Source: Planctomycetaceae bacterium (GTDB lineage: Bacteria; Planctomycetota; Phycisphaerae; Phycisphaerales; SM1A02). Taken from it: 64,000 bases of DNA. Shown here in pieces: positions 1 through 64,000 of this stretch. The position numbers and the translations under genes were made by a program. The DNA lies in assembly GCA_027490145.1 (NCBI GenBank), contig JAIXYQ010000007.1, forward strand, positions 1 to 64,000, given 5' to 3'. Each line of letters opens with the position of its first letter. Positions within the stretch are counted from its first letter, which is position 1. The notes beneath the pieces are model-generated. The model saw only the letters and a list, made by a program, of their open reading frames with translations, was not told where the DNA came from and ran no database searches.

Positions 1-138
1 AGTCGCGAAGGCGGCACGAACAGCGTGTTCGGAGGCGGGTGCCAGCCCCGCCGAGCGACGGACGTGAGCGCGAGCGAAACCTGGTGGAGCGAGCGCGTCC
101 GCGCAGCCAGGGCCCGAGGTCGCGAGAGGGCGGCGCGG
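1..138. repeat. Dispersed intergenic repeat, copy A (cut by the window edge)
   Basis: This block matches 37579-37715 at roughly 90% identity by eye, with one single-base indel and a small divergent patch near position 22. It ends just before the stop codon of the permease gene and holds no convincing gene of its own. Its first 20 bases also match copy C near 56507. The left part of the repeat lies outside the window. Confidence 0.85.
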
Positions 139-147
139 AGCAGCCAC

Positions 148-1572
148 TCACGCGCGCGGCGCGCGGTGGGGCACTCGATCGCGGACCAGGCTCCATGCCA
201 CGACCGAGGCCGTGATCATGGCCGCCACCTGCATGCTGCCCATCCAGGCGAAGGATTGCGCGAGGTCGTCGGCCCCGAGTTGCTCCATGCCGGGCGCATC
301 GAGTGACGGAAGACCGGTGCGGGCGAGCACCATGGCTGCGATCGCCACCCCAAGCGAGTTGCCGACCTGCCGCGCCGTCGCCGCCAGGCCGGCACTCTCA
401 CCGCGCTGCGCGGGCGGCACACGGCTCACGACGTCCGTCTGGATCGGGTTCATGAGGAAGGCCATGCCGGAGCCGTGCAGGGTCATGCCCACGGCCATGA
501 CCACGTAGGACCGCATCAGCATGCCGATGGTGATCATTCCCAGGCCCACCACGCAGAGCACGCTGCCCACGCGCACGACACCCACCGCACCGCGACGGTC
601 GTAGACGCGACCTGCCACATGCACCAGCAGCAGGGCCGGCACCGCCAGGGGCAGTCCGGCCAAGCCACTCTGCAGCGGCGTGAATCCCAGTGCGCCCTGC
701 AGGTACGCCGGCCCGAACATGGTCTGTCCGATGGTGGCGACCTGCGTCAACCCGAGCACCGCCACCTGGCCCAGCAGGGTGCGGTCGCGGAACAGGCGAA
801 GGTCCAGGAGCGGCGCGGCGAGCGTGAACTGCAGCCGCGTGAAGATCGCCACCAGCGCGGCTCCCACGATGATCGCGGCCGGGCCGATCCAGGTGGCCAT
901 GCCGTCGGTGGGCCGCGTCTGCTCCTGGAGCCCGAACACGAGCGCCGGCAGGCCGGTCACGAGCATGGCCGCACTCAGCCAGTGGATCGGTCGACGCTCC
1001 GCCACGGGTTCGATGGGCCGCACGATGGCCACCAGCACCAGCGCAGCGACGGCGACCGGCAGGTTCACGCCGAAGATCCATCGCCAGCCGGCCCACTGCG
1101 TGAGCGCCCCGCCGAGCACCGGGCCGAGCATCATGAAGAGCAGGGGAACGCCGACGTAGACCGCCATCGCCTTGCCGCGCTTGCCTTCCGGGAAGGCACC
1201 GGCGACCATCGCACTCGATGCAGGTTGCATCAGGCAGGCGCCCAGGCCCTGCAATACGCGCGCGCCAATGAGCACATCGCCGTTCGGAGCGAGCGCGCAG
1301 CCGAGGCTGGCCATCGCGAAGAGCGACACGCCAGCCTGGAACGCCCGCACGCGCCCGATCACGTCGCCGACACGACCGCCGATCGCCATCGCACCCGCGA
1401 GCGCCACGAGATACGCGTTGACGATCCAGGCTCCGCCCCCAACGCCCAGTCCCAGGTCATGCTGGATCGTCGGCAGCGACACGCCCACGATGGTGGCGTC
1501 GAGGAAGACCATCGCCAGGCTGCCGGTCATGGCGGCGAGCACGAGCCATGGATTGGACCCCGCCTTGGTCAT
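148..1572 (-). CDS. MFS drug/solute efflux permease, DHA2 (EmrB/QacA-like)
   Basis: This inner-membrane, proton-coupled exporter belongs to the major facilitator superfamily; its substrate cannot be read from the sequence. The 474-residue protein carries the DHA2 landmarks: an LDATIVGVSLP segment near residues 24-34, the motif A loop GGRVGDVIGR near 65-74, and an antiporter motif C region (GPVLGGALTQWAGWRW) near 150-165. Long hydrophobic stretches continue to the C terminus, consistent with about 14 helices. An in-frame GTG at 1575 lies immediately upstream of the chosen ATG and is an alternative start. A TACCAT element lies 8 nt upstream of the ATG, so the gene is probably transcribed apart from the fucosidase gene upstream. 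Family assignment is firm; the exported compound is unknown. Confidence 0.92.
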   Translation of the reverse strand: MTKAGSNPWLVLAAMTGSLAMVFLDATIVGVSLPTIQHDLGLGVGGGAWIVNAYLVALAGAMAIGGRVGDVIGRVRAFQAGVSLFAMASLGCALAPNGDVLIGARVLQGLGACLMQPASSAMVAGAFPEGKRGKAMAVYVGVPLLFMMLGPVLGGALTQWAGWRWIFGVNLPVAVAALVLVAIVRPIEPVAERRPIHWLSAAMLVTGLPALVFGLQEQTRPTDGMATWIGPAAIIVGAALVAIFTRLQFTLAAPLLDLRLFRDRTLLGQVAVLGLTQVATIGQTMFGPAYLQGALGFTPLQSGLAGLPLAVPALLLVHVAGRVYDRRGAVGVVRVGSVLCVVGLGMITIGMLMRSYVVMAVGMTLHGSGMAFLMNPIQTDVVSRVPPAQRGESAGLAATARQVGNSLGVAIAAMVLARTGLPSLDAPGMEQLGADDLAQSFAWMGSMQVAAMITASVVAWSLVRDRVPHRAPRA

Positions 1573-1580
1573 CACCGTCG

Positions 1581-1586
1581 ATGGTA
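1581..1586 (-). promoter_or_regulatory. -10-like element TACCAT for the MFS gene
   Basis: TACCAT on the minus strand lies 5 nt before the GTG and 8 nt before the ATG of the permease gene. It fits the recurring TAnnnT pattern seen upstream of many starts in this window. No clear -35 element is visible. Confidence 0.5.
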
Positions 1587-1596
1587 GGGCGATGCC

Positions 1597-3708
1597 TCAG
1601 CGTGCTGGTTCGTGGCGCAGCAGAGCGGCGTCGATCGCGCGCGGTGGGGCGCCGGGCTGGTCCTTCGGGGTGGTCCACAGCAGGTTCAGGGCCTCGCCGC
1701 CATCGGCCTCGATGTAGCGGATGGTGAAGCGGTGCCAACCGAGGTCGAGCGCGGCCTTGCCCGTCATGCGGGTCGGCCCGTGGAGTCCATCGTGGTCCAC
1801 GATCCGTTGTCCATCGATCTCGAGCGTGCTGCCGTCATCGCTCTCGAGCGTGAATGCGTGGATGCCCGCGTGCTCGCAGAACACGAAGCCGTCGATGCGC
1901 AGCGCGAAGCCGTCGGCGGGCCTCGTCCCCGGCAGGCCGACCGTGGCCGAGGTGCCTTGCGCGCGACCTTCGCGGCGCCAGGCGTCATCAGTCGGGACGC
2001 GATCGAAGCGCCCGGGCACCAGCTCCCACGACACGCCGGGTTCAGGCGGCACGTCATCGCTGCCGGGAATCCACTCCGCACGTCGGAGGATCGCCTCGAA
2101 CGGATCGCCCACGGCGATGCCCTCGACGAACGTGCGGGCACGCACCTGCGTGGTGCGTTGCAGGTTGATGGGCACCGTGTACCGGGGCGAGTCGACCGTG
2201 GGCAGGGTGGCATCGAGCGTGACGTGGATCGCGCCCGCCGCCGGCGGACGGAACGCCAGCTCGGTCTCGTGCAGGAAGAGCTCCTCGCCACCGATCAGTT
2301 CCGGCGTCCCCACGATCGGCGGTTCCCCGTCCCATTCGAGCGCGATGACGGTCGCCGTCGGGTCGATGGCGCCTTCACCGAGCGTGATCGAGAGCGAAGG
2401 ACCGGCCGCGCGCGTCGAAACCGTGATGCCCGGAGCATCGAGCACACGCGCGCGTGCCGGGGCACCGGCGATGCCATCGATCGTGATGGTGCGGTCGGCC
2501 GGCAGCTCGAAGACGACCGCATGGACGCGCCGCCGATCGGCACTGGCCGTCAAGCGCCCCCACGAAGGACGCGCGCATGCGACGGACCCGCACCCGCGGA
2601 TCGCCTCGCCGTTGGTGCGCATCCAGGCGCCCAGCGCAGCGAGTCGATCGGTCGTGGGCGCATCGAAGGATCCATCCCCCAGGGGCCCGACGTTGAGCAG
2701 GTAGTTGCCGTCCTTGCTCACGATGTCGACGAGGTTGCGGATGAGTTCCGAGGCGGGTTTCCATCGGTGGTCGTGCACGACATGGCCCCACGTGCCGTTC
2801 ATCGTCATGCAGGTTTCCCACGGTCGATTCGGAAGCCGACCATCCGGGATCCTGTTCTCCGGCGTGGCGTAGTCGCCCGGCAGGGACCAGCGGTCGTTGA
2901 AGAGGATGCCCGGTTGCGCCCGCCGCACGGCGGACATCAGGTCCTGTGCGCGCCACGTGGTCGCGGAGTGCTCCCAGTCACCGTCGCCCCAGAGGATGGC
3001 GATGGATCCGAAGCGCCCGTCCGTGAGTTCCCTGACCTGCGCATGCATGCGATCGACGAATCGCGCCATCGACGCCGTGTCGGTGGGGCGCGTGTCCCAC
3101 TCGCGCCGCGGCAGGTAGTCCGGGTCGCTCCAGTCCATCAGGCTGAAGTAGAGGCCAAGGCGCACGCCATGGCGTGCGCACGCATCCGCCAGTTCGCGCA
3201 GCGGGTTCCGTCCGGCCTTGCCGAAGGGTGTCCCCATGAGGTCGAGGTCCGTGGTGGCGCTGTCCCAGAGCAGAAACCCGTCGTGGTGCTTCGTCGTCAC
3301 GACGATGGAGCCCATGCCGGCGTCCTTCGCCGCGCGGACCCACGCGTCGGCATCGAACCTGACCGGATCGAAGCGCGGCATCAGCGTGCCCGCGTAGACC
3401 GACGGATCGACCTTGATCTTGTTGAGGAGCCATTCGCCCCAACCCGGGATGTCGCGGCCCTCCCACCGGCCCGCCGCAACGCTGTAGAGGCCCCAGTGCA
3501 CGAACATGCCCAGCCGCGCATCGCGCCACCAGGTCAGGTCGGCCGCCGATGCCGGCGCCGAGGCATCCATCACCCGGCCCGCGTCGCCCGCACGGTCCTG
3601 CATCGACGCAGATCCGGAGCGCTGTTCGTCCGTGGCCTTCGTTCCGGGCCCGGACCCGGACGCGGCAGGCGGCACGGCCAACGACAGGATCAGCAGGGCG
3701 GAAAGCAT
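1597..3708 (-). CDS. Secreted alpha-L-fucosidase (GH29) with chitobiase-like and PA14-like C-terminal regions
   Basis: The predicted enzyme removes terminal alpha-L-fucose from glycans outside the cytoplasm. The 703-residue product starts with a signal peptide (MLSALLILSLAVPPAASG). The GH29 barrel spans about 58-400, with FVHWGLYSV near 69-77, the TTKHHDGFLLWDS segment near 138-150, and WGDGDW near 240-245, where the nucleophile Asp is expected. After the barrel come a beta-rich segment resembling the chitobiase/hexosaminidase C-terminal domain (about 490-550) and a PA14-like carbohydrate-binding region (about 600-700, with ESDDGSTLEIDGQ). The ATG at 3708 was chosen because it gives a clean signal peptide and lies 7 nt after a TACAGT element. 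The open frame extends much further upstream only as a shadow of the divergent gene. Confidence 0.92.
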   Translation of the reverse strand: MLSALLILSLAVPPAASGSGPGTKATDEQRSGSASMQDRAGDAGRVMDASAPASAADLTWWRDARLGMFVHWGLYSVAAGRWEGRDIPGWGEWLLNKIKVDPSVYAGTLMPRFDPVRFDADAWVRAAKDAGMGSIVVTTKHHDGFLLWDSATTDLDLMGTPFGKAGRNPLRELADACARHGVRLGLYFSLMDWSDPDYLPRREWDTRPTDTASMARFVDRMHAQVRELTDGRFGSIAILWGDGDWEHSATTWRAQDLMSAVRRAQPGILFNDRWSLPGDYATPENRIPDGRLPNRPWETCMTMNGTWGHVVHDHRWKPASELIRNLVDIVSKDGNYLLNVGPLGDGSFDAPTTDRLAALGAWMRTNGEAIRGCGSVACARPSWGRLTASADRRRVHAVVFELPADRTITIDGIAGAPARARVLDAPGITVSTRAAGPSLSITLGEGAIDPTATVIALEWDGEPPIVGTPELIGGEELFLHETELAFRPPAAGAIHVTLDATLPTVDSPRYTVPINLQRTTQVRARTFVEGIAVGDPFEAILRRAEWIPGSDDVPPEPGVSWELVPGRFDRVPTDDAWRREGRAQGTSATVGLPGTRPADGFALRIDGFVFCEHAGIHAFTLESDDGSTLEIDGQRIVDHDGLHGPTRMTGKAALDLGWHRFTIRYIEADGGEALNLLWTTPKDQPGAPPRAIDAALLRHEPAR

Positions 3709-3715
3709 GGAGTGC

Positions 3716-3721
3716 ACTGTA
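3716..3721 (-). promoter_or_regulatory. -10-like element TACAGT for the fucosidase gene
   Basis: TACAGT on the minus strand is followed by 7 nt and then the ATG at 3708. This spacing would put the transcription start on or next to the start codon (leaderless mRNA). Confidence 0.55.
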
Positions 3722-3765
3722 CGGAACTGCACCCGACCCCCAATGGACGGCATGCGTGCATCGGC

Positions 3766-3771
3766 TAGCCT
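3766..3771 (+). promoter_or_regulatory. -10-like element TAGCCT for the gene at 3781
   Basis: TAGCCT is followed by 9 nt and the ATG at 3781, giving at most a leader of a few nucleotides. It diverges from the fucosidase element 45 bp away. Confidence 0.5.
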
Positions 3772-3780
3772 CCGACTCCC

Positions 3781-4638
3781 ATGGCCACCACCGAGATCGT
3801 CCTGAACGGCACGTCCATCAAGCTCCAGCCGCAGCCGCGGCCCGTCTTCATGAACCTGGCCGCGACCATCATCAAGAGCATGTACGACGCACCGAACTTC
3901 GGTGCGATCATCAGCGGCCTCCTGGCCGACGGGCTCGAGAAGCAGGTCGCCCACGACAATCCCCTGTTCCAGGCGGCGCTCTGGCTCATGCATGAGATGG
4001 GTGTGCGCGAGTTCCGCATCGACGTCGAGGCCAAGCGCATGGAGGTCGACCGCCAGCTCTCCGCGGAGGAGCGAGCCCGCGACACGAGCGACCCGTACAC
4101 CAAGGGCAACATCGCCACGGGCCGCGCGGTCATCGCGTCGGTGGCCAACCTGCGCAACCGGCAGTTCGTGCTCAACGGCACCAGCGTGCAGGTCCGCCTC
4201 CAGGAGAAGGCGCTGATGGAGGAGCACGTGCAGGCCGTGGTGAAGAGCCGAGGCGTGAACGAGGACCTCTACTCGGCGGCCATGCGTGGCCTGGTGGGGC
4301 GGGTCATGGAAGGCCTTCCGGCCGAGGACCCGAAGGTGCAGTGCGCGATCCTGCTGCTGTCGGACCTGGGTGTCCGCGGCATGCGCATCGTGAAGGAAGA
4401 GGACCGGGTCAATGTCTCGATCGAGGGCCTGAACGAGCATGACGCCATGGCGGCAGCCTTCCTGCAGGGTGCCGAGACCGAGCAGATCCACCAGGCCCGC
4501 GATCGCATCCGCAATCTGCACAACGCGCTCATGAGCCGTGCCCAGGCGGCGGCGGCGAAGGCCGGCGGCTCCGCGGCGCCGGCTGCACCTCAGGCACCGC
4601 AGACGGTGTCCGCGGCGATCAAGCGCCGCCGTCGATAA
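3781..4638 (+). CDS. Unknown protein of two similar halves
   Basis: I do not recognise this 285-residue protein. It has no signal peptide or membrane segment and is probably cytoplasmic. It appears to be an internal duplication. Residues about 5-90 begin with VLNGTS and end with a helix plus GVREFRIDVEAKRMEV; residues about 125-215 begin with VLNGTS and end with GVRGMRIVKEEDRVNV. Each half runs VLNGTS, helix-rich middle, then a hydrophobic helix leading into a short beta strand. The tail is Ala/Pro-rich and ends in IKRRRR, a basic end that could bind nucleic acid, although nothing proves it. It is transcribed divergently from the fucosidase gene. Codon use looks like that of its neighbours, so it is probably a native gene. 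Confidence 0.85.
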   Translation: MATTEIVLNGTSIKLQPQPRPVFMNLAATIIKSMYDAPNFGAIISGLLADGLEKQVAHDNPLFQAALWLMHEMGVREFRIDVEAKRMEVDRQLSAEERARDTSDPYTKGNIATGRAVIASVANLRNRQFVLNGTSVQVRLQEKALMEEHVQAVVKSRGVNEDLYSAAMRGLVGRVMEGLPAEDPKVQCAILLLSDLGVRGMRIVKEEDRVNVSIEGLNEHDAMAAAFLQGAETEQIHQARDRIRNLHNALMSRAQAAAAKAGGSAAPAAPQAPQTVSAAIKRRRR

Positions 4639-4719
4639 CGCAGGATGTCGCCCGAAAGGGCGGGTCCATGGTCGTCCGGCTCGGGGTTGGTGCTAGGTTC
4701 ATCGATCCCAGGAGATCCC

Positions 4720-6408
4720 GTGCGCCATCAGCTTGCCCTCATCGTCGCGCTCACCGCCTGCCCAGCCGCTTGGGCCCAGCAGTTCGTCCGGGAGACGGCC
4801 ACCCGTTTCCCGACGCAGTCGGAGTACACGAACCAGCTCTCGTTCTGCGACGTCGATGGTGACGGCGACCTCGACATCGCCTGGGCCAACGGCCAGGGCT
4901 ACTCCTCGCTCGGGGCGCTCCTGAAGCCGCGCCTCTTCCTGAACGACGGCGCGGGGCGTTTCACCGACGTGACCGACGTGAACGTGGCCGGCATCACGGG
5001 GTGCTTCCGCGGCGTCGAGTTCGGTGACGTGGACCGCGACGGCGACTGGGACATGCTGCTCGCGCAGGACTACGCGCGGCCCGCGCTCCTGCTGCTCAAC
5101 GACGGTACCGGTCGCTTCAGCGCGGCGCCCGCCGGCCAGATGCCCGCGATCAACCTGGGCTCGAGCCGCGGACAGTTCGGCGACATCGACAACGATGGCG
5201 ACCTCGACATCGCGCTCTGCAACAGCGGCACGAACCGCTTCGGCACGACCGGCAAGCCGAAGCTCTACCTCAATGACGGCACGGGCAAGTTCACCGACAA
5301 CACGGCACTCACCCCGGCGGGCAACGTGAGCGAACAGATGGACATCCTGTTTCTCGACGTCGACCAGGACTTCGATCTCGATCTCCATGTGGGAACGCGC
5401 ACGACCGGCACGCAGTCGAGCCGGCTCTGGCTCAACAACGGATCGGGCACCTACGTCAACCAGACGATGCCGACCGACAACACGTGCTACTCGTACGACA
5501 CCGGCGACTTCGACGGTGACGGCGACTTCGACCTCCTCGGGGTGAATGCAGGGACCAGCAACACCGAGCTGCTGCTGGCCAATGCGAACGGCCTCGGCAC
5601 GAGCTGGACCAACGTGAGCGCGCAGCTCACCACCAATCCGACCACGGACGACAACGACAGCCGCTTCTTCGACATCGACATGGATGGCGATCTCGACATC
5701 GTGGTCGGCACGCTCGGCTCCGCAAGCGAGCGCATCTACCGCAACAACCGGCCCGTGACCGCGAACTTCAGCGTGGTCGCCAACGCCATCACCGCCGTCA
5801 CCGACTCCAGCCTCGACGTGAAGGTGGCCGACGTCGACAACGACGGGGACTTCGACATCGTGACCGCGCAAGGCGAGAGCGGTGCCTTCCAGAACCAGAT
5901 CTACATGAACGCGACCGGCCCGGCCGACAACCGTCCACCGCGCGTGCTGAAGATGGAGTCGGTCGTTCCCGGCGCCGATCCGTCGACCCACGTGGTGCGT
6001 GCGATCATCGTCGATGACATGACGAGCGACCGCGGCTTCCATGACCGCGGCGTCGTGCTGGCGATCCGCTCCAACCAGGGACCGTGGAACGAGATCCCGA
6101 TGCAGTGGAGCGGCAACAACCTCTGGCGCGCCGTGATGCCGGCGCAGCCCGCGGGCGCGAACGTCGACTACTACGTCCTGGCGCGCGACTGGGCGAACAA
6201 CCTCGTCGCCGGCGAGGTGAAGAGCTTCGTCGAGGGCGGCACGCCGGCGAATCCCGCTGACCTCAACGGCGATGGACGCGTCGATGGCGCCGATCTGGGC
6301 ATCCTGCTGGGCGAGTTCGGCACGGCGGGTACGGTCGCCGACATCAACGCCGACGGCTCGGTCGACGGCGCCGACCTTGGACTGATGCTGGCGGCCTGGG
6401 CACCCTGA
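4720..6408 (+). CDS. Secreted FG-GAP/VCBS beta-propeller protein with dockerin-like tail
   Basis: This 562-residue exported protein has a signal peptide ending near AAWAQ. It is followed by about six or seven repeats of the FG-GAP/VCBS type, each with a calcium-binding DxDGDGDxD core (for example DVDGDGDLD, DIDNDGDLD, DFDGDGDFD). The last 55 residues hold two EF-hand-like segments of the DLNGDGRVDGADLG / DINADGSVDGADLG type, a dockerin-like C-terminal tail. The propeller is probably extracellular and adhesive or ligand-binding; its ligand is unknown. I chose the GTG at 4720 because a GGAGA ribosome-binding site lies just upstream and the signal peptide follows directly. An ATG at 4645 would add 25 residues in front of the signal peptide. 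A TAGGTT element lies about 20 nt upstream of the GTG. Confidence 0.9.
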   Translation: MRHQLALIVALTACPAAWAQQFVRETATRFPTQSEYTNQLSFCDVDGDGDLDIAWANGQGYSSLGALLKPRLFLNDGAGRFTDVTDVNVAGITGCFRGVEFGDVDRDGDWDMLLAQDYARPALLLLNDGTGRFSAAPAGQMPAINLGSSRGQFGDIDNDGDLDIALCNSGTNRFGTTGKPKLYLNDGTGKFTDNTALTPAGNVSEQMDILFLDVDQDFDLDLHVGTRTTGTQSSRLWLNNGSGTYVNQTMPTDNTCYSYDTGDFDGDGDFDLLGVNAGTSNTELLLANANGLGTSWTNVSAQLTTNPTTDDNDSRFFDIDMDGDLDIVVGTLGSASERIYRNNRPVTANFSVVANAITAVTDSSLDVKVADVDNDGDFDIVTAQGESGAFQNQIYMNATGPADNRPPRVLKMESVVPGADPSTHVVRAIIVDDMTSDRGFHDRGVVLAIRSNQGPWNEIPMQWSGNNLWRAVMPAQPAGANVDYYVLARDWANNLVAGEVKSFVEGGTPANPADLNGDGRVDGADLGILLGEFGTAGTVADINADGSVDGADLGLMLAAWAP

Positions 6409-6468
6409 CGCGCGAGGCCGGCTTTCGAGCGCGCGGCCAAGGCTCGGGTGGGCCGCCCTTCGGTCAGG

Positions 6469-7518
6469 TCACTGGTCGTGGCCTGAGTTCGCGGGCAACT
6501 GGTGCCCTGCGTCGCGAAGCGTCTTCTCGCGACGCGCGAGCTCCAGGTCGGAGTCGACCATCATGGCGGCAAGCTGTTCGACCGTCGTCGTGGGCGTCCA
6601 GCCGAGCCGCTCCCGCGCCTTGGAACAGTCGCCCAGCAGTTGCTCGACTTCCGCGGGTCGGAAGTAGCGGGGGTCGATCTCGACGAAGTCGCGGTAGTCC
6701 AGCCCGACGTGGCCGAAGCAGAGCTCGCAGAACCGGCGCACGCTGATCATCGTGCCCGTCGAGACGACGTAATCGTCGGGCTGCTCCTGCTGCAGCATGA
6801 GCCACATGGCCTCGACGTAGTCGCCGGCGTAGCCCCAGTCGCGCAAGGCATCGAGATTGCCCAGGAAGAGCTTCTGCTGCATGCCGAGCTTGATGCGCCC
6901 CACGGCCCGCGTGATCTTTCGGGTCACGAAGGTCTCCCCGCGCCGCGGGCTCTCGTGGTTGAAGAGGATGCCGCAGCTGGCGTGCATGCCGTAGCTCTCG
7001 CGGTAGTTCACCGTGATCCAGTGCCCGAAGACCTTGGCACAGCCGTAGGGCGAACGGGGCCAGAAGGGCGTCGTCTCCCGCTGGGGGACCTCCTGGACCT
7101 TGCCGTACATCTCGCTGGAACTGGCTTGGTAGAAGCGCACGGGCCGCGACGACGACACCTGGAAGTTCCGCACCGCCTCGAGCAGCCGAAGGGTGCCCGT
7201 GGCGACGATGTCCGCGGTGTAGATCGGCTGGTCGAAGCTCACGCGCACGTGGCTCTGGGCCCCGAGGTTGTAGACCTCGTCGGGCTGGATGCGCTCGAGG
7301 AGCCGATCAAGGCCGCTGCCATCGGACAGGTCGCCGTAATGGAGCTTCAGGCGCGCACCCGACCGGTGCGGGTCCTCGTAGATGTGGTCGATGCGGTCGG
7401 TGTTGAAGGTGCTCGCTCGCCGGATGATGCCGTGGACCTCGTAGCCCTTCGCAAGGAGCAGTTCGGCGAGGTAGGAACCGTCCTGCCCGGTGATGCCGGT
7501 GATGAGTGCGCGTTTCAT
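6469..7518 (-). CDS. gmd: GDP-mannose 4,6-dehydratase
   Basis: This cytoplasmic enzyme turns GDP-mannose into GDP-4-keto-6-deoxymannose, the precursor of GDP-fucose, GDP-rhamnose and related sugars. The 349-residue length is typical of the family. It has the extended SDR nucleotide-binding motif GITGQDGSY at 8-16, the family RRAS segment near 33-36, the active-site SSSEMYG at 133-139, and the catalytic Tyr158/Lys162 pair in SPYGCAK. It stands alone, convergent with the propeller gene and divergent from a small hypothetical gene. Mannose-1-phosphate guanylyltransferase, which supplies its substrate, is encoded about 41 kb away (48507-49592). No fucose or rhamnose synthase follows it here, so the end product is unknown. 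Confidence 0.97.
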
Positions 7519-7542
7519 GGAGGTGGCCCCTTCGTGCGTCGT

Positions 7543-7552
7543 ACGGTACACA
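7543..7552. promoter_or_regulatory. Overlapping divergent -10 elements between gmd and the gene at 7559
   Basis: On the plus strand TACACA (7547-7552) lies 6 nt before the ATG at 7559. On the minus strand TACCGT (7548-7543) points toward gmd with a leader of about 24 nt to its ATG. The two elements share the central TA at 7547-7548. This is one of three such arrangements in the window. Confidence 0.45.
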
Positions 7553-7558
7553 CCCCGC

Positions 7559-7852
7559 ATGAACCGGCGTGACCTCGACGACATCGCCATGCGCGTGCGC
7601 CGTACCGGCGATCGCATCCAGCCGTTGCTTGAACCGCATCCTGGGCTGGCGGCACGGAACGCCCATGCGCACATCTGGCTCGGGATCAAGCTCCGGTTCG
7701 GCGAGTCGTGGCGGTCTCGCGCCACGCACGCCGGCGTGTGCGCGTTCATCGAATGGATCGATTCGAATCCCAACGCGGACTACGAGGAGTTCCCGGGCCC
7801 GATCGAACTCAGGGAGCCGGAACAGGGACTCTTCGGGGCGCTCGACGCCTGA
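7559..7852 (+). CDS. Small hypothetical protein
   Basis: This 97-residue product is soluble and charged, without a signal peptide, membrane segment or motif I recognise. It contains a His-rich turn ([10 protein letters not shown]) near the middle and an acidic C-terminal part ([19 protein letters not shown]). Support for a real gene is moderate: codon use matches its neighbours, it fills the gap between gmd and the next gene without overlap, and a -10-like element stands 6 nt before this ATG. Two in-frame upstream ATGs (7490, 7517) overlap gmd and lack that signal. No function is proposed. Confidence 0.65.
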
Positions 7853-7933
7853 CCCCGGCTCGCTGGCGGCGCACTTTCTCCGGTCGATCCCCGAAGCGCC
7901 CTTGGCATCGGATCGATGTCGCGCCACACTCCC

Positions 7934-9436
7934 ATGATGCCCATCACCACGCTCGTCCTGCTCGCCGGGCTGTCAGGCTGGAGCACCTCAGCCTCCAGTC
8001 CAACCCTCCTGGTCGGTGGATCAGGCGAGCAGGTGCAGCCCAAGCTTTCATGGGATGGCCGCGGCATGCTCGCGTTGAGTTGGTATGACGCCCCCTCCGG
8101 CTACGACGTCATGGTGCGCCAGCTCACGACCGACGGCGACTTCACCTGGCCCACGGCCACCGTGGTGATGAACAACTCCTTCAGCAGCACCCAGGACTAC
8201 CAGCTGTTCCGAGGGGCACCGTGGGCCGTCGCGAGCCAGCAGGGGAGTTCCTCGCCGGTCGCCGCGGTCGCGTCACTCAACAGCGACGGCACGCTCGCGT
8301 GGACCCGGACCGTCAGTGGATCGTCCGCCAGTGTGCCCAAGGGCAACCAGGCCGACGACGGTTTCCTGTGGAGCGCGTGGGTCGAGGGATCGAACACGCG
8401 CGTGCAGCGACTGGCGCAGGCAGACGGCGGCTTCAGCTTCGGCGCCCCGATCCAGATCGGGACCACGGGTTCGGCCTTCGCCGCGGATGTGGAGCCGGCG
8501 CTTTCGGGTTCCGGTGTGGTCGTGTCCACGGTCCGCTACTCCACCTTCAGCGGTCCCAAGGTGCTCTGGGCCAACCTCATCAATCCCGATGGCTCGCAGC
8601 CATGGGGCACGATCGGCAGGCAGGTCTTCTCATCCGGCAGCCTGCAGTTCGGGAACTTCCCGGAGTTCCGGCGGGTGCCTTCGCTCGGCCACCTGTTCGC
8701 GTACTACAAGACCTCGCCGCTGCAGTCCTATGTCCAGGTGCTCGATGCCCAGGGCAACCGGCTCTTCGGCACCGAGGGCTTCGGCGTCACGGGTGACACG
8801 AGTCGCGAACGCACCAATCCAGCCGCGGTCGCCGATGGGCAGTACGTGTACGTGTGCTGGATCGAGCACACTCCGAACTCCAGCATCTACGGCGTGTACG
8901 CGCAGTGCTTCGACGCGGCGACCGGCACGCGGCAGTGGGGCGCCTCCGGTCTTCCGCTGGCCGCACTCGAGACCGTCTACTCGTACTCAGGCGCGGTCGC
9001 CCACCTGCGCCCCGAGGGCGTCGTGTTCGGATGGGTGCGTTCCACGGCGTTCGGCCAGGACACCGTCGAGGCGATGTGCGTGAACGCAGCGGGTGCGACC
9101 GTGTGGGATCGCCGCCCGGTGGCGACCAACGCCAGCCCCAAGGGAAGGATGCAAGCCTGCGGGGTCCCTTATGGCACGGTTCTTTTCTGGGAGGACGGCA
9201 TCACGCTCGGCTCGTCGGACATCCGCGGCATGCGCATCGGTGCCGATGGTTCACTCGGGCCCGCCGTCCGTCCATCGCCCGATCTGAACGGTGATGGATC
9301 GGTCAACGGTGCCGATCTTGGCGTGCTGTTGACGGCATGGTCCGGAGAACCCGGTGAGTCATCGGCTGACCTGAATGCGGATGCCGGCGTCGACGGCGCC
9401 GATCTTGGTCAGCTGCTGACCGCGTGGCAGGAGTGA
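7934..9436 (+). CDS. Secreted protein with dockerin-like tail
   Basis: This exported 500-residue protein has a signal peptide (MMPITTLVLLAGLSG...ASS). Its body is rich in Trp, Gly, Ser and beta-strand-like repeats (for example WTRTVSGSS, WGTIGRQVF, WGASGLPLA), consistent with a beta-propeller or other repeated beta fold. The last 50 residues carry two EF-hand-like units, DLNGDGSVNGADLG and DLNADAGVDGADLG, nearly the same tail as the propeller protein at 4720. The body matches no enzyme family I know. ATG codons at 7934 and 7937 are adjacent and both give the same signal peptide; an upstream ATG at 7916 adds six residues. It is probably cell-surface or secreted. Confidence 0.85.
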   Translation: MMPITTLVLLAGLSGWSTSASSPTLLVGGSGEQVQPKLSWDGRGMLALSWYDAPSGYDVMVRQLTTDGDFTWPTATVVMNNSFSSTQDYQLFRGAPWAVASQQGSSSPVAAVASLNSDGTLAWTRTVSGSSASVPKGNQADDGFLWSAWVEGSNTRVQRLAQADGGFSFGAPIQIGTTGSAFAADVEPALSGSGVVVSTVRYSTFSGPKVLWANLINPDGSQPWGTIGRQVFSSGSLQFGNFPEFRRVPSLGHLFAYYKTSPLQSYVQVLDAQGNRLFGTEGFGVTGDTSRERTNPAAVADGQYVYVCWIEHTPNSSIYGVYAQCFDAATGTRQWGASGLPLAALETVYSYSGAVAHLRPEGVVFGWVRSTAFGQDTVEAMCVNAAGATVWDRRPVATNASPKGRMQACGVPYGTVLFWEDGITLGSSDIRGMRIGADGSLGPAVRPSPDLNGDGSVNGADLGVLLTAWSGEPGESSADLNADAGVDGADLGQLLTAWQE

Positions 9437-9503
9437 GCGGCCGCAGTGATCCGAGTGATCGGGCGCATCCGGTCACGCTGAACCGCTACGCTTGAACCTC
9501 GCC

Positions 9504-11039
9504 ATGCCGCACCGCAAAGGCCTGAGCCTGCTCACGATCGCATCGGTGCTCGGCCGGGGCTTGGCCGTCGTGCAGAGCGTGGCGATCGGCTTCCTGCTGT
9601 CGCCCGAGGACTACGGCGCCTTCGCGGTCGCGCTCGGTGTGCTCATGTTCACCGGTCTCTTCCGCGCGGGTGGGGTCTGGATGGTGCTCGGCAGCATTCC
9701 GAGCGAGCACTTCCGCGACCGCGCACCGCCGGTGTTCTGGGTGGGCGTGATGGTCGGCGCGACGGGCTGCATCATCACGGCCATCGGTGCGATTCCCGGC
9801 ATCGGGGTCAAGCAGGTCCCCGGCAGCAGCCTTGCGCTGCTGGTGCTCGGATTGCAGTTCGCCATCCTCCCGATCCAGCAGTTGGCGCAGATGAAGCTGG
9901 GCAGTGAGCACGGCTACCGCGCGCTCGCCATGGCCGTGCTGGTGTGCAGCGTGATCAAGTTCGGGGTCGCGATGTCCGCCGCCTGGTTCGGTTTCGGAGC
10001 GTTGGCACTCGCCCTGCCGCAGGTGCTGGGAACGGCCATCGAGGCCGTCCTGTACGGCCGGGCTGCGGGTCTGGATCGGTCCTACTTCAGGTTCCGTCCG
10101 GTCGAGGTCTGGGAGGCGCTCCGGCTGCAGTTGCCGGTCCTTCCCATCGCCGCGCTCAACTCGATCAATTCACAGGGTGACTACTTCATCGGATCACTCT
10201 TCCTGACGACGGCGTCGCTGGGGCTGTACTCCTTCGCCTACCAGATCGCGAGTCAGCCCTACATGGTGCTGACCATGGCGTTGCAGCGCGTGCTCGTGCC
10301 CCGTTCCGCGACCTCCATCTCCTCCAGCCAGCACGGCGAGTACCTGGCAGGCATGGCCACCACGGTCTTCTTCGTGGTGCCGGCCATCTGCATCGGGCTC
10401 GGCGTGTCGTTCCCATCGATCGAACAGGTCATCTGGGGCGGGCGCTGGGCCGATGCCTCGGAGCTCGTGACGATCCTGTCGATCGGCCTGAGCGGTCCGC
10501 TTGCCCTGGCCATCCTCATCACGCCACTGCTCGCGGCCCGCCGATTCTCGATCGTGCTGGCCACCGAGGCGATCCGAGGGGCGAGCGTGCTCGGCGGCGG
10601 GGCGTTGGGGGCGATCGTGCTGGCCAACGGTGCCTGGCTCGCTGGTGATCCGATTGCCGATGCCAAGGGGCTTGCCCTGGGTGTCTGCCTGGTCACCACC
10701 GTGACCTCGGTGGGGACCGGCGTGTGGCTCCTGTCCGCGGCGGGACTCCGCCTTCGCCCCATGGCCGAATCGCTGCTCGTGGGTCCGGCCGCCTGCACGT
10801 TGGCCGGCTACGGGGCCTGGAGCGTGGCGCACTCCCTGGTGCTGTCGTTCGATTCCCTGGGATCGCGAGGCGGTGCCGCGGTCGTGGCGACCGTCACGCT
10901 CGTGCTGTACGCGCTCATCCTGATCGGTGCACTGCAGCTCCTTCCTTCCCTGCGTGCGGCCTACGTCAATGTGGCTGAACCTGGGCTCGAAGGCCTGAAG
11001 CGCTTCGCGCAGCGGCTTCACCTGCCGGTCGGGGATTGA
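9504..11039 (+). CDS. Polysaccharide flippase (Wzx/MATE-like oligosaccharide exporter)
   Basis: This inner-membrane protein of about 511 residues has some 14 hydrophobic helices. Its N-terminal region (SVLGRGLAVVQSVAIGFLLSP followed by YGAFAVALGV) is typical of the polysaccharide/lipopolysaccharide flippases of the MOP superfamily. Such proteins turn lipid-linked oligosaccharides from the cytoplasmic to the outer face of the membrane. No glycosyltransferases sit beside it, so the glycan is unknown; the export genes at the right end of the window are a possible partner. The ATG at 9504 was chosen; a TTG at 9492 in the same frame overlaps the TACGCT -10-like element and is less likely. Confidence 0.85.
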   Translation: MPHRKGLSLLTIASVLGRGLAVVQSVAIGFLLSPEDYGAFAVALGVLMFTGLFRAGGVWMVLGSIPSEHFRDRAPPVFWVGVMVGATGCIITAIGAIPGIGVKQVPGSSLALLVLGLQFAILPIQQLAQMKLGSEHGYRALAMAVLVCSVIKFGVAMSAAWFGFGALALALPQVLGTAIEAVLYGRAAGLDRSYFRFRPVEVWEALRLQLPVLPIAALNSINSQGDYFIGSLFLTTASLGLYSFAYQIASQPYMVLTMALQRVLVPRSATSISSSQHGEYLAGMATTVFFVVPAICIGLGVSFPSIEQVIWGGRWADASELVTILSIGLSGPLALAILITPLLAARRFSIVLATEAIRGASVLGGGALGAIVLANGAWLAGDPIADAKGLALGVCLVTTVTSVGTGVWLLSAAGLRLRPMAESLLVGPAACTLAGYGAWSVAHSLVLSFDSLGSRGGAAVVATVTLVLYALILIGALQLLPSLRAAYVNVAEPGLEGLKRFAQRLHLPVGD

Positions 11040-11060
11040 TCCTGCTGCAGGCACGCGCAC

Positions 11061-11066
11061 TATGCT
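11061..11066 (+). promoter_or_regulatory. -10-like element TATGCT for cysS
   Basis: TATGCT is followed by 7 nt and an in-frame GTG at 11074. The ATG at 11062 lies inside this element and is therefore unlikely to be the start. Confidence 0.5.
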
Positions 11067-11073
11067 TGCGCGC

Positions 11074-12594
11074 GTGCAGCGCATGAGGCTCTACAACACG
11101 GCACGCCGGGCCATCGAGCCGGTCGTCCCCATCGATCCCTCCGGCTCGATCACCTTCTACTCCTGTGGTCCGACCGTCTACGACGATGCGCACATCGGCA
11201 ACTTCCGCTCCTTCCTGAATGCCGACACGCTGCGGCGGGCGCTGGAACTCGTGGGCCACCGGGTCCGGCACGTGATGAACATCACCGACGTCGGCCACAT
11301 GACCGACGACGGCAACGCGGACGGCGGTGGCGAGGACAAGATGGCCGTCGCCGGCCGTCGCATCGCCGAAGCCAAGAAGTCGGGCGCGCTGCCGGCCGGA
11401 ACCGACATCGATCCTGCGGATCCGTACGCCATCGCGGGCTTCTACGCCGACCGCTTTCTGGAGGATGCGCGGACGCTCGGCCTGAAGGTCGCGATCGAGG
11501 CCGTGGCCGATCCGTCGCTGATGCCGCGCCCGACCGCCTGCATCCCACAGATGGTCGCCCTGGTCCAGCGGCTCGTCGAGCGCGGACACGCGTACGTCGC
11601 GGCCGACGGGGTGGTCTACTTCGACGTCCGCTCGTTCCCTGCCTACGGTGAGCTCTCCGGCAACACGCTCGATCAGCTTCGCGAGGGCGAGGGTGGCCGC
11701 ATCAGCGCCGAGCACCAGGCCGTGAAGCGGCACCCGGCCGACTTCATGCTCTGGAAGCCCGATGCGCACCACATCATGAAGTGGCCGAGCCCGTGGGGAG
11801 ATGGCTATCCCGGTTGGCACCTCGAGTGCAGTGCGATGGCCGCCATGACCCTGGGCGAGCGGATCGACCTGCACTCCGGCGGCGAGGACAACATCTTCCC
11901 GCACCACGAGTGCGAGATCGCCCAGAGCTGCTGCGGCTTCGGGCAACCGTCGTTCGCGAACCACTGGTTCCACACGCGTCACCTCCAGGTCGAGGGCGAG
12001 AAGATGTCCAAGAGCAAGGGCAACTTCTTCACGGCGCGCGACCTCTTCGCCAAGGGCGTCACGCCCGCGGCGCTCCGTCTTGAGCTGGTGCGCACCCACT
12101 ACCGCACCAACGCCAACTTCACCATGCAGGGGCTCCGGGATTGCCAGCGCATGATCGATCGTTGGGCCCGCGCGCAGCAGGCGCTCGATGCCGCGGCCGC
12201 AACCTGTGCGCCGGATCCGGCGGCGGCACCGGGGCCCATGGCGCGCGCGCTGGGCGCCTTCATCGATGCGGTCTGCGACGACCTGAACCTTGCTCGCGCG
12301 ATCGCCGCCCTCAACGAAGCGTGCGGCGAGGATCCTTCGGGCTGCCCGCACGCCGAGCGTGCCGCGCTGGCGCGCATGGACTCGGTGCTCGCGGTGCTCG
12401 AGCGCAACGCGTCGCAGCAGGCGCCCACCGACGATCCCTTCACGGCGCAGGTCGAGGCCCTCATCGCGCAGCGGCTCGCGGCGCGGGCGGCCAAGGACTG
12501 GGCCGCGGGCGATGCCATCCGTGCGCAGCTCGTGCAGCTGGGCGTCACGATCAAGGATGGCGCGAACGGCACGACCTGGACCCGCACCGTATGA
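11074..12594 (+). CDS. cysS: Cysteinyl-tRNA synthetase
   Basis: This cytoplasmic class I enzyme charges tRNA-Cys. The 506-residue product shows the zinc-ligand Cys at 31 within YSCGPTVYD, the HIGH-type motif HIGN at 40-43, a WHLECS segment with another zinc ligand, a GGEDNIFPHHECE segment, and KMSKS at 310-314. The GTG start was chosen because it lies 7 nt after a TATGCT element; an ATG at 11083 in the same frame would remove three residues. The stop codon overlaps the start of coaE (ATGA), so the two genes are probably co-translated. Confidence 0.96.
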   Translation: MQRMRLYNTARRAIEPVVPIDPSGSITFYSCGPTVYDDAHIGNFRSFLNADTLRRALELVGHRVRHVMNITDVGHMTDDGNADGGGEDKMAVAGRRIAEAKKSGALPAGTDIDPADPYAIAGFYADRFLEDARTLGLKVAIEAVADPSLMPRPTACIPQMVALVQRLVERGHAYVAADGVVYFDVRSFPAYGELSGNTLDQLREGEGGRISAEHQAVKRHPADFMLWKPDAHHIMKWPSPWGDGYPGWHLECSAMAAMTLGERIDLHSGGEDNIFPHHECEIAQSCCGFGQPSFANHWFHTRHLQVEGEKMSKSKGNFFTARDLFAKGVTPAALRLELVRTHYRTNANFTMQGLRDCQRMIDRWARAQQALDAAAATCAPDPAAAPGPMARALGAFIDAVCDDLNLARAIAALNEACGEDPSGCPHAERAALARMDSVLAVLERNASQQAPTDDPFTAQVEALIAQRLAARAAKDWAAGDAIRAQLVQLGVTIKDGANGTTWTRTV

Positions 12595-13232
12595 CGGCAC
12601 CATCCACCGCGGCCGTGCGTCCGATCCCGACCATCGGGCTCGTCGGGGGCATCGCCAGCGGGAAGAGCGCGGTGCGCTCGATCCTGGCCGACCTCGGATG
12701 CATCACCTGTGACTCGGATGACCTGGCGCACCAGGCGCTCCGGGATCCGGCCATCCTCGGCGCGATCGGAGCACGATGGGGCGATCGGGCGGTGCGCGGT
12801 GGTGCGGTCGACCGTGGGGCGTTGGCGGCCATCGTCTTTGCCGATCCAGGCGAGCGCGCTCACCTGGAGGCGATCGTGCATCCATGGATCCATGCGCAGC
12901 GGCGGGCCATGTTCTCCGCCGACCCCGGGGCCGCCCCCGCCCGGGTGATCGATGCCCCTCTGCTGCTGGAGGCCGGCCTGCACACCGAGTGCGACAGCAT
13001 CTGGTTCATCGATGCACCGACCGAGGCGCGGCAGACCCGCGCCCAGGCGAGCAGGGGGTGGACGGTGGCCGAACTGGCCCGTCGGGAGGCTGCCCAGTGG
13101 CCCCTTGACCAGAAGCGCGCCCTCGCGCATCATGTCCTTCGCAACGACGGTGACCCGCAGTCGTTGCGGTCCCGGGTCATGGCGGCGCTGGCGGACACAC
13201 TCCGCACGCACGCCCACGCCAAGGGCACGTAG
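12591..13232 (+). CDS. coaE: Dephospho-CoA kinase
   Basis: This enzyme catalyses the last step of coenzyme A synthesis, ATP-dependent phosphorylation of the 3'-hydroxyl of dephospho-CoA. The 213-residue length is normal for the family. The P-loop GGIASGKS lies at 19-26, followed by CDSDDLAHQ, where a conserved Asp contacts the substrate, and DAPLLLEAGL near 120. The start codon overlaps the cysS stop by 4 nt. An open frame extends 450 nt upstream, but that part only shadows cysS. Confidence 0.95.
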   Translation: MTAPSTAAVRPIPTIGLVGGIASGKSAVRSILADLGCITCDSDDLAHQALRDPAILGAIGARWGDRAVRGGAVDRGALAAIVFADPGERAHLEAIVHPWIHAQRRAMFSADPGAAPARVIDAPLLLEAGLHTECDSIWFIDAPTEARQTRAQASRGWTVAELARREAAQWPLDQKRALAHHVLRNDGDPQSLRSRVMAALADTLRTHAHAKGT

Positions 13233-13333
13233 GCGAACCCGCCAGTCAGGGTTAAGTCCCACCACCACAGGCCGCACCATCCCCGTCGGGGTTCCCGGTG
13301 CAGGACCCGCATCCCAACCAAGGCAGCATCAAC

Positions 13334-14842
13334 ATGGAAGTCAATGGTCGTCGTCGCCGTCGTCGTCGTGGTCGTTCCGGCGGAGGCAGCGGCACGGGTG
13401 GTGGCGGTGGCGGTGGTGGTGGTGGCGGTGGTGGCGGCGGTCCAGCCGGCATCGTGGCTGCACCGAGCGTCGCGATCCTGCCCGGCACGAGCGTGCCCAC
13501 CGATGAGCAGCTCGACTTCGAGGCCTCGCAGCTCGATACCGAACTGAAGGAAAAGTACGAGGCCGCCAAGAAGGAGAACCTCGACGCCGCGAGCCTGCAG
13601 AAGCTCACCGCCGAACAGCTTGCCAAGGAAGCCAAGGCGCTCGGCCTCGGTGACCTCGTGGGCATGCCCCGCAACAAGCTCGTCTTCGAGGTGGTCAAGG
13701 CCAAGGCGATGAAGTACGGCCTGATGTTCGCCGAGGGCACCCTCGAGATCATGCCCGACGGCTACGGCTTCCTGCGCAGCGCCGAGTACTCGTACCTGCC
13801 GTCGGACGATGACGTCTACGTGAGCCCCGCGCAGATCCGTCGGCTCGGCCTGCGACGCGGCCACGTGGTGCGCGGCCTCGTGCGCCCGCCGAAGGAGGCC
13901 GAGACCTACTTCGCGCTCCTGAAGATCGACACGGTCAATGGGCACGACCCCAAGAAGCTGCTGAACCTCCCGACCTTCGAGAACCTCACGCCGCTGCACC
14001 CCAACAAGCGCATCCACCTGGAAATCCTCGAGCAGCCGCAGCGGCTCGAACCGCGCATCATGGACATGGTCACGCCGCTGGGCTTCGGCCAGCGTGCGCT
14101 CGTCGTGGCCCCGCCGCGCACGGGCAAGACCGTCATCCTGCAGCAGATCGCCAATGCGATCACGCACAACCACCCCGACGTGCACGTGATCGTGCTGCTC
14201 GTGGATGAGCGCCCCGAGGAAGTGACTGACTTCAAGCGCACGACCAAGGGCAAGGTCGAGGTCGTCGCCAGCACCTTCGATGAAGAGGCCAGCCGCCACA
14301 TCCAAGTCAGCGACATCGTGATGGAGAAGGCCCGCCGCATGGTGGAACTGGGCGACCACGTCGTGGTGCTCCTCGACTCGATCACGCGCCTTGCCCGTGG
14401 GTACAACAATGCGGGCGCCGGCTCCGGCAAGATCGGCTCGGGCGGCGTCGACAACGCGGCGCTCATCCGCCCCAAGAAGTTCTTCGGCAGCGCACGCAAC
14501 ATCGAGAACGGCGGCAGCCTGACGATCATCGGGACGGCGCTCGTCGAGACCGGCAGCCGCGCCGACGAGGTGATCTTCGAGGAGTTCAAGGGCACCGGCA
14601 ACGCCGAACTTCACCTCACGCGCAAGCTCGTCGAGAAGCGCGTGTGGCCGGCGATCGACATCGCCGCCAGCGGCACCCGCCGCGAGGAGCTCCTGCTCGA
14701 CGCGAAGGAGCACGAGCTGATCGTGCGCCTGCGCAAGGTCGTCGCCGACATGAACGTGGTCGAGGCCATGGAGCTGCTCCGCAGCCGCCTGTCCAAGACC
14801 AAGTCCAACGCAGAATTCCTGATGACGATGGCCATGTCCTGA
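13334..14842 (+). CDS. rho: Transcription termination factor Rho with an Arg/Gly-rich N-terminal extension
   Basis: Rho is a hexameric RNA-dependent ATPase that loads on nascent RNA and dislodges RNA polymerase. The 502-residue product starts with an Arg cluster ([11 protein letters not shown]) and an almost pure glycine run (about 22-36), which looks disordered. Then come the Rho N-terminal helical region ([18 protein letters not shown]), the cold-shock-like RNA-binding domain ([15 protein letters not shown]), and the ATPase core with Walker A PPRTGKT at 260-266 and a [10 protein letters not shown] segment. The ATG at 13334 was chosen because it begins the conserved low-complexity leader; an ATG at 13298 in frame adds 12 residues of no clear character. 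A prepilin-like gene follows on the same strand. Confidence 0.95.
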
Positions 14843-14913
14843 TGCCGGGCGCGTATGGACCCATGCCGGTCCGTGCGCACACCGGCCGGCGCCGAACCCA
14901 CGGGAGCACACGC

Positions 14914-15882
14914 ATGATGCACACCAGCCCGCGACGGGCCTTCACCCTGGTCGAGATCCTCACGGTCGTCGGCATCCTTGCGCTCCTGGTGGCGATCCTG
15001 CTGCCGGCCCTGCGCACGGCACGCCGCAACGCCGAGTGGGCCGACGCGGCGAACAACCTGCGGCAGGTCTCGACCTACCTGCAGGCGTACATCACGGACA
15101 ACCGCGAGTCGATCACGCCGACACAGTTCGACTACTCCACGGCCCGCAATCCCGGCCGGGTGCGCGGGCCGTCGTCGTCGGGCGTCAATCCGCTGCTGGG
15201 CCAACCCCGCCGCGGTACCTGGGCCGACATCCTCTGGACCGGTGCGGGCATCGATCCCCCTTCGCTGCCGGCTGAGTCCGGCACGGCCTACGCCTGGGAG
15301 TTCGATTCACCGGACCGCTTCTACTACGGCTACGACGACGCGTACTCGAAGAACCCGATGCGTTCGACGGTCGGCATCGAGAAGGTGCAGTTCCCCGATT
15401 CCGACGGTGTCTCGGAGTGCCGGCCCTTCGGTCCGGGCATCGATGCCCAGGAGATCGGCGAGCCCGGCTACTTCGCTGGCAACCTCTTCTTCCGTCAGGC
15501 GCAGGCCCCGTTCTACGCCGGCGATGCCACGCTCAACGCGCCGTACCAGTGGTGGAGCGCCGCACAGATCCGTCGACCCCAGGCCGGCATGTACCTGGTC
15601 GATTCCAAGGCGGGTGAGGTGATCGGCGGCACGACCCGGCAGGAATGGGAAGACCAGTTCGACGGCGATGCCACGGATGGTCGTTGCCAGGTGGACTTCC
15701 GATACCTCGGCGACACCTGCATGTTCCTGCTCCTGGACCTGCACGTGGACACGCAGCCGGCGTGGACGACGTTGCAGGAACTCCAGGGGGATTGGACCGG
15801 AACGAGCGGTTCGACCAATCCGATCGGTCGCGACATCAAGGTCACGAACCTCGAGCGCTCCGATAATCCATCGCCACCCTGA
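14914..15882 (+). CDS. Prepilin-like protein (type IV pilin / type II secretion pseudopilin N terminus)
   Basis: This 322-residue protein starts with a classic class III signal: MMHTSPRRA then FTLVEILTVVGILALLVAIL. A prepilin peptidase would cut before Phe10, leaving the conserved Glu at position +5. The rest of the helix continues into RTARRNAEWADAANNLRQ, as in planctomycete proteins of the same N-terminal class. The globular part has no enzymatic motif. It is probably a minor pilin or pseudopilin-like surface protein. A GGGAG ribosome-binding site at 14902-14906 supports the ATG at 14914; an ATG overlapping the rho stop codon at 14842 is an alternative. No other pilus genes are adjacent. 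Confidence 0.88.
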   Translation: MMHTSPRRAFTLVEILTVVGILALLVAILLPALRTARRNAEWADAANNLRQVSTYLQAYITDNRESITPTQFDYSTARNPGRVRGPSSSGVNPLLGQPRRGTWADILWTGAGIDPPSLPAESGTAYAWEFDSPDRFYYGYDDAYSKNPMRSTVGIEKVQFPDSDGVSECRPFGPGIDAQEIGEPGYFAGNLFFRQAQAPFYAGDATLNAPYQWWSAAQIRRPQAGMYLVDSKAGEVIGGTTRQEWEDQFDGDATDGRCQVDFRYLGDTCMFLLLDLHVDTQPAWTTLQELQGDWTGTSGSTNPIGRDIKVTNLERSDNPSPP

Positions 15883-15928
15883 GGCGACGATCTCCTCGAT
15901 CAAACTTGGTGAAGCGCATGCCAACCCC

Positions 15929-15956
15929 TTGATGCGCGCGCCAACTCCGCTACACT
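15929..15956 (+). promoter_or_regulatory. Sigma70-type promoter for tRNA-Thr / tuf
   Basis: TTGATG (15929-15934) and TACACT (15951-15956) are separated by 16 nt. This is one of the few places here where a -35-like element can be seen with the -10. The predicted transcription start near 15963 leads into tRNA-Thr and tuf. Confidence 0.65.
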
Positions 15957-15963
15957 CTTCGTC

Positions 15964-15986
15964 CCGCCCGATCATCGGGCGGTTTT
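15964..15986 (+). terminator. GC-rich hairpin with T4 tail upstream of tRNA-Thr
   Basis: CCGCCCGA (15964-15971) pairs with TCGGGCGG (15975-15982) around a 3-nt loop and is followed by TTTT. It has the form of an intrinsic terminator. It starts at the predicted transcription start of the tRNA-Thr promoter, so it may stop read-through from the prepilin gene or form a 5' stem-loop on the tuf transcript. Confidence 0.6.
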
Positions 15987-15997
15987 CATTCTGGAAC

Positions 15998-16069
15998 GCC
16001 ACCGTAGCTCAGTGGTAGAGCACACCCTTGGTAAGGGTGAGGTCGAGGGTTCAAGCCCCTTCGGTGGCT
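15998..16069 (+). tRNA. tRNA-Thr (anticodon GGT)
   Basis: The acceptor stem GCCACCG pairs with CGGTGGC. The D arm contains AGCTCAGTGGTAGAGC. The anticodon stem CACCC/GGGTG encloses the loop TTGGTAA, giving anticodon GGT for threonine (ACC/ACT codons). The T arm contains GGTTCAAGCC. No CCA is encoded. It lies 68 nt upstream of tuf and is probably cotranscribed with it. Confidence 0.97.
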
Positions 16070-16137
16070 TCCGCGCGCGGACGCGTTGTCCCCGCGCATG
16101 TCCGCTTCGCGCGAATCCCTGCTGGAGTCACTGAGTC

Positions 16138-17346
<1,209 letters not shown>

Positions 17347-17357
17347 TTTCTGCGGCA

Positions 17358-17387
17358 GTCCTGGGCCGGGGCGTGATCCCCGGCCCA
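17358..17387 (+). other. Perfect 12-bp hairpin between tuf and rpmG
   Basis: CCTGGGCCGGGG (17358-17369) pairs fully with CCCCGGCCCAGG (17376-17387) around a 6-nt loop. No T tract follows, so it is not a standard intrinsic terminator. It may stabilise the tuf message, serve as a processing site, or reduce read-through into rpmG. Confidence 0.7.
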
Positions 17388-17427
17388 GGGCACCGCATGC
17401 CGGGTCCCCGGCGATAGGAGCATCGAC

Positions 17428-17607
17428 ATGGCCAAGAAGTCCCTCGACCGCGAGTTCGTGTGGCTGCAGTGCACCGAAACGGGCGACCTCAACTACCGGG
17501 CCGAGATCCGCGTCAAGGGCGGCATCTCGGACAAGGTCAAGGAGGGGTTCATGAAGTTCTGCCCCAAGCTGCGCAAGCACACGCTCCACAAGATCAAGCG
17601 CAAGTGA
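17428..17607 (+). CDS. rpmG: Ribosomal protein L33 (bL33)
   Basis: This 59-residue basic protein is a component of the large ribosomal subunit. It starts MAKKSLDREFVWLQC and ends KFCPKLRKHTLHKIKRK, the usual L33 C-terminal pattern. Only two cysteines remain (15 and 44), so the four-Cys zinc site of C+ type L33 is absent. A GATAGGAG ribosome-binding site precedes the ATG. It lies between tuf and tRNA-Trp, the standard position. Confidence 0.93.
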   Translation: MAKKSLDREFVWLQCTETGDLNYRAEIRVKGGISDKVKEGFMKFCPKLRKHTLHKIKRK

Positions 17608-17665
17608 TGCGTGCGGCGGGTCCAGCCCCGCTGCGTCGGCATCGCTCGTGCATCAAGCCTCGGTT

Positions 17666-17738
17666 ACGCCGATAGCTCAGCTGGTAGAGCAGCGGATTCC
17701 AAATCCGCAGGTCGTGGGTTCGATCCCCTCTCGGCGTG
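17666..17738 (+). tRNA. tRNA-Trp (anticodon CCA)
   Basis: The acceptor stem ACGCCGA pairs with TCGGCGT. The D arm is AGCTCAGCTGGTAGAGC. The anticodon stem GCGGA/TCCGC encloses TTCCAAA, giving anticodon CCA for tryptophan. The T arm GTGGG-TTCGATC-CCCTC has one mismatch. The discriminator is G and no CCA is encoded. Its place before secE is the common bacterial one. Confidence 0.96.
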
Positions 17739-17782
17739 TTCGGATCATGGGTCCCCGATGGGGACCGGACAGGAGCCACCTC

Positions 17783-18196
17783 ATGGCGCTCAGCATCTAC
17801 AAGTCTGGCCTGGGCTACTGGACCCGCCTGGGTACCGCCGTTGCGGCGGGCATCCTCGGCACCCTCGGTGGGTACTGGCTCTGGGAAGCCCTTGCCGGAG
17901 CCGACTGGGGCGTCCCCACCGTCTACGTCCAGAGCGGGGCAGCCCTGCTCCTGGTCACGCTCGTGGCGATCGCCGCATGGTGGCTGGTCGCCATGCGCCC
18001 GGCCTCCGTGGACTTCTTCATCGCGACCGAAACAGAGATGAAGAAGGTCAACTGGAGCAGCCGGCGCGAGGTGGTCGGGTCCAGCATCGTGGTCATCGTG
18101 GTGAGCCTGGTCCTGGCTGGCCTGTGCCAGCTCTTCGACTGGGGCTTCTTCTGGCTCTTCCAGCAACTGCGCGTGCTGCAGGTCGATGGCGGTTGA
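17783..18196 (+). CDS. secE: Preprotein translocase subunit SecE
   Basis: SecE is the small membrane clamp of the SecYEG export channel. The 137-residue protein is longer than the minimal form: two additional hydrophobic segments (about 16-36 and 49-70) precede the conserved SecE core. That core has the amphipathic helix around EMKKVNWSSRREV (about 88-100) and the final membrane segment VVIVVSLVLAGLCQLF. An AGGAG ribosome-binding site at 17771 supports the ATG at 17783. It is followed by nusG after 22 nt. Confidence 0.93.
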   Translation: MALSIYKSGLGYWTRLGTAVAAGILGTLGGYWLWEALAGADWGVPTVYVQSGAALLLVTLVAIAAWWLVAMRPASVDFFIATETEMKKVNWSSRREVVGSSIVVIVVSLVLAGLCQLFDWGFFWLFQQLRVLQVDGG

Positions 18197-18218
18197 TCCG
18201 CTCCCCGAAAGGCAATCC

Positions 18219-19016
18219 ATGAACGACAACGACTCCATGACCGAAGCCCATGACGGTGCCCCCGAGGGTGCATCGCACGGCGATGCAGGTTCCAGCCGCA
18301 ACCTTCGAACCCTCCGCCCCGGCGAGGGTTCGTCGGCGGCCAATGCCCCGACGCTGCGTTCGCTGCAGGGGGTGGCCACCATCCGTCTGGGCAGCGACAC
18401 CACGCCCGAGCCGGCCCCGTCGAACGTCGTGGATCCTGCGACCGACCTGCCCATGTACCGCGAGGGCATGGACTGGTTCGTGCTGCGCGTGGCCAGCAAC
18501 AAGGAAGACAGCGTGCGCAACTCGCTGCTGCGCAAGGTGCAGATCGAGAGCATGGAGCGCCTGATCGGGCGCATCATGGTGCCCACGGAGAAGTCCAAGA
18601 CCGTCAAGGGCGGCAAGCAGAAGGTCACCGAGACCAAGCTCTATCCGGGCTACGTCTTCGTGGAAATGCGCCTGGAGCCGGATGGGCGCATCCCCCAGGA
18701 TGTCTTCTTCATGATCAAGGAAACCTCGGGCGTCGGCGACTTCGTCGGCACCTCGGGTCGTCCGGCGCCCATGTCGCCGGCCGAGGTCGAGAAGATGCTC
18801 TTCGACAGCCGCAAGCCGGAAGAGGCTCCCCAGGTCAAGATGGAGTTCGTCAAGGGCGACAACGTCTCGATCCGCGAAGGCCCCTTCCAGAACTACGAGG
18901 GCACGGTCGACGAGGTCCTGCCCGACAAGGGCCTGGTCCGGGTCCTTGTTACGATCTTCGGTCGTCAGGCTCCAGTCGAACTGGAGTACTGGATGATCGC
19001 CAAGGTCGATTCCTGA
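18219..19016 (+). CDS. nusG: Transcription termination/antitermination factor NusG
   Basis: NusG binds RNA polymerase, contacts Rho or ribosomal protein S10, and couples transcription with translation. The 265-residue protein is longer than the usual 180. It begins with about 85 disordered acidic/Ser-rich residues, followed by the NGN domain (WFVLRVASNKEDSVRNSLL, then LYPGYVFVEM) and a C-terminal KOW domain (FVKGDNVSIREGPFQNYEG). A GAAAGG ribosome-binding site favours the ATG at 18219 over an in-frame ATG at 18186. The usual followers rplK and rplA are missing; a lipoprotein gene comes next. Confidence 0.95.
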   Translation: MNDNDSMTEAHDGAPEGASHGDAGSSRNLRTLRPGEGSSAANAPTLRSLQGVATIRLGSDTTPEPAPSNVVDPATDLPMYREGMDWFVLRVASNKEDSVRNSLLRKVQIESMERLIGRIMVPTEKSKTVKGGKQKVTETKLYPGYVFVEMRLEPDGRIPQDVFFMIKETSGVGDFVGTSGRPAPMSPAEVEKMLFDSRKPEEAPQVKMEFVKGDNVSIREGPFQNYEGTVDEVLPDKGLVRVLVTIFGRQAPVELEYWMIAKVDS

Positions 19017-19022
19017 TCGACG

Positions 19023-19061
19023 CCGGCCCCGTGCCGGAAGCATCACCGGCCCCGTGCCGGA
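19023..19061 (+). repeat. Two 16-bp direct repeats in the nusG / lipoprotein spacer
   Basis: CCGGCCCCGTGCCGGA occurs at 19023-19038 and again at 19046-19061, a 23-bp period. Each unit can fold on itself through CCGG/CCGG. The second unit runs into the ribosome-binding site of the lipoprotein gene. Confidence 0.7.
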
Positions 19062-19070
19062 GGACCACGC

Positions 19071-19688
19071 ATGCAACGGACTGCATCGATCGTCATCTGC
19101 TTGATCCTGCTCGCGCTGCCGGCCATGCTCGGCGGCTGCAACATGAAGGCTGCCTATCCGCAGCAGGATGGATGGCAGCAGCTCGACCCGTTCCTCGATC
19201 CCGTGCCGCAGGTCATGGCACGCGCGCTCGATGCGTCGCACGCCGCGACGGATCCGAGCGTTCCGCTCGTCTGGAACCTGCCGCCGGGCATGCAGCAGAC
19301 GGTGTGGAACAAGGTGTCCACGTTGCTCGGGCCCGGCGCGGTCGCGATGACCAAGGATGGCGAGCGCGTCTGGAGCATCGAGCGCGTGCGCGTGAACGGC
19401 TCGTTCGCGGAAGTCGACGTGCTCTGGCGCAATGCCGACGGGCTGTGGCAGCTCATGACGGTGCACCTTGAAGGTGCCGCGTTGGCGCCCTATCGCGTGA
19501 CCTATCTCCAGCGCTGGCGCCTGCCCGAGGCCCGCGTGCCGGTTTGCAACAACCCCAAGGCCATCGGCGAACCCGCCGCGCCGACCGCCGCGACGGCGGC
19601 GCCATCGAAGGATGCCCCCGCGCCGAATCCGGCACCCAAGCTGGTGGCGCCAACGCCCGCGCCTGCTGAAGCGCCGGAAAAGCCGTAG
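19071..19688 (+). CDS. Hypothetical lipoprotein
   Basis: This 205-residue protein has a signal peptide with a lipobox (MLGGC, Cys near 24), so it should be lipid-anchored in a membrane facing the periplasm. The middle part (about 35-160) is a soluble domain with LVWNLPPGMQQTVWNKV and WSIERVRVNGSFAEVDVLWR; I recognise no family. The last 40 residues are Ala/Pro-rich. A GGAGG ribosome-binding site precedes the ATG. It stands where ribosomal protein L11 is normally encoded, between nusG and proS. Confidence 0.85.
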   Translation: MQRTASIVICLILLALPAMLGGCNMKAAYPQQDGWQQLDPFLDPVPQVMARALDASHAATDPSVPLVWNLPPGMQQTVWNKVSTLLGPGAVAMTKDGERVWSIERVRVNGSFAEVDVLWRNADGLWQLMTVHLEGAALAPYRVTYLQRWRLPEARVPVCNNPKAIGEPAAPTAATAAPSKDAPAPNPAPKLVAPTPAPAEAPEKP

Positions 19689-19754
19689 CGTTCCCCGCCT
19701 TCACGCAGCCTGGCGGCTGCGGCAGGATCCTCGAACCCCGATGGGAGCAGCACC

Positions 19755-21311
19755 ATGAGCGACGGCAAGCAGCAGAAGCAGGGGGGCGCGCCCCAGACGG
19801 CGATCACTCCCACGCGCGAACAGAACTACGCCGAGTGGTACCAGCAGGTCGTGCGTGCGGCGGACCTTGCCGAGAACAGCCCCGTGCGCGGCTGCATGGT
19901 CATCAAGCCCTGGGGCTATGCGATCTGGGAGAACATGCAGCGTGCGCTCGACCGCATGTTCAAGGAGACGGGGCACCGCAACGCGTACTTCCCGCTCTTC
20001 ATCCCGCTGTCCTTCCTGCAGAAGGAGGCGGACCATGTCGAGGGCTTCGCCAAGGAATGTGCCGTCGTCACGCACCATCGCCTGAAGCCGGGCCCTGACG
20101 GCAAGCTCATCCCCGACGGCGAGCTCGAGGAGCCGCTGATCGTGCGCCCGACGAGCGAGACGATCATCGGTGCGACCTTCGCCAAGTGGGTGCAGAGCTA
20201 CCGCGACCTTCCGCTGCTCATCAACCAGTGGGCCAACGTGGTCAGGTGGGAGATGCGCACGCGGCTCTTCCTGCGGACCGCCGAGTTCCTCTGGCAGGAG
20301 GGCCACACCGCGCACGCGACCGAGGCCGAAGCCGTGGACGAGACGATGAAGATGCTGCGCGTCTACGAGACCTTCGCGCAGGAGTGGATGGCCATGCCGG
20401 TCATCTGCGGCGAGAAGACCGAAGGCGAGCGGTTCCCGGGTGCCGTCCGCACCTACTGCATCGAGGCCATGATGCAGGATCGCAAGGCGCTGCAGGCGGG
20501 CACGAGCCACTTCCTCGGGCAGAACTTCGCGAAGGCGAGCGGCATCCAGTTCCAGTCGAAGGACGGCGTGCAGGAGCACGCCTGGACGACGTCATGGGGT
20601 GTGAGCACCCGATTGATCGGTGGCATGATCATGACGCACGCCGATGATGACGGCCTGGTGCTGCCACCTCGTCTCGCGCCCGCGCACGTCGTCATCCTGC
20701 CCGTGATCCAGAAGCCCGAGATGGCCGAGCAGGTGCTCGGATGGTGCCGGGCCCTGGCCAAGGAACTCTCGTCGGTGTCGTTCGCAGGCGAGCCGGTGCG
20801 CGTCGAGATCGATGACCGCGACATCCGTGGCGGCGAGAAGGCATGGACCTGGATCAAGCGCGGCGTTCCCATCCGCCTGGAGGTCGGACCGCGCGACATC
20901 GAGGCCGACAGCGTGTTCTGTGCCCGCCGTGATCGTGGCCACAAGGAGAAGTCGGCCGTCAAGCGCGGCGACTTCGTGGGCGGCGTGGCGGCGCTCCTGC
21001 AGGAGATCCAGGACGGTCTCCTCGCGCGCGCGGTGGCGCACCGCTCGGCCAACACGCGGAGCATCGACACGGAAGCCGAGTTCAAGGCTTGGTTCGCCGC
21101 CCCTGCGGTGGCCGAGGGCCAACCCACGCCGATGCATGCTGGCTTCGCCATGACGCACTTCTGCGGCGATCCGGCGATCGAGGAACGCATCAAGGACGAG
21201 CTGGGTGTGACGGTGCGCTGCATCCCGATCGATGGCGATGCCGAGCCGGGCACGTGCCCGTTCAGCGGCAGGCCGAGCGCACGCCGCGTGGTCTGGGCGA
21301 AGTCCTATTGA
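19755..21311 (+). CDS. proS: Prolyl-tRNA synthetase (short, archaeal/eukaryote-like type)
   Basis: This cytoplasmic class II enzyme charges tRNA-Pro. At 518 residues it lacks the editing insertion of the common bacterial form and looks like the shorter ProS type 3: it starts near REQNYAEWYQQVVRAADL, has VIKPWGYAIWENMQ, the class II motif 2 region LLINQWANVVRWEMRTRLFLR, and a C terminus of the archaeal/eukaryote type ending ARRVVWAKSY. A GGGAG site precedes the ATG. Confidence 0.95.
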   Translation: MSDGKQQKQGGAPQTAITPTREQNYAEWYQQVVRAADLAENSPVRGCMVIKPWGYAIWENMQRALDRMFKETGHRNAYFPLFIPLSFLQKEADHVEGFAKECAVVTHHRLKPGPDGKLIPDGELEEPLIVRPTSETIIGATFAKWVQSYRDLPLLINQWANVVRWEMRTRLFLRTAEFLWQEGHTAHATEAEAVDETMKMLRVYETFAQEWMAMPVICGEKTEGERFPGAVRTYCIEAMMQDRKALQAGTSHFLGQNFAKASGIQFQSKDGVQEHAWTTSWGVSTRLIGGMIMTHADDDGLVLPPRLAPAHVVILPVIQKPEMAEQVLGWCRALAKELSSVSFAGEPVRVEIDDRDIRGGEKAWTWIKRGVPIRLEVGPRDIEADSVFCARRDRGHKEKSAVKRGDFVGGVAALLQEIQDGLLARAVAHRSANTRSIDTEAEFKAWFAAPAVAEGQPTPMHAGFAMTHFCGDPAIEERIKDELGVTVRCIPIDGDAEPGTCPFSGRPSARRVVWAKSY

Positions 21312-21505
21312 GCCGGTCGGTCCGGCACGATGAACCGCGGCGACGCTCGGTGCGTGCATAAATTCCATCCCGAACACCCGCAAACTGCGGTTGCACTGAA
21401 TTCGCGATTTTTCTCCACGCGACGCTTTGCTTCGTCGGTTCCCGCGACATGATGATTTCGGAGCGGTTCCGTTCGAATCGCAAAAACTAGGAGAGGAGAA
21501 GAGGG

Positions 21506-22168
21506 ATGTATCTATTTATGGGAGCGGCTGTCGCCGCGGTGGTTATCGCACCGCTGGCGCAGGGTGCCATCGTCAACGAAGCGGTTCCGGAATGGCGCGG
21601 CCAGGCCAACACGATCTTCGCGGGATGGGAATCATTCATGAGCGGATCGGGCGGCTTCAACGTCGCCGATCGAGCAGGGTCCTTCTGCGGCTGCTCGCTG
21701 TTCAACTTCGGGGCCGGGTCGGTGCTGGATGCCGATGGTGACATCCGCGCGGGTGACGCCGGTCTGGACGTCAAGCTCGTCGGCGGGCAATTCTCCACGC
21801 AGCGCCTGCGCTCGGTCGTGGTGAATCTGGCCTCGTACGACGGTTGCGTCGAACTCGGGCAGATGAAGTTGCGCTTGGTGGATGGCGCCGGCGCGGTCAC
21901 CTTCATCGCACCGGCCTCGCTCGAGGAGCGGGACCAGCAGATCTTCGACGATGGTTCGATCTACCGGTCGCGCTCCTACCGCTTCGACGTGGTCGATGGC
22001 TATCTCTCGACCGGCGCGGTGACGCAGTGGCGACTGGAGTTCACCTCCTCCGGCGGGATGGCGCTCGACGCCATCACGATCGACCTTGACTACAACGTGG
22101 TGCCCTCGCCGGGTGCCTTGGCCCTCGCCGTCCTCGGCGTGGCTGTGGCCCGCATGCGGCGCCGCTGA
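21506..22168 (+). CDS. Exported protein with PEP-CTERM-like sorting tail
   Basis: This 220-residue protein has an N-terminal signal (MYLFMGAAVAAVVIAPLAQG). Its C terminus, VPSPGALALAVLGVAVARMRRR, has the tripartite form of exosortase targets: a proline-containing motif, a hydrophobic helix and an Arg-rich end. The body contains two Cys-rich spots (FCGCSLF) and beta-rich sequence without a known family. An exosortase is encoded at 61735, so this is a plausible substrate. A long purine-rich stretch (GGAGAGGAGAAGAGGG) gives a strong ribosome-binding site. The 194-nt upstream gap is less GC-rich than its surroundings and includes CATAAATT near 21358, a possible -10. A terminator follows. Confidence 0.88.
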   Translation: MYLFMGAAVAAVVIAPLAQGAIVNEAVPEWRGQANTIFAGWESFMSGSGGFNVADRAGSFCGCSLFNFGAGSVLDADGDIRAGDAGLDVKLVGGQFSTQRLRSVVVNLASYDGCVELGQMKLRLVDGAGAVTFIAPASLEERDQQIFDDGSIYRSRSYRFDVVDGYLSTGAVTQWRLEFTSSGGMALDAITIDLDYNVVPSPGALALAVLGVAVARMRRR

Positions 22169-22211
22169 TCCGATCCTCTTCCCCCCTCCGCGCGCCGAGC
22201 GGCGCGCCCTG

Positions 22212-22243
22212 GCGGGACGGTCCCCTCGACCGTCCCGCTTTTT
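22212..22243 (+). terminator. Intrinsic terminator after the PEP-CTERM-like gene
   Basis: GCGGGACGGTC (22212-22222) pairs perfectly with GACCGTCCCGC (22228-22238) around a 5-nt loop and runs into TTTTT. It is the clearest intrinsic terminator in the window. A second GC hairpin (GCGCGCC/GGCGCGC) lies just upstream, near 22190-22208. Confidence 0.92.
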
Positions 22244-22282
22244 CATGGGCCGCATGGACGGACGCGTCGCCCGCACGCGCGC

Positions 22283-23848
22283 TCAGGCCGGCGGTGCATC
22301 GACCCGCATGAACGGTGCGCACTTCGTGATCGTGGTTCCGGCGGCGAGCGTGCCCCAACCGCCATCGCGCACGAGGTCCGTCGGGGTGCACCCGCCGTAG
22401 GACGCGAGCACCTCATCGGCCTTGGTCACGAGGATCGGCTGCAGCAGGGCGGCCGCCGCGCGCACGCCCTGTGCGCAGCACGCCAGGATCGCCCCGACCT
22501 CGGGAAGGTTGGCCGGGTCCTTGGCCAGCTTGAAGGGCTGGGTCTCGTTGATGCTGGCGTCCACGGCGCGGATGATCGAGAGCGCGGCGTCGGCAGCCTG
22601 ATCGAGTTCGAAGGCGCGGTAGTGCTCAAGCGACCGGTCGCGTGCACCGTCGACCAGGGCCTGCCAGGTCGGTGATCCCGGTGCGATCGATGCCGGACGA
22701 CCGCCCTCGGGTGCACAGGGCAGCGTTCCGTCGAAGTACTTGCCGATCATGGCGCTGGTTCGGCTCGCGCAATTCGCGAAGGTGTTGACGAGTTGCGCGG
22801 TGTACAGCTCGTGGAACTGCTTGGGCACGAAGTCCGCATCGGTCGCCCCGAGCGGCCCCTGCGTGATCATCGCCCAGCGCCACGCGTCGAGCCCGTACGC
22901 CGCCACGTAGCGTTCGATGGTCGGCAGATCGATGAAGTTGCCCATCGACTTCGACATCTTCTGGCCGTTGCTGATCCAGAACGAGTGGGCGTAGACGCAG
23001 CCCGGCAGCGGCAACTCGAGTGCCATGAGCATCGCCGGCCAGACCACGGCGTGGAACCAGAGGATTTCCTTGCCGATCACGTGGTACCGCGCCGGCCACC
23101 AGTCGCGCCGGGTGCCTCCATCGGGTTCGGCCAGGCCGAGCGCCGTGGCGTAGTTGAAGAGCGCATCGATCCAGACGTAGATGACGTGCTCGGGGTCGTT
23201 GGGCATCGGGATGCCCCACGTGAAGTTGGTGCGCGTGATCGGTACGTCCTGCAGGCCGTCGCGAAGCCGGCCCTTGACCTCGTTGAAGCGGGCCTCGGGC
23301 CGGACGAAGCCGGGGTTGGCGGCGAAGAACGCCTCGAGGCGCTCCTGGAACGCACTCAGCCTGAAGTAGTAGTTCCGCTCCTTGGCACGCACGAGCGGCT
23401 TGCCGCTGACCGGGCTCAGGTAGTTGCACTCCTTCGCGCGGGTTTCGGTGACGTACTCCTCCTGGCTCTCGTCGTACCAGCCTTCGAACTCACCGGCGTA
23501 GACCGCACCGGTCGCGAGCAGCCGGCGCACGAACTCCTGCACCTGCCGCTCGTGGCGCGGTTCGGTGGTGCGGATGAAGTCGTCGTTGGTGAGTCCGAAC
23601 GTGCCCAGCACGCGGCGGAACTCGGCGCTGTTCTCGTCGGCCAGCGCCTTGGGGCTGATGCCGCGCTCCTGGGCGCTCTTCTCGACCTTCACCCCGTGCT
23701 CGTCGGTTCCCGTGAGGAAGAAGACGTCCTCGCCGCACGCCCGCATCGCACGCGCCCACACGTCGCAGAGCGTGGTCGTGTAGGCGTGGCCGATGTGCGG
23801 TCGGTCGTTGACGTAGTAGATCGGGGTCGTGATGTAGGCGCGTGCCAT
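22283..23848 (-). CDS. metG: Methionyl-tRNA synthetase
   Basis: This class I enzyme charges elongator and initiator tRNA-Met. The 521-residue protein starts MARAYITTPIYYVNDRPHIGH, with the HIGH motif at the end of this segment and KMSKS near residues 295-299 (GQKMSKSMGN). It lacks the C-terminal EMAP-like tRNA-binding/dimerisation domain and belongs to the short form. The ATG at 23848 is 9 nt downstream of TACCAT. A 5' extension of the open frame to 24205 only shadows the next gene. It converges on the PEP-CTERM-like gene. Confidence 0.95.
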   Translation of the reverse strand: MARAYITTPIYYVNDRPHIGHAYTTTLCDVWARAMRACGEDVFFLTGTDEHGVKVEKSAQERGISPKALADENSAEFRRVLGTFGLTNDDFIRTTEPRHERQVQEFVRRLLATGAVYAGEFEGWYDESQEEYVTETRAKECNYLSPVSGKPLVRAKERNYYFRLSAFQERLEAFFAANPGFVRPEARFNEVKGRLRDGLQDVPITRTNFTWGIPMPNDPEHVIYVWIDALFNYATALGLAEPDGGTRRDWWPARYHVIGKEILWFHAVVWPAMLMALELPLPGCVYAHSFWISNGQKMSKSMGNFIDLPTIERYVAAYGLDAWRWAMITQGPLGATDADFVPKQFHELYTAQLVNTFANCASRTSAMIGKYFDGTLPCAPEGGRPASIAPGSPTWQALVDGARDRSLEHYRAFELDQAADAALSIIRAVDASINETQPFKLAKDPANLPEVGAILACCAQGVRAAAALLQPILVTKADEVLASYGGCTPTDLVRDGGWGTLAAGTTITKCAPFMRVDAPPA

Positions 23849-23857
23849 GGCGCAGCG

Positions 23858-23863
23858 ATGGTA
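23858..23863 (-). promoter_or_regulatory. -10-like element TACCAT for metG
   Basis: TACCAT on the minus strand is followed by 9 nt and the metG ATG. Confidence 0.45.
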
Positions 23864-23909
23864 ACGATGCCCGCGGCCACGCCCGGGTGCCGGCGCGGAT
23901 CGATCGGAC

Positions 23910-24536
23910 TCAGCGTGATGGCGCGGCGCTTCGCTCTGGTGCGTCGGCACCGGCGAGGACTTGGGTGAGCATGGACGCATCATCACCCATGACGACCCAC
24001 AGCAGCCCGTCGTCGCGCCAGGCATAGACCGACGCCTCGTCTGTGCTGCCCATGTCGCCCGCGAGTTCGCCGCGCTCGAGGGGAATGAGCTGTCCGAACC
24101 TGTCGCAGACCGCGAATTGCCCGACGTCCTCGGCAAGGCCGATCCAGGCCTGCATCTCGATCCCGTTGCCGTAGGCCAGGATGGCGGTGTGCTGCGGCGC
24201 CGCATCGGGGTCCACGCGGATCGACATCAGGACCAGTCCCGTCGAGGAGAGATCGGGCATCGAGATGGGACGCCCGAAGACCCTCTCCAGCCGCGTGGCC
24301 ATCATGCCCTGCGATTCATGGCGCAGGCTCTCCGGCCGAAGGGGTTCCTGGACCTGGAGCTCGCGGCGCAGGCGTTCGAGACCCACGATGACCTCGCCGA
24401 TGGGCACGAAGCCGTCATCTGAACTCGATGGTCGCGCGCTGGGAACGACCAGACCGAAGGTCACGGCCATGGCCATCAGCGCCAGCACGGCGGCCACGGC
24501 CCAAGGATGTGCCCGATCCGTCGCGGGTTCGCGCAT
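23910..24536 (-). CDS. Membrane-anchored hypothetical protein (possibly anti-sigma-like)
   Basis: This 208-residue protein has one N-terminal membrane segment (about 13-31, VAAVLALMAMAVTFGLVV) and a periplasmic-type domain. The pattern of the domain (GLVLMSIRVDP, HTAILAYGNG, then VYAWRDDGLLWVVMGD) resembles the outer domain of some anti-sigma factors, but no zinc-binding anti-sigma motif and no neighbouring sigma factor gene are present, so this is only a hint. The ATG lies 8 nt after TATAAG. It diverges from the TPR-like gene at 24559 through overlapping promoters, which suggests the two are regulated together. Confidence 0.8.
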   Translation of the reverse strand: MREPATDRAHPWAVAAVLALMAMAVTFGLVVPSARPSSSDDGFVPIGEVIVGLERLRRELQVQEPLRPESLRHESQGMMATRLERVFGRPISMPDLSSTGLVLMSIRVDPDAAPQHTAILAYGNGIEMQAWIGLAEDVGQFAVCDRFGQLIPLERGELAGDMGSTDEASVYAWRDDGLLWVVMGDDASMLTQVLAGADAPERSAAPSR

Positions 24537-24544
24537 GGTGCAAC

Positions 24545-24552
24545 CTTATACT
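24545..24552. promoter_or_regulatory. Overlapping divergent -10 elements (TATAAG / TATACT)
   Basis: On the plus strand TATACT (24547-24552) lies 6 nt before the GTG at 24559. On the minus strand TATAAG (24550-24545) lies 8 nt before the ATG at 24536. The elements share TATA, so only one polymerase can open this site at a time. Confidence 0.65.
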
Positions 24553-24558
24553 TTCGCC

Positions 24559-26154
24559 GTGCTGCATCGAGCGCTCATTCCCGGACTCCTGGCGGTGGCC
24601 GTCGCCGCGTCGGCGCACGGCCAGAACACGCTCGATTCGAGCATGACGCGCAACGCAACCTCCCGACAGGGGACGACGCTCGACCGCAACCTGCGGCGTG
24701 GCTCGTCGGGGATGAATGAGTCCCGGCGCTCGGGCTACAGCAAGGAAGAGTGCGACTACCGCAACCTCGTCGTGACCGGCGGCGTGGCCGGTGGTTCACA
24801 GTTCCGGGGCAACGTGGGGTACACCGCGCCGACGGACTTCCGCGGCGGCAGCACGGCGTTCCTGAATCCAGGGGCATCCTCGGGGGGCTCGCGCGTCGGC
24901 TCCATCGAAGGGTTCCTCGCGGGTTCCGCACTGAGCAATCCGGCGTTCATCAACAGCGCGCGCGCGCAGGACCGGTTCCTGCTGGCCAACGGCCTCGGCC
25001 AGTTCCAGTGGCGACCGTACCTGACGCCGGATCCCGTCGAGCTCTCGCGGGTCCCTGATTGGCGTCGCGTCGACAGTCAGGTCCGGCTCGACGACGTGGT
25101 GGGTACGCAGTCGCTTGCGGGGTACCGATCCGGCGCCCAGCAGTGGCGGCAACTGGCCTTCGCGGCCGATGACCGCAACCGACCCAGCTACGCGACGTTC
25201 TTCCACCCGGTGCGCGGGGCGACCACGGTCGGTGCGGAGAATCGGCCGGATTTCTTCGCGCCGAGTCCATACGAGGCGGCGCAGGTGCGGCAGGACATCG
25301 ACCGCGGCATGGTGCCGTTCGAGCGTGCGGTGACGGCGTTCGACCAGCCCTACCGGCGGCGCCTCGATGAAGCGGAGCGGAGCGGACAGCCTGTCTCGAA
25401 GGACTATCGCACGGTGATCGAGCGGCTCAAGGGCCGAGCAGCCGAGGATGCCAAACAGCGGCGCGAGCGCGACAAGACGCCTCCTGCCGCCTCGGGCGAT
25501 GACGCCGCGGAACTCCTGGAGTCGATCCGCGAGCAGCTGCGTTCAGGCGAGTCCGAGCTGGCTGGCAAGCCCGAGGATGCCGCCAAGCCGTCGACCGATG
25601 GTTCGGCGGTCCGTGGCCCCAGGCCGCTGACGCCCGAGGAAACCGCCTTGATCCTCAAGCATGGCATGACGATGAAGACCATCGATGCCGAGACCGGGCA
25701 GCGCGTGGATGAGTTGCTGCGCATGGCGGCGTCGCAGATGAAGCGTGGCGACTACTTCCTGGCGGAGGACTCCGCCCGGACGGCGGCCGCGTTGGTGCTC
25801 GACCATCCCACGGCGCTGGCCGTGAAGGCCAATGCGCAGATCGGTGCAGGGTTGCTCCGCAGTGCCGGGCTCACGCTGCACGACCTGTTCATCTCGAGTC
25901 CCGAGATGATCGACGTGAAGTTCGATGCCTCGCTGCTGCCGGATGCCGCGCGTTTGCGGGCCGTGCTGGCGCGGGCCAAGGACGAAGCACCACGGCAGGC
26001 CGATGCCTTCGATCTCGGGCTGGTGCAGGCGTACATCGGTTTCCAGCTCGGCGATGCCGACGCCACGGCCGCCGGCCTGGGCGCGATGGATCAGGCCGGA
26101 ACCAATCCCACGCTGTCCAAGGTGTTGCGCGGCGTGTGGCTCGCGCCACGCTGA
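24559..26154 (+). CDS. Exported protein with TPR-like C-terminal half
   Basis: This 531-residue protein starts at a GTG with a signal peptide (VLHRALIPGLLAVAVAASAHGQ). Residues about 25-300 form a low-complexity, Arg/Gly/Ser-rich region of unknown fold. The C-terminal 180 residues are alpha-helical, with repeated patterns such as QMKRGDYFLAEDSARTAAAL and AYIGFQLGDADATAAGLGAM, typical of tetratricopeptide repeats, which bind other proteins. The GTG is supported by TATACT 6 nt upstream; the open frame extends further upstream only opposite the divergent gene. Location is probably periplasmic or outer-membrane associated. I do not recognise the N-terminal half. Confidence 0.85.
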   Translation: MLHRALIPGLLAVAVAASAHGQNTLDSSMTRNATSRQGTTLDRNLRRGSSGMNESRRSGYSKEECDYRNLVVTGGVAGGSQFRGNVGYTAPTDFRGGSTAFLNPGASSGGSRVGSIEGFLAGSALSNPAFINSARAQDRFLLANGLGQFQWRPYLTPDPVELSRVPDWRRVDSQVRLDDVVGTQSLAGYRSGAQQWRQLAFAADDRNRPSYATFFHPVRGATTVGAENRPDFFAPSPYEAAQVRQDIDRGMVPFERAVTAFDQPYRRRLDEAERSGQPVSKDYRTVIERLKGRAAEDAKQRRERDKTPPAASGDDAAELLESIREQLRSGESELAGKPEDAAKPSTDGSAVRGPRPLTPEETALILKHGMTMKTIDAETGQRVDELLRMAASQMKRGDYFLAEDSARTAAALVLDHPTALAVKANAQIGAGLLRSAGLTLHDLFISSPEMIDVKFDASLLPDAARLRAVLARAKDEAPRQADAFDLGLVQAYIGFQLGDADATAAGLGAMDQAGTNPTLSKVLRGVWLAPR

Positions 26155-26202
26155 TCACGCGTCTGCCGGTGCCCGGGTGCGGGGCTCGCCGCCGGGCCTC
26201 CA

Positions 26203-27108
26203 TCAGCCCGGCCGCAGCTGGGCACTCGTGCGGGCACCGAGCGTTTCGTAGATCCTTCGCGTGCTGGCCGACTTGTTCAGGGTGTAGAAGTGGAGCCCCG
26301 CCACGCCGGCATCGATCAAGTCGCGGCACTGTTCGGTCGCCCAGTGCGTGCCGACGCGGGCCACGGCCTCGTCATCGTTGCCTGCCCGCGCGAGCGCGCG
26401 CAGCAGCTTGGCGGGATAGCGCGTGCCGGCGGCGAGGTCGGCCATGCGACGCAATCCCGAAAGGCTCGTCACCGGCATGATGCCGGCCACGATCGGCACC
26501 CGGATGCCGGCGAGTTCGCAGCGTTCGCGCCAGTCATGGAATGCCCCGTTGTCGAAGAACAGCTGCGTGATGATGGCATCGGCCCCGGCGTCGACCTTCG
26601 CCTTCAGGTGGTCCATCTGCACGAGGGTGTTGGGGGTCTGGGGATGACCCTCCGGGAAGCCCGCGACCGCCACGCCGAAGCGTGTGCCGGGCCCGTGACG
26701 GCCGGCATCGTTGAAGCGTTGGATCGCGCGGACCAGGTCCGCAGCGTGCGCGAAGTCGCCCGTCGGCGCATCCGGCTGCGGATCGCCTCGCAGGGCGAGG
26801 ACGTTGCTGACGCCGGCCTCGGCATATCGATCGAGGATGCCGTCGATCTCGGCGGCGCGGTGACCCACGCAGGTCAGGTGCGGCATCGGATCCAGGCTCG
26901 TGTCGCGGCGCAGGCGCACCACCAGGTCATGCGTCTGGGCTCGCGTCGACCCGCCGGCCCCGTAGGTGACCGAGACGAAGCTTGGAGCAAGGGCCTCGCA
27001 CTCGGCGATGGTCGCGAAGAGTGCACCCCAACCGGCCTCGGTCCGGGGAGGGAAATACTCGAAGCTCGCGCTCATCGAGGGTCCCGCGAGGATCTGCGCC
27101 AGGTGCAT
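26203..27108 (-). CDS. metF: 5,10-methylenetetrahydrofolate reductase
   Basis: This flavin enzyme reduces methylene-tetrahydrofolate to methyl-tetrahydrofolate for methionine synthesis. The 301-residue length is typical. It has the FEYFPPRTEAGW segment near 16-27 (with the conserved catalytic Glu), SVTYGAGGST, HLTCVG, ALRGDPQ, and DAIITQLFFD, all family hallmarks. The ATG is 6 nt after TAGACT. It converges on the TPR-like gene and diverges from rex. Confidence 0.95.
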   Translation of the reverse strand: MHLAQILAGPSMSASFEYFPPRTEAGWGALFATIAECEALAPSFVSVTYGAGGSTRAQTHDLVVRLRRDTSLDPMPHLTCVGHRAAEIDGILDRYAEAGVSNVLALRGDPQPDAPTGDFAHAADLVRAIQRFNDAGRHGPGTRFGVAVAGFPEGHPQTPNTLVQMDHLKAKVDAGADAIITQLFFDNGAFHDWRERCELAGIRVPIVAGIMPVTSLSGLRRMADLAAGTRYPAKLLRALARAGNDDEAVARVGTHWATEQCRDLIDAGVAGLHFYTLNKSASTRRIYETLGARTSAQLRPG

Positions 27109-27114
27109 GATCGC

Positions 27115-27120
27115 AGTCTA
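27115..27120 (-). promoter_or_regulatory. -10-like element TAGACT for metF
   Basis: TAGACT on the minus strand is followed by exactly 6 nt and the metF ATG, the spacing expected for a leaderless message. Confidence 0.55.
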
Positions 27121-27142
27121 TGGCCGCCCGCGCGCGCTGCCG

Positions 27143-27148
27143 TACACT
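27143..27148 (+). promoter_or_regulatory. -10-like element TACACT for rex
   Basis: TACACT is followed by 7 nt and the ATG of rex at 27156, with no room for a ribosome-binding site. Confidence 0.6.
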
Positions 27149-27155
27149 CGGCCGC

Positions 27156-27806
27156 ATGTCGTCCCGATCGCGCGTGCCACGGCCGGCGGCCCGCCGCCTG
27201 AGCCTCTACCTGCGGGAGCTCAAGCTCCGCGCGCGGGATGGCAGCGCCACGATCAGCAGCCGCCAGCTCGGCGAGGCTCTGGGCCTGACCGACGCGCAAG
27301 TCCGCAAGGACCTGGCGCACTTCGGGCACTTCGGGCAGCCCGGCGTCGGCTACCGGTGCATCGACCTGCTCGAGCGTCTGCGCATGATCATGGGCATCGA
27401 CCGCGCCTGGCCATGCGTGCTGGTGGGCGCAGGCAACATCGGGCGCGCGCTGCTCTCGTACCGACGCTTCGAGGAGGACGGCTTCGAGATCAAGGCGGTC
27501 TTCGATCGCTCGCGGGAGATCGTCGGGACCAGCATTGCCGGCCACAAGGTGCGCCCGATCGACGATCTGGTGCGGGGCGTCGGCGCGCTCAAGGCGGACA
27601 TCGGCATCGTGGCGGTGCCGGCGGACGCAGCGCCTGCCGTCGCGGCGATGCTCGTCGAGGCCCGGATCCGCGGCATCCTGAACTTCACGCCCTGCCGGCT
27701 CGACGTGCCGGCCACCATATGCGTCCGCAACGTGGACTTCAGCGTGGCGCTGGAACAGCTGGCCTTCGACGTCAGCCTCGCCGCAGCACAGGACGACGAA
27801 TCATGA
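27156..27806 (+). CDS. rex: Redox-sensing transcriptional repressor Rex
   Basis: Rex is a dimeric DNA-binding repressor that senses the NADH/NAD+ ratio. The 216-residue protein has an N-terminal winged helix (ISSRQLGEALGLTDAQVRKDLAHFG, about 31-56), a following FGQPGVGY segment, and a Rossmann domain with VGAGNIGRAL at 88-97. The ending NVDFSVALEQLAF is family-typical. No obvious palindromic Rex operator (TTGTGAA-type) stands near its own start. The stop codon overlaps the start of the next lipoprotein gene (ATGA), so the two are translationally coupled. Confidence 0.94.
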   Translation: MSSRSRVPRPAARRLSLYLRELKLRARDGSATISSRQLGEALGLTDAQVRKDLAHFGHFGQPGVGYRCIDLLERLRMIMGIDRAWPCVLVGAGNIGRALLSYRRFEEDGFEIKAVFDRSREIVGTSIAGHKVRPIDDLVRGVGALKADIGIVAVPADAAPAVAAMLVEARIRGILNFTPCRLDVPATICVRNVDFSVALEQLAFDVSLAAAQDDES

Positions 27807-28402
27807 CCCGATCCATCCTTCTTGCCCTCGTGTTCCTCGGCGGCTGCTCCGCCACGGTCGTCTCTCCGTCGCCCAATGATGCGCTCCGCCGCGACATGCA
27901 GGCGGCCGTCGATCGCTCGCAAGCCCTCGAACGCGAGAACCAGGAACTCCAGAACAAGTTGGCGTCGGCCATGGCTGCCGGGAGCTTCTCTCCCGAGGCG
28001 ATCAAGGCCCTGCCGACGGTCACGACCTTGGTGCTCAATCCGGCGCCGGTGCTCGAGCAGCGGCCGGACGGCTGCTGGGTCGTCGTGCGCGTCGAGACGC
28101 ACGACGGGCGTGGCCGCTTCACGCAGGCCGTGGGCACGATGGGGTTCCGGGTCTTCTCGCTGACGGCGCCCGCCGGCACGCAGCCGCTCCTGGCGGAGAG
28201 CTTTGCGAGCCCCCTCCAGGTGCGCGAGTCCTACCGAGGCGGGGTCATGGGGACCTACTACTCCTTTGAGATCCCGTTGCTGGCGGGGTTGGCCTGCCAG
28301 GGCCCGCTCAGCGTGTTGGCCGTCTACGAGGATGCGCTCACCGGGGCCAGGATCGAGGCCGTGGGCCACACGGCGGCGCAGCCGATCCAGCTGGGCAAGT
28401 GA
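27803..28402 (+). CDS. Hypothetical lipoprotein coupled to rex
   Basis: This 199-residue protein has a short signal peptide and lipobox (FLGGC, Cys near 15). A short coiled-coil-like stretch follows (ALERENQELQNKLASAM, about 42-58), and then a beta-rich domain with GCWVVVRVETHDGRGRF. I do not recognise the family. The start overlaps the rex stop codon by 4 nt. The start position is firm because no other start gives a lipobox. Confidence 0.85.
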   Translation: MTRSILLALVFLGGCSATVVSPSPNDALRRDMQAAVDRSQALERENQELQNKLASAMAAGSFSPEAIKALPTVTTLVLNPAPVLEQRPDGCWVVVRVETHDGRGRFTQAVGTMGFRVFSLTAPAGTQPLLAESFASPLQVRESYRGGVMGTYYSFEIPLLAGLACQGPLSVLAVYEDALTGARIEAVGHTAAQPIQLGK

Positions 28403-28430
28403 TCGTGCCGCTCCCGCGCGCCACCACCAT

Positions 28431-28436
28431 TAGCAT
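28431..28436 (+). promoter_or_regulatory. -10-like element TAGCAT for the small lipoprotein gene
   Basis: TAGCAT is followed by 7 nt and the ATG at 28444. Confidence 0.4.
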
Positions 28437-28443
28437 GGTCGCC

Positions 28444-28665
28444 ATGCGACAGCCGACACGATCCATGGTGCGCCGCGTGCTGCTGGGTGCAGCCCTCGTT
28501 GCGGCCGCGGCCGGTTGCCAGCGCGTGCTCTTCAATCCGGACGAGCCCTACAACCAGTACGACCGCTACGACCGATTGCGCGATGGCTTCTCGCCCAAGG
28601 AGTTGCCGGATGAGTACGGGGTGCCGCAGCCCGCGCTTCGGGCGAGGCTTGGCCAGGACACGTGA
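28444..28665 (+). CDS. Small hypothetical lipoprotein
   Basis: This 73-residue protein has a basic N terminus and a lipobox (AAAGC, Cys near 25). The mature part is only about 48 residues, with Tyr/Asp-rich PYNQYDRYDRLRDGF. It is probably lipid-anchored. ATG codons at 28438 and 28399 are in frame, but this one lies 7 nt after TAGCAT and gives a normal lipoprotein signal. The function is unknown. Confidence 0.75.
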   Translation: MRQPTRSMVRRVLLGAALVAAAAGCQRVLFNPDEPYNQYDRYDRLRDGFSPKELPDEYGVPQPALRARLGQDT

Positions 28666-28753
28666 GCCCAGTCGCGGCCTGTCAAGGGGTCATCTCGAAC
28701 AATCGTTGCAGACCAAACGAATCGTGGCCGATGAACCCTGAGAGCCACGCACC

Positions 28754-29422
28754 ATGTCGTACTCGCCCACCAAGCCCAGCGCCTCGACCCGTCGCACCCG
28801 CATCGTGTGGTCGGTGTTCATCGCTGCGATGACGCTGACGGCCGGGTTGCTCATGCTCGGCGACACCGGTGCTCCGCCGATGACCATGGCGGTCAATCCG
28901 GTGCGGATCGGCGGCAACGTCGGGCCGGTCGAACCCCGACAGGCCCAGGCAGCCGCGTGGAAGGGGATCGTCGTCCACGGATCGGGCACCGCCGGTGGTG
29001 ACCCGGACCTGCTGAGCCGCCAGACCGGCGGATCGAGCTTCCACTTCATCATCGGCAACGGCCAAGGCATGGCCGACGGCAGCGTGCACGTGAGCCCGGC
29101 CTGGGATCGGCAGGAGATGTGCCGCCACATCCGCCCCACCGCCCCCGGCGGCCTGCTGCGTGCGGCCAATGATCCGGCCACGCTGGCCAAGTCCGCCGAG
29201 CGCGCGAGTGCCACCACGATCTCGATCTGCCTGGTCGGCAACGGCAACCGCCGGGCCTTCACGGACCTGCAGATGCAGGAACTGGTCACGCTGGTCCGGG
29301 CCCTGCAGGACCGCTTCTCGATCCCCGCCGACCGTGTCCTGCTTCGCAGTGACGTGGATGGCACCGCCAGCCCCGGACAGTTCTTCCGTCAGGCCGACTT
29401 CGAGGCCCAGCTGCGCCGTTGA
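28754..29422 (+). CDS. Membrane-anchored amidase/PGRP-fold protein with altered metal site
   Basis: This 222-residue protein has one N-terminal membrane segment (about 18-36). Its domain resembles N-acetylmuramoyl-L-alanine amidases of the amidase_2/PGRP fold, which cut the peptide from peptidoglycan: WKGIVVHGSGT carries the first zinc-type His, SFHFIIGNGQG follows the family pattern, and TISICLVGNG matches the central strand. The last motif, normally HRD...CPG, reads RSDVDGTASPGQFF, so the second zinc His and the Cys/His are missing. It may bind rather than cut cell wall. A signal-anchor keeps it at the inner membrane. Confidence 0.8.
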   Translation: MSYSPTKPSASTRRTRIVWSVFIAAMTLTAGLLMLGDTGAPPMTMAVNPVRIGGNVGPVEPRQAQAAAWKGIVVHGSGTAGGDPDLLSRQTGGSSFHFIIGNGQGMADGSVHVSPAWDRQEMCRHIRPTAPGGLLRAANDPATLAKSAERASATTISICLVGNGNRRAFTDLQMQELVTLVRALQDRFSIPADRVLLRSDVDGTASPGQFFRQADFEAQLRR

Positions 29423-29435
29423 CCGACGGTCGGGC

Positions 29436-29464
29436 TTGAGCCGAACGCCCGCGATCCCTACACT
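29436..29464 (+). promoter_or_regulatory. Sigma70-type promoter upstream of the kinase gene
   Basis: TTGAGC (29436-29441) and TACACT (29459-29464) are 17 nt apart. The predicted start near 29471 gives a leader of about 70 nt before the kinase ATG. Confidence 0.6.
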
Positions 29465-29539
29465 TCCCGCTCACTTCACTCCGGGCCACATGCGCGTGGG
29501 AGCCTGTCCCGTCGCGGCGTCTGGCGGCAATGGTTCGCA

Positions 29540-30457
29540 ATGTCTTCCCTCGCTGTCAAGGACATCTTCGGCTTCAAGGTGATCGCCCCGCTCGGCACCG
29601 GTGCGGCCAGCATGGTCTTTGCCGTGCAGGATCCCGCCGACAAGCAGATCTACGCCCTGAAGCACGTGGTGAAGAACACGGACAAGGACCAGCGCTACCT
29701 GGACCAGGTTGAACTCGAGTACGAGATCGGCAGCAAGCTCTCGCACCCCAACATCCGCGCGCTCCACAAGATCCACCGCAACAAGAAGTTCTTCAAGGTG
29801 GTCGAGATCGCGCTGACCATGGAACTCCTCGATGCGCCGACGCTCGACAAGGCCCTGCCCAGGACCATGGTCGAGGCCGCGGGCATCTTCGCCCAGATCG
29901 CCCGGGGACTGGCGCACATGCACGAGAAGGGCTTCTGCCACGCCGACATGAAGCCGATCAACGTGATGATCGCCGACGGCGGCACGGTCAAGATCATCGA
30001 CCTCGGCCAGGCGTGCGCACTCGGCACGGTGAAGAAGCGCATCCAGGGCACGCCCGGCTACCTCGCGCCGGAGCAGGCGCACCGACAGGAAGTGAACGGT
30101 CAGACCGACATCTACAACCTCGGTGCGACCATGTACTGGGTGCTCGTCGGCGACACGATCCCCACGGCCATCCCGTCGAAGTCCGACCCCAAGGCGCTCG
30201 GAGGCGAGTTCACGCCCGTGGCCGTCAAGCCACCCGTGCCGCCGTCCGCCCGCAACAAGTCGATCCATCCCATGCTGTCGGACCTGATCCTGGAGTGCGT
30301 CCAGGTTCGCCCCGGTGATCGCCCTGCATCGATGCAGTTGGTGGCCCAACGGCTGGAAGACCTGCGCACGCTCTTCGCCGCGCAGCCCGACGGCGTTCGC
30401 CTGGACACGCGAGGTTGGGGCTCGAGCGAGTCCTCGCAGGGGTCGTGGGAGCGCTGA
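29540..30457 (+). CDS. Serine/threonine protein kinase (PknB-like)
   Basis: This 305-residue soluble kinase has a catalytic domain only, without a membrane segment or sensor. It contains the Gly-rich loop LGTGAASMVF (18-27), the ATP-binding Lys41, the catalytic loop HADMKPIN (134-141; HAD instead of HRD, with the catalytic Asp136 kept), DLG at 154-156 (instead of DFG), and APE at 176-178. These variants are common in active bacterial kinases. It probably modifies Ser/Thr on cytoplasmic proteins. The gene is followed by a protease gene with only 17 nt between the stop codon and the chosen protease start. Confidence 0.92.
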   Translation: MSSLAVKDIFGFKVIAPLGTGAASMVFAVQDPADKQIYALKHVVKNTDKDQRYLDQVELEYEIGSKLSHPNIRALHKIHRNKKFFKVVEIALTMELLDAPTLDKALPRTMVEAAGIFAQIARGLAHMHEKGFCHADMKPINVMIADGGTVKIIDLGQACALGTVKKRIQGTPGYLAPEQAHRQEVNGQTDIYNLGATMYWVLVGDTIPTAIPSKSDPKALGGEFTPVAVKPPVPPSARNKSIHPMLSDLILECVQVRPGDRPASMQLVAQRLEDLRTLFAAQPDGVRLDTRGWGSSESSQGSWER

Positions 30458-30474
30458 GGTCCATCCGGCCTCGC

Positions 30475-32763
30475 ATGCAGCCGGCACTGCTGGCGGCACT
30501 CATCCTGTCCACCGCGGTCCCCGCCCGTGATGCCCGTGCGGGCGATCCCGATCTTCGAACGCCGGAACGATTGCAGGATCTCCGTGTGCTGGAGGAACGC
30601 CTGAAGGCGCTGTCGCAGGCGGTCCGTCCGACGCAGGTGGCGATCAAGGTGACGGAGCTCGGTGGCGGCGGCTCCTGCAGCGGCACGATCATCGATGCCC
30701 AGGAGGGCTGGATCCTCACCGCGGGCCACTGCTTCGAGAAGCCGGGCCAGGCCGTGGCCATCGAACTGCCGGATGGACGCACGATTCCCGGCACGACCGC
30801 CGGCCTGCACTGCGAAGGAAACAAGGACTGCGGCCTGGTGAGGTTCGATCCCGTCGAGGGCATCGTTGCCGCGCGGCTGGGACCATCGGCGCGACTGACG
30901 GCGGGCGACTGGCTCGCACCCTTCGGCCATACGCATGGATTCATGAAGGATCGTGCGGCGGTCATGCGCATCGGACGCGTGGTCCACCAACGCGAGCATG
31001 CCGTCGATCTCGATGCACCGATGTCCGGCGGGGACTCCGGCGGGGGCGTGTTCGACCTGCAGGGGCGGCTCGTCGGGATCGTGAGCACGACCAGCGGCGA
31101 GCCCACGCTGGGTTCGATGTGCACGAGCGACTTCGCGTCGTCACGGATGGCCGACCTCAAGGCAGGCACGGTGACAGGCGGGCGCACGATGGATCCGGCC
31201 AAGCTGCAGGAGATGTGGGCCGGCGAGCGCGGCGAGTTCGAGCCGACGGCCGAGGCAGGTCGCGGCGCACCTGCGCTGCGCGAGATCACCGGGGAAGTGA
31301 CCACGCCCTGGCTGCAGTCGGTCTGCCAGGTGCTGGTGGACCATCGGCCGGTCTGCCTGGCAACCGTGATCGATGCATCGGGCGTGCTCCTGGCCAAGGA
31401 CAGCGACGTCGGCCGATCGAGCGAGGCGGTCGAGGTCACCTTGCCGGTGGGCACCACCGTGCGGGCACGCCGCGTCGCCCGTGACCGCGATCTCGATCTG
31501 GTGGTGCTCAAGGTCGATGGCGAGGACCTGGTGCCGATCGAATGGTCCGACGCGGCCGTGCCGACCTCCGGCACGATCGTCGTGAGTGCCTCGTCGCAGT
31601 GGAACGGTGAGTCCTGGGGCATCACGGGACTCGATGGGCTGCGCGAGAACACCGTCGATGGTTTGTCGGGATTCCTGGGCATCCGCGTGGAGCCGGGCGG
31701 TCCGGACGGGCAGGGTGGCCAGGGTGTCAAGGTGATCGAGTCCACGATTGGTTCGCCCGCCTGGGTCGCGGGACTTCGTGCCGGTGATCGTGTGCTGCGG
31801 CTCGCCGGGCAGGCGGTGACCAAGCAGGGCGACATCGGCCGCATCGTCCGGGCGTACGGCGGAGGCGAACTCCTGCTGATCGAGATCGACCGCGACGGCT
31901 CGCCGATGTCGCTCCTGACGCGCGTGACGGTGCGACCCGACGACCGACGCATCGCCCAGAGCACGGCGCTCTTTCCTGCGAGCCGCCGTGCAAGCGGGTT
32001 CGGCGGCGTGCTGCAGCATGACACGCCGTTGCCGTGCATGCGCATGGGAGGACCGATCCTTGGACTCGATGGCCGCGCGATCGGCATCAACATCGCACGG
32101 CCCGACCGTACGGCGACGTATGCGCTGCCGGCCAGCCGCGTGAAGCCGCTCATCGAAGGATGGATCGACGCCGCGACGTCGGGGACCACGCTGCCGACGG
32201 TGGCGCCGATCGACCTCTGGCCACCGATGCAGCGCAGCGGTGCGCGGTGGATCGGGCATCCGGCCCTGGCGGAGCTCGAGGGCTCATCGCTGGTCTATGC
32301 CTTCGACCAACAGGTCGATCCGGGCGTGATCGAGGGATGGACCGATCCGCTCGCGCGCTGCGCATGGGTGGCCGAACTCGACCCCGGTGCGTACGACGTG
32401 TTCATCGAGGCGGGCCTGGTTGGTGAGGCCGAGCGATCAGCGACGATCGACGTGGGACACGATCTTCCGCGTACGCGCGGTGGTGATCAAGGCGATGGGC
32501 CCGACGAGCCGGCCGACCGTGCCGAGCGATCCACGCGCGTGCGGATCGCCGCGACGCAGCCGCCCGACGAACGCGTGACGGGCCGCATGAAGCTGGCCAC
32601 GTTCCCTGCGGGTCGCATCGAGGTCGGGACCCGTGGGCCGGTGGTGGTCTGGGCCGGGCGGCCGGGTGCCCCCGACCTCGTGATCGGTCGGCTCACGCTG
32701 CGCGCGGTGGACGCGGCGGGTGATCCCGGCGAGGATGCACCCAAGGCCGCACCCGATGAATGA
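30475..32763 (+). CDS. Trypsin-like serine protease with second, degenerate protease unit and PDZ domain
   Basis: This exported 762-residue protein has a signal peptide (MQPALLAALILSTAVPARDARA). The first protease unit (about 50-230) has all three catalytic residues: His85 in TAGHCF, Asp118 in NKDCGL, and Ser188 in GGDSGGG. A second trypsin-like unit (about 285-560) keeps the Asp (DLDLVVLKV) but has Met in place of Ser in RMGGPILG and no His at the expected place. A PDZ domain (about 398-475, with GSPAWVAGLRAGDRVLRLAG) is inserted inside the second unit. Probably periplasmic, in quality control or signalling; the kinase gene precedes it. The in-frame ATG at 30415 would overlap the kinase gene, so 30475 is preferred. 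Confidence 0.88.
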   Translation: MQPALLAALILSTAVPARDARAGDPDLRTPERLQDLRVLEERLKALSQAVRPTQVAIKVTELGGGGSCSGTIIDAQEGWILTAGHCFEKPGQAVAIELPDGRTIPGTTAGLHCEGNKDCGLVRFDPVEGIVAARLGPSARLTAGDWLAPFGHTHGFMKDRAAVMRIGRVVHQREHAVDLDAPMSGGDSGGGVFDLQGRLVGIVSTTSGEPTLGSMCTSDFASSRMADLKAGTVTGGRTMDPAKLQEMWAGERGEFEPTAEAGRGAPALREITGEVTTPWLQSVCQVLVDHRPVCLATVIDASGVLLAKDSDVGRSSEAVEVTLPVGTTVRARRVARDRDLDLVVLKVDGEDLVPIEWSDAAVPTSGTIVVSASSQWNGESWGITGLDGLRENTVDGLSGFLGIRVEPGGPDGQGGQGVKVIESTIGSPAWVAGLRAGDRVLRLAGQAVTKQGDIGRIVRAYGGGELLLIEIDRDGSPMSLLTRVTVRPDDRRIAQSTALFPASRRASGFGGVLQHDTPLPCMRMGGPILGLDGRAIGINIARPDRTATYALPASRVKPLIEGWIDAATSGTTLPTVAPIDLWPPMQRSGARWIGHPALAELEGSSLVYAFDQQVDPGVIEGWTDPLARCAWVAELDPGAYDVFIEAGLVGEAERSATIDVGHDLPRTRGGDQGDGPDEPADRAERSTRVRIAATQPPDERVTGRMKLATFPAGRIEVGTRGPVVVWAGRPGAPDLVIGRLTLRAVDAAGDPGEDAPKAAPDE

Positions 32764-33199
32764 CCACTGGCACCAGCGCTTCCTCGACCTGAGCCGCACC
32801 ATCGCCGGATGGAGCAAGGATCCTTCACGCCAGGTCGGCGCCGTCATCGTCAGCCCGTCCAAGCAGATCCTCTCCACGGGGTTCAACGGCCTGCCGCGCG
32901 GCGTCGCGGACCGTCCCGAGCGGCTCGAGCGCCCCGTGAAGTACGACCTCATCTGTCACGCCGAGATGAACGCGATCGTGCAGTGCGCACGCAACGGCGT
33001 GAGCCCGGTGGGCTGCACGATCTACTCCAGCTTCAGTCCGTGCGTGCAGTGCTCCCTCGCGATCATCCAGGCGGGACTGGCCGAGGTGGTCACCTTCGAG
33101 GTCGATCATGGCAACGAGCCGTGGTCCGAGTCGATCCGGAAGGCCGTCGATCTCTTCGCCGAGTCCGGCGTGTCGTACCGCGCGTTCCCCGCGCGATGA
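32756..33199 (+). CDS. dCMP/cytidine deaminase family protein (ComEB-like)
   Basis: This 147-residue zinc hydrolase is of the type that turns dCMP into dUMP for thymidylate synthesis. It starts with a helix, then WSKDPSRQVGAVIV, the zinc ligand and catalytic Glu in CHAE (His68, Glu70), and the paired Cys ligands in SPCVQC (96, 99). Length and order match dCMP deaminases; another nucleotide deaminase role cannot be excluded. The start overlaps the protease stop by 8 nt, so it is probably the last gene of that unit. Confidence 0.9.
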   Translation: MNDHWHQRFLDLSRTIAGWSKDPSRQVGAVIVSPSKQILSTGFNGLPRGVADRPERLERPVKYDLICHAEMNAIVQCARNGVSPVGCTIYSSFSPCVQCSLAIIQAGLAEVVTFEVDHGNEPWSESIRKAVDLFAESGVSYRAFPAR

Positions 33200-33273
33200 C
33201 GCTGCGGCTGCACTGAAGCACGTGCCTGGTTCGGCGCGCGGCGGCAGCGGCGCGTGGGGTGCGTGGCACCACC

Positions 33274-33279
33274 TACACT
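33274..33279 (+). promoter_or_regulatory. -10-like element TACACT for the SDR gene
   Basis: TACACT is followed by exactly 6 nt and the ATG at 33286. No -35 element is visible. Confidence 0.6.
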
Positions 33280-33285
33280 CCGACG

Positions 33286-34083
33286 ATGCACGAGCAGCGC
33301 GACTGGTTCAGGCTTGATGACCGCCATGCCTTGGTCGGCGGAGCCACGCAGGGCATCGGTCGCGCGTGCGCGATCGCGCTGGCGCGGGCGGGCGCCCGCG
33401 TGACGATCACCGGGCGCAACGACGAAGGCCTTGCGAAGGTCGCCGGGGAACTTGCCGCCATCGGCCCGGGCCACTCCACCGTGCTCGTCGACCACGCCGA
33501 TTGGCAGGCCGTGCAGCGTTCGATCGACGCACTCGCCGCGCGCGATCCGGTGCACGTGGTCGTGCACAACACCGGTGGACCCGCGGCGGGGTTCGCGATC
33601 GATGCCGACCCGGCGCTGTTCTCGGCGGCCCTCTCGCAGCATGTGGCGACCGGCCAGGCGATCATGCAGGCGTGTGCGCCGGGCATGCGCGCGGCGGGCT
33701 TCGGTCGGCTTGTGTCGATCACCAGCACCAGCGTGACCACGCCGTTGCGCGGGCTCGGCGTGTCCAACGTGGTGCGCGCCGCCGTGGCGAACTGGGTGCG
33801 CACGCTGGCGCACGAACTTGGCCGGTTCGGGATCACCGCGAACAACGTGATGCCCGGGTTCACGCAGACCGGGCGGCTGGCCTCGCTCTTCGAGGGCAAG
33901 GCGCGCCGGGCCGGCGTGGAGGTGACGGACATCGAGCGCGACGCCATCGCCACCATTCCCGCCGGGCGGATCGCCCATCCCGACGAGATCGCGGCGGCGG
34001 TGCTCTTCCTCTGCTCGCCGGCGGCGGGCTACGTGAACGGCGTGAACCTGCCGGTCGACGGCGGTCGGCTCGTGCAGATGTGA
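33286..34083 (+). CDS. SDR-family protein without the Tyr/Lys catalytic pair
   Basis: This 265-residue short-chain dehydrogenase/reductase relative has the cofactor-binding motif GGATQGIG (18-25), HNTGGPA at the NNAG position, and a normal C terminus (GYVNGVNLPVDGGRLV). The active-site region keeps a Ser (SITSTS, about 144-149), but the YxxxK pair reads SxxxR (Ser160, Arg164). Some FabG-like subfamilies share this SN..R variant, so it is probably functional but chemically different or non-catalytic. The substrate is unknown. A 3-nt gap separates it from the transporter gene. Confidence 0.88.
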   Translation: MHEQRDWFRLDDRHALVGGATQGIGRACAIALARAGARVTITGRNDEGLAKVAGELAAIGPGHSTVLVDHADWQAVQRSIDALAARDPVHVVVHNTGGPAAGFAIDADPALFSAALSQHVATGQAIMQACAPGMRAAGFGRLVSITSTSVTTPLRGLGVSNVVRAAVANWVRTLAHELGRFGITANNVMPGFTQTGRLASLFEGKARRAGVEVTDIERDAIATIPAGRIAHPDEIAAAVLFLCSPAAGYVNGVNLPVDGGRLVQM

Positions 34084-34086
34084 CCG

Positions 34087-35070
34087 ATGGCTGATCCACG
34101 ACCCAACGTCCATGGAGCGGACGACGATCCCGCGCGCAGCCGGCGCATCGGTTCGATGAACGCGCTGGCCGCGCTGCTCGGATGGAGCACGGTCCCGCTG
34201 CTCTTGCGCGATCTCGCGGGCCGTGGCGTGGACTTCTGGAGCAACAATGGTTGGCGCTACGGGGCAAGCGCGGTGCTCTGGCTTCCGTACGTGCTCTGGC
34301 ACGCGTGGCGAGGCCGCATGCCCAGGGGCATCTGGACGGCGGCGATCGTGCCGAGCATCGCCAACGTCGCCGGGCAGGCCTGCTTCACCGCGGCGTTCGG
34401 GCTTGCCACGCCGGGCATCGTGACGTTCGGGCTGAGGAGCCAGCTGATCTTCGTCGCGCTGGGTGCCTGGTTCCTCTTCCCGGCCGAGCGTGCGGTGATG
34501 CGCACCATGAGGTACCTGGTGGGCTTCGCCCTGCTCATCACGGGACTCATGCCGGTGCTCTTCGGTGGCGACTTCTCGCTCGGCGGCGCCAACGGATCCG
34601 GCGTGCTCATGGCCGTCTGCTCCGGACTCGGCTATGCCTGCTACGGACTGAGCGTGCGTCGCTTCATGGCGCCGTACCACCCGGTGCTTGCCTTTGCGGT
34701 GATCTGCCAACTCACGGCCGTCGGCCTGATCGCCCTGATGCTGGCGTTCGGCCGGGACGGCGGTGCGTACGTTCCCTCGCTCGGATCGCGTGAACTCATT
34801 TTCCTGGCGATCAGCGCGGTGGCGGGCATCGCAGCGGGCCACGTCTTCTATTACGTCGCGATCGCGCGGCTCGGTGTGGCCGTGACCAGCGGCGTCCTGC
34901 AGCTGCAGCCGTTCCTGGTGAGTGCGGCGAGTGCCGTCGTGTTCGAGGAACGTCTCACCACCCTGCAGTGGCTGGGAGGCATCGTTGCGGTGGGCGGCGC
35001 AGTGCTCATGCTCACGGCGGAACGCAAGGCGCCGCAGCAGGCCCAAGCCAGCAGCGAAACCGGTGACTGA
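34087..35070 (+). CDS. EamA/DMT-family transporter
   Basis: This inner-membrane protein of 327 residues has about ten helices in two similar halves, as in the drug/metabolite transporter superfamily. The first half starts with SMNALAALLGWSTVPLLLR; the second ends with the typical VTSGVLQLQPFLVSAASAVVFEERLT and a GGIVAVGGAVLML helix. A roughly 22-residue polar N-terminal leader precedes the first helix. It shares a transcript with the SDR gene, so the two may act on one metabolite. The substrate cannot be told. Confidence 0.88.
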   Translation: MADPRPNVHGADDDPARSRRIGSMNALAALLGWSTVPLLLRDLAGRGVDFWSNNGWRYGASAVLWLPYVLWHAWRGRMPRGIWTAAIVPSIANVAGQACFTAAFGLATPGIVTFGLRSQLIFVALGAWFLFPAERAVMRTMRYLVGFALLITGLMPVLFGGDFSLGGANGSGVLMAVCSGLGYACYGLSVRRFMAPYHPVLAFAVICQLTAVGLIALMLAFGRDGGAYVPSLGSRELIFLAISAVAGIAAGHVFYYVAIARLGVAVTSGVLQLQPFLVSAASAVVFEERLTTLQWLGGIVAVGGAVLMLTAERKAPQQAQASSETGD

Positions 35071-35108
35071 CCGCCGTGGCGCGGGCGTGCGGGGGCGTGC
35101 CGGTCACG

Positions 35109-35128
35109 GCCGGCGCCATGGCGCCGGC
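35109..35128. repeat. 20-bp palindrome between convergent genes
   Basis: GCCGGCGCCA (35109-35118) is followed directly by its reverse complement TGGCGCCGGC. It lies in the 69-bp gap between the stop codons of the transporter and kynureninase genes. A structure that ends transcription from both sides is the simplest reading; it has no T tract. Confidence 0.75.
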
Positions 35129-35139
35129 GCCACGATCAC

Positions 35140-36426
35140 TCAGCGGGTCGATGCGAGCGCATCCACGAAGCGCCAGACCTCAGCGAAGGTGTTGAAGAGC
35201 GGTGCAGGGGCCGCGCGGATGACGTTGGGCCGCCGGGTATCACAGGCGATTCCGGCAGGCAGCAGGAGTGCGTGCCGTTCCATGCAGCGCTCGTCGAGCT
35301 GGATCGACAGTTGCGCGCCGCGCTCATGCGTGGCCGCCGGTGTCAGCACGCGCGCCTCGGGAACGCGCTCGCGCAGGAGCATCTCCAGGAAGGCCGTGAG
35401 CCGCAATGACTTGGCCCGCAGGCGATCGAAGCCCGCGGCGTCGAAGAGTTCGAGGCTCGCGAGCAGCGGCGCCATGCCGATCACGCTCGGCCCGCTGACC
35501 TGCCATCCATCGGCACCGGGCGTGGCCACGAAGTCACGCTCCATGGCCATGCGCGTGGCGAGCGGCACGCCCCACCAGCCCGCGAAGCGCGGCGTGGTGC
35601 CATCGAACCCGTGGCGCTCATGGATGAACAGTCCCGCCGTCGCACCCTGACCGCCGTTCAGGTACTTGTAGCCGCACCAGGCCGCCGCATCCGCACCGAG
35701 GTCGTGCAGCGAGAGCGGGACATTGCCCATGGCATGCGCCAGGTCGAAGCAGGCGAAGGCGCCGACCGCGTGCGCGGCCGCGACCAACGCACCGAGGTCC
35801 AGGAGTTGGCCCGTGGCATAGTTCACGCCGCCCACGAGGAGCAGGCCGGCACGATCACCGGCTGCGCTGCACGCTTGCGCGAAGTCCTCGGCGTGGAGCA
35901 GCCCGTCCGCGCGGGGCGGCACCTCGATGATGCATGCGTCGGGATCGAAGCCGCGCGCCTGGACGTGGCTCCGCACCGCGTAGCGATCGCTCGGGAACGC
36001 CGACGCCTCCATGATGATGCGGTCCCGCCCGGTGTGTGGCCTCCAGAACGAGGCCATCAGGAGGTGCAGGGTCTCGGTGAGCCCGGCCATCGCGACGACT
36101 TCGTGCTCACGCGCACCGGCGAGGGCGGCGAGGGACCGTCGTGCATGGGCGTGGTAGTCCATCCAGGGACGTGGGCCTTCCAACCGTGCGTAGTGGCCAC
36201 GGGCTCCCCACTGATCCATCACCTCGAGCACGAGTTCACGGGTCCGCCGGGCCATCGGACCGAGTGAGTTGCCCTGGAAGTACACCAGTGGTGCGCCGTC
36301 GGATCCACGCGGAAGCTCGAATCGATCGCGAAGCGCGGCAAGCGGATCGTTGGCGTCGGCCCAGAGGGCCCACTCACGCGTGGTCTCGATCTCGGCAGCG
36401 TTGACGTCGAGGACGGTGGTGGGCAT
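35140..36426 (-). CDS. kynU: Kynureninase
   Basis: This PLP enzyme cleaves kynurenine or 3-hydroxykynurenine to anthranilates and alanine in tryptophan breakdown or NAD synthesis. The 428-residue protein has the family start (VYFQGNSLGPMARRT), the FDLAHAMGN segment that holds the PLP ring, and WCGYKYLNGGQG with the PLP-binding Lys. No other kynurenine-pathway genes are adjacent. The ATG at 36426 lies 6 nt after TACGAT; the 222 codons further upstream in frame shadow the divergent genes. Confidence 0.94.
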   Translation of the reverse strand: MPTTVLDVNAAEIETTREWALWADANDPLAALRDRFELPRGSDGAPLVYFQGNSLGPMARRTRELVLEVMDQWGARGHYARLEGPRPWMDYHAHARRSLAALAGAREHEVVAMAGLTETLHLLMASFWRPHTGRDRIIMEASAFPSDRYAVRSHVQARGFDPDACIIEVPPRADGLLHAEDFAQACSAAGDRAGLLLVGGVNYATGQLLDLGALVAAAHAVGAFACFDLAHAMGNVPLSLHDLGADAAAWCGYKYLNGGQGATAGLFIHERHGFDGTTPRFAGWWGVPLATRMAMERDFVATPGADGWQVSGPSVIGMAPLLASLELFDAAGFDRLRAKSLRLTAFLEMLLRERVPEARVLTPAATHERGAQLSIQLDERCMERHALLLPAGIACDTRRPNVIRAAPAPLFNTFAEVWRFVDALASTR

Positions 36427-36432
36427 CCACGG

Positions 36433-36442
36433 ATCGTAGGAT
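36433..36442. promoter_or_regulatory. Overlapping divergent -10 elements (TACGAT / TAGGAT)
   Basis: On the minus strand TACGAT (36438-36433) lies exactly 6 nt before the kynureninase ATG. On the plus strand TAGGAT (36437-36442) lies exactly 6 nt before the GTG at 36449. They share bases 36437-36438, so the two 22-bp halves are almost mirror images. Confidence 0.65.
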
Positions 36443-36448
36443 CGGGGC

Positions 36449-36889
36449 GTGGCCATGCCCGAGTCGATCCAGTGGTCCGAATGCCTCGCACGAGAGCGGC
36501 CCGGCCGGCGCGTGCTGCTGGCCCTGGTGATCGCGGCACTGGCGGTCGCCGTGGGGATGGCCGCACGGGATTGGTTCGTGGGAGCGCTGGCGGCTGTCGG
36601 CCTGTCGGCGATCACCGCGGAAGGTTGGGCTGGGTGCCGATGCACGATCGACGGTGATGGCATCGTTCGGGCGGGCCCATTCAGGCAGCGGCGCCTGTCC
36701 TGGTCGGCGGTCACCATGTGCACCGTGAAGGACGCGGGTGCCACGTTCGCACGCCCCGCCGGTCGCGGCGCGATCTCCTTCCACCTTGATGGGGTGAGGG
36801 CGTCCGAACGCGCGCACGTGCAGGCTGCACTGTTCGCCTGGCACGCGTGGTGGTTGACCGTGGGTTCAGCGCGGGGAACCAAGCCATGA
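36449..36889 (+). CDS. Small membrane protein with PH-like domain
   Basis: This 146-residue protein starts at a GTG that lies 6 nt after TAGGAT. Two hydrophobic segments (about 22-40 and 43-58) are followed by a domain of the bacterial PH-like pattern (CTIDGDGIVRAGPFRQRRLSWSAVTMC). Such proteins are membrane-associated with a small cytoplasmic beta domain; the role is unknown. Its stop overlaps the start of the next gene (ATGA). An in-frame ATG at 36455 would remove two residues. Confidence 0.8.
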   Translation: MAMPESIQWSECLARERPGRRVLLALVIAALAVAVGMAARDWFVGALAAVGLSAITAEGWAGCRCTIDGDGIVRAGPFRQRRLSWSAVTMCTVKDAGATFARPAGRGAISFHLDGVRASERAHVQAALFAWHAWWLTVGSARGTKP

Positions 36890-37242
36890 CGGATCCCGCA
36901 CGCAGCTGGCGCGATGCGCTCCGGCATGCCTTTGCCGTCGAGCCTCCGGGACCAGCCACGCTCACCGACGCCGAAGCGGCGGTGGTCGGTCGAATCGCGG
37001 ATGAGATCGTGCGGCGGGGCATGGTGGCACCCGCGCTGCTGGCGCTCGAGTCGTTCCGCCCGCTGAACGCCATTGGTGCGAATGCCATGCACGCGCTCAC
37101 GCCGTTCGCGTCGATCGTGGGTGACCCCGCCGCGTTCACCACGCTTGCCGCGCTCTTGGAGCGTCGCGGGAGCGTCGAGGCGATCTGCCTGGTGATCGAG
37201 GCTCGCTCGCGGGCCGCCGGGCCGTCTCCCGAGTCTTCGTGA
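36886..37242 (+). CDS. Small hypothetical protein
   Basis: This 118-residue, mostly helical soluble protein has no motif I recognise. A central stretch (IVRRGMVAPALLALESFRPLNAIGANAMHALTPF, about 42-75) is mildly hydrophobic and conserved-looking, and could pack against a membrane protein. Its ATG overlaps the preceding stop, so it is probably translated together with the PH-like membrane protein and may work with it. The gene ends just before a large non-coding region. Confidence 0.78.
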   Translation: MTDPARSWRDALRHAFAVEPPGPATLTDAEAAVVGRIADEIVRRGMVAPALLALESFRPLNAIGANAMHALTPFASIVGDPAAFTTLAALLERRGSVEAICLVIEARSRAAGPSPESS

Positions 37243-37268
37243 ATCGCGCGACGGCGGCGCGTTGCTCG

Positions 37269-37338
37269 TGCGGCCGTCGCTCCCGTGGGGTCGCGGTACG
37301 TCGCGTGCTCATGCGGCCGTCGCTCCCTTTGGTCGCGG
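37269..37338 (+). repeat. Tandem pair of about 27-bp units
   Basis: TGCGGCCGTCGCTCCC followed by G/T-rich sequence and TCGCGG occurs at 37269-37296 and again at 37312-37338, with a few differences in the middle. The second unit overlaps the left arm of the large inverted repeat by four bases. Confidence 0.7.
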
Positions 37339-37468
37339 CATGCCTCGTTCGCTCAGACAGTCCTCGCCTGCTCAGAAACTGGCGCGTCTGTCACCCCGTG
37401 GCCACTGACTGCGACTGCGCGCCAGCTTTCCTCGCAGGCTGCGGAACTCGCTCTGCGAGGCATGCCGC
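37335..37468. repeat. Nested inverted repeats (possible structured RNA or cruciform)
   Basis: Three nested pairs are visible. GCGGCATGCCTCG (37335-37347) pairs perfectly with CGAGGCATGCCGC (37456-37468). GCCTGC (37366-37371) pairs with GCAGGC (37434-37439). CTGGCGCG (37379-37386) pairs with CGCGCCAG (37418-37425) and can extend by GAAA/TTTC across one bulge. Together they form a long imperfect hairpin of 134 nt. Confidence 0.7.
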
Positions 37469-37533
37469 GCCCCTGTTCCGCGACGGCCGCAACAGAGCTC
37501 ACCACTGCCACGCGGTCACCAACGATGCGACGC

Positions 37534-37715
37534 GCCGTCCGCAGCGACCGAGCGGCCCTGCGCCGCGCGGCTTTGGGAGTCGCGAAGGCGGCACGAACGA
37601 TGCGTTCGGAGGCGGGTGCCGGCCCCGCCGAGCGACGGACGTGAGCGCGAGCGGAACCTGGTGGAGCGAGCGCGTCCGCGCAGCCATGGGCCCGAGGGCG
37701 CGACGGCGGCGCGGG
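37534..37715. repeat. Dispersed intergenic repeat, copy B (fullest copy)
   Basis: Bases 37534-37598 match 56461-56525 (copy C) with two differences in about 65. Bases 37579-37715 match 1-138 (copy A) at roughly 90%. Copy B therefore joins the two partial copies into a unit of about 180 bp. It lies directly upstream of the GlmL-like gene. Changes between copies are not arranged to keep any reading frame. Confidence 0.85.
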
Positions 37716-37756
37716 TTCCCCATAACAGGGCGCGCGCGATGTGCAGCCCGAGTCCG

Positions 37757-37762
37757 TAGCCT
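37757..37762 (+). promoter_or_regulatory. -10-like element TAGCCT for the GlmL-like gene
   Basis: TAGCCT is followed by 9 nt and the ATG at 37772. Confidence 0.5.
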
Positions 37763-37771
37763 GCGCCCTCC

Positions 37772-39574
37772 ATGCCGAAGGATCCAAGCAGCATCAAGGT
37801 CGTGGTCGCCACCGACTGCGGCAGCACCACCACGAAGGCGATCCTCATCGAGTGCGTGGATGGCGTGTATCGCCAGACGCACCGCGCCGAGGCGCCAACG
37901 ACCGTGGAAGCCCCGTTCGCCGACGTCACGCTCGGCGTGACCAATGCGGTCACTGAGCTGCAGGAGCTCAGCGGACGGCGGCTGGTGAACGACGATGGCA
38001 CGATCCTCCGTCGCACGTCGGATGATGCTGCGGATGGATGCGATGCGTACATCTCGACGAGCAGCGCCGGCGGCGGACTGCAGATGATGGTCGCGGGCGT
38101 CGTGAAGGAAATGACTGCCGAGAGCGCCAAGCGTGCGGCGCTTGGTGCGGGCGCGATCGTGATGGACACCATCGCGAGCAACGACCGTCGCCGGCCGCAC
38201 GAGCAGGTGCAGCGCATCCGCGAGCTGCGGCCCGACATGGTCCTCATCTCGGGCGGAACCGACGGCGGCGACACGAAGAAGGTGACCGAGCTCGCCGAAC
38301 TCATCGCGCCCGCGAAGCCACGGCCGCGCTTCGGCGGCGAGTACAGCCTGCCGATCATCTTCGCCGGGAACCGCGATGCGCGGCCTGCCATCGAGCGCAC
38401 GTTCGCGGCCGGGGGCTTTGACCTGAAGGTCGTCGACAACCTGCGCCCGACGCTTGAGCGCGAGAACCTGGGCCCTGCGCGCGAGACGATCCACGATGTC
38501 TTCCTTGAGCACGTGATGGCGCATGCGCCCGGCTACGACCGGCTGATCGCATGGGCCGATGCGCCCATCATGCCGACCCCCGGTGCGGTCGGCGACATCC
38601 TGCAGGCGATCGCGAAGGGGCGTGGGATCAACGTCGTCGGTGTCGACATCGGCGGCGCGACGACCGACGTCTTCAGCGTCTTCGACGGCTCCTTCAACCG
38701 CACCGTCAGCGCGAACCTGGGGATGAGCTACTCGATCAGCAACGTCTGCGCCGAGGCCGGCATGGACAGCGTGCTGCGCTGGGTGCACCTGGACATGGAC
38801 GAGCGGGAACTGCGCAACCGGGTCAAGAACAAGATGATCCGGCCGACCACGATCCCGCAGACGCACGAGGCGCTGGTGTTCGAGCAGGCCGTCAGCCGCG
38901 AGGCGCTGCGGCTGGCGTACGTGCAGCACAAGGCGTTCGCGACCGAGCTCAAGGGAGTGCAGCAGCAGCGCACCGTCGGCGATGCCTTCAGCCAGCAGGA
39001 GGGCGGCCGTTCGCTCGTGAGCGGCATGAAGCTCGACCTGCTCGTGGCCAGCGGCGGGGTGCTCAGCCACGCCCCGCGCATGGAGCAGACCGCGTCCATG
39101 CTCATCGATGCCTTCGAGCCCGAGGGCTTCACTGAGCTCGCCAAGGACAGCATCTTCATGATGCCGCACCTGGGCGTGCTGGCGACCGTGCATGAGCGTG
39201 CGGCGATGGAGGTCTTCGAGCGCGACTGTCTGGTCATGCTCGGCACGTGCATCGCCCCGGCGGGCACTGCGGTCGCTGGCAAGCCCGTCATGCGCTGGAG
39301 CGCGCGCTGGGAGGGAGGCAGCGCCGAGGGAACGCTGATGGGCCAGGAGATGAAGCTGCTGCGCATCGGTGAACGGGCGCACATCGAGGTCACGCCCGAG
39401 CGCGGGTTCGACGTGGGCGCCGGTCCGGGCGTGGTCGTCAAGCGTGAGGTGCGCGGGGGCAGCGTCGGGCTCATCCTCGACGGTCGCGGCCGTCCGCTGA
39501 CGGTTCCCGCCGGGACCGAAGGCCGACGCCTCGTCGCCTCGTGGGCGAAGGCACTCGAACTTCACCCTGACTGA
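37772..39574 (+). CDS. GlmL/MutL-like ASKHA-fold ATPase
   Basis: The 600-residue protein is related to GlmL (glutamate mutase L), an actin/Hsp70-fold protein known as a companion of B12-dependent glutamate mutase. Visible ATP-site motifs are DCGSTTTK (15-22), ISTSSAGGG (94-102), VDIGGATTD (291-299) and LVASGGVLSHAP (424-435). The last 90 residues form an additional beta-rich domain not needed for the fold; typical GlmL is about 460 residues. No mutase S or E subunit is in the window, and membrane protein genes follow, so the real role is probably energising or gating a membrane complex rather than mutase repair. It has its own -10-like element and is followed after 10 nt by the KOW protein gene. 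Confidence 0.88.
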   Translation: MPKDPSSIKVVVATDCGSTTTKAILIECVDGVYRQTHRAEAPTTVEAPFADVTLGVTNAVTELQELSGRRLVNDDGTILRRTSDDAADGCDAYISTSSAGGGLQMMVAGVVKEMTAESAKRAALGAGAIVMDTIASNDRRRPHEQVQRIRELRPDMVLISGGTDGGDTKKVTELAELIAPAKPRPRFGGEYSLPIIFAGNRDARPAIERTFAAGGFDLKVVDNLRPTLERENLGPARETIHDVFLEHVMAHAPGYDRLIAWADAPIMPTPGAVGDILQAIAKGRGINVVGVDIGGATTDVFSVFDGSFNRTVSANLGMSYSISNVCAEAGMDSVLRWVHLDMDERELRNRVKNKMIRPTTIPQTHEALVFEQAVSREALRLAYVQHKAFATELKGVQQQRTVGDAFSQQEGGRSLVSGMKLDLLVASGGVLSHAPRMEQTASMLIDAFEPEGFTELAKDSIFMMPHLGVLATVHERAAMEVFERDCLVMLGTCIAPAGTAVAGKPVMRWSARWEGGSAEGTLMGQEMKLLRIGERAHIEVTPERGFDVGAGPGVVVKREVRGGSVGLILDGRGRPLTVPAGTEGRRLVASWAKALELHPD

Positions 39575-39584
39575 GGAGACGACC

Positions 39585-40715
39585 ATGGCGAAGGCCTACA
39601 CACCCGGATTGACCGTGAGCGCACGCGTGCGGTACCGCGCGCGCCGCCTCCTTCCGCTCACCGGACGCATCACCGTGCAGGTCGGTGACCGCGTTGCGGC
39701 GACCGATGTCGTCGCGCAGACCGACCTCGAGGGGGACATCACGCCGATGAAGATGTCCAACCTGCTCTCGTGCGCCCCGCGCGACGTGCCGGGTCTGCTG
39801 CTGAAGCCCGTCGGTGCGGCGATCGCGAAGGACGAACCGATCGCCCAATCGAAGGGGATCTTCGGCATGATGAAGGTCACGGTGAAGTCCACCGCCACCG
39901 GCACGATCGAGAGCGCCAGTGACTCGACCGGCATGGTCATGATCCGCGGTGCGGCGCAGCCCGTGCAGGTGCGCGCGTTCACGAGTGGACGGGTCGTGGA
40001 GGTGCTCGGCAGCGAGGGCGCCGTCATCGAGAACGACGTGGCGCTGGTGCAGGGCATCTTCGGCATCGGCGGCGAGGCGTACGGTCCGATCGCGGTCGCC
40101 TGCACGCGGCCGGACGAGCGCCTCGAAGCGGCGTCGATCCGCAGCGAGCATGCAGGGAGCATCCTCGTGGGCGGTGCCCGCATGACCATCGACGCCATCC
40201 GCCGTGCCATCGAGCTCGGCGTGGCGGCGATCGTGTCGGGCGGGATCGATGATGCCGACCTGAAGGCGCTGCTCGGACATGATCTCGGCGTGGCGATCAC
40301 CGGCAGCGAGAAGGTCGGGATCACGCTCGTGGTGACCGAGGGCTTCGGCGACATCGCGATGGCTGCCCGCACGCACGGCCTGCTCGCGTCGCATGCCGGG
40401 CACGCCGCGAGCGTGAACGGCGCCACGCAGATCCGCGCGGGCGTGATGCGCCCCGAGATCGTCATCCCGCTGGCCGACGAGGCGGCGGGCGATGCCCATG
40501 CCGGTGGCGGCGCCACCGCCGGGGAACTCTCGATCGGGACGCCGGTGCGGGTGATCCGCGATCCCTGGTTCGGAGCGCTCGGCACGGTCGCGGCGCTTCC
40601 CGAGCAGCCCGCGGTGCTCGGTTCGGGATCGAAGGCCCGCGTGCTCGAGGTTGCGTTGGCCGACGGCCAACGGGTCACGGTGCCGCGCGCGAACGTCGAG
40701 TTGATCGCGGAGTGA
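39585..40715 (+). CDS. KOW / barrel-sandwich protein of the GlmL cluster
   Basis: I know no name for this 376-residue soluble protein. The N-terminal part has barrel-sandwich features (LPLTGRITVQVGDRVAATDVVA, about 23-44), as in lipoyl/biotinyl-like domains but without a modified Lys motif. A second such segment (TSGRVVEVLGSEGAVIENDVA) follows near 130-150. The middle (about 180-310) has ILVGGARMTIDAIRRAIELG, SGGIDDADL and NGATQIRAGV, perhaps a Rossmann-like unit. The C-terminal part is KOW-like (GTPVRVIRDPWFGALGTV). A GAGGAG ribosome-binding site precedes the ATG. Its place between the ATPase and the membrane genes suggests it links the two. Confidence 0.85.
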   Translation: MAKAYTPGLTVSARVRYRARRLLPLTGRITVQVGDRVAATDVVAQTDLEGDITPMKMSNLLSCAPRDVPGLLLKPVGAAIAKDEPIAQSKGIFGMMKVTVKSTATGTIESASDSTGMVMIRGAAQPVQVRAFTSGRVVEVLGSEGAVIENDVALVQGIFGIGGEAYGPIAVACTRPDERLEAASIRSEHAGSILVGGARMTIDAIRRAIELGVAAIVSGGIDDADLKALLGHDLGVAITGSEKVGITLVVTEGFGDIAMAARTHGLLASHAGHAASVNGATQIRAGVMRPEIVIPLADEAAGDAHAGGGATAGELSIGTPVRVIRDPWFGALGTVAALPEQPAVLGSGSKARVLEVALADGQRVTVPRANVELIAE

Positions 40716-40779
40716 TCGACCGCACCGTCGTCGGTGCCATGTCCGAACGTCGTGCCGGGCGCACGGCTCGCCGACGCGT

Positions 40780-40785
40780 TAGGCT
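40780..40785 (+). promoter_or_regulatory. -10-like element TAGGCT for the DUF6754-type gene
   Basis: TAGGCT is followed by exactly 6 nt and the ATG at 40792. The four membrane genes could be transcribed from here independently of the ATPase gene. Confidence 0.55.
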
Positions 40786-40791
40786 CCGCGC

Positions 40792-41601
40792 ATGGTGCTC
40801 GGCGCCGAGGCATCGTTCCTGAACCCGGACAAGCTCCTGCTGCTGGTGGTGCTGGCTGCGACGTGCGGCTGCATCATCGCCAGCATGGTCGCGGCGCGTG
40901 CAGGGAGCGTGCCCCGCATCCGGCGCATCGCCGGTCTCGAGGCCGTGGAAGAGGCCGTGGGCCGCGCCACCGAGATGGGCCGGCCGATCCTCTTCGTGCC
41001 GGGCATCCAGGACATGGACAACCCGATGACGGTCGCGGGGATCACCGTCCTGAGCCGTGTGGCCGGCACGGCCGCGCAGTACGACGCCACGCTCGACGTC
41101 CCGGTGAGCCGGTCGCTCGTCATGCAGGCCGCGCGCGAGAGCGTGCAGGCCGCGGCGCTGCAGGCGGGCCAACCCGACTGGTACGACCCCGAGCGCATTC
41201 GCTACATCACCGATGAGCAGTTCGGCTACGCCGCCTACGCCGCGGGTGCGATGGCACGCGACAAGCCGGCGGCGTGCTTCTACATGGGGTGCTTCTTCGC
41301 CGAGAGCCTGATCCTGGCCGAGAACGGCAACGCCATCGGCGCGATCCAGATCGCCGGCACCGCCGAGACGGCCCAGCTTCCGTTCTTCGTCGCCAGCTGC
41401 GACTACACGCTGATCGGCGAGGAGTTCTTCGCGGCCAGCGCGTACCTGAGCGGCGCACCGGATCAGCTGGGCACGCTGCGCGGCCAGGACATCGCGAAAG
41501 GACTGATCGCGCTCGCGCTGGTGGGTGGGGTGGTCATGGCGACCATGAAGGTCCTCTCGCCCGGGGCCGTTCCCGCGTCCCCCGCGGAGGTCGCACCATG
41601 A
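40792..41601 (+). CDS. DUF6754-type membrane protein
   Basis: This 269-residue protein has a hydrophobic segment at about 13-33 (LLLLVVLAATCGCIIASMV) and another near the C terminus (about 238-258). Between them is a soluble domain with FVPGIQDMDNPMTVAGITVL, YITDEQFGYAAYAAGAM, CFYMGCFFAESLILAE and CDYTLIGEEFFAASAYL. I assign it to the DUF6754 family from memory of this pattern; the family function is unknown. Its stop overlaps the next start by 4 nt. It should form a membrane complex with the following three products. Confidence 0.8.
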   Translation: MVLGAEASFLNPDKLLLLVVLAATCGCIIASMVAARAGSVPRIRRIAGLEAVEEAVGRATEMGRPILFVPGIQDMDNPMTVAGITVLSRVAGTAAQYDATLDVPVSRSLVMQAARESVQAAALQAGQPDWYDPERIRYITDEQFGYAAYAAGAMARDKPAACFYMGCFFAESLILAENGNAIGAIQIAGTAETAQLPFFVASCDYTLIGEEFFAASAYLSGAPDQLGTLRGQDIAKGLIALALVGGVVMATMKVLSPGAVPASPAEVAP

Positions 41602-42293
41602 GCCGTTCGATCGCGCTGCTCATCTGCCTCGTCGGCGGGCTCACCATGCTCGTGAGCCCGTTCCTGCCGATGGCCACCGGCTGGGCCAACGAGGTCACCG
41701 ACTGGTTCAACATCCTTGCCGCGATGGCCTTCGTGCTCGGCGGCGGCAGCCTGCTGAAGGTGCAGCTCATGCGCCTGAGTGCGCGCGGTCCCGGCTGGGG
41801 CTATTCGGCCGTGACGCTGCTGGCCTTCGTCGTCACGCTCTGGGTCGGCCTGGGCAAGGTCGGGGTCGTCGCCGATGCATCGGCACCTGCGGTTGCGTGG
41901 AGCGGCAAGCCCGATGATGAGGGCTCGGCGTTCTGGTGGATCTACCTGTACGTGATGACGCCGATCACCTCGACGCTCTTCGCCGTGCTGGCGTTCTACG
42001 TGGCGAGTGCGGCGTTCCGTGCGTTCCGCGCGAAGAACCTGGAGGCGACGCTGCTGCTGGTCACGGCCTTCATCATCCTGCTCGGCCGCACGTTCGCCGG
42101 CGTCGTGCTGACGGGCTGGCTGCCCGACTGGGCGAGCGGCCTGCGCCTGGAGAACCTGGCCGTCACCATCATGGATGTCTTCAACACCGCCGGCAACCGG
42201 GCGATCATCATCGGCATCGCCCTCGGCGTCGCGTCGACGGGCATCCGGCTGATGCTCGGGCTCGATCGCAGTTACCTCGGGGGTGACGCATGA
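41598..42293 (+). CDS. Polytopic membrane protein of the GlmL cluster
   Basis: This 231-residue protein is almost entirely hydrophobic, with about six membrane helices (near 5-25, 38-55, 70-90, 115-138, 150-172 and 195-215). It has a short polar loop around SGKPDDEGSAFWWIY and otherwise no motif I recognise. The ATG overlaps the preceding stop (ATGA) and its own stop overlaps the next start in the same way. It is probably the core or anchor of the complex; the function is unknown. Confidence 0.82.
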   Translation: MSRSIALLICLVGGLTMLVSPFLPMATGWANEVTDWFNILAAMAFVLGGGSLLKVQLMRLSARGPGWGYSAVTLLAFVVTLWVGLGKVGVVADASAPAVAWSGKPDDEGSAFWWIYLYVMTPITSTLFAVLAFYVASAAFRAFRAKNLEATLLLVTAFIILLGRTFAGVVLTGWLPDWASGLRLENLAVTIMDVFNTAGNRAIIIGIALGVASTGIRLMLGLDRSYLGGDA

Positions 42294-43159
42294 GTGGCAC
42301 GCTCGACAGGCGATGGATCTACCTCGCCATGATGCTGGCGGTCGCGTTGCCGATCCTCTGGAACGGCGTGACCGGTAAGACGTTCCCTGAGTCGCCCACG
42401 CCCCCATCGCAGGCCTGCTTCGATGCCATCGAGGCACTGCCCGCGGGTTCGCGCGTGCTCGTGAGCTTCGACTACGACCCGGCGAGCGAGGGGGAACTGG
42501 CTCCCATGGCCACGACGTTCCTGCGCCACCTGATGCACAAGGGGCTTCGCCCCGTGATCATCGCCCTGTGGCCGCTCGGCCCGACGAAGGCCGAGGAGAC
42601 GATCGCCAATGTGATGAAGGTCGACTTCCCGGATCGCGTGAGCGGCCGGGACTACGTGAACCTGGGCTTCCAGACCGGCAACGAGGGCGTGCTCAAGGTG
42701 ATCGGCACCGATTTCCGCAAGCAGTTCCCGGTGGATCGCTCGGGTACGCCGGTGGACCGCCTGCCGATCATGGAGGGCATCACGAAGGTCGGTGACTTCC
42801 CGCTGGTGATCACGATCAGCGCCGGCTATCCCGGCGGCAAGGAGTGGGTGCAGTACGTCTCGAGCGCGAACCCCGGCCTGGTGCTGCTGGCCGGTGTCAC
42901 CGGTGTGCAGGCTTCGCAGGTGTACTCGTACTACCCCGGCCAGCTGCGCGGCATGCTCGCGGCGATCAAGGGTGCGGCCGAGTACGAGGCGCTCGTCAGC
43001 GCGGCGATCGACGGTGACCGGGTGACGGCTCCCAAGTACACCGAGGCCCGCCGACGCATGGCGCCGCAGCTCTTCGGGCATCTCCTGCTCATCGCACTGA
43101 TCGTGATCGGCAACGCGATGTACTTCGCGCAGCGGCGCTGCAAGGCGGTGGCGCCATGA
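42290..43159 (+). CDS. Membrane-anchored Rossmann-like protein of the GlmL cluster
   Basis: This 289-residue protein has one hydrophobic segment at each end (about 9-27 and 262-281) around a soluble alpha/beta domain. The domain has SRVLVSFDYDPASEGELAPM, GLRPVIIALWPLGP and PLVITISAGYPGGKEWVQYV, which suggests a Rossmann-like or periplasmic-binding type fold. With both ends in the membrane the domain sits on one side only; which side is not clear. Four-nucleotide overlaps tie it to the genes before and after. The function is unknown. Confidence 0.82.
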   Translation: MSGTLDRRWIYLAMMLAVALPILWNGVTGKTFPESPTPPSQACFDAIEALPAGSRVLVSFDYDPASEGELAPMATTFLRHLMHKGLRPVIIALWPLGPTKAEETIANVMKVDFPDRVSGRDYVNLGFQTGNEGVLKVIGTDFRKQFPVDRSGTPVDRLPIMEGITKVGDFPLVITISAGYPGGKEWVQYVSSANPGLVLLAGVTGVQASQVYSYYPGQLRGMLAAIKGAAEYEALVSAAIDGDRVTAPKYTEARRRMAPQLFGHLLLIALIVIGNAMYFAQRRCKAVAP

Positions 43160-44193
43160 GCGACGTGATCGCCAACCAGTCGGAGCCGACGCAGGGCAGG
43201 TGGTGGATCGGCCTCTTCCTCGTGATCGCCGTGCTCGTGGCGATCCGCGCCGGCATCGGCGAGGGCATGGGCCGTGTCTATGTTCAGACCGAGTCGACCT
43301 CGTACGTGTCCACGGAGGGCGAGGGCGGTCGGGTGTCCTGGTCGGCGGTCCCCGGAGTCACCGAGGACTCCGTCACGATCGACCGGGATGTCTTCCGGAC
43401 CGCGGGCCAGTACCGCGCCGCCGAGGCGGCCGCACCCGGCCAGCAGGCGATCCGGCTGTCGTGGGACCGCACGATCGGCCTGTGGCTTGCGGCGTTCTTC
43501 ACGCTGGCGGTCTTCAGCTTCCTTGCGGGTGACAACCCCGCGTACAAGCTCACCGAGAGCATCGTGATCGGCGTCAGCGCCGGGTACTGGATGGTGGTTG
43601 CCTTCTGGGAAACGCTCGTGCCGAAGCTCCTGGCCCAGCTCGCGCCCGACCTCGTGAAGGCGTGGTGCATGCCCAACCTCGAGGGCGGCGCCTTCAACCC
43701 CGTGGCGCTCGTGCCGCTCGGCCTGGGCATCATGCTGCTCTCGCAACTCACGCCGCTGGGCCGCCATGTCGGGCGATGGCCACTCGCGTTCGTCATCGGC
43801 ACGTTTGCGGGCCTCAAAATGGTCAGCCACGTCGAGAGCGACATCATCGAGCAGGTGCGTGCCACCGTGCTCCCCCTGGTGGTGTCCAGCGAGGACGGCT
43901 CGCTGGCGGCCTGGGCGTCGCTGCGCAATGTGCTCATCGTGACGGGCGTGCTCTGCACGCTCGCCTACTTCGTGTTCAGCGTCGAGCACAAGGGAGCCGT
44001 GGGGCGCGCGGCGCGGGTCGGAGTGTGGTTCCTGATGATCACCTTCGGCTCGGCCTTCGGCTTCACCGTGATGGGCCGAATCGCCCTGCTTGCGGCCAGG
44101 TTCGAGTTCCTGTTCATCGACTGGCTCTGGCTCATCGATCCCAAGGGTGAGCGGGGGATGTCCGTGGTTGCTGCCGTGATGCAGTCAGGGTGA
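43156..44193 (+). CDS. Polytopic membrane protein of the GlmL cluster
   Basis: This 345-residue protein has an N-terminal helix (about 17-33), a soluble loop of about 65 residues (with TSYVSTEGEGGRVSW), and then roughly seven hydrophobic helices to the C terminus. No enzymatic motif is visible. A charged segment near the end (WLWLIDPKGERGMS) may face the cytoplasm. Its start overlaps the previous stop by 4 nt, and it is the last of the coupled genes. A 91-nt gap with an inverted repeat separates it from the porin gene. Confidence 0.82.
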   Translation: MSDVIANQSEPTQGRWWIGLFLVIAVLVAIRAGIGEGMGRVYVQTESTSYVSTEGEGGRVSWSAVPGVTEDSVTIDRDVFRTAGQYRAAEAAAPGQQAIRLSWDRTIGLWLAAFFTLAVFSFLAGDNPAYKLTESIVIGVSAGYWMVVAFWETLVPKLLAQLAPDLVKAWCMPNLEGGAFNPVALVPLGLGIMLLSQLTPLGRHVGRWPLAFVIGTFAGLKMVSHVESDIIEQVRATVLPLVVSSEDGSLAAWASLRNVLIVTGVLCTLAYFVFSVEHKGAVGRAARVGVWFLMITFGSAFGFTVMGRIALLAARFEFLFIDWLWLIDPKGERGMSVVAAVMQSG

Positions 44194-44214
44194 GTGTTCA
44201 GATCACGATCGGCT

Positions 44215-44262
44215 GGTGTCGAGGTTGCCCCCGGGCCGCAGGCCCCAAGCAGCGTCGACACC
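44215..44262 (+). repeat. Nested hairpin between the operon and the porin gene
   Basis: GGTGTCGA (44215-44222) pairs with TCGACACC (44255-44262), and inside it GGGCC (44233-44237) pairs with GGCCC (44241-44245). There is no T tract. It may lower read-through into the porin gene or be part of its leader. Confidence 0.6.
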
Positions 44263-44284
44263 CGACGCATGCCTGAAGAGTTCC

Positions 44285-45682
44285 ATGGTTAAGCTCCTCA
44301 CCATCCTTGCGCCGTTCAGCCTCGGTTCCGGGAACGATGCCGCCGTGCAGGCGGAGATCGATGCGCTGCGCTCAGACCTGAGCGCCCTGCAGCGCAGCCA
44401 GTCGCAGGGTGCGCTGGATGCCGAACGCGCGGACGAGATCCGCGCCATCGTGAAGGATGCGCTTGCAGATGCGGGGACCCGCACGATGCTGCAGGGCCCG
44501 GGCCCACAGGACGGACCGTTCGTCGGCGACAACTTCTACCGGCTCGATGCCCGGGGAACGGAACTCACGTCGGCCGACGGCAACTTCAGGTACCACCTGA
44601 ACGTCCAGATGCAGCTCCGCTTCATCTGGAACCACCGCGAGGAGCTCGGCGACACGCAGGGGTTCGAGAATCGACGGACCCGCTTCATCATGGACGGCCA
44701 CGCGTTCGGCAAGGAGTGGCGGTACGGCTTGCAGATCTCCCGGCCCAGCGGCGTGCCGTCACCGCGGGTCCCGGACATCGAGGATGCCTGGGTCGGTCGT
44801 GTGCTGTCCCCCGAACTGCAGCTCAAGATGGGCCAGTTCCGTCCCGCATTCACGCACGAGGAACTGATGGTCAACGCGACCACGATCTTCATGGAGCGGA
44901 GTGCACTGAACAACTACTTCCGCGCCGCCCGATCCCGGGGGATCGCGTTGGAGTGGGAGACCGAGCACTTCATGTGGCGCAGCGGCTGGTTCGATGGGAT
45001 CACGGTGCGGTCGCCGTCCACGCCGGGTGGGGCGGACTGGAACACCGGCAACACCGTGAACCTGCCATGGGACAACAGCCTGGCGATCGATTGGGCGTTC
45101 TCGAGCCGATTCGACTGGAAGCTCGCCGGATCATGGAAGGAACTGCGCGAGTACACGCCGTGGCTCGACATGGAGGGACAGGCCACCAACCTCGGGGTGG
45201 CGGTGGATGCCGAACAGGCGAGCCCCTCAGCCCCATTCCCGGCCGATCCCTGGATGATCGAGGTGACCGCTGACCTGATGCACAAGCAGGCCGGGTGGTC
45301 GCTCTACACCTGGGGCGTGTTCCGTCGCGTCCAGAGCGACGACGGCCAGTCCAACCAGTGGGGAGCCCTGGTCCAGGCCAGCACGATGCTGGCGGAGAAG
45401 TGGGAAGCAGCGTTGCGGTACAGCATCGGCGACTCCGGCGCCGATGCCGACGCTGCCTATCCCATGCTGAGCCTGCTCGAACTGAACCTGAGCCACTACT
45501 TCCATCGTCACAGCATGAAGGTCCAGCTGGATGTGGGGTACTCCTTCGAGGGGCTCAGTGCCAACAGCCGGGGCAATGGCTTCGCCACGGCGGCGAACAA
45601 CCTGCTGCCCGACGTCCAACCACCGGCCGGGGATGTCTCGGGCCAGATGTACGTCGGCATCCAGTACCAAGTGCTGTTCTGA
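44285..45682 (+). CDS. Outer-membrane porin (OprP/OprO-like)
   Basis: This 465-residue protein starts with a short hydrophobic stretch, then a coiled-coil-like helix (AEIDALRSDLSALQRSQ, about 24-40), and then alternating beta strands typical of phosphate-selective type porins: NFRYHLNVQMQLRFIWNH, RRTRFIMDGHAFGKEWRYGL, and a C terminus QMYVGIQYQVLF that ends in Phe, as outer-membrane barrels do. The solute is unknown. ATG 44285 is preferred; the open frame extends to 44216 but that does not improve the weak signal peptide. It may carry solutes for the membrane operon upstream. Confidence 0.85.
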   Translation: MVKLLTILAPFSLGSGNDAAVQAEIDALRSDLSALQRSQSQGALDAERADEIRAIVKDALADAGTRTMLQGPGPQDGPFVGDNFYRLDARGTELTSADGNFRYHLNVQMQLRFIWNHREELGDTQGFENRRTRFIMDGHAFGKEWRYGLQISRPSGVPSPRVPDIEDAWVGRVLSPELQLKMGQFRPAFTHEELMVNATTIFMERSALNNYFRAARSRGIALEWETEHFMWRSGWFDGITVRSPSTPGGADWNTGNTVNLPWDNSLAIDWAFSSRFDWKLAGSWKELREYTPWLDMEGQATNLGVAVDAEQASPSAPFPADPWMIEVTADLMHKQAGWSLYTWGVFRRVQSDDGQSNQWGALVQASTMLAEKWEAALRYSIGDSGADADAAYPMLSLLELNLSHYFHRHSMKVQLDVGYSFEGLSANSRGNGFATAANNLLPDVQPPAGDVSGQMYVGIQYQVLF

Positions 45683-45698
45683 GGCGTCACGCCGGGCG

Positions 45699-45704
45699 TA
45701 TGCT
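45699..45704 (+). promoter_or_regulatory. -10-like element TATGCT for zwf
   Basis: TATGCT is followed by 9 nt and the zwf ATG at 45714. Confidence 0.45.
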
Positions 45705-45713
45705 CGACCGCCC

Positions 45714-47285
45714 ATGACGGCCGCGCCAACCGCACCAGCCACCACCGATCGCCCCGAACCAGCCGTCGGGGCGTCGCCCGCGGGTGCGGACCCGTGCGTG
45801 CTCCTGATCCTGGGCGCGAGCGGCGATCTCACGCACCGCAAGCTCATCCCGTCGATGTACGAGATGCATTGCCTCGGTGCGCTGCATCCGGCGACCGCCA
45901 TCCTGGGCATGAGCCGGACCGCGAAGACCGACGAGGGCTGGCGCGCCGAGATGCGCACCGCCGTGCAGGCTTCGGTGCAGGGCTTCGATCCCACGCGTTG
46001 GCAGGCGTTCGAGGAACGGCTCTTCTACCACGCCGGCGATGCCGCGACGCAGGCGGCCTATCCGGCGCTGGTCGAGCGCCTGGCCGCGCTCTCCGCGTCA
46101 CGCGCGACTCGGGGCAACATCCTGTTCTACCTCTCGGTGGCACCCTCGCTCTACGAGCCGATCGTGCAGTGCATCGATGAGGCCGGCCTGGTGAGCGAGG
46201 GCAAGCGCTGGTGCAGCATCGATCCCAAGGGCCGCTCATGGCAGCGGATCGTGGTGGAGAAGCCGTTCGGCACCGATGAAGCCAGCGCAGCGAGCCTGAA
46301 CCGGGCGCTCGGACGGGTCTTCGAGGAGGACTCGACCTACCGCATCGACCACTACCTCGGCAAGGACCTGGTGCAGAGCCTGCTCGTGCTGCGCTTCGCG
46401 AACAGCATCTTCGAGCCGGTGTGGAATCACCGCTACATCGACCACGTGCAGATCACGGCCGCGGAGACCGTCGGTGTGGGGACCCGCGGGGGCTTCTACG
46501 AGCAGACCGGGGCCGTGCGCGACATGATCCAGAGCCACCTCATGCAGGTGCTCGCGTTCGTCGCGATGGAACCGCCCAACCGGATGCGGGCGAACGAGAT
46601 CCGCAGCGAGAAGATCAAGCTCATCGGTGCGATCCGACCGACGGCCGCGGCCGACGTGGCCACGCACGGCGCGTTCGGCCAATACGGCGCGGGGCCCGAT
46701 CCTGCGTACGCGCAGCTGCAGGGTGTCGCGCCGGGCTCCACGGTCGAGACCTACGCCGCGCTGAAGCTGCACCTGGACACCTGGCGCTGGGCGGGCACGC
46801 CCTTCTACCTGCGCACGGGAAAGGCCATGCGCGCCAAGCGCACCGAGGTCGTGGTGCAGTTCAAGGCGCCGGCGGCGGACCTGTTCAAGGACGTGCCGCA
46901 CGGGGCTGGTGGCGTCCAGGGCAACCGGCTCGTGATCGAGATCGCACCGCGCGAGCGGGCCGAACTCCGCTTCGAGAGCAAGGTTCCCGGTCGCCGCATG
47001 GCGATCGCCCCGATCGCGATGCAGGCTGACTTCCGCAAGGAGTTCGGCGGGCAGCCGATCGAGGCCTACGGCCCGCTCATCGTCGATGCCATGCGCGGCG
47101 ACCAGTCGCTCTTCAAGCACCGCACCGAGGTCGAGGGTGCGTGGGGCGCCGTCATGCCGTTCCTCGATGCCCGCAGCGCACCGCTCCGTGAAGGCATCGT
47201 CGGCAACTATGCGCAGGGTTCGTGGGGACCGCGGGCCGCCGACGACCTGATGCAGCGCGATGGCCGCGCCTGGCATGACGGCTGA
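45714..47285 (+). CDS. zwf: Glucose-6-phosphate dehydrogenase
   Basis: This cytoplasmic enzyme oxidises glucose-6-phosphate to 6-phosphogluconolactone, making NADPH at the entry of the pentose phosphate pathway. The 523-residue protein has the cofactor segment ILGASGDLTHRKL, the VVEKPFG segment, the active-site RIDHYLGK at 210-217, and TGAVRDMIQSHLMQVL. A polar, Ala/Pro-rich leader of about 27 residues precedes the catalytic core. The pgl gene follows after only 3 nt. Confidence 0.95.
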   Translation: MTAAPTAPATTDRPEPAVGASPAGADPCVLLILGASGDLTHRKLIPSMYEMHCLGALHPATAILGMSRTAKTDEGWRAEMRTAVQASVQGFDPTRWQAFEERLFYHAGDAATQAAYPALVERLAALSASRATRGNILFYLSVAPSLYEPIVQCIDEAGLVSEGKRWCSIDPKGRSWQRIVVEKPFGTDEASAASLNRALGRVFEEDSTYRIDHYLGKDLVQSLLVLRFANSIFEPVWNHRYIDHVQITAAETVGVGTRGGFYEQTGAVRDMIQSHLMQVLAFVAMEPPNRMRANEIRSEKIKLIGAIRPTAAADVATHGAFGQYGAGPDPAYAQLQGVAPGSTVETYAALKLHLDTWRWAGTPFYLRTGKAMRAKRTEVVVQFKAPAADLFKDVPHGAGGVQGNRLVIEIAPRERAELRFESKVPGRRMAIAPIAMQADFRKEFGGQPIEAYGPLIVDAMRGDQSLFKHRTEVEGAWGAVMPFLDARSAPLREGIVGNYAQGSWGPRAADDLMQRDGRAWHDG

Positions 47286-47288
47286 GCC

Positions 47289-48083
47289 ATGACGATCGAC
47301 CCATACGACCTCGTCGATGACTCCTTCCCGGTGCCCGCGCTGCCGGGCCGCGTCGTGACGGGCCTGGATGCGGACGACGTCCATGGTTCGCTCGGCGCCG
47401 ACCTGCTCCTCCAGGCGAACAACTGCGTGCGGGCGCACGGTGATTTCCACCTTGCGCTCTCGGGTGGTTCGACACCACTGCCGTTCTATCGCTGCCTCAT
47501 GGTGGATCCGCGGTTCCGCCAGCTGCCATGGGAGCGCACGCACCTGTGGATCGTCGATGAGCGGTGCGTGGCGCCGGATGACGAGCGCTGCAATTTCCTT
47601 CACATCCGCGAGACCATCGTGGACCACGTCGACATCCCCCCGCAGCAGGTGCATGCGATGGACGCGCACCTGCCGGGCGCGGCGGCCGCGTATGACCGTG
47701 CCGTGCGCGAGACGCTCGCCTGGCGCGAGCCCGGCCACGATCGGCTCGACTTCGTGCTCCTGGGCATGGGTGGCGACGGCCACACCGCCAGCCTCTTCCC
47801 GCACAGCCCCGCCTTGGTCGAGCCCGAGGCACTGGTCGTGGCCAACGACGGCCCCACGGTCACGCCGCCATCCCGCATCACCATGACCTACCGGCTGCTG
47901 AACGCGTCGCGGTTCGTCGCGGTGCTCGTCATGGGGGCGTCCAAGCACGCCATGCTCGAGCGTGTGGCCCGGGCCGACGTCGAGGATGCCGCGAGCCTGC
48001 CGATCCGCGGCATCACGCCGACGGGTGGTGAACTCCGCTGGTACCTCGATCGCGCTGCCTGCACGGGCGTGCAGGCACCCTGA
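47289..48083 (+). CDS. pgl: 6-phosphogluconolactonase
   Basis: This enzyme hydrolyses the lactone made by Zwf to 6-phosphogluconate. The 264-residue protein has the family LALSGGSTPLPFY segment, WIVDERCVAPDDERCN, and LLGMGGDGHTASLFP with the conserved His. It lies 3 nt after zwf, so the two steps are produced together. Its 3' end is only 7 bp from the convergent ruvX. Confidence 0.94.
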   Translation: MTIDPYDLVDDSFPVPALPGRVVTGLDADDVHGSLGADLLLQANNCVRAHGDFHLALSGGSTPLPFYRCLMVDPRFRQLPWERTHLWIVDERCVAPDDERCNFLHIRETIVDHVDIPPQQVHAMDAHLPGAAAAYDRAVRETLAWREPGHDRLDFVLLGMGGDGHTASLFPHSPALVEPEALVVANDGPTVTPPSRITMTYRLLNASRFVAVLVMGASKHAMLERVARADVEDAASLPIRGITPTGGELRWYLDRAACTGVQAP

Positions 48084-48090
48084 CCTCGCT

Positions 48091-48507
48091 TCATCCGCCG
48101 TTGGCGTCGAGGAATCCCTGCAGGATCACGCAGGCGGCGAGTGCATCGCGGATCGCCTTCTTCTGACCGTGGGTCCGTCCGCTGCGCTGCAGGAACTCCT
48201 CGGCATCCAGGCTCGAGCACCGTTCGTCCTGCAGGTGCACGGGCAGATCGGTGCGCTGCCGCAGCGACTCGACGAAGGCCCGCACGATCCGCGCGCGCGG
48301 ACCCTCGGAGCCATCCATGTTGAAGGGCATGCCGACGACGAGGTCCGTGGGATCATGGCTCTCGATCGCCCGGAGCACGGCGTCGCGGACGAGCCCATGC
48401 GTGGTGGCCTGGACCACCTCGAGCGGCATGGGAAGGCGCAGCACGCTGTCCGCCACCGCGAGACCGGTGCGCTTGTCGCCAAGGTCGATGGCGAGGTAGC
48501 GGGCCAT
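48091..48507 (-). CDS. ruvX: Putative Holliday junction resolvase RuvX/YqgF
   Basis: This 138-residue RNase H-fold nuclease family acts on Holliday junctions or in 16S rRNA maturation, depending on the species. It has the start IDLGDKRTGLAVAD (acidic residue 1), LVVGMPFNMDG, and the acidic residue in LQDERCSSLDA. Its ATG overlaps the manC stop by 1 nt (TGATG), so it is translated after manC. Family call is firm; the exact substrate is not settled from sequence. Confidence 0.92.
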   Translation of the reverse strand: MARYLAIDLGDKRTGLAVADSVLRLPMPLEVVQATTHGLVRDAVLRAIESHDPTDLVVGMPFNMDGSEGPRARIVRAFVESLRQRTDLPVHLQDERCSSLDAEEFLQRSGRTHGQKKAIRDALAACVILQGFLDANGG

Positions 48508-49592
48508 CAGCGGATCGATGGGGGAAGCCGTGACACCAGGTCCTTCACCTGCTCGGCCAGGTCGGCACGGCAGACGAGCGTGGCGTCCTTCGTGCGCACG
48601 ATCACCACGTGGTCCAGCCCGATCGTGGCCACGGTGTGCGTCGGGTCGTCGCTGGCCACGACCATGTTGGTCGAGCCCAGGTGCACCGCGGCACAGGACG
48701 CCCGGTTGCCCGCTTCGTCCGAAGCCAGCGTCGACCCCCAGCTCGGCCAGGAACCCACGTCCTTCCACTCCACCGGCATGGGCACGGTGCAGACCGACAG
48801 CGAGGCATCCACGCTGGCGGGTTCCATCAACGCCATATCGACGCTGACCTTCGGAAGGCCGGGATAGACCTCGGCGACGGTGCGATCGAGGTCGCCGCCG
48901 GCGAGGACCGCATCATGGATCCGCATGAGCCCGGCGTGGCTGTCGGGGCGAAAGCGCGCGATGGCGCCGAGCACGGTGCGCGCATGCAGCACGAACATGC
49001 CGCTGTTCCAGCCGAAACGGCCGCTGGCCACGTACTCCTGCGCACGCTTGATGTCGGGTTTCTCGACGAAGCGCTTGCAGTGCACGGCGGGCGCGAAGCC
49101 GGGCACGGCATCGCCGTACTCGACGTAGCCGTAGCCCGTGGCAGGGTGGGTCGGCGTGATGGCGAACGTGGCGAACCGCGTTGGGTCGGCCTCGACCAGG
49201 GCGAAGCCGGTCTGCATGCAGGCCTCGAAGGTCGCCTGCGGCGCGATCACGTGATCGGCGGTGAGCACGCAGAAGACGGCATCGGCATCGCGCGCCGCCA
49301 GGACCGCTGCGGTGAAGCCGACGGCGTTCAGGGTGTCGCGGCCGACCGGTTCGCCGAGCACGTTCCGCGGATCGATCCCGGGGATGGCCTTCAGCACCAG
49401 GTTCCGGTAGGCATCCGCGGCGCACACCAGCCTCCGCTCGGCCGGGACCAGTCCTGCGATGCGTTCTCCGGCGATCTCAAGCAGGCTCCGGCCACCGATG
49501 AAGGGCACCAGTTGCTTGGGCATCGCCGAGCGGCTCATCGGCCAGAGCCGTGTGCCGCTGCCCCCGGCCATGATCATTGCATAGCGCGCCAT
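48507..49592 (-). CDS. manC: Mannose-1-phosphate guanylyltransferase
   Basis: The enzyme makes GDP-mannose from mannose-1-phosphate and GTP, the substrate of the GDP-mannose dehydratase encoded at 6469. The 361-residue protein has the signature MAGGSGTRLWPMSR, PKQLVPFIG, LTADHVI, RFVEKPD, and FGWNSGMFV, all characteristic of GMP-type enzymes; it has no isomerase domain. The ATG is 7 nt after TAGGAT. It diverges from ruvA and is coupled to ruvX downstream. Confidence 0.94.
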   Translation of the reverse strand: MARYAMIMAGGSGTRLWPMSRSAMPKQLVPFIGGRSLLEIAGERIAGLVPAERRLVCAADAYRNLVLKAIPGIDPRNVLGEPVGRDTLNAVGFTAAVLAARDADAVFCVLTADHVIAPQATFEACMQTGFALVEADPTRFATFAITPTHPATGYGYVEYGDAVPGFAPAVHCKRFVEKPDIKRAQEYVASGRFGWNSGMFVLHARTVLGAIARFRPDSHAGLMRIHDAVLAGGDLDRTVAEVYPGLPKVSVDMALMEPASVDASLSVCTVPMPVEWKDVGSWPSWGSTLASDEAGNRASCAAVHLGSTNMVVASDDPTHTVATIGLDHVVIVRTKDATLVCRADLAEQVKDLVSRLPPSIR

Positions 49593-49599
49593 GGCGGTG

Positions 49600-49605
49600 A
49601 TCCTA
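49600..49605 (-). promoter_or_regulatory. -10-like element TAGGAT for manC
   Basis: TAGGAT on the minus strand is followed by 7 nt and the manC ATG. Confidence 0.5.
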
Positions 49606-49618
49606 CGCGGTCGCCCGG

Positions 49619-49624
49619 TACGCT
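49619..49624 (+). promoter_or_regulatory. -10-like element TACGCT for ruvA
   Basis: TACGCT is followed by exactly 6 nt and the ruvA ATG at 49631. The whole manC-ruvA gap is only 38 bp. Confidence 0.6.
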
Positions 49625-49630
49625 CCGGGC

Positions 49631-50263
49631 ATGATCGCGCGACTGCACGGCACCCTCGAGGAACTCCACGAAGGCATCGCGCTCGTGCGATGCGGCAGCG
49701 TGAGCTACGAGGTGCTCGTGCCCGCCGCCGACCAGATGCGCCTGGCCGGCGCGGTGGGCAGCGAACTCGAGTTCGTCACCCTGCACTACCTCGAGTCCCA
49801 GGGACAGGGCAGCAGCTTCTGGCCGAGGCTCATCGGGTTCCGTACGGTCCGGGACCGCGAGTTCTTCGAACTCCTCACGACCGTCAAGGGCATCGGCAAC
49901 CGCAAGGCGCTCCGTGCGCTGCAGCTCCCGTTCGGCCAGGTGGCGCAGGCGATCGTGGACCGGAACCTTGCCCTTCTCACGAGCCTGCCCGAGATCGGCC
50001 GCAAGACGGCCGAGACGATCGTGGTCGACCTCAAGGACAAGATGGGCCCATTCCTCGACCTCGGCGGTCCGGCCGTCGGTCCCAAGGGGGCCGTGCCTGC
50101 CGCCGCCGGCCAGCTCGCGCTCGATGCGGTGGCGATCCTGGTCCAGCTGGGCGAGAGCCGCGCGGGCGCGCGTGACCTGGTCGATCGCGCACTCGATGCC
50201 GAGCCCGCACTCGCCACGGCCGACGCCGTGGTCACGGCTGCCTTCCGGTTCAAGTCATCGTGA
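49631..50263 (+). CDS. ruvA: Holliday junction DNA helicase subunit RuvA
   Basis: RuvA binds the four-way junction and loads the RuvB motor. The 210-residue protein has an N-terminal OB domain (MIARLHGTLEEL...), the helix-hairpin-helix region (FFELLTTVKGIGNRKALRAL and ALLTSLPEIGRKTAETIVVDL), and a C-terminal helical domain for RuvB contact. ruvB and ruvC are not adjacent. Its end overlaps the convergent plsC gene by 9 nt. Confidence 0.93.
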   Translation: MIARLHGTLEELHEGIALVRCGSVSYEVLVPAADQMRLAGAVGSELEFVTLHYLESQGQGSSFWPRLIGFRTVRDREFFELLTTVKGIGNRKALRALQLPFGQVAQAIVDRNLALLTSLPEIGRKTAETIVVDLKDKMGPFLDLGGPAVGPKGAVPAAAGQLALDAVAILVQLGESRAGARDLVDRALDAEPALATADAVVTAAFRFKSS

Positions 50264-51079
50264 TGGTCTCGCCGCGTGCTGGGCGAGCCGCTCCTCGATG
50301 TGATCGAGATGGCGGTCAGCCAGCGGAAGGCCCAGGTCGTTCGCGATCATCGTGCGCACGCGCTCGGTGAAGGCCTCCAGGTCGTTGGCGGCCGGTGGAT
50401 CGGCGATGGCCAGGAGCCGCAGCGTGGCCGAGCATGGGATGAGCAGGCTGCGCATCACGCCGGCGTTCGCCGGGATCCCGCGCAGGGACAGCACCACGAC
50501 CCGCGCCTTGCCCTTGGCGGCAAGCGATGCGAAGCCCGGCATGAAGCGATAGACCTGGCCGTGCGGCCGTGCGATGCCTCCCTCGGGAAAGACCCCCAGG
50601 GCGCCACCCGCGCGCAGGTGCGTCATCGCCGCCAGCAGCGACTGCGTGTCGCGACGGTCGTAGTGGACGGGGATCACCTGCTGCAGCCGCCAGAACCAAC
50701 CGAGCGTGCCGACCATCTGTTCAGCGGCCATGAACCATCGGAGCCGCCGACGCATCGAGAGCTGCACCAGGATCGGGTCGACGCCCGCGGCATGGTTGCA
50801 GACGACGATGATGGGTCCCGATGCGGGGTCATCGAGCAGCGCGCGCGCCTGCGGCGTGAAGCCCTCGATCCGGTAGCCGTGCACGCGGCGCGTCCAGAGC
50901 CAGCCGAGCTGGGCGAAGAACGCACTGACGTCATCCGCATCCAGCCGCCGCCGGCCGGCCGGCAGGAACCAGCCCCAGAACCAAGCCCAGAACACGATCC
51001 ACCCCGCCAGGATGATCCCGGCGGCGACGGGCGCGGCCGTGGCCAGGGGTTGCGTGGCGGCAGGGTCGGGAGTGGGCAT
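50255..51079 (-). CDS. 1-acyl-glycerol-3-phosphate acyltransferase-like protein (PlsC family)
   Basis: This membrane-associated enzyme of phospholipid synthesis transfers an acyl chain to a lyso-phosphatidate-type acceptor. The 274-residue protein has a hydrophobic N-terminal segment (about 18-40), the catalytic NHAAGVD motif (HxxxxD, His96 and Asp101), and the substrate-binding FPEGGIARP near 167-175. The precise acceptor is not certain. The ATG is 8 nt after CATAAT. It overlaps ruvA tail to tail. Confidence 0.9.
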   Translation of the reverse strand: MPTPDPAATQPLATAAPVAAGIILAGWIVFWAWFWGWFLPAGRRRLDADDVSAFFAQLGWLWTRRVHGYRIEGFTPQARALLDDPASGPIIVVCNHAAGVDPILVQLSMRRRLRWFMAAEQMVGTLGWFWRLQQVIPVHYDRRDTQSLLAAMTHLRAGGALGVFPEGGIARPHGQVYRFMPGFASLAAKGKARVVVLSLRGIPANAGVMRSLLIPCSATLRLLAIADPPAANDLEAFTERVRTMIANDLGLPLADRHLDHIEERLAQHAARPSR

Positions 51080-51087
51080 GCAGGCGC

Positions 51088-51093
51088 ATTATG
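51088..51093 (-). promoter_or_regulatory. -10-like element CATAAT for the plsC-like gene
   Basis: CATAAT on the minus strand is followed by 8 nt and the ATG at 51079. Confidence 0.45.
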
Positions 51094-51110
51094 GCGTCGA
51101 CCCGTTGCGC

Positions 51111-51116
51111 TATCCT
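51111..51116 (+). promoter_or_regulatory. -10-like element TATCCT for carB
   Basis: TATCCT lies about 29 nt before the carB ATG. A CTGAGG ribosome-binding site lies in between, so this gene has a true leader, unlike most neighbours. Confidence 0.5.
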
Positions 51117-51145
51117 CGCCCTGATTTTGCCCTGAGGTCACCCAC

Positions 51146-54676
<3,531 letters not shown>

Positions 54677-54743
54677 CCCGGCCGGTGGTCCGCTGCCCGC
54701 CCTCCCGCCGGTCGACCCGGTGGGCCCGGTGCCGGGCAGCGGC

Positions 54744-54749
54744 TAGGAT
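54744..54749 (+). promoter_or_regulatory. -10-like element TAGGAT for nuoH
   Basis: TAGGAT is followed by 9 nt and the nuoH ATG. Confidence 0.5.
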
Positions 54750-54758
54750 CCCGCTCCC

Positions 54759-56072
54759 ATGCAGGCCCTGATTCCCGAGACCGGCGGCATCGCCCAGCTC
54801 ATCACCAACGCGGTCACCATCTTCGTGGTGATCCATGTCATCCTGGGCGGGTGCGCCTACGCCATCATGCTCGAGCGCAAGCTCAGCGCATGGATGCAGG
54901 ACCGCATCGGTCCCAACCGCGTCGGTCCCAAGGGCCTGCTGCAGCCGATCGCCGACGGCCTCAAGTTCCTCTTCAAGGAGGACTACCGGCCCAAGAACAC
55001 CGACGGTGCGCTCTTCACGCTCGCCCCGGCGCTGATCATCATCCCGGCCATCATCGGCTTCGTGATCATTCCCTGGGCCGGCGTGCTCGATTTCTCGCAG
55101 CTGCCGTTCGGCTTGGGTGCCACGCTCGGCCTGGATGGCGTGCAGGTGAAGATCACCGGCGCGGCGGTGAACATCGGCGTGATCTACCTGGTGGCCGTGG
55201 CCAGCCTGGGGGTGTACGGCGTCGGTCTCGGCGGCTGGGCCAGCGGCAGCAAGTTCAGCTTCCTCGGCGGCCTGCGCGCGAGCGCGCAGATGATCAGCTA
55301 CGAGATCCCGATGGGCGTCAGCCTGCTGTGCGTGGTGCTGCTGGCCGGCTCGCTCGATCCCTACGCCATCGTGCTCGCCCAGCAGGATGGCATGTGGAAC
55401 CTGCTGCAGCAGCCGCTCGCGGCGATCATCTTCTACACCTGCCTGCTCGCGGAGTCGAACCGAGCGCCCTTCGACCTGGCCGAGGCGGAGAACGAACTCG
55501 TGGGTGGCTACCACACCGAATACAGCAGCATGCGCTTCGCCATGTTCTTCCTGGCGGAGTATTTCCACATGATCACGGGCTCAGCGCTCTTCTGCGTGCT
55601 CTTCCTCGGGGGGTTCAGCCTGAATCCCTTCGGCGCAGGGCCCGACCTGCCGCTGGTCGGCGGGCCGCTGCTGATCCTGGCGCAGTTCGGCATCCTCGCG
55701 GGCAAGATCTTCCTGGTCGTCAGCCTCGGCATGGCGATCCGCTGGACGCTCCCGCGTTTCCGGTACGACCAACTCATGCGCCTGGCCTGGGAGGGCATGA
55801 TCCCCGCGTCGGTCCTCGTGCTGACCGCGACGGCGCTCATGGTCTACTGGGGGCGCACCGACCTGATGTGGCTCGCGAGCATCGCGTGCGTGGTGGTGAT
55901 CTATGCGGTCCGGCCGCTCCTGCCCAAGCAACCCAATGCCAACCAGCGCATCCGGATCATCGGCAGTCGCTTCTCGCCGGTGACCGAGGGCGAAGCTGCA
56001 CCGCGCCATCCCTTGGCGCTCAACGAATCGGCCGTGCCTGATCCGGCGCAGGGCCCGATCTCGATGCACTGA
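54759..56072 (+). CDS. nuoH: NADH-quinone oxidoreductase subunit H
   Basis: NuoH is the membrane subunit of respiratory complex I next to the quinone site. The 437-residue protein has eight or nine helices and the hallmarks [23 protein letters not shown] (near 50), EIPMGVSLL and [23 protein letters not shown] (near 240-260), which line the quinone channel. The C-terminal 60 residues beyond the last helix are a polar tail. No other nuo genes are adjacent, which is unusual because the subunits normally form one operon. A 67-residue gene follows with a 1-nt overlap. Confidence 0.95.
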
Positions 56073-56275
56073 TGCGACTGCTTCGCGCCGTCTTCGCGTT
56101 GGCACGGCTCGGCGTGGCCACGCGCTTCCGCCTCGGCGGCGCCTACTGGTCGTGGCGACGGGAGACGGCGTTCGGTCGAGATGCATCCCGGTGGCCCTCG
56201 GCGGTGCACCGTCGCAAGGCGATGATCGAATACGCCGAGTGGGTCGCCGAGATGCGGTCACTCATCCGACGCTGA
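56072..56275 (+). CDS. Small basic protein coupled to nuoH
   Basis: This 67-residue protein starts on the last base of the nuoH stop codon (TGATG). It is very basic (14 Arg), with a helix-like start (LLRAVFALARLGVATRF) and the segment GAYWSWRRETAFG. I do not know the family; the aromatic Tyr-Trp-x-Trp-Arg pattern and the coupled position suggest a real gene and a membrane-surface role. It may assist complex I, but that is only inferred from position. Confidence 0.68.
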   Translation: MRLLRAVFALARLGVATRFRLGGAYWSWRRETAFGRDASRWPSAVHRRKAMIEYAEWVAEMRSLIRR

Positions 56276-56460
56276 TCGCCACCCGCGCCGTCGGTGCCCG
56301 CGCCATGCGCTGCTTGCGTGCCGCCGCTTTCGTGGCATAGATTCCTCATACGAACTTCATGCGGGCGTCGAGGGGAACTCCGACCTTCTCGGCGCCCGCT
56401 GCGTTTTTGCACCGCTCGACGACGCGCCACGCGGACCACCACCGAGCCCCGCCCTGTCCG

Positions 56461-56527
56461 CGCCGTCCGCAGCGACCGAGCGGCCCTGCGCTGCACGGCT
56501 TTGGGAGTCGCGAAGGCGGCACGAAGC
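56461..56527. repeat. Dispersed intergenic repeat, copy C (partial)
   Basis: Bases 56461-56525 match 37534-37598 with two changes. The match stops at about 56527, where copies A and B continue. It lies in the 327-bp gap (56276-56602) between the small gene and radA, which otherwise holds only a T5 run near 56404, CATAGATTCC near 56336 and the radA -10-like element. I see no gene in that gap. Confidence 0.85.
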
Positions 56528-56586
56528 GCCCCATCGTGTTCAACCGAACTTCTTCGAGTGTCACGTGCAGCGTCGCCGGGCGTTGC

Positions 56587-56592
56587 TACGCT
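56587..56592 (+). promoter_or_regulatory. -10-like element TACGCT for radA
   Basis: TACGCT is followed by 10 nt and the radA ATG at 56603. Confidence 0.45.
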
Positions 56593-56602
56593 CGGAGCAT
56601 CC

Positions 56603-58045
56603 ATGGCCAAGCTGCGCACATCCTGGGTCTGCGATGGTTGCGGCGGCGTCCAGGTCCGATGGGCCGGCAAGTGCCCCGACTGCGGTGCGTGGGACAGCCT
56701 GAAGGAGTTCCGCCATGATGCGGCTGCCGCGCCCGCTGTGGATGGTGGCAGCGCATCGTGGCAGGGCCTCGCATCGTCCTCACCGGCCGTGCCATTGGGG
56801 GAGGTCGAGCCGCTCGAGGCACCTCGATTCCCGACCGGTGTTGCCGAACTGGATCGCGTGCTCGGTGGCGGCTGTGTTCCCGGCAGCGCGGTGTTGCTGG
56901 GCGGTGACCCCGGCATCGGTAAGAGCACCCTGCTGTTGCAGGCACTCGGCCATGTGGCGGCGCTCGGTACACCCGTGCTCTACGCCAGCAGCGAGGAGAG
57001 CGCGCACCAGGTCAAGCTCCGCGCCGAGCGCATCGACAGTCCGTCGAACGCCGAGCGTGATCGGCACCTGTACCTGCTCGCCGACACGAACATCGCGCGC
57101 ATCCTCGAGCAGGCCCGGACCATCAAGCCGGCGATCCTGGCCATCGACTCGATCCAGCTCGTGTCGCGCCACGATCTCGATGCGCTGCCGGGCAGCATGA
57201 GCCAGTTGCGGCGCTGCTGCCTCGATGCGGTGCAGTTCGCCAAGTCCACCGGCACCGTCGTGATCGTGGTTGGCCATGTCACCAAGGAGGGCGACCTCGC
57301 AGGCCCGAAGCTGCTCGAGCACATGGTCGATGTCGTACTCTCGTTCGAAGGCGATCGGCATCTTGCCTGGCGCGTGGTGCGGGGCGTCAAGAATCGTTTC
57401 GGCAGCACGCTCGAGATCGGCCTGTTCGAGATGACCGGCTCAGGCCTCGAGCAGGTCGACGAGGGTGCGATCGCGCCCGATGCCGTGGCGCGCGCCGGAT
57501 GCGTCAGTTTCCCCACGCTGGCGGGTTCGCGGGTCCTGCTCGCCGAGATCCAGTCGCTCGTCGTGGCCGGCATCCTCGGAAGTGCCAAGCGCAAGGGCAG
57601 CGGCCTCGACGCCAATCGACTCGCCATGATGATCGCGGTGCTCGAGCGTCACGGCGGCTTGCGACTGGGTGATCGCGACATCTATGCCAGCGTTGCCGGC
57701 GGGCTCCGGATCATCGAGCCCGCAGGCGATCTGGCGGTCTGTCTGGCCGTAGCGGGTGCGCACCTTGATCGAACCCTCGGCCGCGGCACGGCGGCAATCG
57801 GTGAGGTGGCGCTCTCTGGCGAGGTTCGACCCACGCGACAGCTGCTGCAACGCGCCAGCGAGGCGGTTCGACGTGGCTGCTCGGCCCTGCTGGTTCCTGC
57901 GAGCCAAGTCGGCGATCTGGCCTCGTTGGTCGGCAAGGCCGACATCGTCGGCGTGAGCAACGTGGCCCAGGCGATCGATCAGTTGGGTGCAGTGCCTTCG
58001 GTCGTGGTGCAGTCGTCGCCGCGCGCGTCGACCCGCCGCTCCTGA
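56603..58045 (+). CDS. radA: DNA repair protein RadA
   Basis: RadA is a RecA-like hexameric helicase that extends recombination intermediates. The 480-residue protein has the N-terminal zinc finger (Cys10, Cys13, Cys24, Cys27), Walker A GDPGIGKST at 101-109, the RadA-specific KNRFGST at 263-269, and a C-terminal Lon-like domain (GDRDIYASVAGG, with RGTAAIGEVALSGEVRPT). The ATG follows the -10-like element; the open frame further upstream crosses repeat copy C and is not coding. Confidence 0.95.
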   Translation: MAKLRTSWVCDGCGGVQVRWAGKCPDCGAWDSLKEFRHDAAAAPAVDGGSASWQGLASSSPAVPLGEVEPLEAPRFPTGVAELDRVLGGGCVPGSAVLLGGDPGIGKSTLLLQALGHVAALGTPVLYASSEESAHQVKLRAERIDSPSNAERDRHLYLLADTNIARILEQARTIKPAILAIDSIQLVSRHDLDALPGSMSQLRRCCLDAVQFAKSTGTVVIVVGHVTKEGDLAGPKLLEHMVDVVLSFEGDRHLAWRVVRGVKNRFGSTLEIGLFEMTGSGLEQVDEGAIAPDAVARAGCVSFPTLAGSRVLLAEIQSLVVAGILGSAKRKGSGLDANRLAMMIAVLERHGGLRLGDRDIYASVAGGLRIIEPAGDLAVCLAVAGAHLDRTLGRGTAAIGEVALSGEVRPTRQLLQRASEAVRRGCSALLVPASQVGDLASLVGKADIVGVSNVAQAIDQLGAVPSVVVQSSPRASTRRS

Positions 58046-58130
58046 AGGTGGTCAGAGAGTGCGATGATCACACACGCTGGGGGAACTGCGTTATCAGGCC
58101 GCATGCAACCGGTCCCTCACATCCGTGCGC

Positions 58131-58136
58131 TACCTT
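58131..58136 (+). promoter_or_regulatory. -10-like element TACCTT for pyrB
   Basis: TACCTT is followed by exactly 6 nt and an in-frame GTG at 58143. Confidence 0.5.
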
Positions 58137-58142
58137 GCATCC

Positions 58143-59060
58143 GTGCATGACTTCCTGCAGATCGAAGGCCTGACCCGCATGCAGCTCGAGCAGCTGCTCG
58201 ATGCCACGAACGGCAATGTCTCGCATGCCGAAGGTCGGCAGCCGGCCAAGTCCACGCTCGATGGCAAGGTCGTCGCCAATGTCTTCTTCGAGGACAGCAC
58301 CCGCACTCGGTGCAGCTTCGAGACGGCGGTTCATCGACTCGGTGGCGAGGTCTTCACGGTGGCAGCCGCCGGCAGCAGTGCAAGCAAGGGCGAGAGTCTC
58401 GTTGACACTGCGCTGAACATCGAAGCCATGGGCGTCGCCGTGATGGTGGTCCGCTGCGCGATCAGCGGCGGCGCCGCGATGGTGGCCAAGGCACTGAGGA
58501 TCCCCGTGATCAATGCAGGCGATGGCCGACATGAGCATCCAACCCAGGGATTGCTCGACGTGGCCACGCTTCGCGAAGCACTCGGTCCCCTCGATGGTCG
58601 CTGCGTCGCGATCGTGGGGGATGTCGCCAACAGCCGCGTGGCCCGCTCAACCACCAAGGCGCTGTGCCTGCTCGGAGCCCGCGTCCGTTTGGTCGGGCCA
58701 CCAACGCTCGTGTCGCGTTCCATGGAAGCTCTGGGCGCCGTGTCCGGTCAGGTTCAGGTGTCCCACGACCTGGATGCGGCGCTGCACGACGTCGATGCCG
58801 TGATCATGCTCAGGATCCAACTTGAGCGGGCGGCGGGATCGGCAATCAGCAGCGACTACCGGATCCTGTATGGCTTGACGCAGGCCCGCATCCGTCGGTT
58901 GCCGACCCATGCCGTCATCCTGCATCCGGGGCCCATGAATCGGGGCGTCGAAATCGATGACTCGGTCGCCGACGATCCGGGGCGCAGCCGGATCCTGCGC
59001 CAGGTGACCTTGGGCGTGGCCTCGCGCATGGCTGTCTTGGAACGGGCGGTGATTGGATGA
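58143..59060 (+). CDS. pyrB: Aspartate carbamoyltransferase catalytic subunit
   Basis: PyrB joins carbamoyl phosphate and aspartate in pyrimidine synthesis. The 305-residue protein has the carbamoyl-phosphate-binding motif STRTR (52-56), HPTQGLLD near 132-139, a MLRIQLER segment near the aspartate site, and ILHPGPMNRGVEI near 258-270. The GTG at 58143 is supported by TACCTT 6 nt upstream. An in-frame ATG at 58125 lies upstream of that element and would add six residues. It uses the product of CarB, encoded 3.5 kb upstream. Confidence 0.95.
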   Translation: MHDFLQIEGLTRMQLEQLLDATNGNVSHAEGRQPAKSTLDGKVVANVFFEDSTRTRCSFETAVHRLGGEVFTVAAAGSSASKGESLVDTALNIEAMGVAVMVVRCAISGGAAMVAKALRIPVINAGDGRHEHPTQGLLDVATLREALGPLDGRCVAIVGDVANSRVARSTTKALCLLGARVRLVGPPTLVSRSMEALGAVSGQVQVSHDLDAALHDVDAVIMLRIQLERAAGSAISSDYRILYGLTQARIRRLPTHAVILHPGPMNRGVEIDDSVADDPGRSRILRQVTLGVASRMAVLERAVIG

Positions 59061-59102
59061 TGGGTGGGAACCCGTTGCCAACGAAGTTCGTTCAGGTCTC
59101 GG

Positions 59103-59108
59103 TACCAT
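59103..59108 (+). promoter_or_regulatory. -10-like element TACCAT for the export lipoprotein gene
   Basis: TACCAT is followed by 7 nt and an in-frame ATG at 59116. Either translation begins there, or this message has a leader of about 54 nt to the ATG at 59170. Confidence 0.5.
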
Positions 59109-59115
59109 CCGGCCG

Positions 59116-61659
59116 ATGAACCCACTACGCGGTTCGCTATCGGCTGGAGTCTGCAAGCAAACGAATACAATGAATCATAAGAACAGCAAACTTGCAGCGC
59201 TCATGGCCCTTGTGGCTGTTGGTTCGGGCTGTGAGACCGATAGCTTCTTTGACCCCAGCCGAACCGGTCGCTTCGAGACCACGCCGACCACCATTCCGGT
59301 GTTGCAGCGCCTGGACGTGATCGAAGGCGTGGAGCGGCTTCCTTTGAAGCCAACTGAACCCATCGGCGATGACGTTCAGGTCCTGAGCGAACTTGAGACC
59401 ACCATTGCCGCGGGTGATGCACTCCGCGTGGGCGTGCTCGGTCGTCTCAACGCGAATGAGGAAGATGACACCCAGATCGTGGTCGATCCATCCGGGAATC
59501 TGCACCTTCCGTACGGAACCGTTCCGGCCGTTGGGCTGACTGTTCCCGAAGTGCAGGTCGCCATCGAAAAACTGCTCGAGCCGCTGCTCAACAACCCTCA
59601 GGTGCGCGTGGAGTTGCTCCGCTCGGGTTCGCTTCAGTACACGATCGATGGTCAGGTCCAGCAGCCCAACGTCTACGACCTCTCTCGTCCTGACTTCCGC
59701 TTGCGCAGTGCACTCGCGGCGGCAGGGGGTGCGGCACCGACCGTTGAGACCATCTTGATCTCGCGGTCTTCGCCTTGCCAGCTGGATGAGACCATCCCTG
59801 AGCTCCTGACGGGCCGCGCTCGCGAGGAGTACCGGCGAGCACGCGGCAGCGACTCAAGTTCGTCGACGACCGGTGCTGCAACAGGATCAACGGGTTCATC
59901 GGCATCTTCGGGGGCTTCGTCAGGAACGACTGCAGGCACTGGCACTGGCACTGGGACTTCAGCCACCGCTCCGGCTGCACCCTCGACGGATGACCTCCTG
60001 CGTGAACTCGGAGCAGCTGAACCTGCGCCGGCACCAGCTCCCGCGCCGGTCTCCGCACCGGAGCCCGAGCCTGCACCGGCACCCGAGCCTGCACCGGCGC
60101 CCGAGCCTGCACCGGCGCCCGAGCCTGCACCGGCACCCGAGCCTGCACCGGCACCCGAACCCGCACCGGCGCCCGAACCCGCACCGGCGCCCGAACCTGC
60201 ATCGGCCCCCGAACCTGCGCCGGCCCCCGAGCCTGCACCGGCCCCCGAGCCTGCTCCGGCGCCCGAACCCGCACCGGCACCCGAACCCGCACCGGCACCC
60301 GAACCCGCACCGGCCCCCGAGCCTGCTCCGGTACCCGAGCCTGCTCCGGCACCTGAGCCTGCACCAGCTCCCGCGCCTGCAGCAGTTCCAGCTCCTGGCT
60401 CCGAGTCGGCGCTTCAGTCTGAACTCGACGGCGTGATCGCCGAACTGCTCGCGTCGAACCGATCCCTTGACGATCTCAAGCAGCGCATCGATTCGTCCGC
60501 ATCCCTCGATGCCACGGAACGTGCCAAGGCCGAGGGCGACGACCGTGTGAAACCACTGTTGGTGGACATGGCCCGGCTGCGCGCCGAGCGCGACGCGGCG
60601 CCCGCTGGTTCCGAAGCCGCAGCCACGGCGGCTACCGCCCTCGCGGCGGTCGAGCGGCAGTACGGCAATCTCATCGATGACATCGGACGCTTGAACCGTG
60701 AGTCCACGCGCCGATCCCTCACGCAGTCGATCGCCTCGTTGACGGACCGCCGAGCCAGCCTTGAACGCGCGATCCGTCAAGCCCGTGGCGAACCGGAACC
60801 TGCACCGGCGGCCGTGGCGTCCGGATCGCTCCGATTGGTCACCCTCGATGGCACCACGCCACCCACCACGCCGGAGTCGCCTGATTCGGATGCTCCGACG
60901 ATGGTTGCTCCAAGCCAGGTCGACACCGTGATGTCGACGAGTTACGTCTTCGATGCGAAGCTCGACAAGTGGGTCCCCGCGCGACCGGCCACGTCCGCTC
61001 CTGCGGCGGCAGCGCCGTCGAACCCCGTGGCGCCGGGTACACCGCAGCCGGCGGCGCCGCTCATCGACGAGGACCTGATCCCCAAGGGCATCCGCGAGAA
61101 GTACTCCGTCGCGGACATCCAGCGAATGGCTGCCCGTGACATCGAGGACGGAACGCTGGACGGTCGGGTCACGCGCCTGCTCGAGATCGACTATCGCGAC
61201 CTCATCGCCGGCAAGTCGATCCTGAACGTGATCGTCCGCCCCGATGACTTCATCAACGTCGTGCCGCCGCCGACCGGCGTCGTCTACATCGATGGCGAAA
61301 TCTCGCGTCCCGGCCCGTACGACCTCCCGGCCTCGGGCCAGCTGACGCTGAGCCGGCTCGTCGCTGCAGCCGGCGGGCTTGGTCCGCTGGCGATCCCCGA
61401 GCGTGTTGACCTGGTCCGTCGCGTGGGCGATCGTGAAGCCACCATCCGAGTCAATCTTGCGGCCATCCGCGAGCGCGCCGAGCCTGACATCGCCCTGAAG
61501 AGCGATGACCACGTGATCATCGGTACGAACTTCTTCGCGCAGCCCTTGGCGGTCATCCGCAATGGTTTCCGGATGACCTACGGCTTCGGCTTCCTCATCG
61601 ATCGCAACTGGGGTACCGACATCTTCGGGCCGCCGCCCGAGGCGCTGACGGTCCAGTGA
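59116..61659 (+). CDS. Wza-like polysaccharide export lipoprotein with long Pro/Glu/Ala repeat
   Basis: This outer-membrane export protein of about 847 residues is predicted to form part of a polysaccharide channel. It has a lipobox (GSGC), a poly_export-type domain (GDALRVGVLGRLNANEE, then VVDPSGNLHLPYGTVPAVG), and SLBB-type segments (YTIDGQVQQPNVYDL and, near the end, VVYIDGEISRPGPYDLPASG). Between them is a repeat of about 125 residues of EPAPAP units and a coiled-coil-like helical region. The start may instead be the ATG at 59170, which gives a more usual lipoprotein signal. It begins the exosortase locus. Confidence 0.88.
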   Translation: MNPLRGSLSAGVCKQTNTMNHKNSKLAALMALVAVGSGCETDSFFDPSRTGRFETTPTTIPVLQRLDVIEGVERLPLKPTEPIGDDVQVLSELETTIAAGDALRVGVLGRLNANEEDDTQIVVDPSGNLHLPYGTVPAVGLTVPEVQVAIEKLLEPLLNNPQVRVELLRSGSLQYTIDGQVQQPNVYDLSRPDFRLRSALAAAGGAAPTVETILISRSSPCQLDETIPELLTGRAREEYRRARGSDSSSSTTGAATGSTGSSASSGASSGTTAGTGTGTGTSATAPAAPSTDDLLRELGAAEPAPAPAPAPVSAPEPEPAPAPEPAPAPEPAPAPEPAPAPEPAPAPEPAPAPEPAPAPEPASAPEPAPAPEPAPAPEPAPAPEPAPAPEPAPAPEPAPAPEPAPVPEPAPAPEPAPAPAPAAVPAPGSESALQSELDGVIAELLASNRSLDDLKQRIDSSASLDATERAKAEGDDRVKPLLVDMARLRAERDAAPAGSEAAATAATALAAVERQYGNLIDDIGRLNRESTRRSLTQSIASLTDRRASLERAIRQARGEPEPAPAAVASGSLRLVTLDGTTPPTTPESPDSDAPTMVAPSQVDTVMSTSYVFDAKLDKWVPARPATSAPAAAAPSNPVAPGTPQPAAPLIDEDLIPKGIREKYSVADIQRMAARDIEDGTLDGRVTRLLEIDYRDLIAGKSILNVIVRPDDFINVVPPPTGVVYIDGEISRPGPYDLPASGQLTLSRLVAAAGGLGPLAIPERVDLVRRVGDREATIRVNLAAIRERAEPDIALKSDDHVIIGTNFFAQPLAVIRNGFRMTYGFGFLIDRNWGTDIFGPPPEALTVQ
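60017..60390 (+). repeat. Tandem repeat encoding EPAPAP units
   Basis: An 18-bp unit of the type GAGCCTGCACCGGCGCCC repeats about 20 times with synonymous changes (Glu and Pro codons vary, residues rarely). It codes for a rigid Pro-rich linker in the export lipoprotein. Copy number could vary between strains. Confidence 0.9.
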
Positions 61660-61734
61660 CCAAGCGTCCATGTGCAACCGATCCCGGACCTGCACCTGGC
61701 CGTACGGTGGCGACAGACCACTCGAGCATTCCTC

Positions 61735-62652
61735 ATGACGAGCACCGCCACCCAGCCTCGCCGCCTCGCCGAGCCGACCGCGCCCGTGGTGTTCGGCATG
61801 CTTGCGCTGCTTGGCGTACTGGGACTCGCGGTCTTCTACGACTTCCTCCGTCAGCAGGTTGCATTCGCCGTCAGCCAGCCATCCGATTGGGGCCACACCC
61901 TCATCATCCCTGCGGTCGGCGTGTACTTCGTGTGGCTGCGTCGTGGTGAACTGTTGGCCGAACCGTTCAGCCCGTTCTGGCCTGCACTGGCGGTCCTGCT
62001 GGCCGGCGTGGCTTGGTACGCGCTCTGTGTGATCGGTCCGAAGCCGCTCTTCCACCACAACCTGCAGGCGGCGGGGGTGACGCTTGCCTTGGTCGGTGCG
62101 GCGTGGACGATTCTCGGCACGCGCGCCATGCGGGTGCTCTGGTTCCCGCTGCTCTACGTCTGCATCTTCAGCCAGACGCTCTCCGAGCGGATGCTCTCGA
62201 AGGTGACGTTCCTGCTGCAGGATCTCGCGGCGCTCGGCGCGTACGGGTTGCTGCTGGTGCTGGGGCTCGATGCGGACCGCAGCGGCAACACGATCACGGT
62301 GATCAGCGAGGGAGTGTCGCACCCACTCAACGTCGCCGAAGCCTGCAGCGGCATGCGCATGGTGGTGGCCTTCACCGCACTGGGCACGTTCCTCGCCTAT
62401 ACGCAGATGCACGGTCTCGTGCAGCGCACGCTCATGGTGCTCTCGGCCATCCCGGTGGCCGTGGCCGTCAACATCCTCCGCATCGTGACCCTGGGTGTGC
62501 TGTCGCTGGCCGATGCCAACTTCGCCAGCGGCGAGTTCCACCACTTCGTCGGCCTCGTCTGGATGCTGCCCGGCCTCCTGCTCTTCCTGGGCGTGCAGTG
62601 GGTCATCAACAACGTGATGGTCGAGGACCGGGGGGCCAAGCGTGCGGTTTGA
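61735..62652 (+). CDS. Exosortase
   Basis: This polytopic membrane protease/transpeptidase cleaves C-terminal sorting tails of the PEP-CTERM type. The 305-residue protein has about eight helices and all three active-site residues: Cys204 in EACSGMRM, Arg249 in NILRI, and His269 or His270 in EFHHFVG. It fits the exosortase family; the subtype is not assigned. The ATG at 61735 was chosen, since a GTG at 61672 adds 21 polar residues. Its end overlaps the EpsI-like gene by 11 nt, and an export lipoprotein gene precedes it, so the locus makes and exports a polysaccharide and sorts proteins with it. Confidence 0.94.
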   Translation: MTSTATQPRRLAEPTAPVVFGMLALLGVLGLAVFYDFLRQQVAFAVSQPSDWGHTLIIPAVGVYFVWLRRGELLAEPFSPFWPALAVLLAGVAWYALCVIGPKPLFHHNLQAAGVTLALVGAAWTILGTRAMRVLWFPLLYVCIFSQTLSERMLSKVTFLLQDLAALGAYGLLLVLGLDADRSGNTITVISEGVSHPLNVAEACSGMRMVVAFTALGTFLAYTQMHGLVQRTLMVLSAIPVAVAVNILRIVTLGVLSLADANFASGEFHHFVGLVWMLPGLLLFLGVQWVINNVMVEDRGAKRAV

Positions 62653-63499
62653 TCCGCGATGCACCCTGGCGTACGGCGCGGTCTGCCTCTCGTTGGCGGG
62701 CAGCGCGCTGGGCTTCCGAGCGGCCATCGAGCAGCTCAACGTCTACCTGCGCAAGGAGGCTGTCCCGTTGCGCGAGTCGCTCGACAGCATCCCCGTCGTG
62801 CTTGGTGAGTGGGAACGGTCCGGCGAGGACGTTCGGTACAGCGCCGACATAGAGACCGAACTCGGCACGAAGCAATACCTGCTCCGCACGTACGAGCGGG
62901 CAGGTGCCGACGGCCGCGAACGGGTGCAGCTGCACATCGCCTACTACACCGGTCTCATCGATACGGTGCCCCACGTTCCGGAGCGGTGCTGGGGTGCTGC
63001 GGGCATGATCATGACCGAGCAGCCGCACGACGTGGCCCTCCAGGTGGACGCCGCGGGCTGGACGCCCGGCCAGGCGCGCAACGCCGCCACCGGTCAGCCG
63101 TATCCGGCGGCCATGGTTCGCGATCCGGTGACCCGCAAGGAGCAGCTGGTGCATCTGCCGCTTGGTGACTGGGTGGCCAGCGTGACCGAGTTCCAGGAGC
63201 AGGGCGACGCCAGGCATCGCGTGCTCGGCGGGTACTTCTTCGTCGCCAACGGTCGGATGACGAGTTCGCCGTACCAGGTCCGCAACCTGGCCTTCGACCT
63301 CACCGACCGCTACGCGTACTACTGCAAGGTGCAATGCACGATGGTGCTGCCGTCCGACGGCGCCACCGACCAAGCCTTCTCCGATGCGGCCGGCGACCTG
63401 GTTCGCCAGGCCATGCCCGACATCATGCGGTGCCTGCCCGACTGGCCGTCCTGGGAGGGCGGCGCGGTGGCCACCGGTCCCGAACCCAAGACAGGATGA
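62642..63499 (+). CDS. Exosortase-associated EpsI-like protein
   Basis: EpsI-type proteins are exported partners encoded next to exosortases. The 285-residue product starts at a GTG with a signal-anchor (LAYGAVCLSLAGSALGFRAA) and has the family body: LGEWERSG, TKQYLLRTYER, HIAYYTGLIDTVPHVPERCW (with the conserved Cys near 117) and VLGGYFFVANG. The start overlaps the exosortase end by 11 nt. It is probably anchored on the outer face of the membrane; its biochemical role is not known. Confidence 0.88.
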   Translation: MRFDPRCTLAYGAVCLSLAGSALGFRAAIEQLNVYLRKEAVPLRESLDSIPVVLGEWERSGEDVRYSADIETELGTKQYLLRTYERAGADGRERVQLHIAYYTGLIDTVPHVPERCWGAAGMIMTEQPHDVALQVDAAGWTPGQARNAATGQPYPAAMVRDPVTRKEQLVHLPLGDWVASVTEFQEQGDARHRVLGGYFFVANGRMTSSPYQVRNLAFDLTDRYAYYCKVQCTMVLPSDGATDQAFSDAAGDLVRQAMPDIMRCLPDWPSWEGGAVATGPEPKTG

Positions 63500-63508
63500 A
63501 TGACAACC

Positions 63509-64000
63509 ATGGCACGCAAGCTCAATCGCAAGTTCGTGATCATCGTCGGTGGAGTGACCTTGACGGCCGTCGTCGGGGTGGGCGGCATCGCTGCATGGCG
63601 CATGTCGAGTGCACCGGAGCGCAATGTCGCGATGGGCGATGCAGCGCTGCGTGCCGGCCGCATCAACGAAGCCGTCGAGCGCTACGGCCGTGCGGCCAAC
63701 AAGCGGCCGGACCGCGCGGAGTACTGGAAGAAGTACGTGGGTGCGCTCGAGCAGCAGCCGACCAACACGACCCAGGCCAGCACCCAGAACTTCTTCCAGT
63801 TGCTTGGTGGGCGCGCGAAGCTCGCCGAGTCCGATCCAACCGACGTCGAGGCACTGGCGAACTACCTCGATCAGCTCGGCGGGACCAACCCTGCCGATGT
63901 GGTGCTGGCCTGCACGCGCATGACCCCGCTGTATGCCAAGTACCCGAAGCAGGCTGCCATGCTGGAGGCGGCATCGCTCTCGGCGACGTTGCGGCAATGG
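63509..64000 (+). CDS. Membrane-anchored TPR protein (cut by the window edge)
   Basis: The first 164 residues are seen and the frame stays open to the window end. A basic start is followed by one membrane helix (FVIIVGGVTLTAVVGVGGIA, about 9-28) and then helical pairs of TPR type (DAALRAGRINEAVERYGRAA near 44-63). In exosortase loci such proteins often follow EpsI and act in polysaccharide assembly. An ATG at 63500, three codons upstream, is also possible. The 3' part is missing. Confidence 0.8.
   Translation, partial: MARKLNRKFVIIVGGVTLTAVVGVGGIAAWRMSSAPERNVAMGDAALRAGRINEAVERYGRAANKRPDRAEYWKKYVGALEQQPTNTTQASTQNFFQLLGGRAKLAESDPTDVEALANYLDQLGGTNPADVVLACTRMTPLYAKYPKQAAMLEAASLSATLRQW

Follow-up and report, generated by a model that had tools for sequence, protein, structure and literature searches.

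A widespread bacterial gene unit joins a long-form GlmL-family ATPase and a candidate adaptor to DUF6754 and other membrane proteins

RESULTS

Gene content of the locus

All six open frames (A to F) that the initial annotation had placed at the locus are present in the window, the whole 64,000-nucleotide stretch of DNA that was analyzed (Table 1). The ATGA overlaps of the last four genes were also confirmed, with C-D, D-E, and E-F each measuring exactly 4 bp. Instead of the six genes proposed, however, the operon comprises eight, with H2 and, in some lineages, H1 upstream (36449-37242); H1 and H2 overlap by 4 bp. H2 was found in 36/80 loci, including ones labelled Planctomycetota, Zixibacteria, and Riflebacteria, and the H2-A gap had a median of 9 bp in 30 loci. 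A Pfam search with H2 returned no family. Using an HMM, we detected H1 relatives upstream of H2/A in 21/80 loci; H1 matched bPH_6 with an E value of 0.009 in the window and 6e-4 in locus L072.

Table 1. Features of the operon and its surroundings in the window
Feature	Positions	Strand	Length	Description	Basis
H1	36449-36889	+	146 aa	membrane segment(s) and weak bacterial PH-like domain; accessory	
H2	36886-37242	+	118 aa	small protein; core gene directly upstream of A	
A	37772-39574	+	600 aa	open frame; ASKHA-type ATPase, MutL/GlmL family, long form	
C-terminal domain of A	39230-39571	+		about residues 487-600	
B	39585-40715	+	376 aa	soluble adaptor with a barrel-sandwich region, a conserved region in the middle, and KOW at the C terminus	
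C	40792-41601	+	269 aa	DUF6754 protein; cytosolic alpha/beta domain between two TMs	
D	41598-42293	+	231 aa	polytopic membrane protein	hydropathy, conserved alignment
E	42290-43159	+	289 aa	two TMs enclosing an alpha/beta domain that is probably periplasmic	
F	43156-44193	+	345 aa	polytopic membrane protein; N-terminal extension in planctomycetal copies	
G	44216-45682	+		porin-like gene; noncore	Porin_O_P, E 1e-9

The porin gene reported downstream of F is there (G), and it is an operon neighbor in just 5 loci, which are from near relatives. Recurrent neighbors besides H1 and H2 are lineage-bound housekeeping genes only; in Zixibacteria, for example, panC, metK, and ahcY lie next to a fourth cassette. 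None of the eight proteins matched the PADLOC profiles of anti-phage defense systems, and no defense, plasmid, or phage links of the operon were found. A search of Rfam revealed no riboswitch near the operon, cobalamin riboswitches included.

A is a long-form member of the GlmL family

In line with its annotation as a GlmL family protein, A matched PF13941 across the whole model in the Pfam profile search (E 5e-130; 434.7 bits, cutoff 27). Its scores stayed below the cutoffs of the NCBIfam GlmL equivalog NF040745 (238.6 bits; cutoff, 475), of TIGR01319 (158.8 bits; cutoff, 204), and of NF040744, which describes the GlmL-related ornithine degradation protein Or-4 (206.7 bits; cutoff, 600). The MutL model stops at residue 486, and A extends about 115 residues beyond it, not the approximately 90 stated previously. 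This C-terminal domain, which canonical GlmL lacks, contains a conserved block of the GG-VGLI-D-RGRPL type in 12 aligned long forms; the short GlmLs of the window's phylum are 416 to 470 aa long. The ASKHA phosphate-1, phosphate-2, and adenosine motifs were conserved across 12 aligned copies of A (one of them truncated), in which the N-terminal TDCGSTTTK was nearly invariant and VDIGGATTDVF and ASGGVLSHAP were invariant or nearly so. From these conserved motifs, A is predicted to be an ASKHA-type ATPase capable of ATP hydrolysis. In the tree, long-form A and the divergent fusions (see below) were split from the short GlmLs with a support of 100/99 and by a branch of 5.8, a length to which long-branch caution applies. 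A had no match to PilM, MreB, or FtsA in the Pfam search and no usable match in the PDB sequence search.

The proposed separation of the gene unit from glutamate mutase was supported. Glutamate mutase was present in 0/50 DUF6754 genomes in the sample of the window's phylum and in 2/34 operon genomes outside it, and the genomes of the phylum that do have it carry short GlmLs and no DUF6754. The window's genome contained no match to PF06368 (glutamate mutase E subunit), and its B12-binding ORFs, located elsewhere, encode 291 to 1187 aa, none of them GlmS-sized. Since A scores below the cutoffs, is set apart by a long branch, has an extra C-terminal domain, and mostly occurs in genomes without the mutase, we conclude that it is not a glutamate mutase accessory.

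B and its fusions to A

The barrel-sandwich and KOW architecture assigned to B was borne out by the domain matches of its relatives, while the window copy alone matches weakly. Among 15 relatives, Biotin_lipoyl was matched by 12 (best, 3.5e-9) and KOW by 1; RnfC_N and NQRA_N were matched weakly by 9 and 6, respectively, and not by the window copy. The latter resembled SPT5 KOW weakly (E 0.26), and a PDB sequence search with B gave no usable match. A role of B as a biotin/lipoyl carrier was considered and rejected: a TPMKM stretch is present in the window copy, but its lysine is not kept in relatives.

In three MAGs of one lineage (L042, L047, and L072), A is fused to B, and a second, separate A-B fusion subfamily is located away from C-D-E-F. 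The existence of such natural fusion proteins supports the adaptor role that had been suggested for B.

The membrane proteins

Of the four proteins annotated as membrane proteins, D and F are indeed polytopic, whereas C and E are each a large soluble domain on two membrane anchors. C matched DUF6754 (PF20539) with an E value of 2e-108 (361.6 bits; cutoff, 27), and its AlphaFold2 model had a pLDDT of 92.4. Its domain was placed in the cytosol because of the pattern of positive charges after TM1 (4.5 versus 0.7 K+R). In E, a DRR before TM1 is nearly invariant and basic residues follow TM2; its alpha/beta domain is probably periplasmic. E and F are fused in one genome (L102), and in a model of this fusion, the E domain was mostly above a pLDDT of 90. 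Fold searches with C (against the PDB) and with the E-F fusion yielded nothing at E<1e-3; the top matches were generic alpha/beta folds with a TM score below 0.5 and were rejected as a guide to function. In PDB sequence searches, E had no usable match and the search for C gave only Fn3 domains, an N-terminal Fn3 domain being found on most relatives of C and absent from the window copy.

In Pfam, D remained under the cutoff for every family, and F matched no family. Profile searches recognized no transport, pore, or enzyme family in C to F, and no B12, radical, or cofactor domain was found in them. C and E share a TM-alpha/beta-TM layout, yet were rejected as paralogues (profile comparison probability, 6.8%), as were D and F (0.7%).

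Distribution and copy number

As anticipated, the genes are conserved together in other genomes: the order H1-H2-A-B-C-D-E-F is syntenic across phyla in dozens of loci, with gaps near zero or overlaps in most. DUF6754 and MutL occurred together in 45 of the 50 DUF6754-bearing genomes of the window's phylum (P = 1.4e-30, a value that ignores phylogenetic dependence), and one in four of the genomes sampled from this phylum contained the system. Thus, the system is widespread across bacterial phyla and not peculiar to the window, and the conservation of the gene unit is far beyond chance. The genes are unlinked in some Planctomycetaceae. In G024, a closed chromosome on a single contig, they lie at five places with all six kept, and A-B was retained in every scattered genome checked. 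The cultured Thalassoglobus neptunius KOR42 apparently has all of the genes, and Gimesia relatives are further cultured candidates.

In Zixibacteria, DUF6754 was detected in 80/80 sampled genomes, usually in three to six copies versus one ATPase and one adaptor. Among 35 Zixibacteria genomes, 34 contained exactly one full-length B, long-form A was single in nearly all, and C numbered four to six in most. Three tandem C-D-E-F cassettes correspond to three old paralogue classes in a fixed order. Genome G153 (99% complete) keeps H2-A-B, but C, D, E, and F were undetectable. Because of this genome and of the second fusion subfamily, located elsewhere, A-B may serve other clients.

DISCUSSION

Synteny, the co-occurrence of DUF6754 and MutL, retention of the genes when scattered, and the fusions give good support to the gene set being a single functional unit. 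Tentatively, at slightly less than an even chance, we favor a chromosomal two-module system in which an ATP-driven actuator (A-B) acts via the cytosolic part of C on an inner-membrane complex of C, D, E, and F. The soluble module would consist of the ATPase A, the barrel-sandwich/KOW adaptor B, and H2 as a small partner; in the other, D and F would form the membrane core, with C offering a Rossmann-like domain to the cytosol and E offering another to the periplasm. ATP binding and hydrolysis by A may change the conformation of A-B, and this change could pass to the cytosolic domain of C, on to D/F, and finally to E, and in this way could drive, or act as a switch for, a process that spans the inner membrane. 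We infer the physical complex, its coupling to ATP, its direction, and its substrate from these features. The output could be transport, activation, or assembly, and most likely a small molecule or envelope component would be moved or handed over. The lack of a recognized transport, pore, or enzyme family in C to F, the retention of H2-A-B without C-D-E-F in G153, and the second fusion subfamily located elsewhere count against the actuator model, as does the fact that ASKHA ATPases are not known to energize transporters.

Several other explanations were considered. A-B could be a chaperone for loading, repairing, or activating a membrane-bound enzyme complex (C-D-E-F) without being a working part of it, in the manner of EutA, diol dehydratase reactivase, and presumably GlmL, which are ASKHA reactivases. 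The homology of A to GlmL, the service of several C-D-E-F sets by one A-B, and the occurrence of A-B without them in G153 and in the second fusion subfamily all fit such a maintenance role. We nevertheless consider it rather unlikely: C to F showed no B12, radical, or cofactor domain, no cobalamin riboswitch lies near the operon, and the tight gene coupling and A-B retention in scattered genomes fit a working partner equally well. It is improbable that A, like the actin-fold proteins PilM, MreB, and FtsA, polymerizes or docks at the membrane to position an envelope machine made of C to F. Its ASKHA fold, inner-membrane partners that reach both sides, the Fn3 domain on most C proteins, and an occurrence throughout a sampled phylum that suggests a housekeeping role would agree with this, but A belongs to the MutL family, and multiple paralogous cassettes per genome would be odd for a scaffold.

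Two simpler readings are already contradicted. A might be an ordinary GlmL of glutamate mutase or ornithine aminomutase next to incidental membrane genes, given its MutL domain and its matches to the NCBIfam GlmL and Or-4 models. Those matches failed the cutoffs, however, the mutase is missing from the genome, and the phylum's mutase genomes have short GlmLs without DUF6754, separated from A by the long branch; we regard this reading as very improbable. Hardly credible at all is a set of fortuitous neighbors with no common function: unlinked genes in some Planctomycetaceae would suit it, but the genes are kept together even when unlinked, and cross-phylum synteny and fusions speak against it.

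Within the favored actuator model, the system might even represent a membrane machine of a new class: an ATPase of the ASKHA (actin/hexokinase) fold would directly energize an inner-membrane complex via a barrel-sandwich/KOW adaptor, one ATPase would be shared by several paralogous complexes, and this would be a core function of a whole phylum; we consider this doubtful. Such a machine would extend the GlmL ATPase family from the care of B12 enzymes to membrane work. Its presence in all 80 sampled Zixibacteria and in a quarter of those sampled from the window's phylum implies that the system must do something basic. Its membrane parts all lack a named function and significant matches to solved structures. 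In the open-access literature, we found no papers on DUF6754 and nothing relevant on GlmL, and the function of this gene group appears to be undescribed. T. neptunius offers a cultured target for gene-by-gene removal.

The system can be compared with several known ones. With GlmL/MutL of B12-dependent glutamate mutase (PF13941, NF040745), A shares the ASKHA core and the whole MutL model, but it differs in its extra C-terminal domain, its subcutoff score, and its separate clade, and it is accompanied by adaptor and membrane genes instead of mutase genes. Or-4 (NF040744) belongs to the same ATPase superfamily, but no ornithine aminomutase genes were seen in the operon. Relatives of B weakly match the barrel-sandwich models of RnfC and NqrA, whereas the rest of B is unlike these proteins, the operon has no Fe-S, flavin, or quinone subunits, and D and F matched no Rnf or Nqr family in Pfam. 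C is a clear member of DUF6754, for which Pfam gives no function. EutA and DdrA/PduG are ASKHA reactivases, in which the ATPase remodels a partner. A did not match their families in the Pfam search, and the analogy is restricted to the way of working: their clients are soluble B12 enzymes, whereas the partners encoded in this operon are membrane proteins.

Gene content and surroundings of the operon

The six reading frames of the initial annotation were all found, in a single direction, with ATGA overlaps of 4 bp each at C-D, D-E and E-F. The whole of the MutL/GlmL Pfam model matched within A, confirming a GlmL-family ATPase. B combines a barrel-sandwich region, recognisable in most relatives, with a KOW segment. 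C matched DUF6754 (Pfam), and D, E and F matched no family model above the cut-off. The gene following F has the expected porin match; among the related loci compared, a porin gene adjoins the operon in near relatives only. The six genes stand, but the operon is not complete at six, since profile searches across related loci recognised two small genes upstream, H1 and H2. H2-bearing loci include ones labelled Planctomycetota, Zixibacteria and Riflebacteria, and the median H2-A gap in related loci is 9 bp. In the longer H2-A spacer of the window, no ORF with relatives was identified. The window's genome comprises 2.66 Mb on 16 contigs at 94% completeness and contains one MutL gene.

Operon genes and upstream features in the window
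Feature	Position	Strand	Observation
Kynureninase-like gene	35140-36390	(-)	Directly upstream, opposite strand; judged from sequence
H1	36449-36889		Seen in 21 loci; 4-bp overlap with H2
H2	36886-37242		Found in 36 loci, mostly 5' of A
H2-A spacer	37243-37771		529 bp, non-coding; roughly 10-50 bp in relatives
A	37772-39574	(+)	ATPase
B	39585-40715	(+)	KOW protein
C	40792-41601	(+)	Signal peptide and Fn3, both usual in relatives, lost in this lineage
D	41598-42293	(+)	Membrane protein
E	42290-43159	(+)	Membrane protein
F	43156-44193	(+)	Membrane protein

Protein domains, topology and fusions

The ASKHA phosphate and adenosine motifs of A are kept in every complete aligned copy, and the alignment revealed an additional conserved C-terminal domain. 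B has a conserved region in its middle. C was modelled as helix, alpha/beta domain, helix (pLDDT 92.4), and most relatives carry an extra N-terminal Fn3 domain. Because basic residues follow its first helix, the sequence indicates that the domain of C is cytosolic. For E, modelled inside a natural E-F fusion, the alpha/beta domain was well predicted; a conserved DRR ahead of the first helix and basic residues behind the second suggest a periplasmic domain, with a weaker charge contrast than in C. Neither fold matched the PDB at E<1e-3. In some Planctomycetaceae (L052:2934-4751, L150/G024, L152/G137, L153/G087), several hundred residues are inserted between the halves of D.

A and B form a single protein at three loci (L042, L047, L072), as do E and F at L102, which by the usual gene-fusion logic supports putative A-B and E-F contacts. 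A second A-B fusion subfamily (820-980 aa, A-like and B-like parts) has no A-type C-terminal domain and lies away from C-D-E-F. Its members include L145:5275-7749 (-), L146:6310-8817 (+), G272:C26, G286:C50 and G204:C109; a MraZ-like ORF follows the L146 copy.

Conservation and copy number

Of 199 genomes in a sample of the window's phylum, taken as Planctomycetota from the titles of its nearest relatives, 50 carry DUF6754; eight other genomes from the window's order all lack it. MutL was present in 45/50 DUF6754 genomes versus 8/149 others (Fisher p = 1.4e-30, relatedness uncorrected). Joint conservation was borne out: the order A-B-C-D-E-F is found again within Planctomycetota and, whole or as modules, in MAGs that bear labels including Zixibacteria, Riflebacteria, Latescibacterota, Cloacimonadota, Gemmatimonadota and Calditrichota, some labels being doubtful. 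The public MAG titles of L032 (Singulisphaera) and L035 (Bacteroidia) are doubtful, both contigs encoding proteins that share 93-98% identity with those of the window. Several Planctomycetaceae carry the genes unlinked; single-contig G024 has A, B-C, D, E and F at five sites with none missing, and G194 (apparently the Thalassoglobus neptunius genome of L053, since the coordinates are identical) likewise keeps all six dispersed. D, E and F were found in 14/14 DUF6754-positive Planctomycetota genomes tested and were absent from 5/5 tested without DUF6754.

All 80 sampled Zixibacteria genomes carry DUF6754, in one to six copies (commonest five). A single full-length B was present in 34 of the 35 examined, and a single long-form A (with the extra C-terminal domain) in nearly all; additional MutL matches are fragments, divergent fusions and, in G305, a second copy. 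Three tandem C-D-E-F cassettes represent three old paralogue classes in fixed order, each class confined to one side of a branch. A fourth (L154-L161) lies beside panC and metK/ahcY; panC is the neighbour in L154 and L158, an NTP_transferase-metK-ahcY block also adjoins the cassette, and L154 has two tandem C genes. Given single A and B against multiple C-D-E-F sets, one soluble A-B pair appears to serve several membrane cassettes.

Proposed mechanism

The analysis shows which genes are present, how they are conserved, in how many copies they occur, which of them are fused and what topology is predicted; a complex, its coupling to ATP and its output are inferred. Taking all this as a whole, A-B would be a shared soluble pair, driven by ATP and acting via C upon a C-D-E-F membrane complex spanning cytosol and periplasm. 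In the principal alternative, A-B would instead serve that complex as chaperone or reactivase. This alternative is favoured by the family to which A belongs, by the second A-B subfamily, and by G153 (99% complete), which retains H2-A-B intact at L144 (G153:C1:268000-284000) and in which a genome search found no C, D, E or F. G153 is a natural case of one module without the other. Under the proposed ATP-driven action, the same pair would power the membrane complex.

Comparison with glutamate mutase systems

As annotated, A has no mutase partner here: glutamate mutase E was not found in the window's genome, whose B12-binding ORFs (291-1187 aa) include none of GlmS size. DUF6754 was present in 0/3 phylum-sample genomes with glutamate mutase E, in line with the proposed separation, and glutamate mutase in 2 of 34 genomes reached through operon loci outside the phylum, though eight of the 34 are planctomycetal. 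Two loci from the three mutase-bearing genomes of the phylum sample (L140, L143) have a short GlmL adjoining the mutase genes. Canonical and other short copies scored 25-131 bits with the long-form profile, versus ~1000 for the operon's A, and a tree split long forms and divergent fusions from short copies (support 100/99; long branches call for caution). The operon's A is not a glutamate mutase accessory.

In the open-access literature, no mention of DUF6754 was found, nor anything on GlmL in a system of this kind. The ATPase family is already known; the system built on A matches no tested known kind. Canonical GlmL is short, whereas the operon's A is long, with an additional conserved C-terminal domain.
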